Part shown: positions 1 to 23,369 of the stretch, piece after piece
Layout of the letters: each line of letters opens with the position of its first letter
How positions within the stretch are numbered: position 1 is the stretch's first letter
The notes under the pieces: generated by a model
What the model was told of the DNA's origin: nothing
Database searches by the model: none
Seen by the model: the letters and a program-made list of their open reading frames with translations, nothing else
Origin: a virus
IMG/VR virus record: IMGVR_UViG_3300017744_000164
Span: 1-23,369 of that record
Reading direction: 5' to 3' (one strand)
DNA: 23,369 nucleotides
Made by a program: the position numbers and the translations under genes

Positions 1-1
1 C

Positions 2-136
2 AACGCAGATTATGCGACTAAAAGAGTCAACGAGTACCCCAGCATAGAAGATCAATTAGATAAAATTTTTCACCAAGGTGTAGATGCTTGGAAAGCAGAT
101 ATACAGGCAATTAAGGATAAGCATCCTAAAGGATAA
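2..136 (+). CDS. C-terminal end of a phage structural (probably tail-associated) protein, partial
   Basis: An open frame enters from the left edge and ends with TAA at 134-136; it is the only convincing plus-strand gene here. The visible 44 residues include YPSIEDQLDKIFHQGVDAWK and end in IKDKHPKG. The pattern YPSIEDQLD...W...I..IK.K(Y/H)P is a C-terminal motif I recognise from many marine phage tail-fibre or baseplate-type proteins. The exact role of the whole protein cannot be judged because its N-terminal part lies outside the window. It converges on the minus-strand replication genes, with a bidirectional terminator 15 bases after its stop. This suggests that the structural module lies to the left and is transcribed rightward. 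Confidence 0.75.
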   Translation, partial: NADYATKRVNEYPSIEDQLDKIFHQGVDAWKADIQAIKDKHPKG

Positions 137-150
137 TATAACAAACAATA

Positions 151-175
151 AAAAACCCGCACTAAGCGGGTTTTT
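151..175. terminator. Bidirectional intrinsic terminator between convergent gene arms
   Basis: A perfect hairpin: AAAAACCCGC at 151-160, loop ACTAA at 161-165, GCGGGTTTTT at 166-175. The GC core has five pairs and is flanked by A5 on the left and T5 on the right, so each strand presents a stem followed by a U tract. It lies between the stop of the plus-strand gene (136) and the stop of the last minus-strand gene (179), as expected for a shared terminator of converging transcripts. Confidence 0.93.
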
Positions 176-178
176 CGT

Positions 179-421
179 TTAAGAAGTTACTACTTCTTCA
201 GGGGGTGATTCTGGTTCTGCATTTACACTTTCCTTTAACCTAGAAGTATATGCTTCTTTTGAAAGCATTAATCTCTCAGTTACTATCTGTGCTTTCATCA
301 ACTCTTCTTCATTTAATTGAAGCCTACCTATTAAGGTTCTTGCCTCATCAGATAAATCTGAGATAATGTATTTTTGCCCGTCTAATTCCAAAATCGGTTC
401 TTGATCTACTTGAGTACTCAT
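179..421 (-). CDS. Small conserved phage protein, DUF6447-like
   Basis: An 80-residue acidic protein. Residues about 10-60 (LELDGQKYIISDLSDEARTL followed by an amphipathic helical stretch) match the pattern of the DUF6447 family of marine phages, typically LDGK.Y...DLSDEAK..L. The C-terminus is rich in Pro and Glu. No enzymatic motif is visible and the function is unknown. It is the last gene of the minus-strand arm and its stop lies next to the bidirectional terminator. Its ATG (421-419) overlaps the TGA of nrdB in an ATGA arrangement, so translation is probably coupled to nrdB. The family assignment is from memory of the motif. Confidence 0.75.
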   Translation of the reverse strand: MSTQVDQEPILELDGQKYIISDLSDEARTLIGRLQLNEEELMKAQIVTERLMLSKEAYTSRLKESVNAEPESPPEEVVTS

Positions 422-1374
422 TTAAATATATCCTGCCAATTTCCTGTCGTACTAGCTTTAGCATACTCTGTAGCACGGTTTTCAAAAAAGTTGGTATGCT
501 CAACACCGTTAAGTATATAGTCGAGCCACGGAAGTGGATTTGTTCTTGCATTAAAAATTGTTTTCATGCCTATACCAAGTAACCTACGATCTGCAATGTA
601 ACGAATATATTCTTTTACATCACTTGCCTTTAGATCTGGTATATCTGCATTATCAAAACAGGTATCAATAAAATGATCCTCTAATTCTACAATCTTCTCT
701 GCCGCACAATAAATTTCATACTTTAATTTATCAGTCCACAACTGTGGATTTTCTCGTATAAATTCTTTGAACAAACGACTCATACTTTCAACATGAAGTG
801 TCTCATCTCGTACGCTCCATGTCACTATCTGTCCCATACCTTTCATAAGGTTGTGTCTTGGATAGTTTAATAAAATAGCAAAACTACTAAATAACTGTAC
901 GCCTTCTGTGAACGCGCTGTATACAGCCATTGTTTTCGCCATTTCATATGGAGTATCTATAGTAAAATTACTTAAATACTCATGTTTTTCTTGCATAGCT
1001 TGTATTTCATGAAATAACTGATATTCATCATCTGAATACCCAAGTGTTTCAAGTAATAAAGAATATGCATCTTGATGTACTGCTTCCATATTTGCAAACG
1101 ATGATAGCATCATTCGTACTTCTGGTTGCTTAAATGTTGGTAAATAGTGGTTTGCATACCCACCTGCAACATCTACATCCGCTTGCGTAAAAAACCTAAA
1201 GATATTAGTTAACAATAACTTATTATCTGGTGTTAGTTTTTCACGAAAATCTTTTAAATCATCTGCTAAATTTACTTCATCTGGAATCCAGTGCATCTGA
1301 TTTTGTGTTTTATATGCTTCATAAGCCCATGCATAATTAAATGGCTTATAAAACTCTCTTTCTTCTAATAACAT
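418..1374 (-). CDS. nrdB: Class I ribonucleotide reductase small (beta) subunit
   Basis: Ferritin-like radical subunit of aerobic ribonucleotide reductase, which holds the dimetal site and tyrosyl radical needed by NrdA to make dNTPs. At 318 residues it has the usual phage length. Visible ligands are Asp66 or Asp68, Glu97 and His100 in MEAVHQDAY, Glu157 in FTEG, and Glu191 and His194 in RDETLH. Tyr104 follows the E..H...Y pattern of the E. coli Tyr122 radical site, so a tyrosyl-radical (class Ia/Ib-type) mechanism is likely. It starts one base after the nrdA stop, so the two subunits are co-transcribed. No intein or frameshift is seen. Choosing between Ia and Ib rests on NrdA and on the absence of nrdI in this window. 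Confidence 0.97.
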   Translation of the reverse strand: MLLEEREFYKPFNYAWAYEAYKTQNQMHWIPDEVNLADDLKDFREKLTPDNKLLLTNIFRFFTQADVDVAGGYANHYLPTFKQPEVRMMLSSFANMEAVHQDAYSLLLETLGYSDDEYQLFHEIQAMQEKHEYLSNFTIDTPYEMAKTMAVYSAFTEGVQLFSSFAILLNYPRHNLMKGMGQIVTWSVRDETLHVESMSRLFKEFIRENPQLWTDKLKYEIYCAAEKIVELEDHFIDTCFDNADIPDLKASDVKEYIRYIADRRLLGIGMKTIFNARTNPLPWLDYILNGVEHTNFFENRATEYAKASTTGNWQDIFK

Positions 1375-1375
1375 T

Positions 1376-3157
1376 TTATCCCTCGCAGGCTAAACAGCCT
1401 TCTTCGTCTTGATAATCAAAAATGTACTCTCTTAAGACTTTATCTGAGACTACATCTGCTCTTTTTAGTGCTTCACTTCTTAAGTAGTAAAGCGTTTTCA
1501 TTCTTCTTCCCCATGCTCTCATATGAACATTGTGTAACTCTTGTTTTGAAACGTCTGATGGAAAAAATATGTTACAGCTTTGAGCTTGACATATAAACTC
1601 TTGCCTATCTGCGGCATGGTCTACAACCCATCTTTGGTCAAGTTCTACAGCAGTTTTAAACACATTCTTTTCCCATTCAGTTAAGCAATCTAAATGTTGA
1701 ACACTACCACTATTCGTAATTATTGATTTCCATATTTCTTCAGTATTAAATCCTTTTTCTTCAAGTAGTTTTTCAAGAAATTTGTTTCTAAGTAACGAAC
1801 TACCTGTTTTAGTTTTTTGAGTAAAAGCATTAGCCCTATAAGGCTCAATGCTAGGACTAGTATTCCCACAGATAATCCCACTGCTAGCATTAGGAGCGAT
1901 AGCCAGTAGATGAGCGTTACGCACACCATAACCGATTCCGTCAGGGCATTCGCCCCTTTCCATTGCAAGCTCCTTGGTAGCACTAGTAGCTTTTTCTTTA
2001 ATATGTCCAAAAGCTCGTAAGTTAAACCCTTTTGCCATAGGCGATTCAAAGGGGATATTATTTTTTTGTAAATACGCATGAAATCCCATTGCTCCTAGTC
2101 CAATACTGCGCTCTTGCTCTGCGCTATATTTTGCTTTATCAAGTGAATCTGGTGCATTTTCAATAAAATGTGTTAGAACATTATCTAAAAATCTTACTAA
2201 ATCATTTATAAAATGAGGATGGTTATTCCATTCATCAAATTTTTCTAGATTTACACTTGATAAACAGCATACTGCTGTTCTGTCTTCATTTGTAGGTAGA
2301 GTTATCTCACTACATAAGTTACTTTGGTTTACTTTTAATCCAAGATTTTGTTGAAACTCTGGTAATGCTTCATTTACTGCATCTCCGAACATAATGTACG
2401 GTTCTCCTGTTTCTACTCTATTTTGAATTAATTTTACCCATAAAGTTTTTGCTGAAACTGTTTTCTTAACATCTCCACTATGTGGATCAATCAAATCCCA
2501 ACTGTCATCAAAACCTTCTTCTCTTGTTGCTGTATCTATAAGTTGCATAAATGCATCTGGTATTATAACAGCATGATGAAGATTTATAGATTTTCTATTA
2601 ATGTCTCCGCCTGTAGGCTTACGAACATCTAGAAACTCTTCTATCTCAGGGTGACTAATATCAATGTAAGCAGCATAACTGCCACGTCTTGTAACCCCTT
2701 GACTAAAAGCTAGCATTTCTGCATCTACAACTTTCATAAAAGGTATCACACCTGTACTCTCACTTCCATGAGATGTTTTAGATCCTACACTTCTTAAGTC
2801 TCCCCAATACCCTCCTATGCCTCCTCCAACCGAAGAAAGCCAAGCGTTTTCTGTGTAATGATCTGTAATTCCACCCCTGCTATCAGGGATATAATTTAAG
2901 AAACAACTAATCGGTAATCCTCTAGATGTTCCTCCGTTTGATAAGATAGGTGTTGAAAACATAAACCATAGCTTACTTGCATAGTCGTATATTCGTTGTG
3001 CCATTTCATCACTATCCGAATATGTACTAGCTGCTCTTGCAAATGCTTCTTGTGGAGATGTCTCTCCTTCTACCATATACCTATCTTCTAAAGTTTTTAT
3101 ACTAAAATCAGGAAGTGTATCATCCCGATCATAGTCTATTTTTATATTATGTGCCAT
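1376..3157 (-). CDS. nrdA: Class I ribonucleotide reductase large (alpha) subunit, short form without ATP-cone
   Basis: Catalytic subunit that reduces ribonucleotides to deoxyribonucleotides. Seen: Cys85 in PISCFLN, the NLCSEI block with Asn280, Cys282 and Glu284, Cys297/Cys298 in AVCCLSSVNL, the Tyr557-Tyr558 radical-transfer pair in TLYYLRSEA, and a C-terminal Cys588-x2-Cys591 pair that would take electrons from a thioredoxin or glutaredoxin. At 593 residues it is much shorter than E. coli NrdA (about 760). It enters the catalytic barrel almost at once, so the N-terminal ATP-cone that mediates overall dATP inhibition is missing. This is common in phage enzymes and fits a need for uncontrolled dNTP synthesis. 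No redoxin gene is seen here. The preceding Shine-Dalgarno is weak (AAAGAAA). Confidence 0.97.
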   Translation of the reverse strand: MAHNIKIDYDRDDTLPDFSIKTLEDRYMVEGETSPQEAFARAASTYSDSDEMAQRIYDYASKLWFMFSTPILSNGGTSRGLPISCFLNYIPDSRGGITDHYTENAWLSSVGGGIGGYWGDLRSVGSKTSHGSESTGVIPFMKVVDAEMLAFSQGVTRRGSYAAYIDISHPEIEEFLDVRKPTGGDINRKSINLHHAVIIPDAFMQLIDTATREEGFDDSWDLIDPHSGDVKKTVSAKTLWVKLIQNRVETGEPYIMFGDAVNEALPEFQQNLGLKVNQSNLCSEITLPTNEDRTAVCCLSSVNLEKFDEWNNHPHFINDLVRFLDNVLTHFIENAPDSLDKAKYSAEQERSIGLGAMGFHAYLQKNNIPFESPMAKGFNLRAFGHIKEKATSATKELAMERGECPDGIGYGVRNAHLLAIAPNASSGIICGNTSPSIEPYRANAFTQKTKTGSSLLRNKFLEKLLEEKGFNTEEIWKSIITNSGSVQHLDCLTEWEKNVFKTAVELDQRWVVDHAADRQEFICQAQSCNIFFPSDVSKQELHNVHMRAWGRRMKTLYYLRSEALKRADVVSDKVLREYIFDYQDEEGCLACEG

Positions 3158-3162
3158 TTTCT

Positions 3163-4005
3163 TTAAATATATGTTGACAATGAATTGTCGATTGTTACTG
3201 TATTATCACTACCAATGGCTTCTTCGCAATATGCAAGTAAATCCATTAGTTCCATGTTTGTAAGCAATAAGTCTATATTTTCATTCAGTGACTGCATATA
3301 TTTATATCGACTACTAAATGGTGCTGCGTCATATATATCAAACGCACTTCCAAACTCTTTTACTAAACCTTCTGCTCGTTTCGGACCAATTTGTGGTATA
3401 CCTGGAACATTGTCTCCAGAGTCTCCCGTCAAACATTTAATTGTAATATACTCTTCTATAGAGTAGTTATGTGTGTTACTCCAATTTTCATACGTTGTCT
3501 CTTTTCTGTTTATATAAGAAAAGCGAGATACGTGTGGACTAATAAGTAAATCCCAATCTCTATCAGTACTCATTAACCATATGTGGTCGATTCCATACTG
3601 TTCTCTATTTTGTACTACATAAGCTGCTATATCGTCAGCTTCTACTCCTTTGAAGCGCAGAACGCACCACCTCTTGTCCATAAGTGCAAGAGTGCGTTCC
3701 ATTTCTTCTATGAATTTTCGAAAAGCTTCTGCCTCAGCAGGGGTTTGCTTTTCATATTTTTCTTTCCTGTTTCCTTTGTATTCAGGGTGTATACCCTGCC
3801 TAAAGGTACTGCTCCCCCAATCTGCGGCTATGACAATGCTACCACAGTTGTAAGAACTTGCAAGTGATTCTACAGTACGCATATAATCGTCTGCAAAATC
3901 CGTACGACCTTGATGCTTCCATCTAAATCCTAGATTAAGTGCATCAATAACTATTACTCTTTCACGAGGAGCTTCGCTCCCCATATCCATGAAACTCTTA
4001 GCCAT
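3163..4005 (-). CDS. 5'-3' exonuclease / flap endonuclease (T5 D15 / Pol I 5'-nuclease family)
   Basis: A 280-residue FEN-type nuclease that would remove RNA primers and 5' flaps; the DNA polymerase in this window lacks such a domain. Metal-binding acids are visible in order: Asp21 (VIVIDALNLG), Asp62 (AADWG), Glu122/Asp124/Asp125 (VEADDIAAY), Asp148/Asp150/Asp152 (STDRDWD) and Asp195/Asp198 in GDSGDNVPGIPQIGPKRA, which begins the helix-three-turn-helix DNA-binding element. The YKGNR motif around residue 76 fits the helical arch. The start is supported by CGAGG seven bases before ATG 4005. The gene overlaps the resolvase by eight bases. The family is certain; endo versus exo activity cannot be read from sequence. 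Confidence 0.95.
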   Translation of the reverse strand: MAKSFMDMGSEAPRERVIVIDALNLGFRWKHQGRTDFADDYMRTVESLASSYNCGSIVIAADWGSSTFRQGIHPEYKGNRKEKYEKQTPAEAEAFRKFIEEMERTLALMDKRWCVLRFKGVEADDIAAYVVQNREQYGIDHIWLMSTDRDWDLLISPHVSRFSYINRKETTYENWSNTHNYSIEEYITIKCLTGDSGDNVPGIPQIGPKRAEGLVKEFGSAFDIYDAAPFSSRYKYMQSLNENIDLLLTNMELMDLLAYCEEAIGSDNTVTIDNSLSTYI

Positions 4006-4438
4006 TTATAAACCTCGGTTGTTCAAAGATTAGCCAATCCGTAGCTAAACAAACATAACAATCCAAGTGCTTTACATACATCCATCTGTCGACTTTCTGT
4101 GGCTCATCTTGTTGAGCGACATAAATTTTTGATCTATTATATTTAAAGAAAAGTACTGGCTTTTGGTCTCCTTTCTCAGCCTGTGATGTTGATTGCTCCC
4201 ACCATTTTATAAACTGGTTAGATGTTGTACTAATTACTTTGTCAGTAAAATGATTATCTTTATAATTTTTTACTTCTATACAGTAATTGTTCTCTTTATT
4301 GGGTACAAACAAATCCCCTTTCATAAACTCGAGTGCGCCTGACATTGGTACTCTCTCAAAATCTAAATTCGTATGTGTTTTTAGTAAGTCTCTTACTTGA
4401 CGCTCTCCTGTAGCGCCTTTCGCTCTTGGGTCTACCAT
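3998..4438 (-). CDS. PD-(D/E)XK nuclease, Hjc-like Holliday junction resolvase
   Basis: A 146-residue restriction-fold nuclease. Glu12 (ATGERQVRDLL), Asp42 (KGDLFVP) and Glu55-x-Lys57 (CIEVKNYK) give the E...GD...ExK pattern of archaeal-type Hjc resolvases, followed by a Ser/Gln-containing helix (STTSNQFIKWWEQ) as in that family. Probable role: cutting branched recombination intermediates so that replicated DNA can be resolved and packaged. It lies between groES (stop and start meet at 4438) and the flap nuclease, inside the recombination operon. Alternatives within the same fold, such as a VRR-NUC or RecU-type nuclease, cannot be excluded. Catalysis is well supported; junction specificity is inferred. 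Confidence 0.82.
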   Translation of the reverse strand: MVDPRAKGATGERQVRDLLKTHTNLDFERVPMSGALEFMKGDLFVPNKENNYCIEVKNYKDNHFTDKVISTTSNQFIKWWEQSTSQAEKGDQKPVLFFKYNRSKIYVAQQDEPQKVDRWMYVKHLDCYVCLATDWLIFEQPRFING

Positions 4439-4776
4439 TAGTCTTCCTCTTCTACGAATAGAATATCTTTCTCTGTTAATATTACATAAAAGTCATCATC
4501 GACTTTTAACTTTTTCTGTGCAGCGTGCCATTCAAAATACACTCTGTCTCCTATTTTTAATTCAAACGGAACTTTCACTCCAGTTCGAGTTAACTTTCCA
4601 TAGTCGCCTAAACCGACTACTTCACCACTATTATCAAGTCTCCGCGATGAATCAGGGATAATTATCCCTCCACTCGTCTCTTTTGACTCAACTTTCCCGC
4701 GTTTTACAATTAAATTATCTTTAATTGGTTTAGGTACGCTATCTACTTCTATATAATCACTTTTTACTTGCGCCAT
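4438..4776 (-). CDS. groES: GroES-like co-chaperonin
   Basis: A 112-residue cpn10-family protein. Seen: VPKPIKDNLIVKRGK at the N-terminus (the P..DR..V-type beta strand), a mobile-loop region ESKETSGGIIIPDSS at about residues 30-45 that would contact GroEL, GEVVGLGDYG in the middle, and a C-terminal IGDRVYFEWHAA...YVILTEKDILFVEE. Like T4 gp31 and cyanophage GroES proteins it probably caps host GroEL during folding of phage proteins; no GroEL gene lies in this window. It overlaps the upstream 76-residue gene by 20 bases. Its position inside a DNA metabolism operon, away from capsid genes, leaves the client protein open. Confidence 0.93.
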   Translation of the reverse strand: MAQVKSDYIEVDSVPKPIKDNLIVKRGKVESKETSGGIIIPDSSRRLDNSGEVVGLGDYGKLTRTGVKVPFELKIGDRVYFEWHAAQKKLKVDDDFYVILTEKDILFVEEED

Positions 4777-4987
4777 ATCTCTCCATTAAATAATCACTAA
4801 ACTTACCTGTGTATTCCGTATATGTAAGGTCTACACCTCCAAAGTAGGTTCCATGTTCGTCACAGTAGTCTAGCCACATACGACGACAAAAACCTTCAAA
4901 CTCATCTAAATCTGATGAGTGTATAAAATCTATTGTCTGTTTTGTTTTGTTCATTCTAAAGCATCTTCTCCTATTTCTTGCTGTCAT
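4757..4987 (-). CDS. Unknown small phage protein
   Basis: A 76-residue protein I do not recognise. It has a basic N-terminus, then a hydrophilic region with many Asp, Glu and Tyr residues (SDLDEFEGFC, WLDYCDEHGTYFG, YTEYTGKFSDYL). It has Cys residues but no zinc-finger spacing, and no membrane segment. The start at 4987 is in a TAATG overlap with the SbcC-like gene, an arrangement used repeatedly on this strand. A second in-frame ATG at 4954 would remove the basic first 11 residues, but its AGGAGA lies about 12 bases upstream. The gene sits between the SbcC-like gene and groES. Confidence 0.7.
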   Translation of the reverse strand: MTARNRRRCFRMNKTKQTIDFIHSSDLDEFEGFCRRMWLDYCDEHGTYFGGVDLTYTEYTGKFSDYLMERYGASKK

Positions 4988-6783
4988 TATTCCAATCTAC
5001 TTATATTATCAGTCTTTAAGACTTCAATCTTGTCTAAAAGAGGGTGTGTCCAGCCATGTGATACTATATATGTATTCAAACCTTCTTCTCTCAATAGAAC
5101 TTCTACTAGCTTTTCTCTTCCTTGTTCATCTAATACATTGATGACTTCATCAAGAAAAAGAACATTAATACGACTTTTCGATATACTACTCATCAATTTT
5201 CGTATAGCGATTAAAGTCGCTGTGTTAACTCGGGTCAATTCGCCACTACTGAGTGCAGTAATATCAATTATATTACCTTCATCTGTAACTTCTACATTCA
5301 ACTTATCGTTTGTTACTACGAAGTTGATGCTAAATCTTCCGTCACTTAATTCTGCTAAATAGTCGTTTGCTAGATCTTCTAACTCTTTCACCATATTTTC
5401 AATCTTATATGCAATAAGACCGTTGGTAGAAAACGCTTTTTTAAGGACTTCTATATGTCCTGCGGTTTCTTCGACTTTAGATAATTTTTCCGTAATTTCT
5501 TCAAGTTCTTTTTCAAACTCTGCTGTTTGCTCAAGGATGACTTGAATCCTTGTGTTTTTCTTTGTTCTTTCTTCATTTTGCTCTGCTATTTCCTGTATCT
5601 GCGATTTGGCGTGAGTGATACTATCTTTCAATTCTTTTATCTTTATAGCCAAATCACCTCCATCTAATGTGTTGCTAGGTAAGTCATTGTTTATTCTAGA
5701 ATGTAAATCTTCAAACTCTCGTTTCGTATTTACATACTCTTTATACTTTTGTTTCTCCTTTATCCTAGCTTGTATTTCTACGTCTAGTTCGCCTAGTCGG
5801 TTTCTGTGTTCTTCTACTTGTTCTTGTGCCTCTACTATCCATCTTTCAACAAAGTCTTCTGGAATAGACTGTTCACAAGTTGGGCAAGTGCCTTCTAAGT
5901 TTTTATACTTTTCTTCTTTCTTTTCCCACTCAGAAACATATCCGCCAAGTCTGCCTTTCTTAGAAATTAAGTCATCAAAAGACTCTGGCTCAGCTAACTT
6001 ACTTTGTAATAACTTCATATTTAGCTGGGAAAATAGTTGCTTGTATGTATTATTTTCGTTAATTTTTTGATTTTTTTCTGCGATATTTTCAAAATCTATA
6101 GATAAAGAACGCAATTCATTCTCATCTGTTTCCGAATATTCTGGTAATTTTATCATTGGAAGTATGATACTATCACTCAATTTATTTTCATTTAACCATT
6201 TTACAATAGTTTTTGACTTTCCATCTAGTTCTGCAAGCTGCTGACCTGAAGTCCTTGCAAGCTCTCGAAAAACGTCATAGTAAGCGACATAATCTTCCAA
6301 GTTTAACAAGTCTATCAAAAACTTTTTTCTATTAGCGTCTGTTGCTGTTAAAAACTGCAAAGATGCATTTGTATTTTGATAAACAAGTTGGGTAAATGTT
6401 TTAAAGTCCAGACCCAATATCTGCTCGACTGTTTTATATGTGTTAGTTGCAGTATGACTACTAATATCTTCGTCACCTTCAAATAACTTAACTTTTATAC
6501 TACCTCTACTTCTGCGTACATCTATCTCATAGTTTGTATCTTCTACAGCAAAAGTAAGGTTTATATTATATCCTGCATTTACAAATCTATTTTGTATATC
6601 CGCTTTTTTGATACCTTTACTATTCTTGTTGTATAAGGCTTCTTCGATAATAAGTGGAATGGAAGACTTGCCCATGCCATTGGTACCCACCAATTGAGTG
6701 AGAGTACTATTGTTAAGATTAATATTGTTGTCTTTTCCATAGCTAAAGCAGTTATCCCACTTCAGCGTTTTTAGAGTTATCAT
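4987..6783 (-). CDS. SbcC/Rad50-like recombination nuclease ATPase subunit (T4 gp46 / T5 D13 type)
   Basis: A 598-residue SMC-like ATPase, partner of the SbcD-like nuclease encoded just upstream. Order of parts: Walker A GTNGMGKSS (residues 33-41), a long coiled coil from about 200, a zinc hook CPTC with Cys300 and Cys303, the returning coiled coil, an ABC signature LSSGELTRV, and Walker B VLFLDEVINVLD near the C-terminus. It would form a dimer tethered by the hook and process DNA ends for recombination-dependent replication. It is far shorter than cellular SbcC and near the size of T4 gp46, with short coils. It overlaps the SbcD-like gene by 32 bases, which supports a fixed subunit ratio. 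Confidence 0.96.
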   Translation of the reverse strand: MITLKTLKWDNCFSYGKDNNINLNNSTLTQLVGTNGMGKSSIPLIIEEALYNKNSKGIKKADIQNRFVNAGYNINLTFAVEDTNYEIDVRRSRGSIKVKLFEGDEDISSHTATNTYKTVEQILGLDFKTFTQLVYQNTNASLQFLTATDANRKKFLIDLLNLEDYVAYYDVFRELARTSGQQLAELDGKSKTIVKWLNENKLSDSIILPMIKLPEYSETDENELRSLSIDFENIAEKNQKINENNTYKQLFSQLNMKLLQSKLAEPESFDDLISKKGRLGGYVSEWEKKEEKYKNLEGTCPTCEQSIPEDFVERWIVEAQEQVEEHRNRLGELDVEIQARIKEKQKYKEYVNTKREFEDLHSRINNDLPSNTLDGGDLAIKIKELKDSITHAKSQIQEIAEQNEERTKKNTRIQVILEQTAEFEKELEEITEKLSKVEETAGHIEVLKKAFSTNGLIAYKIENMVKELEDLANDYLAELSDGRFSINFVVTNDKLNVEVTDEGNIIDITALSSGELTRVNTATLIAIRKLMSSISKSRINVLFLDEVINVLDEQGREKLVEVLLREEGLNTYIVSHGWTHPLLDKIEVLKTDNISRLE

Positions 6784-7708
6784 GAAATATTCCTAAAATG
6801 TTTGTTACTGTTTCTTCCTTTAATTCCAGAATATAACTTAGATATTCTGCTAGCTCATCTTCCATAGACATATCTGCGTCTAATATAAGAGTTGCTTCTG
6901 TTTTTCTTTTGACTACTTTTTTATCTAGTAGTTCTGAGTTCTTTATAAGTGAAAGATCGGCGACATCCCCCTCTAGCTCATAGATCGTATAGTCGTATGT
7001 AGTTGGGATCATGGCGTTCGGGTCTGTCACCGTCTTTCGTATTAACTGGGGTAGTTTGAACTCTTTCCACTCCCACTCCCAACTATCTTCATCAATTAAT
7101 AAATATCCTGTTTGCACTTTTGTTCTGTGAAACTGGGTAGACATCGGACTACCTGGATATACAATATTTAATTGAGTATTAGAGTGACTATGTAAATCTC
7201 CTGCAAACACAATCGGAAACTGTGCTAACTTATTCAAGTCTATTTCAGGAGATACATGAGGTGGTATAGAACCTCTCACATGAGTGAATAGAGGTTTTCT
7301 TATATCTAAGTCCAATACTGGATTCCATTTTCTATGTAAATAACAATACGGTAATATAGTGTATTGTTCTGTTACTGTTATTTCATCAATGACAGTAACT
7401 AAAGGGTTTAATCTTTGAGTCGCAGATTTTAATTGAGTAAAGAATGTTTTATTCTTTTTAGTAGCTTCGTGGTTTCCATCAAAAATAATTGTTGGAATTG
7501 TAACTCCACTAATAAAGTCGAAATATAACTCTAACTCAGGCATTGAAGGGAGTCTATCAAATAAGTCTCCCCCAATGATATGCAGATCAACATCTTTCTC
7601 AAGCTCTTTAATCTGATCAAAAAACTCACGATATCTGTTTGTAGCCCATTCTACGGGTACATTCTTTTGTCCTAGTTTTATATGCCAATCTGCTGTAAAT
7701 AAAATCAT
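6752..7708 (-). CDS. SbcD/Mre11-like recombination nuclease subunit (T4 gp47 / T5 D12 type)
   Basis: A 318-residue calcineurin-like metallophosphoesterase. Metal-binding motifs appear in order: ADWH (Asp7, His9), GGDLFD (Asp48, Asp51), DGNHE (Asn79, His80), a His in LFTHVRG, and GDLHSHS. This is the Mre11/SbcD set. The C-terminal part with alternating Glu/Lys helices would form the capping and Rad50-binding region. It works with the following SbcC-like ATPase as a double-strand end nuclease. The ATG overlaps the TGA of the peroxiredoxin gene in an ATGA junction. Confidence 0.95.
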   Translation of the reverse strand: MILFTADWHIKLGQKNVPVEWATNRYREFFDQIKELEKDVDLHIIGGDLFDRLPSMPELELYFDFISGVTIPTIIFDGNHEATKKNKTFFTQLKSATQRLNPLVTVIDEITVTEQYTILPYCYLHRKWNPVLDLDIRKPLFTHVRGSIPPHVSPEIDLNKLAQFPIVFAGDLHSHSNTQLNIVYPGSPMSTQFHRTKVQTGYLLIDEDSWEWEWKEFKLPQLIRKTVTDPNAMIPTTYDYTIYELEGDVADLSLIKNSELLDKKVVKRKTEATLILDADMSMEDELAEYLSYILELKEETVTNILGIFHDNSKNAEVG

Positions 7709-8214
7709 GCTACGAAATCATCTCCTAGTTGCCAACTGCAACCTGTTAAACCGCCCGCTTGAAGTGCCGCAAGAGTTCTTTTTATCTCTTTTGCACTTCT
7801 GCCTGTATCTAATGCATTTATTGATACATGCTGCACTATATTATTCGGGTCTATAATATAGGTTGCTCTATAATGAACACCTTCTTCTTCACTTACTATT
7901 CCTAGTTCATAGCCTAAGGCCATGCCTGAATCTGCTGCAAGTGTGTGATCTATATCTCTGATAAGGTCACTATCTTGTTTCCAAGCAAGTTTGCAAAACT
8001 CATTGTCTCCACTCACTCCGATTATTTGAGCAGCACTTGATAGTTCATCAAAAGCTGCAATCTCTGTAGGACATATAAATGTAAAGTCTTTTGGATAAAA
8101 GTATACTATAGTCCACTCAGAATCAATATCGTTTTGAGTTATTGAGCCTAATGAATTATCGCTTTCGCAAGTGTTCATTTTAAACTCAGGAAACTCTTGT
8201 CCTACAACTACCAT
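7705..8214 (-). CDS. Peroxiredoxin (AhpC/TSA family, 2-Cys type)
   Basis: A 169-residue thioredoxin-fold peroxidase that would reduce hydrogen peroxide and organic peroxides. The active site FYPKDFTFICPTE holds the family's P-x3-T-x2-C motif, with peroxidatic Cys48 and Thr45. A second cysteine, Cys159 in GLTGCSW near the C-terminus, is placed as a resolving cysteine. The conserved YRATYIID strand is also present. It is full length and looks intact. It sits between ssb (7-base overlap) and the SbcD-like gene (ATGA overlap), so it is co-expressed with DNA repair functions. GGAG lies about seven bases before the ATG. This is an uncommon gene in a phage; antioxidant protection of infected cells or of phage nucleases is an inference. 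Confidence 0.93.
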   Translation of the reverse strand: MVVVGQEFPEFKMNTCESDNSLGSITQNDIDSEWTIVYFYPKDFTFICPTEIAAFDELSSAAQIIGVSGDNEFCKLAWKQDSDLIRDIDHTLAADSGMALGYELGIVSEEEGVHYRATYIIDPNNIVQHVSINALDTGRSAKEIKRTLAALQAGGLTGCSWQLGDDFVA

Positions 8215-8852
8215 TTTTGTTCTCCATCTGAAAATTCAGAGGCAACTTCTGCATCAGGAGACTCATTGCTACCTGATCTAACTCTATCAAGAAGTTCTTT
8301 TTGAGCATCTGCGCTTGGTCTAGGAAGTACTTCATCCATAGACTTCAAGCCTTCTATCAACTCTTTTTCCGACTCATCTAATGCTCTAGTTTTACATCTA
8401 AGTACTTGTAGTTGGTACTCGACGTTGAAAGCCATTGGTCCAGTCTTAACTCTTTTAAAGTGAACGTCCCATCCTGTTTCAGGATCTGTAGGGTCGCCGA
8501 GGTCTTCAGCAGCAAGCATTACTTGCTCCAGTAGTTTTTTCTTTAAGTTGAGGACTTTGACTTGACTATCTTTTGGGTCAATACATTGTATTGCATATGA
8601 CCAACCACATTTCATTTCTGGGTGGTAGTCTTTTACCCAATCTTTTTCTTTGTTGTCAAAAGATTCTGTAGAACGATTGAAGGAAAGACACTCCATAGGA
8701 ATGTTCTTTGCGTTCTCACCTTTTATCCAATATACGTATCTAGGAAGGATATCTCCTACCATTCTTACGACGTTATCACCGTCTTGATATTGAAACTGAT
8801 TTATGGAAGACTTTTTAGCCTTACCTTCTAATTGTGCAAATTTTAATGCCAT
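8208..8852 (-). CDS. Single-stranded DNA-binding protein (gp32-like)
   Basis: A 214-residue protein with an OB-fold-like middle (VVRMVGDILPRYVYWIKG to VEYQLQVLRC) rich in aromatic residues, followed by a charged region and a C-terminal tail rich in Glu, Asp and Ser (ESPDAEVASEFSDGEQKW) typical of phage SSBs that recruit partners through an acidic tail. It resembles the T4 gp32-type SSBs of marine phages, but the Cys/His zinc set of T4 gp32 is not obvious. AAGGAG lies nine bases before the ATG. It is the second gene behind the promoter at 9256-9293, ahead of the recombination nuclease genes. SSB function rests on layout and context more than on a unique motif. Confidence 0.8.
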   Translation of the reverse strand: MALKFAQLEGKAKKSSINQFQYQDGDNVVRMVGDILPRYVYWIKGENAKNIPMECLSFNRSTESFDNKEKDWVKDYHPEMKCGWSYAIQCIDPKDSQVKVLNLKKKLLEQVMLAAEDLGDPTDPETGWDVHFKRVKTGPMAFNVEYQLQVLRCKTRALDESEKELIEGLKSMDEVLPRPSADAQKELLDRVRSGSNESPDAEVASEFSDGEQKW

Positions 8853-8854
8853 TT

Positions 8855-9253
8855 TTATTTCTCCTTTTGTGACTTCTCATACTGAAAATAAACTTTATCA
8901 TCTTCAACTTTGAGTAGCCTATTCATTTTAATTATGTTCTGCACGGCTTTGGGAAGCTGTGCTAGTTCTATAGTTAATTTATTTGTTGTTAAATATTCGT
9001 TATAACTTCTATAAGATGCTACGGCAATGTATTCAGCCCATTCTGAGTCAGAAGCAGACTTACGATGCTTGTAGATAAACTCAGGATTAAGTAAAAAACT
9101 GTCACCTGAATAATCTTTTCCGTAAAATTTAAAGAGTCTGTCACGCTTGCTTGTAGGTGGGTACTCATAAGTAATGTACCACACTATAAGTAAGATGTCT
9201 GAAACCTTATTATTACTGTCTTTAGCGATCTTTTTCCAATTATATCGTATCAT
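8855..9253 (-). CDS. Unknown protein, first gene of the ssb-recombination-RNR operon
   Basis: A 132-residue basic protein rich in Tyr, Lys and Ser, with no domain I can name. Features: a short hydrophobic stretch (SDILLIVWYITY, about residues 18-29), FKFYGKDYSGDSF, and a Lys-rich C-terminus. The frame is open from ATG 9253, but that ATG falls between the -10 element (9256-9261) and the predicted transcription start (about 9249). Either transcription starts earlier than usual, or translation starts further in, or the ATG is used only on read-through mRNA. There is no Shine-Dalgarno at a normal distance from this ATG. The N-terminus is therefore uncertain although the gene itself looks real. 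Confidence 0.65.
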   Translation of the reverse strand: MIRYNWKKIAKDSNNKVSDILLIVWYITYEYPPTSKRDRLFKFYGKDYSGDSFLLNPEFIYKHRKSASDSEWAEYIAVASYRSYNEYLTTNKLTIELAQLPKAVQNIIKMNRLLKVEDDKVYFQYEKSQKEK

Positions 9254-9255
9254 AT

Positions 9256-9293
9256 ATTATACTAAAAAATTCAACTCCTGTCAAGAAGTATTT
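9256..9293 (-). promoter_or_regulatory. Conserved phage promoter, copy 1 (drives the ssb-sbcCD-groES-nrdAB operon)
   Basis: On the minus strand: AAATACTTC (9293-9285), TTGACA (9284-9279), a 17-bp spacer, TATAAT (9261-9256). Both hexamers match the sigma-70 consensus perfectly. The upstream nonamer is shared with five other promoters here. Predicted +1 is about 9249. It lies in the 42-bp gap between the helicase gene and the 132-residue gene. Confidence 0.92.
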
Positions 9294-9295
9294 TT

Positions 9296-10576
9296 TCATA
9301 GGTCATTTACCTCGTACCCTTGCTTCATGTAGTAGCCTCGTCTATTGTTCGCCTGTTTCCGTGCCGTTTTACCTACTAAATTTATATCCACTACAACAGG
9401 CTGGGACTTGTCCTCTTGTATTCTAATAATACGTCCTATTAGCTGAGTGAGTAGAGGTTCATTATTTACAGGAGTTGCCAAAACAAGACAACTTAAGCAA
9501 TCGAGTGATACACCTTCTGAAAATATAGATTGTGTACCATATAAAATATTTTTATCATGCCAAAGTTGTTTCATCATCTCGGGGCGTTCTTCATGAGGTA
9601 CATCTCCTGTAATTGATAGAGCCTCATCTCCGCTCAGTTTAGCACAAGTTTTTAGAAACTCTACTCGGTCTGAGACAACCAAAACTTTATGACCCTTAGC
9701 TGCATAGGCACTTGCTATCATAGCAACTGAATGAACATACTCCTCTTGATAAGAGAGGTGTGTTACTTTTGTTGCCCATGGGATATTCTGCCCATCCATA
9801 AATCTTACGTCTGAGGCTATGATATCCACTTTAGGGGTCATATAGTTTTCCTTTGGTGGCTTATGTACTGTCTGTCCAAAGTAATCTCTGAACACTACAT
9901 GTTTACCATCTTTTCTTTCAATCGTACCTGAGAGTCCAATCTTATATCTTGCTTTATTTTTATCTACAATTTTAGCAAAAGTCGGACTGCTTACATGATG
10001 CATTTCATCTAGTATCACAGTTCCAAATTTATCGGAAATGTCAGAGACTCTACGGTATAGAGACTGAACACTACCGATTACGATAGGACTATCTATATTG
10101 AACTTACCACCACCTATGATGCCTGCTTCAATTCCAAAAACTTTTTGTGTTTCTGTTTGCCATTGCTTTAGTAGAGCTAAAGTATGTACAACAACTAAAG
10201 TTTTTTGACTTAAGTTTGACGCGATTGCTAAGGCAGTAAATGTCTTACCCCAGCTTACCCACGCGTTTATTATACAGCTTTCGTCTACTCTATCAAAAAC
10301 TTCTTGCTGGCTTTGTCGTAACTCGAACTTAAATTTAGGAAATTCTATCCGTTTAGTTACTCTCTTATCAACTATCTCATAGTCTTTTGGAATTAAATCT
10401 TCTCTACCACTTGGTAACGTTATTAAATCTTTTCGAACAATCCCCATGTTCTTAATTGTTGTAGGGGGATCACGCGGGTCATAGTTAGGTATTGTGTATG
10501 TAAGTGTACTATCAATAGCTGACTGCTGACTTGGAGTCGCGTTCATATAGATTCTATTACTTAGTACTGCTTTCAT
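9296..10576 (-). CDS. Superfamily 2 DNA helicase, UvsW / T5 D10-like
   Basis: A 426-residue helicase likely to remodel branched DNA and R-loops. Motifs: Q-motif-like region FELRQSQQEVFDRV; motif I NAWVSWGKT (Lys111, Thr112), which has Trp where the usual G-x-G-K-T loop has a small residue; motif II DEMHH (residues 190-194); motif III GLSGT; and motif VI QLIGRIIRI. AAGGAG lies about seven bases before the ATG, and the start overlaps the preceding stop in an ATGA junction. It is the last gene of the replisome block, and the promoter of the next operon lies right after its stop. UvsW-type function is inferred from size and phage context. Confidence 0.9.
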   Translation of the reverse strand: MKAVLSNRIYMNATPSQQSAIDSTLTYTIPNYDPRDPPTTIKNMGIVRKDLITLPSGREDLIPKDYEIVDKRVTKRIEFPKFKFELRQSQQEVFDRVDESCIINAWVSWGKTFTALAIASNLSQKTLVVVHTLALLKQWQTETQKVFGIEAGIIGGGKFNIDSPIVIGSVQSLYRRVSDISDKFGTVILDEMHHVSSPTFAKIVDKNKARYKIGLSGTIERKDGKHVVFRDYFGQTVHKPPKENYMTPKVDIIASDVRFMDGQNIPWATKVTHLSYQEEYVHSVAMIASAYAAKGHKVLVVSDRVEFLKTCAKLSGDEALSITGDVPHEERPEMMKQLWHDKNILYGTQSIFSEGVSLDCLSCLVLATPVNNEPLLTQLIGRIIRIQEDKSQPVVVDINLVGKTARKQANNRRGYYMKQGYEVNDL

Positions 10577-11052
10577 ATCTTTCTCCTTGTCGGATTTTTC
10601 TTTTGTTCAAGAAAGTCGTAGATAACCCATGGTAAACCGTTTAGGTATAGCACTTGTGCCCACGACTCGGTACTCTTTGGAGGACGTTTTTCTAGAAAAG
10701 AAAAGTTAATGTCTTTTAGCCAAATCGTAGATGATTGTTTATTATCTTCTACACTTCGAATCTTGTGACATATTAACTGTGTAAATGTTGATTTTTCATA
10801 ATGAAAGTATCTTCCCGAAGTATCAACATAGTTTTTTCCTCTATGTTTTATTAGCCCCACTATATTATCAATTTGAAACTTAAGTGGGAATAAATTTTTT
10901 AAAGGTGTCCTCAACCTTCTCTGCCCAATAGTATCCCCAGTTTGGTTTAAATCATCAAGCACTTGGTCTTCAATGAAGACTATGCCATCCTGTTCCCAGA
11001 CATTGTCTGAGTTTAATACATAAACTGGGTACACTAAATCAAGCCTAACCAT
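10573..11052 (-). CDS. Unknown protein between DNA polymerase and helicase
   Basis: A protein of about 159 residues from ATG 11052 (MVRLDLVYPVYV). I recognise no domain. It is beta-rich and basic, with GKNYVDTSGRYFHYE, SSTIWLKDINFSFLEKRPP and a Lys/Arg-rich tail ending NPTRRKI. There is no membrane segment and no cysteine motif. An in-frame GTG at 11088 would extend it by 12 residues further into the polymerase gene; the ATG was preferred because it gives the short 8-base overlap typical here. Its place between polymerase and helicase suggests a replication accessory, but that is context only. Confidence 0.72.
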   Translation of the reverse strand: MVRLDLVYPVYVLNSDNVWEQDGIVFIEDQVLDDLNQTGDTIGQRRLRTPLKNLFPLKFQIDNIVGLIKHRGKNYVDTSGRYFHYEKSTFTQLICHKIRSVEDNKQSSTIWLKDINFSFLEKRPPKSTESWAQVLYLNGLPWVIYDFLEQKKNPTRRKI

Positions 11053-13321
11053 ATAGTTTAGTATACTTACCAAAACTATAGTCTTCACCTACATCATAGT
11101 CACAGCCAACAGGAGCGCCATTTATATAAACGCCTCTATCCATCTGCACAAACTCTGTCAGTTTCTTACTATATGCGTCAATCTCATGATGTGGGCACTC
11201 GGCAAGAATAGAGTCATGTACTAAAGCGAAGATTCTACTTTTTAGTCCGTTTTCTTTTATATAGTTATTCATATCTATTGCGGCAAGCAAGTTCATATCT
11301 GATGATACGGATTGAACTAAGAAGTTTATACCACTTCTTACTTCATGACTTGCAATACCTTTATCAGCACTTCTCACATTTTCAAGTCTACGCTTTCTAC
11401 CAAAAGTAGAGTATAAGTATGCGTTAGCTTCAATAAACTCTTTCTGCTCTTCTAACCAATGTTTTAATCTGCTGAACTGATCAAAGTATTGGCTAATAAC
11501 TCTCTGCGCATCTTGCACCGAAAAGTTAGACCCTGAGTCTTTTGTTACTTGTTGTGATATCTTATTCGGCCCTGCTCCATACATAATACCGAAAGTAACA
11601 GCTTTAGCAGCTTGTCTCTCGAATGTATATAGCTCAGCAACTTCATCGACCTCACAGGGTAGTCTAAATACTAACTTTGCAATTGAACTATGAAAGTTAC
11701 CACCAGACTTGAATACTTCACTTAGATTTTTATCACCAGATAGGGCAGCTGCTACATATACCTCTGCAGTTGTTAAATCCATTGCAACTATCTGATTACC
11801 TTCTTTTGCTTTGATGCAACCTTTGACAATCGGATTGTCACGAGGTATCTGTTGCATATTCAATTTACCACTTGAAGATAGCCTACCTGATGTTGTAGAG
11901 TGTATATTAAAGTTTGTTCTTAATCTACTATCTCTATCAAGTTGTGGTATAATTTTATCTAAATAAGTATTCTTAATCTTAGACTTCTGACGAATATCTA
12001 ATATTAGATTAGGTACTGGGTGCTGCTCGGCAAGCTGTCCTAAGACTTCTGCATCAGTAGAGTTAGCGCCTGTACCTGTTAGTTTACCTGTAGGTTGTAG
12101 TCCAATTGCATCAAACAATAGACTACGTAATTGTACTGTACTATTTGGATTGAACTCTTTACCTTGAGCCTGCTCAAACATCTTTACTTCTTTAAAGCTG
12201 TAGAGCTTATCAATAGCTTCTTGTATTTCTTTCTCCATCAAGTTCTGTGCTTCTTCTAATCGTCTACGATCAAAAGGTACACCATTATCTTGACAGTCTT
12301 TTAAAAATAGCATACCAGGTACAAGAATATCCTTGTATACTTTTACTAGTTTGGGATTTTTATTAAGAGCTTCTAGCATAAGCTCATAGAGTTCAAAGGT
12401 AACTGCCGCATCCATTGCAGCATATACTTGCATCACATCAAATGGGATAGATTCCCAAGTGAATTGTGACTTTAGAACTCCGTTACGTTTACAATAATCA
12501 GCTATGTAATTATGTAAATCTTGTTCATAGTTTCCATACTTTGTATGTTTTAACGCTAACTGTTTTAATCCATGTGTGCCTGGATTCTCATTCAACATAT
12601 AATGCATTAGCATTGTATCCTCTATACGAGGAAACTCAAAGTTAAAATGATATTCTAGCATTGCCAAGTCAAACTTTGCGTTGTGAAATACCGTTATCTT
12701 TTTGGTAAAGAGCTTCTGGAGTAAAACCTCCACTTCCTCGTCTACCACGTCTGTTAAAATGTATACTGCATGATCTCTGCAATAAGCGAGACTTAGTCCT
12801 AAAATGTGACCGTCTCTTGGATAGAGACCTGTGGTCTCTGTATCGCATGATATATAACTTGTTGGAGCGTTTAGCGCTTTGTTTATCCATTCAATTGCCT
12901 CTTCCTTGTTGTCAATTCCATAGAATGACTCTGTAGATATATCTACTGGTATTAATTCCCCACTAACATATCCTAAAATATTCTTTAGTGAGTCCTCCCA
13001 AGTTCTTCTTGCCTCTGGTCTAAAGGCGAGCATAGCAGGATTGATAACTGGGAGGAATTTATCGTCTATAAGTCTCCCACTATGCTCTGTAATTGATCTC
13101 TCAGGTGTGAATTGTTGTAATGCTTCACTTCCTACGAGAATGACCCAGTCGTACGCATCAAGATCAATCTCGATGTCTACGTCACGTTTTAAAACTTTTT
13201 TAATTTCTGGATTACTACACAGGTGAAAGTGATCGAATTCAAACTCATTGTTGAAATGTCTCACATAGTCTGTGCGGTTTGGTGCCTTATCTATTAAGGC
13301 TACTTTTATTTCTTTAGTCAT
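11045..13321 (-). CDS. Family A DNA polymerase with 3'-5' exonuclease
   Basis: A 758-residue replicative polymerase. Residues 1-130 form an N-terminal domain (ALIDKAP..., WVILVGSEALQQF) resembling a degenerate uracil-DNA-glycosylase fold seen in some phage polymerases. Exonuclease: Exo I CDTETTG (Asp160, Glu162), Exo II HNAKFD (Asn214, Asp218), Exo III YAAMDA (Asp304). Polymerase: motif A MDLTTAE (Asp515, Glu520), motif B RQAAKAVTFGIMYG (Arg569, Lys573, Phe577, Tyr581), motif C VHDS (His702, Asp703). Phe577 sits at the E. coli Phe762 position. There is no 5' nuclease domain; a separate flap nuclease gene supplies that. The start overlaps the primase stop by eight bases. All catalytic acids are intact. 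Confidence 0.97.
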   Translation of the reverse strand: MTKEIKVALIDKAPNRTDYVRHFNNEFEFDHFHLCSNPEIKKVLKRDVDIEIDLDAYDWVILVGSEALQQFTPERSITEHSGRLIDDKFLPVINPAMLAFRPEARRTWEDSLKNILGYVSGELIPVDISTESFYGIDNKEEAIEWINKALNAPTSYISCDTETTGLYPRDGHILGLSLAYCRDHAVYILTDVVDEEVEVLLQKLFTKKITVFHNAKFDLAMLEYHFNFEFPRIEDTMLMHYMLNENPGTHGLKQLALKHTKYGNYEQDLHNYIADYCKRNGVLKSQFTWESIPFDVMQVYAAMDAAVTFELYELMLEALNKNPKLVKVYKDILVPGMLFLKDCQDNGVPFDRRRLEEAQNLMEKEIQEAIDKLYSFKEVKMFEQAQGKEFNPNSTVQLRSLLFDAIGLQPTGKLTGTGANSTDAEVLGQLAEQHPVPNLILDIRQKSKIKNTYLDKIIPQLDRDSRLRTNFNIHSTTSGRLSSSGKLNMQQIPRDNPIVKGCIKAKEGNQIVAMDLTTAEVYVAAALSGDKNLSEVFKSGGNFHSSIAKLVFRLPCEVDEVAELYTFERQAAKAVTFGIMYGAGPNKISQQVTKDSGSNFSVQDAQRVISQYFDQFSRLKHWLEEQKEFIEANAYLYSTFGRKRRLENVRSADKGIASHEVRSGINFLVQSVSSDMNLLAAIDMNNYIKENGLKSRIFALVHDSILAECPHHEIDAYSKKLTEFVQMDRGVYINGAPVGCDYDVGEDYSFGKYTKLYG

Positions 13322-14150
13322 ATAAATACTCTTTTAATTTTCTTACTCTGTCTTCTGGCAATGCACCTGGGTCTAATCCATCAGGCATGCTTTCTATATT
13401 AGCCAAAAGCTCTACTTGTTCACATAAGTCTGCAACTTTTTCTGCAGCCTCTCTCCCTGCGGTGTCTCCATCAAATAGAATATCTACTTGACGTACACCT
13501 ATAAACTTTAACATACTTAATTTGTATGTATCGATATTTTGTGTGCCAAAGCAACACATTGCATTTGTTAAACCTTTATCGTGAAGATTTAACGCATCAA
13601 AAATTCCTTCCACCAATATTACTCTGCCCATGATAGGCTTTGCATTAAAAGGAAATAAGGGCAGCTTAGACTTTGGGGGGTAGATTAAATACTTAGGTAT
13701 TACTGTTCTATCCTGATGTCTGCCTATGAAGGCTCGTGTTGCGCCTGTAATATCTGTAACTGGAAATACAATTCTACCTATAAAATGTGAGTCATGGTGC
13801 GTAAAAGCGCCAAACTCAGCATAGGTTTTAGGTTTTATATCTCTAAAGTTACTGGTATAAGGCAACGCGTCGCTTGGTGTTAGCAGCCCTATGTTCTGCG
13901 CCCTTACCTCTTCTATCTTTTTCTTTATGTTATTTCTTTTAATCTCAAGGTGACTAACTGGGGCATCAAAGTACTTAAAGATATTTCCTTTGAAACCGCA
14001 GGCAAAACAGTTGAAGATTCCTGTAATTTTATCAATACGCATAGACGGATTACTATCATCATGCTCTGGGTTCAGGCATGCCACAACATAGTCCGCACCT
14101 TGATTGCGGTATACTATTTTATGTTTATGTAATATTTCGTCTACGTTCAT
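13314..14150 (-). CDS. DnaG-type DNA primase (CHC2 zinc finger plus TOPRIM)
   Basis: A 278-residue primase that would lay down RNA primers for the polymerase. The N-terminal zinc-binding site is Cys25, His30, Cys48 and Cys51 (ACLNPEH...FNCFACG). The RNA-polymerase basic region follows (FIGRIVFPV, ATRAFIGRH). The TOPRIM domain shows Glu181 in LVEGIFDAL and Asp227/Asp229 in LFDGDTAGREAA. It lacks a C-terminal helicase-binding or helicase domain, so it differs from T7 gp4; a separate DnaB-like gene serves as helicase. Its ATG overlaps the stop of a 49-residue gene in an ATGA junction. Confidence 0.95.
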   Translation of the reverse strand: MNVDEILHKHKIVYRNQGADYVVACLNPEHDDSNPSMRIDKITGIFNCFACGFKGNIFKYFDAPVSHLEIKRNNIKKKIEEVRAQNIGLLTPSDALPYTSNFRDIKPKTYAEFGAFTHHDSHFIGRIVFPVTDITGATRAFIGRHQDRTVIPKYLIYPPKSKLPLFPFNAKPIMGRVILVEGIFDALNLHDKGLTNAMCCFGTQNIDTYKLSMLKFIGVRQVDILFDGDTAGREAAEKVADLCEQVELLANIESMPDGLDPGALPEDRVRKLKEYLYD

Positions 14151-14296
14151 GATATGTTATTTGCTAGCATATTTGCAAATCCTAGTATTACTACTACAAA
14201 AAATGCAACTAATCCTAACTCTGTTATCCTTGATAAAAATGATACTACTCCTCTATCGATTTCTGTTTCGACTTCATCTCTTCGTTCAGTTTCCAT
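14147..14296 (-). CDS. 49-residue single-pass membrane protein between ParB-like gene and primase
   Basis: Found by reading the minus strand. The charged N-terminus METERRDEVETEIDRG is followed by one hydrophobic helix (about residues 28-43, including GLVAFFVVVILGF), then a short tail ending NNIS. AGGAGA lies about 10 bases before the ATG (14296). The gene starts inside the 3' end of the ParB-like gene, and its TGA overlaps the primase ATG as ATGA. It therefore fills exactly the only gap in an otherwise gapless operon. The function is unknown; a membrane anchor for the replisome or a lysis/holin-like role are both possible and untested. Confidence 0.72.
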   Translation of the reverse strand: METERRDEVETEIDRGVVSFLSRITELGLVAFFVVVILGFANMLANNIS

Positions 14297-14766
14297 TTTA
14301 GCTTTTCTCCTAAATCTTCGTAGTATGTCATGTCGACCCCCGTTACCGTTTTGTCGGCATCATAATACAAACTTTTAAATACAAGCTCCCATAATTGAAA
14401 TGTAATAGCTATGATACGATCTCTTTCTTCGACATCGCCCCATAGATAGTACAAGTTGTGATAAGGCTTAGAGAACATCATTATGTTAATATCAATGTCA
14501 AAGTCCTTATCTGTTTTTCTAATTTCGTGGATAGCTCTTATGCGCTGTCCACCTGCAATAGGCCAGTAAGTGCTAAGGCATAGTACTGGATTATGCATAC
14601 CTTCTGTAATCAAACTTTCCATAAGAGGTTCGTTTACAGGTATATTTTCTATATTGCCAGCAATCACATCTTTACTAAGTAGTTCTGAAGCTTTCATAGT
14701 AACCCACTCATGTAGTGGTAATGCTATTAGATTTGCTGACTGTTTTCCTATTCTATCACTTGCCAT
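14245..14766 (-). CDS. ParB/Srx-like domain protein
   Basis: A 173-residue protein whose first 90 residues follow the ParB N-terminal (ParB/sulfiredoxin) fold: IPVNEPLMESLITEGMHNP (residues about 42-60) then WPIAGGQRIRAIHEI, matching the family's L..SI...G...P and GG.RR..A motifs. The second half is helical and Lys/Glu-rich, with no ParB-type helix-turn-helix that I can see, so chromosome partition is unlikely. In phages such proteins are often annotated as ParB-like nucleases. Start and preceding stop form TAATG with the helicase gene. Its place between helicase and primase suggests a replication-linked role, not proven. Confidence 0.78.
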   Translation of the reverse strand: MASDRIGKQSANLIALPLHEWVTMKASELLSKDVIAGNIENIPVNEPLMESLITEGMHNPVLCLSTYWPIAGGQRIRAIHEIRKTDKDFDIDINIMMFSKPYHNLYYLWGDVEERDRIIAITFQLWELVFKSLYYDADKTVTGVDMTYYEDLGEKLKWKLNEEMKSKQKSIEE

Positions 14767-16121
14767 TATAACTCCTGTACATCTTCTCCTGAAGACATTT
14801 CTTTCTTTAGTGCATCTTTTTGTTTAGGTGTCATTGCAGATTGAGGTCCAATCTTTAATGTATCCCATTCGATTTGAGACGAGAAGTCCTCGATCGGACC
14901 GTTTCTCATCTTCTTACACTCAAACGTCATGCAGTTATCACCTGGCTCCCAAGTCTCTAAAGAGTAAGCAGCATCTGCGGCATCTAAGATACCTTTTGCA
15001 AATCTTGCTTCTCCAGTAGCGTCAACCTGATAAGGACTTACATATAGACACTTATGTTCTTGAGCATACTGTTTCAAAGTTTTACTAACTTCTATCTGCT
15101 CTGTCCAATCATATTGTCCGCCTTTACTTGGAAGCGAGGATCGTTTCACTTGGTTGATATAGTCTACAATTACAACTCCAATGTCTAAATAGTTCATTCG
15201 AACTTCTACTTCCGCTTTAATTTTAGCTAAAGTAAGGGCTGGGTCATATACTATATCTAGTTGTCTATCTAGTCGCAGAGGGAGTTTGATCAAAGTTTCT
15301 TGAAACTTATCATAGTCTCCATGAGTATAAAAGTCATTCAGAATATTGGTACTACCTTCGTATCTACTTGCGTTCCACTCTGCGAGTTTATTAAACTCTT
15401 TTGCAGTTAGCATACGATTCCTAAGTCTCTCGAGAGGAATACCTGTAGCTATAGACGCCATTCTTCTGAATGTTTGATCTTTTGTCATTTCTATTGTAAA
15501 GAAAAGACTACTCTTACCAGCATCATACTGGTTCACTGCTATGTTTGCACATACGAGAGACTTACCACTACCTCTACGTCCGCCAATTAGTACTAAGTCA
15601 GTTTTTGCAAAGTGATTCTTCGCATCATATTCTGTATTTAGCCCAAGTGGTATGTAGTTTTTCAACTGCTCTTCTGTCTCTAAAGGATTGATTTTCTGCA
15701 TATTGATTTCTTCCGAGTCTTCTATCTCAACTTTATTTCGCATATCTACTGATATATCTTCTAAAGCAAGAATATGCTCTTCTGCGCTAGACATAGCCAC
15801 AGAAGTATCCACATACTTATCTAATTTATTTAAGATTTCGCCATGTGTATATTCGTTTTTTAGGTATTCAAGAAGATGTGGTGCTTCTGAGTCCACGTCA
15901 AGAGTTTCTATTGCAAAGATCTTCTCTTTGATAGACTGGTCTCTGAGACTTAGTTTTAAGTCATCAAACGTGGGTAGAGATTTGAAAGTCGAGAAGTGTG
16001 TTTCAACGGCTCGAAAGATTGGTTGGTATTCTGTTGGTAAATAATGAGGTTCAAGAGCGCCCCAGGTTTCCATGTCCTGTTCGACAATTATCTTATTAAT
16101 AAGTGCTGAACTTATATTCAT
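14766..16121 (-). CDS. Replicative DnaB-like DNA helicase
   Basis: A RecA-fold hexameric helicase of about 451 residues. N-terminal helical domain (residues 1-135), then the ATPase core: Walker A GGRRGSGKS (Lys187), Walker B region GVVIVDYINQVK, a downstream Gln motif (CLYVSPYQVD) and a C-terminal acidic tail. The start is placed at ATG 16121 (MNISSALINK), because GGGAG lies about five bases upstream. A longer frame from 16160 would put the start codon inside the T tract of the preceding terminator and adds an unlikely MTTLSFAHKFGRI. It is the first gene of the replisome block and is followed by the ParB-like gene in TAATG overlap. Confidence 0.93.
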   Translation of the reverse strand: MNISSALINKIIVEQDMETWGALEPHYLPTEYQPIFRAVETHFSTFKSLPTFDDLKLSLRDQSIKEKIFAIETLDVDSEAPHLLEYLKNEYTHGEILNKLDKYVDTSVAMSSAEEHILALEDISVDMRNKVEIEDSEEINMQKINPLETEEQLKNYIPLGLNTEYDAKNHFAKTDLVLIGGRRGSGKSLVCANIAVNQYDAGKSSLFFTIEMTKDQTFRRMASIATGIPLERLRNRMLTAKEFNKLAEWNASRYEGSTNILNDFYTHGDYDKFQETLIKLPLRLDRQLDIVYDPALTLAKIKAEVEVRMNYLDIGVVIVDYINQVKRSSLPSKGGQYDWTEQIEVSKTLKQYAQEHKCLYVSPYQVDATGEARFAKGILDAADAAYSLETWEPGDNCMTFECKKMRNGPIEDFSSQIEWDTLKIGPQSAMTPKQKDALKKEMSSGEDVQEL

Positions 16122-16131
16122 TATTCTCCCA

Positions 16132-16160
16132 AATTTATGTGCAAAAGAAAGCGTGGTCAA
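16132..16160 (-). promoter_or_regulatory. Possible weak promoter embedded in the terminator before the helicase gene
   Basis: TTGACC (16160-16155), a 17-bp spacer and TAAATT (16137-16132) on the minus strand. The -35 lies within the 3' arm of the terminator hairpin. The -10 matches four of six consensus positions and the conserved AAATAnnTC block is absent. Predicted +1 (about 16125) would exclude the GGGAG site of the helicase gene. Low confidence; reported because no other promoter is visible for the replisome block. Confidence 0.3.
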
Positions 16161-16176
16161 GTTGCCTTAACCACGC
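16151..16176 (-). terminator. Intrinsic terminator after the four-repeat DNA-binding gene
   Basis: GCGTGGT at 16151-16157 pairs with ACCACGC at 16170-16176; two more A-T pairs close the loop around GTTGCC after one mismatch. On the minus strand the stem is followed by TTTCTTTT. It begins 17 bases after the stop of the gene at 16193-16918 and precedes the helicase start at 16121. Confidence 0.85.
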
Positions 16177-16192
16177 CTCTAGGATGAAAAGA

Positions 16193-16918
16193 TTAGCTGG
16201 ATGCTTTTTCTTTTCTTGCCGCACCATCATAGTCTGCGCACGCAAGACCTCTTCTGGTTAGCATTGTTTTCACACCTCTGACAGTTTTGCCGATTTCCTC
16301 AGCAATCTGATCAACTGTGTGATCCGAGATATCCCCTAGCGCAGTAAGTGCATCTACTTTAGAAGCAGCTGTACTTTCTCTCTGCGAAGGAATAGCATCT
16401 ATCTCACCTGTTCTCAGGAAAGAAAGAGCTTTACCTCTGATTGAATTGACGGGCTTGCCAAGAGCATCAGCGATGTCTTCAACAAACGCACCGTCACCTA
16501 CCATTGTTAAGAAGGTAGCTTCTTCAGATTCAGAATAAGTTCTGACTGAAGCAGGCTTCTCAGTAGGTTTAACATGATCAGTCAATTCCATAGAAAGGAT
16601 CTTTCCTTGAATTGACTTAGCGCCATATTTTCCGCCTTCAAAGGCGTTTGCAATGTCTGCATATGTGTAGTTACCAGAGTTATCTGATACAAATGCTGAT
16701 AAAGTTGCTTCCTCCTGTTCAGTAAATGTTCTAGTAGAAACTGAAGATGCGAGTTCAACCTCGAATCCCATTTTTCTTAACTTAGAACTAACTGATCTAG
16801 GAGATGTTTCAAGCTGGTCAGCTGCTTCTGCAACTGTTGCTTGAGATACGGGTGATTCCCCGCCTACGAACTCTGTTAATTCTTGAGTTCGTTCTTCTGT
16901 CCACTTAGGTACTGCCAT
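16193..16918 (-). CDS. DNA-binding protein with four Myb/SANT-like helix-turn-helix repeats
   Basis: A 241-residue protein made of four related units at about residues 6-55, 62-115, 125-173 and 185-228. Each has an acidic first helix (WTEER.., FTEQEEATL, YSESEEATF), then a helix-turn-helix of the form (I/A)A..LG....S(V/I)..K (QLETSPRSVSSKLRK, ADIANAF...SIQGK, DIADALGKPVNSIRGK, QIAEEIGKTVRGVKTMLTRRG). This suggests binding to repeated or extended DNA sites. The fourth unit closely matches the protein at 19788-20225. ATG 16918 was chosen because GGAG lies eight bases upstream; an upstream in-frame TTG adds four residues. The gene overlaps ligB by 14 bases and ends at an intrinsic terminator. 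Role, such as transcription control or origin binding, is unknown. Confidence 0.85.
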   Translation of the reverse strand: MAVPKWTEERTQELTEFVGGESPVSQATVAEAADQLETSPRSVSSKLRKMGFEVELASSVSTRTFTEQEEATLSAFVSDNSGNYTYADIANAFEGGKYGAKSIQGKILSMELTDHVKPTEKPASVRTYSESEEATFLTMVGDGAFVEDIADALGKPVNSIRGKALSFLRTGEIDAIPSQRESTAASKVDALTALGDISDHTVDQIAEEIGKTVRGVKTMLTRRGLACADYDGAARKEKASS

Positions 16919-17684
16919 TATTTTCTCCAATTAGCTGTTTTATATTTGTTACTATTTTTATTCCTTTTGATTCTGCTGACTTTGTCTTACTTGAGGCTGT
17001 GCCACTTTCATTAATTAGGATGGTTACATCTTTTGTTAAAGTATCTTTTACTCGATATCCATATCTCTCTAATTCTTTCTTTGCGTCTGCTTTCGTTTTA
17101 TATGAAGTCAAGCGTCCCGAGATACAAACTACTTCGTTTATATCTACGACTGGTACTCCTTCGAAAATATCTGCTTTCCATGTGAAAGGTAAGTCTTTGT
17201 ATCCGTTTTTGTATGCTGTTTCATACCAACTACAGATATTAGTTGTAACTTTTGGACCTAACCCCGCTTCACTACATCTCTTCTCGGTTAATTCATCAAT
17301 GTGACTAATCGTATTGCATAATTTTTGAGAAGCTGTAGATCCAAAAAGTGGTATGGCAAAGGCTGGTAGTAACTCTTGAAGATTAGCATTTTTACTTAAT
17401 TCGATTTCATTTACTAACTTCGTTGCTAGTTTCTCTGAACCTAGCCTTTCCTCTATAAACTCGGGTGTCAACAGGTATATATCTTCTATATACTGTAAAT
17501 CAAGTTTTTCTATGGTCTTTGTTCCAAGACCTTTGATTCTAAGAGTTTTAGCAAAACCTTCTACAATCTTTGAATTCTTTGCTGGGCAACTTGGGTTGTT
17601 GCAATAAAGCTGATCATTTATCAACTTTAATGATGTGCCACACGAAGGGCATACATCAGGAATTTCTATTGCTTGTTGTTTCAT
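16905..17684 (-). CDS. ligB: NAD+-dependent DNA ligase, C-terminal subunit (zinc finger, HhH, BRCT)
   Basis: A 259-residue protein equal to the C-terminal half of bacterial LigA. Cys12, Cys15, Cys28 and Cys33 (CPSCGTSL, YCNNPSCPAK) form the zinc finger. Helix-hairpin-helix segments follow (LRIKGLGTKTIEKL, LLPAFAIPLFGSTASQKLC, GLGPKVTTNI). Residues from about 175 form a BRCT domain (VVCISGRLTSYKTKADAKKELERYG split by normal strands). It has no nucleotidyltransferase site and must work with the subunit encoded at 17740-18681, as coliphage T5 LigA/LigB do. It has its own promoter (17708-17745) and a leader of about 17 bases with AAGAG before ATG 17684. The split is not a recent frameshift, since a promoter and a new start separate the halves. 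Confidence 0.95.
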   Translation of the reverse strand: MKQQAIEIPDVCPSCGTSLKLINDQLYCNNPSCPAKNSKIVEGFAKTLRIKGLGTKTIEKLDLQYIEDIYLLTPEFIEERLGSEKLATKLVNEIELSKNANLQELLPAFAIPLFGSTASQKLCNTISHIDELTEKRCSEAGLGPKVTTNICSWYETAYKNGYKDLPFTWKADIFEGVPVVDINEVVCISGRLTSYKTKADAKKELERYGYRVKDTLTKDVTILINESGTASSKTKSAESKGIKIVTNIKQLIGENNGST

Positions 17685-17707
17685 CTACTCTTTTTATCAA
17701 TTATTAT

Positions 17708-17745
17708 ATTATACTAAATCTGACATCAAATGTCAAGATTTATTT
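17708..17745 (-). promoter_or_regulatory. Conserved phage promoter, copy 2 (ligB)
   Basis: Minus strand: AAATAAATC (17745-17737), TTGACA (17736-17731), 17-bp spacer, TATAAT (17713-17708). Predicted +1 is about 17701, giving a leader of about 17 bases before ligB. The upstream block overlaps the last codons of ligA. Confidence 0.9.
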
Positions 17746-18681
17746 TTCTGCAAGTCCTACAATTCTAGGAATTATTTCTCCTGACCTGATAACCTCTACC
17801 TTACAACCTATGTAAAGTCCGAGTGCTTCAATGTAAGACTTATTGTGTAGCGTTGCTCTACTAACTGTAGCCTCTCCTATTACACAAGGTTCTAGAATAG
17901 CTACTGGCGAGACCACTCCTGACTTTCCTACTTGCCATACGACATCTAGCAAAGTTGTGATAACACCTTCTTTCTGTTCTTTTAATGCAAATGCCCCTCT
18001 TGGGTGGTGAGCTGTATAACCCAGACTTTTAAATTGTTGGTTGTCATTGACTCTCCATACTGTACCATCGTGAGGAAATTGCGATAATCCCTCCTTCATT
18101 ACAGTACTGAATCCATGACGATCTAATAAGTCCATGTCTCCTGTCCACTTCTGCATAGGGCTAGGCTCTATACCATACGCTACAAAAAACAAGTCTCGGG
18201 AGAGAAACTCGGGAATATCTTTCAGGTTTAAAGCACCTGCAGCATAATTTCTCGAATTGGGTACGGATTTGGGAGCAACTACCTCCCCCGTGACTTGAAA
18301 AAGCTTAGACGTAATGTCTATCTTTTTAGGTATATTATTCCATGCAAGGAACTTATCTGTAATATCCAACCCTGTCTTCCCATCTCCTCGAGTAAGAACT
18401 TGTGAAAGCTCTCCCTCTACATACAGTAATGATACTGCTGATCCGTCTAATTTAGGTGTGACTACTACGTCCCCGTATGGAAGGGGATTTTTATCGTCCC
18501 CTTTAAAAACTTTCTGAAGTGAATACATAGGAAAAGCGTGTGGTGTTCTACCGCTAGGTGAACCAACTTTGGCATACTGAGCAATTTGTGCTAGTCTATC
18601 GAACTCTTCGTCTGATAGTGTTGGTATGCCTGCGTAGTAACCTTCGCTCGCTTTATCTAGTAACTTCGTTAAATTTTCCAT
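17740..18681 (-). CDS. ligA: NAD+-dependent DNA ligase, N-terminal subunit (adenylation and OB domains)
   Basis: A 313-residue protein equal to the N-terminal half of bacterial LigA. It starts with a short domain Ia-like region (YYAGIPTLSDEEFDRL, like YY..D.P...D.EYD.L), then the adenylation site TPKLDGSAVS with Lys77 as the AMP-accepting lysine, TRGDGKTG at about 97, NYAAGALNLKD and motif V WQVGKSGVVSPVA, followed by an OB fold (TVSRATLHN..., KVEVIRSGEIIPRIV). It ends before any zinc finger. ATG 18681 coincides with the predicted +1 of its own promoter and no in-frame ATG follows until codon 52, so the mRNA should be leaderless. Domain order matches the T5 LigA subunit. Confidence 0.95.
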   Translation of the reverse strand: MENLTKLLDKASEGYYAGIPTLSDEEFDRLAQIAQYAKVGSPSGRTPHAFPMYSLQKVFKGDDKNPLPYGDVVVTPKLDGSAVSLLYVEGELSQVLTRGDGKTGLDITDKFLAWNNIPKKIDITSKLFQVTGEVVAPKSVPNSRNYAAGALNLKDIPEFLSRDLFFVAYGIEPSPMQKWTGDMDLLDRHGFSTVMKEGLSQFPHDGTVWRVNDNQQFKSLGYTAHHPRGAFALKEQKEGVITTLLDVVWQVGKSGVVSPVAILEPCVIGEATVSRATLHNKSYIEALGLYIGCKVEVIRSGEIIPRIVGLAEK

Positions 18682-18687
18682 TTATAT

Positions 18688-18725
18688 ATTATATCAAAAT
18701 ACAACTTCCAAGTCAAGAATTATTT
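18688..18725 (-). promoter_or_regulatory. Conserved phage promoter, copy 3 (ligA)
   Basis: Minus strand: AAATAATTC (18725-18717), TTGACT (18716-18711), 17-bp spacer, TATAAT (18693-18688). Counting the -10 as -12 to -7 puts +1 at 18681, the A of the ligA start codon. Confidence 0.9.
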
Positions 18726-19037
18726 TCCGATATGTTCTAAATCTTCGATAGGAACTACCTGATAGCTACCTTTGTTGTAAGGTATCGCTACTGTGTACTT
18801 GCGTTTGGCTTCTTCTTTGTAAGAATCGTCCTCGAGTACACAAGGTGATAGTTTGTCGCCTTCCCAAGAAGGGTACTTCTCGGTATGTGCGTTTATCTCC
18901 TCCATGCGAATTCGTGCATGTAAGGATATCTTTGCTTTAGTTTGCGGTCTGCGTATAGCTTTCTTCGACTTGCGTGGAAGTGGCTTACGTTTCTTTCCTT
19001 TAAAACTGTATCTCATGTTTCCATATATTATTGCCAT
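18720..19037 (-). CDS. Unknown small basic protein
   Basis: A 105-residue protein with a strongly basic N-terminal third (residues 14-45: KGKKRKPLPRKSKKAIRRP followed by more Lys/Arg) and a mixed C-terminal part (PSWEGDKLSPCVLEDDSYKEE, YTVAIPYNKGSYQVVPIEDL). No domain recognised. The basic region could bind nucleic acid or an acidic host protein. It has its own conserved promoter, and ATG 19037 is exactly at the predicted +1. A second ATG seven codons in has only GGAAA before it. It precedes the ligA promoter, whose upstream block overlaps its last codons. Confidence 0.72.
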   Translation of the reverse strand: MAIIYGNMRYSFKGKKRKPLPRKSKKAIRRPQTKAKISLHARIRMEEINAHTEKYPSWEGDKLSPCVLEDDSYKEEAKRKYTVAIPYNKGSYQVVPIEDLEHIGK

Positions 19038-19043
19038 TTGTAT

Positions 19044-19081
19044 ATTATGAAGGCAATAGCTTGATAAATCAAGAAGTATTT
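19044..19081 (-). promoter_or_regulatory. Conserved phage promoter, copy 4
   Basis: Minus strand: AAATACTTC (19081-19073), TTGATT (19072-19067), 17-bp spacer, CATAAT (19049-19044). Both hexamers are one step weaker than in the other copies. Predicted +1 at 19037 is the A of the downstream ATG. Confidence 0.82.
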
Positions 19082-19092
19082 GCGGTTTGGCG

Positions 19093-19395
19093 TCAAGAAT
19101 AAGAATCTTCTATAACGTCTTTAAAGTATTTATATACTTCTGTTTTGTTCTCTGTAAGTGATAGTAGTTCTACTAATCCAGCGAACATTTCTCTTGAGTT
19201 TGTCATGTCTAATGGCATTGAAACTCCCTGTTTCGTAGCTTGCCATTCACCTCCAAAATCTAAATAGTATTTTCGAAAGTGTAAATATTCCTTTCCGTAG
19301 AATGTATTGACTACTAAGCGTATTTGCTCGTAGCCGTCCTCACTTTCGTGAATGATACGAGAATAAAATTCTGGTTCCTGAAATAAATCTACCAT
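19093..19395 (-). CDS. PC4-like (transcriptional coactivator p15) ssDNA-binding protein
   Basis: A 100-residue protein whose middle (residues about 24-75) matches the PC4/p15 domain: IRLVVNTFYGKEYLHFRKYY, then DFGGEWQATKQGVSMPLD, then a helix NSREMFAGLVELL. The family pattern is a beta strand, (G/K)..Y..(I/V)R.YY...GEW.PTKKG(I/V)S and a C-terminal dimer helix. Coliphage T5 carries a PC4 homolog linked to recombination-dependent replication, so an ssDNA-binding role in replication or early transcription is likely. The start is supported by GAGGA about seven bases before ATG 19395, and the gene overlaps the upstream gene by seven bases. Confidence 0.82.
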   Translation of the reverse strand: MVDLFQEPEFYSRIIHESEDGYEQIRLVVNTFYGKEYLHFRKYYLDFGGEWQATKQGVSMPLDMTNSREMFAGLVELLSLTENKTEVYKYFKDVIEDSYS

Positions 19396-19658
19396 CGTGT
19401 GTTCCTCAATATACTTGATAAAGGGGTAATATTTGTCACATTGGCAGGTCTCAGCAAGCGATAAGAATCAGTGTCCCAGCACCATAAAAGAACTGTGTCT
19501 TTTGTCGGTCGGGCTCTGTTACGCTTTTGCTGTATGTAGGGGGTTGTAAAATCTAAAGTACAGACATTGTACTTTAACTTGCGAGAATTGGTGCTTCTAT
19601 AGGTAATGATTGCATCACCACAGTCGGTCACCTTGTTTATAAATTCGTCTCTTTTCAC
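19389..19658 (-). CDS. Small WYL_2/Sm-like (DUF2693-like) phage protein
   Basis: An 89-residue protein. The pattern GDAIITYRSTNSRKLKYNVC followed by TLDF, a basic stretch and TVLLWCWDTDSYRLLRPANV resembles the WYL_2 (DUF2693) SH3-like barrel proteins of marine phages, where strand VTF.K.DG..R.M.CTL is followed by VWD.....WR.FR...V. The function of that family is unknown. The start codon is GTG (19658-19656) with AAGGA about nine bases upstream. It overlaps the PC4-like gene. No clear promoter is seen between it and the terminator at 19745-19776. Confidence 0.68.
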   Translation of the reverse strand: MKRDEFINKVTDCGDAIITYRSTNSRKLKYNVCTLDFTTPYIQQKRNRARPTKDTVLLWCWDTDSYRLLRPANVTNITPLSSILRNTRW

Positions 19659-19744
19659 GAGTGATTCCTTTGTTTTGTTTATAAGAAACCACGCTACCGA
19701 GTATGTTTAATTCAAGAAATATGCTAAAAATTTTGAATGTAAAA

Positions 19745-19776
19745 ATGCTAGGAGCACCTTGTCATACTCCTAGCAT
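19745..19776 (-). terminator. Intrinsic terminator after the single-repeat Myb-like gene
   Basis: A perfect 10-bp stem: ATGCTAGGAG at 19745-19754 pairs with CTCCTAGCAT at 19767-19776, with a 12-base loop. On the minus strand it is followed by TTTT. It begins about 12 bases after the stop of the gene at 19788-20225. Confidence 0.88.
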
Positions 19777-19787
19777 CCTCAGGTGGG

Positions 19788-20225
19788 TTAACCGTTTACT
19801 GCGTTAATAACTCCAGCTAGATATTGTGCTGCTTTACCTGAAAGCTTTGTTATAATATCCATGTCGGGTTCTTGACCTGCGTCTGTAATAGCAGCGGAAA
19901 GCTCTTGATGCATAGCATCTTTACTTACTCTACCACCACCAGTACTGCCGCCTGATGAACTACCTGCTGAAGGATTCTTTTTAACATATACGCCAGCCCT
20001 TGTTAAGATCATTCTGACTCCATTTGGGCTCTCGCCTAATTCCTCAGCTATGTCTTTCACTACTTCCATACTTGTTTCTGGAGTAGGTTCTGCTTCTGTA
20101 TATAATTTAACCGCTTGTTCTTTTGATTCGTCTGTCCAAGCCATTCTTCGTCTCCGTTTTGTACCTCTAAAGCCAGGGTAAGACCCTGTTGCTTCGAGTT
20201 GTTGTTGATAAAATCTGTCTCCCAT
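19788..20225 (-). CDS. Myb/SANT-like DNA-binding protein, paralog of the four-repeat protein
   Basis: A 145-residue protein. Residues 28-75 form one Myb/SANT-like unit (MAWTDESKEQ, VVKDIAEELGESPNGVRM, then ILTRAGVYV) closely similar to unit 4 of the protein at 16193-16918 (QIAEEIGKTVRGVKTMLTRRG). A Ser/Gly linker (PSAGSSSGGSTGGGR) leads to a C-terminal helical domain (ELSAAITDAGQEPDMDIITK, then AAQYLAGVINAV). ATG 20225 sits exactly at the predicted +1 of its promoter. However, in-frame ATG 20144 (MAWTDESKEQ) has GGAG seven bases upstream and aligns with the paralog's start, so the true protein may be 118 residues with an 81-base leader. It ends at a strong terminator, consistent with a short, highly expressed transcript. 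Confidence 0.82.
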   Translation of the reverse strand: MGDRFYQQQLEATGSYPGFRGTKRRRRMAWTDESKEQAVKLYTEAEPTPETSMEVVKDIAEELGESPNGVRMILTRAGVYVKKNPSAGSSSGGSTGGGRVSKDAMHQELSAAITDAGQEPDMDIITKLSGKAAQYLAGVINAVNG

Positions 20226-20231
20226 ATTTAT

Positions 20232-20269
20232 ATTATAGAAGACATTTCTAATAAAGTCAAGAGATATTT
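20232..20269 (-). promoter_or_regulatory. Conserved phage promoter, copy 5 (single-repeat Myb-like gene)
   Basis: Minus strand: AAATATCTC (20269-20261), TTGACT (20260-20255), 17-bp spacer, TATAAT (20237-20232). Predicted +1 at 20225 is the A of the first downstream ATG. The upstream block overlaps the stop of the zinc-ribbon gene. Confidence 0.9.
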
Positions 20270-20441
20270 AGTGTGATGCTCTCCAAAGTGCATCTTCTGC
20301 CCTATCGTCTGTCCATTTTTCTCCACAGTCTTTGCAAGTCATAACGGGTACGACTATAGCTATAGGTCTAGTGTCGACATCGTATTGAACGATATCAGCT
20401 CTCTGATTTATATTGAGACTGTTGCAATTTGGACAGTTCAT
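20268..20441 (-). CDS. Small zinc-ribbon protein (57 residues)
   Basis: Found by reading the minus strand. The protein begins MNCPNCNSLNI and has a second knuckle TCKDCGEKW, so Cys3, Cys6, Cys36 and Cys39 form a CxxC-x29-CxxC zinc ribbon. The rest is hydrophilic and acidic at the C-terminus. AAGGAG lies five to six bases before ATG 20441, a strong ribosome-binding site. The first 47 bases overlap the end of the coiled-coil gene in another frame. Small phage zinc ribbons often bind RNA polymerase or nucleic acid; that role is a guess. Confidence 0.8.
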   Translation of the reverse strand: MNCPNCNSLNINQRADIVQYDVDTRPIAIVVPVMTCKDCGEKWTDDRAEDALWRASH

Positions 20442-20565
20442 GATTCTCCTTCATTAGTTGTTCTACTTTCTGATACAGACTATAAACTTTGCGATTGAGT
20501 TCTCTAATTTCTCTCTCGTACTCATTTCTGGGTGTGCCGTGTTTATTGTCAGTATTTTCATTCAT
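20395..20565 (-). CDS. Small coiled-coil protein (56 residues), probably leaderless
   Basis: Found by reading the minus strand directly behind a consensus promoter. The sequence starts MNENTDNKHGTPRNEYEREI, then has a heptad-like helix (IRELNRKVYSLYQKVEQLMK) and ends in a polar tail YKSES. No domain recognised. ATG 20565 lies one base after the predicted +1, so the mRNA has essentially no leader and no Shine-Dalgarno. A second ATG at 20561 opens a different, less protein-like frame of 32 codons. The gene is followed by the overlapping zinc-ribbon gene. Confidence 0.7.
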   Translation of the reverse strand: MNENTDNKHGTPRNEYEREIRELNRKVYSLYQKVEQLMKENHELSKLQQSQYKSES

Positions 20566-20572
20566 ATTTTCT

Positions 20573-20610
20573 ATTATACTAAATTACGAACCAAAAGTCA
20601 AGAAGTATTT
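20573..20610 (-). promoter_or_regulatory. Conserved phage promoter, copy 6 (coiled-coil and zinc-ribbon genes)
   Basis: Minus strand: AAATACTTC (20610-20602), TTGACT (20601-20596), 17-bp spacer, TATAAT (20578-20573). Predicted +1 is 20566, one base before the downstream ATG. Confidence 0.92.
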
Positions 20611-20627
20611 TTCTTATGGTTAGCTTC

Positions 20628-20825
20628 CTACTTGATTCCCATTGTATAATTTAGTTTCTCCTCTGCTGTAGCTGCTATCCCGATTTGTTCATCCAGGGCG
20701 GCTATTACATCTGAGTGTTCACCTATACCTACAGGGTGCTGTAGATATATTTCTATATTAGCATTTGCGGCTGCTATATCACCTTCGTACTTCTTAATGA
20801 GTGCGTTTTTTATTCTATCTTTCAT
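20628..20825 (-). CDS. Small conserved helical phage protein (65 residues)
   Basis: The protein MKDRIKNALIKKYEGDIAAA continues with NANIEIYLQHPVGIGEHSDVI and a second amphipathic helix. I recognise this pattern (two helices around YL..PVGIGEH.DV) from small uncharacterised proteins of marine phages. The frame is open further upstream, but ATG 20825 is the start: it overlaps the stop of the preceding membrane-protein gene as TAATG and has AGGAAAAG upstream. The longer reading is an accident of overlap with the membrane protein. Function unknown; no catalytic motif. Confidence 0.8.
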   Translation of the reverse strand: MKDRIKNALIKKYEGDIAAANANIEIYLQHPVGIGEHSDVIAALDEQIGIAATAEEKLNYTMGIK

Positions 20826-21076
20826 TAGTCTTTTCCTAGTATAGAGCGTACAAATGCTTTTGTAAACTCTTCCGTGTTTAATATTATTATAAGTAATGCA
20901 GGTGCGAATACAACTGAAAAACCAAAGCACAAAAACAAGTAAAGTCCTCGTTTCTGACAAACAATGTTATTCGGATCAAGCATTTTAGCTGCCTCAAAGG
21001 CAGGATACCATACTGTGATCATTGTTGTAAAAGCTCCTGAAAAAGCAAATAATAAATAGAAATATAAAAAATCCAT
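20825..21076 (-). CDS. Small membrane protein with two transmembrane helices (83 residues)
   Basis: Two hydrophobic helices at about residues 2-23 (FLYFYLLFAFSGAFTTMITV) and 45-66 (LYLFLCFGFSVVFAPALLII) are separated by a polar loop (AKMLDPNNIVCQKR). This is the layout of small inner-membrane proteins common in marine phages. No signal-peptide cleavage site or lysis motif is evident, so its function is unknown. AAGGAG lies eight bases before ATG 21076. It is coupled to the next gene by a TAATG junction. Confidence 0.82.
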   Translation of the reverse strand: MDFLYFYLLFAFSGAFTTMITVWYPAFEAAKMLDPNNIVCQKRGLYLFLCFGFSVVFAPALLIIILNTEEFTKAFVRSILGKD

Positions 21077-21091
21077 CTATTCTCCTTTTCA

Positions 21092-21802
21092 TCACTCGAA
21101 CGTTACTCCATATTCTTTTAAGTGCTCGAGACTTCCTAGACGATATGCAAGTGTATGGCTATTGAAACCTAGTTTCTTTCTACCAGTCCACCAACCTAAA
21201 GTCTTGATTGATTCATCATAGCTATGTAAGTTATAGTTATATACAGCATACATTTTTGCTCCATATTTCTTTTCGTAATTCAAAGTTTTAATTCCAGGCA
21301 TGGAATCTTGGTACTCTAAAGTCCACTCTCTTCCTATAACACATGGCATATGATATTGAGAGTTCCAAGCTATTTCTCCTTCTTGAAACTCCTCCTTTAT
21401 ACAAACATCAGGAAGTAAAACTTCCGATGCTTTCTCTTCTCCTACAGGTCGTCTAGGTACTCCAACTCTATCAATAATTCCCTTGACAAAAGCTGCTGAC
21501 CTGTATAATGTTTTTGCAATATCTGTGATACTATCTCCTTCGATATAATCTGTAATTGCTTGTTTGATCTCATGCTCTGCGGCTGGTTTGCCTTTATTTC
21601 TAGCTTTCCTACTAGCTATTCTGGTTTGCTCTGCATGAAACTCTTCTAATATATTGTTAAGTCTAGTCGTATTGTAACTAATTCTTAACATTTCGCAAGC
21701 TACTTTCTTTGTAGCTCCTTCCTCTAACGCTGCGATAACTCTTTTAATGTTCGCAGGACTTAAATCCTCATGACTTCTTGCTCTAATTCCTCTTTTTGCC
21801 AT
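21092..21802 (-). CDS. Helix-turn-helix DNA-binding protein, unknown role
   Basis: A 236-residue protein. The basic N-terminal half holds two helix-turn-helix-like units: NIKRVIAALEEGATKKVACE followed by MLRISYNTTRL (residues about 18-50), and AITDYIEGDSITDIAKTLYR with a following helix (about 85-112). Between them is a Lys/Arg-rich linker (RIASRKARNKGKP). The C-terminal half is rich in Tyr and Trp (IAWNSQYHMPCVIGREWTLEY, KYGAKMYAVYNYNLHSYDES, LGWWTGRKKLG) and looks like a separate beta-rich domain. It may be a phage transcription regulator or terminase-small-like DNA binder; I cannot decide. It starts two bases after the DUF3310-like stop, with only a weak GGA ribosome-binding site. Confidence 0.78.
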   Translation of the reverse strand: MAKRGIRARSHEDLSPANIKRVIAALEEGATKKVACEMLRISYNTTRLNNILEEFHAEQTRIASRKARNKGKPAAEHEIKQAITDYIEGDSITDIAKTLYRSAAFVKGIIDRVGVPRRPVGEEKASEVLLPDVCIKEEFQEGEIAWNSQYHMPCVIGREWTLEYQDSMPGIKTLNYEKKYGAKMYAVYNYNLHSYDESIKTLGWWTGRKKLGFNSHTLAYRLGSLEHLKEYGVTFE

Positions 21803-21803
21803 A

Positions 21804-22154
21804 CTAATCCATATCTAATTGTAGTTGATTCTCATACTCGACAAAGTCAGCTTCTTCTTTCTTATCTAACATACCGAGCAATATTACTGCATAGTGAATG
21901 ATTTTGTATAGGTCTGCGTCATTTCTGCCATCTTTTTTGCCGTATCTCTGTGCATACTTAATTATGTTACCTATACAGAACCCTTCGCCATGATCTGCGT
22001 CAAAAATTATTTCTGTAGTTTGAATGTTACCTTTACTGTAATGCTGTTCGTATGTAATATCTATATACCCTTTTACTACTTCTAGTATATGATCCTCATT
22101 AAACTTATACTTAATTTTCTCTTCTTGCACTTTTTCTCTCCTTGTATTCTTCAT
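21804..22154 (-). CDS. DUF3310-like protein (related to T7 gp1.7 nucleotide kinase)
   Basis: A 116-residue protein from ATG 22154. Residues from about 39 show the DUF3310 pattern: EQHYSKGNIQTTEIIFDADH, GEGFCIGNIIKYAQRYGKKDG and DLYKIIHYAVILLG, compared with HY..G.(I/E)...........F..GN.IKY..R.GKKD...DL.KA..Y in the family. T7 gp1.7 of this family has nucleotide kinase activity, so a role in nucleotide metabolism is possible. The frame is open up to an ATG at 22184, but that start would lie deeper within the upstream membrane-protein gene and has no Shine-Dalgarno; neither start has a strong one. It overlaps the 57-residue gene by 44 bases. Confidence 0.78.
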   Translation of the reverse strand: MKNTRREKVQEEKIKYKFNEDHILEVVKGYIDITYEQHYSKGNIQTTEIIFDADHGEGFCIGNIIKYAQRYGKKDGRNDADLYKIIHYAVILLGMLDKKEEADFVEYENQLQLDMD

Positions 22155-22284
22155 ACTTTTCAAGACACCAGTCTCGAGTGTCATAATACTTGTCAGTTTG
22201 TGTAATGATAGTAAATAAAAGTACCCAAACTATTGCACTAAATACATATTTACCTATAGTTACAGGTAATAAAAATATTTCCAT
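22111..22284 (-). CDS. Small single-pass membrane protein (57 residues)
   Basis: Found by reading the minus strand. The N-terminal hydrophobic stretch MEIFLLPVTIGKYVFSAIVW plus VLLFTII (about residues 3-27) is followed by a charged cytoplasmic-type tail (DKYYDTRDWCLEKYEEYKER, ending ARREN). GGAGG lies eight bases before ATG 22284, the best Shine-Dalgarno in this region, and the gene starts directly after the TAA of the preceding gene. Its end overlaps the DUF3310-like gene. Function unknown. Confidence 0.8.
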   Translation of the reverse strand: MEIFLLPVTIGKYVFSAIVWVLLFTIITQTDKYYDTRDWCLEKYEEYKERKSARREN

Positions 22285-22884
22285 TTAGTTTTCCTCCAGC
22301 CAATCACAGACTTTAGATTCTATCCACTCATCCGCTGGACACCCATCTAACTCGTCTCGTTCTTCTGACCAATCAAAGTCATCTGGAAGTTCCTCGATAT
22401 CTAAAGCGGTATGTAACCACTCGGATATTTCATCGCCTTCTAACTCTTCTACATCAGCTAAACCATCTTCAACATGTGCAGTTCCAATAAAGTTTCTAAA
22501 CTCATCCTCATAGGAAAGTTTAATTTTTACTTCGCTATCAAACTGTACTAAGTGCTCGGATAAGTACTCTACAAATTTAATTGGTGGTGACCATGCAGAA
22601 TAACCTGAGAAGTATTCTTCTCCGATATCATCTATGTTACACCACTTTGCACCAACGTTGTTTACGTAGTACTCCCATGAGTTTTCTAAATAGTCATCTT
22701 CATCATAAGTTCCGACAGGCATAAACCCAAGTTTATCTAGATCTATAACTACATCATGATAATGGTTTACTCCCTCCGAATCTGTATAGAATAAAGACTT
22801 CTCTGTTTTCATAGCGTCTTTAAATGCGTCTATACATTCTTGATTTCCTGTTATAGACGCTCCAAAATATACATGATTTGCCAT
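22285..22884 (-). CDS. Acidic protein with Api92-like ferredoxin-fold domain
   Basis: A 199-residue, strongly acidic protein. The N-terminal part (MANHVYFGASITGNQECIDA) and the block ENSWEYYVNNVGAKWCNIDD followed by YSAWSPPIKFVEYL match the pattern of Api92-like ferredoxin-fold phage proteins, which carry N..GAKWC and S.WSPP. The last 60 residues are dominated by Asp and Glu (ADVEELEGDEISEWL, ELPDDFDWSEERDELDGC), which could mimic DNA or bind a basic partner. Function unknown. AGAGGAG lies seven bases before ATG 22884, in TAATG overlap with the upstream small gene. Confidence 0.8.
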   Translation of the reverse strand: MANHVYFGASITGNQECIDAFKDAMKTEKSLFYTDSEGVNHYHDVVIDLDKLGFMPVGTYDEDDYLENSWEYYVNNVGAKWCNIDDIGEEYFSGYSAWSPPIKFVEYLSEHLVQFDSEVKIKLSYEDEFRNFIGTAHVEDGLADVEELEGDEISEWLHTALDIEELPDDFDWSEERDELDGCPADEWIESKVCDWLEEN

Positions 22885-23018
22885 TATATATCTCCTCTTT
22901 CTTTATCTATAGCTATCTGTTCTGCGATCTCTACACCAAATAATTGTTTATCTTCTCTCCAAGCTTCTACTTCTGCAAAGGCTTGTCTATGGTGCGCAGG
23001 TATTTTTCTTTTCTCCAT
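22884..23018 (-). CDS. Small protein of 44 residues, unknown
   Basis: Found by reading the minus strand: MEKRKIPAHHRQAFAEVEAW, then REDKQLFGVEIAEQI and a charged tail ending KERGDI. It is probably one or two amphipathic helices, with no known domain. Both ends are TAATG junctions, with the mazG stop at 23018 and the next gene's ATG at 22884, so it fills the operon without a gap. AAGGGG lies eight bases before the ATG. This exact fit is the main evidence that it is a gene. Confidence 0.72.
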   Translation of the reverse strand: MEKRKIPAHHRQAFAEVEAWREDKQLFGVEIAEQIAIDKERGDI

Positions 23019-23368
23019 TATATATCCCCTTCTTGTCTAAATTCTGATTTTGCTACTTCGAAGCCGTTGGGGTATCTGGCTTCTAGTTTTGTGATGTTCT
23101 CTTCCATCACTTCTTGTGGTGTATAGCCTAGTGCTGTACAACCTTGTACCCAATACCAAAGTACATCTCCTAACTCACGTTTGAGATGAAACCTTTCATC
23201 GGGTGTGTATTCTTTCCCCTGAAAGATAATCTTTTTGATTATCTCTGAGAACTCTCCTGATTCAGCTTGCATACCTATAGATGCAGTTAGTAACTGCGAA
23301 AATTCTACGGGCTTGTGTGCCTGAGTGTGTTCTCTTAATTCTAATAAACGATCTGTAAGTTCTCTAGT
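23018..23368 (-). CDS. mazG: MazG-like nucleotide pyrophosphohydrolase, N-terminus beyond the window
   Basis: A frame that enters from the right edge, with at least 116 residues visible. Helix 1 is TRELTDRLLELREH, followed by FSQLLTASIGMQAESGEFSE and ELGDVLWYWVQGC. The E-x-x-E (ESGE) and E-x-x-D (ELGD) pairs are the magnesium-binding signature of all-alpha NTP pyrophosphatases (MazG/dUTPase-like). An internal ATG at 23272 begins within the catalytic helix and would destroy the fold, so the true start lies outside. Phage MazG proteins hydrolyse nucleoside triphosphates and have been proposed to adjust host nucleotide or ppGpp pools; substrate cannot be read here. Confidence 0.88.
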   Translation of the reverse strand, partial: TRELTDRLLELREHTQAHKPVEFSQLLTASIGMQAESGEFSEIIKKIIFQGKEYTPDERFHLKRELGDVLWYWVQGCTALGYTPQEVMEENITKLEARYPNGFEVAKSEFRQEGDI

Positions 23369-23369
23369 A

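Follow-up and report, generated by a model that had tools for sequence, protein, structure and literature searches.

What is a peroxiredoxin gene doing among the replication and repair genes of a phage, and does it belong there as a fixed member of the operon or as cargo? The window that raises this question (the whole stretch of DNA analysed, a 23,369-base IMG/VR virus record) covers the early genes of a T5-like phage. It carries genes for a split NAD-dependent ligase, primase, PolA, a helicase, ssb, sbcD, sbcC and a class I ribonucleotide reductase, and a DnaB-like helicase was assigned by eye and by its place. The gene order is that of the early region of T5-like (Demerecviridae-like) phages (ligase halves, dnaB, primase, polA, helicase, ssb, sbcD, sbcC, a D14-like gene and a flap nuclease), and the PolA is 42% identical to those of T5-like Aeromonas and Vibrio phages. 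The early genes of Vibrio phage Thalassa stand in the same order, and its NAD-dependent DNA ligase is likewise encoded in two genes (16905-18681 in the window), but the place of the peroxiredoxin gene (hereafter prx) is taken in Thalassa by an unrelated 125-aa gene (PHROG 15738).

A first-pass annotation of this DNA had described prx as an intact, full-length peroxiredoxin gene overlapped on both sides by DNA repair genes, and gave no strand. Our reading confirms this and adds the strand (Table 1): on the minus strand lies the single complete open reading frame of the interval, the plus strand of 7705-8214 holding many stops. The ssb stop and the prx start overlap by 7 nt (8208-8214), and the prx stop and the sbcD start by 4 nt (ATGA, 7705-7708). 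The positions given earlier for the peroxidatic and the likely resolving cysteine are also right; to these we add Cys74 and Thr157, both discussed below. The same gene run includes a GroES-like protein at 4438-4776 (best E 3.5e-18, below all the NCBIfam cut-offs listed).

Table 1. Coordinates in the window of prx, its neighbours and its two principal cysteine codons.
Feature	Position	Strand	Basis
prx (AhpC-type peroxiredoxin, 169 aa)	7705..8214	minus	ATG at 8214, TGA at 7705; translation, profiles, model
ssb (T5 D11-like single-strand DNA-binding protein), upstream of prx	8208..8852	minus	PHROG 1607, 1.1e-34
sbcD-like nuclease (T5 D12), downstream of prx	6752..7708	minus	PHROG 100, 2.5e-39
sbcC-like ATPase (T5 D13), same gene run as prx	4987..6783	minus	PHROG 77, 2.2e-96
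Cys48 codon (peroxidatic; motif FTFICPTE)	8071..8073	minus	position from translation
Cys159 codon (likely resolving; motif GGLTGCSW)	7738..7740	minus	position from translation

The family of the protein is clear. It scores 84.3 bits against Pfam AhpC-TSA (PF00578, cut-off 26; 84.6 bits in a second scan) and its best solved relative is AhpC of Mycobacterium tuberculosis (Mtb; 2bmx, E 2.8e-30), so that a chance match can be excluded. The NCBIfam equivalog for AhpC (TIGR03137) is missed by far, with 110.4 bits against a cut-off of 272, which counts against the reading we favour below, and the score for the PrxU equivalog (NF040737, 87.7 bits) likewise lies under its cut-off of 270. An AlphaFold2 model of the monomer, built on 26 aligned sequences (pLDDT 83.4, pTM 0.81), again returned 2bmx as the first-ranked Foldseek match (E 8.5e-18, TM 0.84), and VIA-align gave Z values of about 20-21 to typical 2-Cys Prx/AhpC chains. 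The peroxidatic motif P-x3-T-x2-C together with a catalytic Arg is the signature of peroxiredoxins, and P41, T45, C48, R116 and R139 are invariant in all 160 distinct phage proteins that we compared. The earlier naming of the product as a full-length 2-Cys peroxiredoxin is supported, its activity being a prediction.

The 160 proteins derive from 224 loci, 64 of them repeats; all 224 are full length and none was removed for length, and the set comes from lists of the best 80 matches in which some contigs were fetched repeatedly, so it is no random sample. Besides Cys48, Arg116, Arg139 and Thr45, the residues Cys159, Thr157, Trp161 and Glu51 occur in 160/160 and Cys74 in 158/160, while Cys48, Cys74 and Cys159 are found together in all 61 distinct proteins of the first IMG/VR set (best 80 of at least 598 relatives). 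A selenocysteine variant was considered and set aside, position 48 being Cys throughout the 160, a set that holds no early-stop frames and from which a Sec form might have escaped retrieval. Cys96 and Cys114 occur together in 121 of the 160 proteins; the window has Ser96 and His114 (7927-7929 and 7873-7875), a pair shared by 9 of them.

Among the best 80 of at least 558 cellular loci, the equivalent of Cys159 is present in all 80, and 77 also have a cysteine at 157, giving the C-x-C of Mtb AhpC (Cys174 and Cys176); Cys74 is found in 27. Every phage protein has threonine at the first of these two positions and cysteine at the second. Judged by sequence, then, the phage form has lost the first cysteine of the resolving pair of its kin and kept the second. 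In AhpC of B. thailandensis, Cys171 and Cys173 are reported both to resolve and to be interchangeable, with Cys173 mattering more in complementation, and in MtbAhpC Cys176 is reported to substitute for Cys174 only to some extent, which counts against our preferred reading (available part of PMC6626918, the latter statement citing Koshkin 2004). Because the phage enzyme retains the equivalent of Cys173/176, a disulfide between Cys48 and Cys159 would by analogy be our best guess, and the resolving role proposed for Cys159 in the first-pass annotation is plausible on the same footing. The model is least certain round Cys159, with pLDDT below 50 at 157-160, and so gives the pairing of the two cysteines no structural support.

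A resolved disulfide needs a reductant, and the first-pass annotation had called for a search for the electron donor. None of the genes looked for (thioredoxin, glutaredoxin, AhpD-like, or Pyr_redox_2, a pyridine-nucleotide reductase) was found in the 23-kb window record. Across the wider set of records, many of them fragments, glutaredoxin occurs in 6 of 17 with prx against 3 of 6 without it (one of these three below the family cut-off), and the single thioredoxin gene among 23 records is in one that lacks prx; a search of 13 phage records, which may all be fragments, gave no AhpD-like and no Pyr_redox_2 gene. Neither glutaredoxin nor thioredoxin of the phage is associated with prx in these records, and we rejected both as a dedicated donor. 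As the window record holds no donor gene and glutaredoxin is no commoner where prx is present, the host most likely supplies the electrons, and an AhpD-like partner may come from the host as well. The co-occurrence with glutaredoxin on 6 of 17 contigs could also be taken, together with the loss of the first resolving cysteine in every phage protein, to mean that Cys159 does not resolve at all and that the enzyme is effectively a 1-Cys peroxidase, its Cys48 reduced directly by glutaredoxin, glutathione or another small thiol. We regard this as unlikely, since Cys159 and Trp161 are invariant and the equivalent cysteine is described as resolving in the available part of the B. thailandensis study (PMC6626918).

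How unusual such a gene is depends on where one looks. The description of prx as an unusual function in a phage is borne out among sequenced isolates, where 17 of 50,697 INPHARED records match, all at 34% identity or less, and fails for uncultured phages, at least 598 relatives being present in IMG/VR. Two of the 17 isolate records were opened, those of Microcystis phage MaAM05 (MW495066.1) and Acinetobacter phage MD-2021a (CAKLQH020000032.1). Their AhpC/PrxU proteins belong to the AhpC/TSA family and are 30-33% identical to prx, and the neighbours (rplA, rplK, nusG, secE, ilvD or hrpA) identify the DNA as bacterial chromosome; by their look, these are contaminated or mislabelled assemblies. 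That some public 'phage' records with ahpC or prxU are in fact bacterial chromosome raises the suspicion that the window, too, is a metagenome mis-assembly or holds a misplaced bacterial gene. The chance of this is negligible: the same gene order recurs in 101 of 179 prx variants, prx is 100% identical in two loci (L001 and L002), and the nearest cellular copies, among the best 80 of at least 558 loci, reach no more than 52%.

The first-pass annotation had also proposed a phylogeny to trace the bacterial donor of the gene. In a search of one genome per species across 84,980 species, from which the best 80 of at least 558 loci were kept, the best match was a chromosomal copy at 52% (L083, from the metagenome-assembled genome Gammaproteobacteria bacterium TMED78) and the rest were at 44% or less; no recent bacterial donor was found among these 80. 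A tree of 81 rows, computed by a quick method from 36 phage rows (61 before near-copies were removed) and 45 cellular ones (the first in the list of 80), separates the phage rows together with L083, itself on a long branch, from the 44 other cellular rows with an SH-aLRT of 100. In the segments compared, an insert of about five residues follows helix 2 of the cellular proteins, and neither the phage proteins nor L083 have it. L083 is the only one of the best 80 cellular relatives with the phage form of the protein: it shares Thr157 and Cys159 as well as the missing insert, and is 62% identical to one phage row (L039). Its contig differs from those of the phages: inspection of the translations by eye gave purA, hflC, hflK, hflX, hfq and miaA-like genes, and it is these neighbours that make L083 a chromosomal gene and no phage. 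The direction of transfer could be either way. As the tree has it, phage prx is a distinct branch of the AhpC peroxiredoxins.

Where do phages keep this gene? Across 179 distinct prx DNA variants, taken from the best-80 IMG/VR lists, the T5-like order ssb-prx-sbcD is found in 101, with one of these two sides in 8 more. In the others, prx stands before gp33-gp59-gp32 (21), after a phage exonuclease of PHROG 298 (17), before UvsX, in many cases separated from it by an S21 gene (15), after hsp20 (10) or in other contexts (7); the neighbourhoods with uvsX, gp33-gp59-gp32, exonuclease or hsp20 are those of T4-like phages. Even the 'other' class includes a locus with PolA before prx and an exonuclease after it (L337) and one followed within 1 kb by an SbcD/gp47-like gene (L301), along with one that has a PAPS reductase near by (L366). 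Given the contexts without a replication gene (10/179 hsp20, 7/179 other) and the presence of other cargo at the ssb-sbcD junction, this neighbourhood alone is no proof of a role in replication. The ten variants next to hsp20, and the GroES-like gene in the window, might instead hint that the protein works as a holdase or chaperone, or as a redox sensor, rather than as a peroxidase, and hyperoxidised rings of 2-Cys peroxiredoxins do have such roles. This strikes us as very improbable, all the catalytic residues including the resolving cysteine being kept and no chaperone-specific feature having been found.

The repeated neighbourhood could also be read more strictly, with prx as part of the replication and recombination machine. 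At least 144 of the 160 distinct proteins share a conserved, disordered tail, [DE][DEQN][FY]V[AGV]-COOH, similar to the acidic-Phe motif in which T5-like SSBs mostly end, [DE]EF[DN][IV][SGK]-COOH. Such a tail might dock prx on the partners of SSB and so bring peroxide protection to the fork, and the recurrence of prx beside SSB, UvsX, gp33-gp59-gp32, PolA/exonuclease and SbcD/gp47 would fit. The SSB of the window itself ends in EQKW, however, as do those of its nearest relatives or similarly; the tails of T4-like gp32 are unlike that of prx; and a cellular AhpC (L088) ends in GDEFIKV without any link to SSB. We think this reading very improbable.

The overlaps with ssb and sbcD had been taken earlier to mean that prx is no stray cargo gene. 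An independent sample of 80 T5-like loci picked by sbcD regardless of prx, of which 4 had too little upstream sequence and 76 were usable, speaks against that reasoning. Prx lies between ssb and sbcD in 18 of the 76 and is absent there from 58, so the overlap does not prove that the gene is a fixed part of the operon. At 56 of the 58 junctions without prx, ssb and sbcD are at most 44 nt apart or overlap, and the other two (L202 and L218) hold another gene; of the 20 junctions that are occupied, prx thus accounts for 18. Four loci (L165, L166, L168 and L169) have an ssb 85-88% identical to that of the window, yet no prx at the junction. In L165 the junction holds GAACTTCATAG, resembling the end of prx in L007 (AACTTCGTAG); we discarded this as a scar of gene loss, the match being too short to count on. 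When 33 records lacking prx at the junction, all of them fragments, were searched in full, one (L174) proved to have it elsewhere, next to a homolog, by eye, of window gene 21092-21802. The T5-like contig of L174 (L247:2508-7545) encodes an ammonium transporter (PF00909, 3e-89), an Fe-S biosynthesis protein (PF01521), Hsp20 and glutaredoxin along with prx.

Alleles of prx are also swapped. In the 22 T5-like loci compared, its identity is often at odds with that of both neighbours. Between the window and L007, ssb, prx and sbcD are 92%, 69% and 92% identical with dS of 0.80, 2.74 and 0.93; the corresponding identities are 86/62/87 between L046 and L070 and 80/85/81 between L046 and L068. The raised synonymous distance of prx points to a different allele and not only to faster change of the protein. 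In the nine pairs run, dN/dS of prx was 0.087-0.177, indicating purifying selection, and lay above that of ssb and sbcD in close pairs (in this set one sbcD value was lost to saturation and one ssb row runs two codons too far). On the sequence evidence, prx is an optional cassette whose alleles are exchanged between phages. It is nonetheless not random cargo, as its share of the occupied junctions, the purifying selection and the phage clade attest.

Other genes use the same junction. A gene for a c-type cytochrome lies between prx and sbcD in one T5-like contig (L017:6501-6935; PF00034, 6.5e-8; CAACH motif and signal-like N-terminus), and L018-L021 probably have it at the same place, to judge from an equal gap rather than from translations. 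CoiA-like nuclease genes are found at the junction with or without prx (L075:3298-3990, L241:1812-2504 and L218:1833-2504), the call for L241 coming from a near-identical translation and not from a profile scan. This other traffic, with cytochrome c and CoiA-like nucleases among its members, together with the prx genes beside hsp20 and at a second site in one T5-like contig, lends some weight to the view that prx is a general auxiliary peroxidase that keeps the infected cell in order, its location reflecting hot spots for early accessory genes and no replication role. The enzyme chemistry would be the same as in the reading we prefer, and only the thing protected would differ. We hold it a real possibility, if a somewhat doubtful one: prx dominates the occupied junctions, and at least three different T4-like replication or recombination neighbourhoods hold it, a pattern not expected of a single hot spot.

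It is probable, in our judgement, that prx is a phage-specific AhpC/Prx1-type thiol peroxidase carried as an optional cassette that circulates among T5-like and T4-like phages, mostly beside ssDNA-binding, recombination and replication genes and thus made together with them. Most likely it would act as a two-cysteine thiol peroxidase, produced early with the replication genes and reduced by host donors; early expression is likely because the gene sits among early replication genes. By homology, peroxide would oxidise Cys48 to a sulfenic acid, which Cys159 of the partner subunit would attack to form a disulfide, and this would be reduced by thioredoxin or glutaredoxin of the host or, in some phages, by the phage's own glutaredoxin. 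The benefit may be that peroxide levels stay low in the brief period when dNTPs are made and DNA is copied.

The peroxiredoxin enzyme itself is known; what is new here is the separate phage clade, the loss of the first resolving cysteine and the mobile cassette. We found no paper on a phage peroxiredoxin of the present kind in the literature searched, which for the most part did not include subscription journals and preprints; the accessible portion of PMC12542629 mentions ahpC among Microcystis virus genes, and the ahpC in that of PMC5931967 is the host's. This branch of AhpC, not seen among the sequenced isolates searched, is common in uncultured T5-like and T4-like phages. Since similar phages differ by the clean presence or absence of prx at one junction, they offer a natural comparison for asking whether peroxide limits phage DNA replication, and the phage enzyme, with a single resolving cysteine retained, is a naturally occurring test of which C-x-C half suffices. 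If the enzyme is active, the repertoire of auxiliary phage functions gains antioxidant defence.

Among known systems, the peroxiredoxin of an isolated phage, Synechococcus phage S-SCSM1 (BFVD A0A6M2ZI38), is of another type, with 16% identity and a TM of 0.62 to the prx model. Typical 2-Cys Prx1/AhpC enzymes (Salmonella AhpC, human Prx1-3) have the same fold, at the Z values given above, and the same catalytic motif, but are only 24-31% identical to phage prx, whose cysteines include one half of the Mtb-type C-x-C. It is the AhpC of Mtb and of alphaproteobacteria and Burkholderia (the AhpC-AhpD type) that gives the best sequence and Foldseek match. From these, phage prx differs in Thr157 for the first resolving cysteine, in having some five residues fewer after helix 2, in a nearly invariant Cys74, in GGLTGC for DELCPC and in a shortened tail; the 13 phage records searched, which may all be fragments, gave no AhpD-like gene. 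It shares with them the FTF-CPTE active site, the DNEF.KLAW helix, Arg116 and Arg139, and its Cys159 aligns with the second cysteine of their C-terminal C-x-C.
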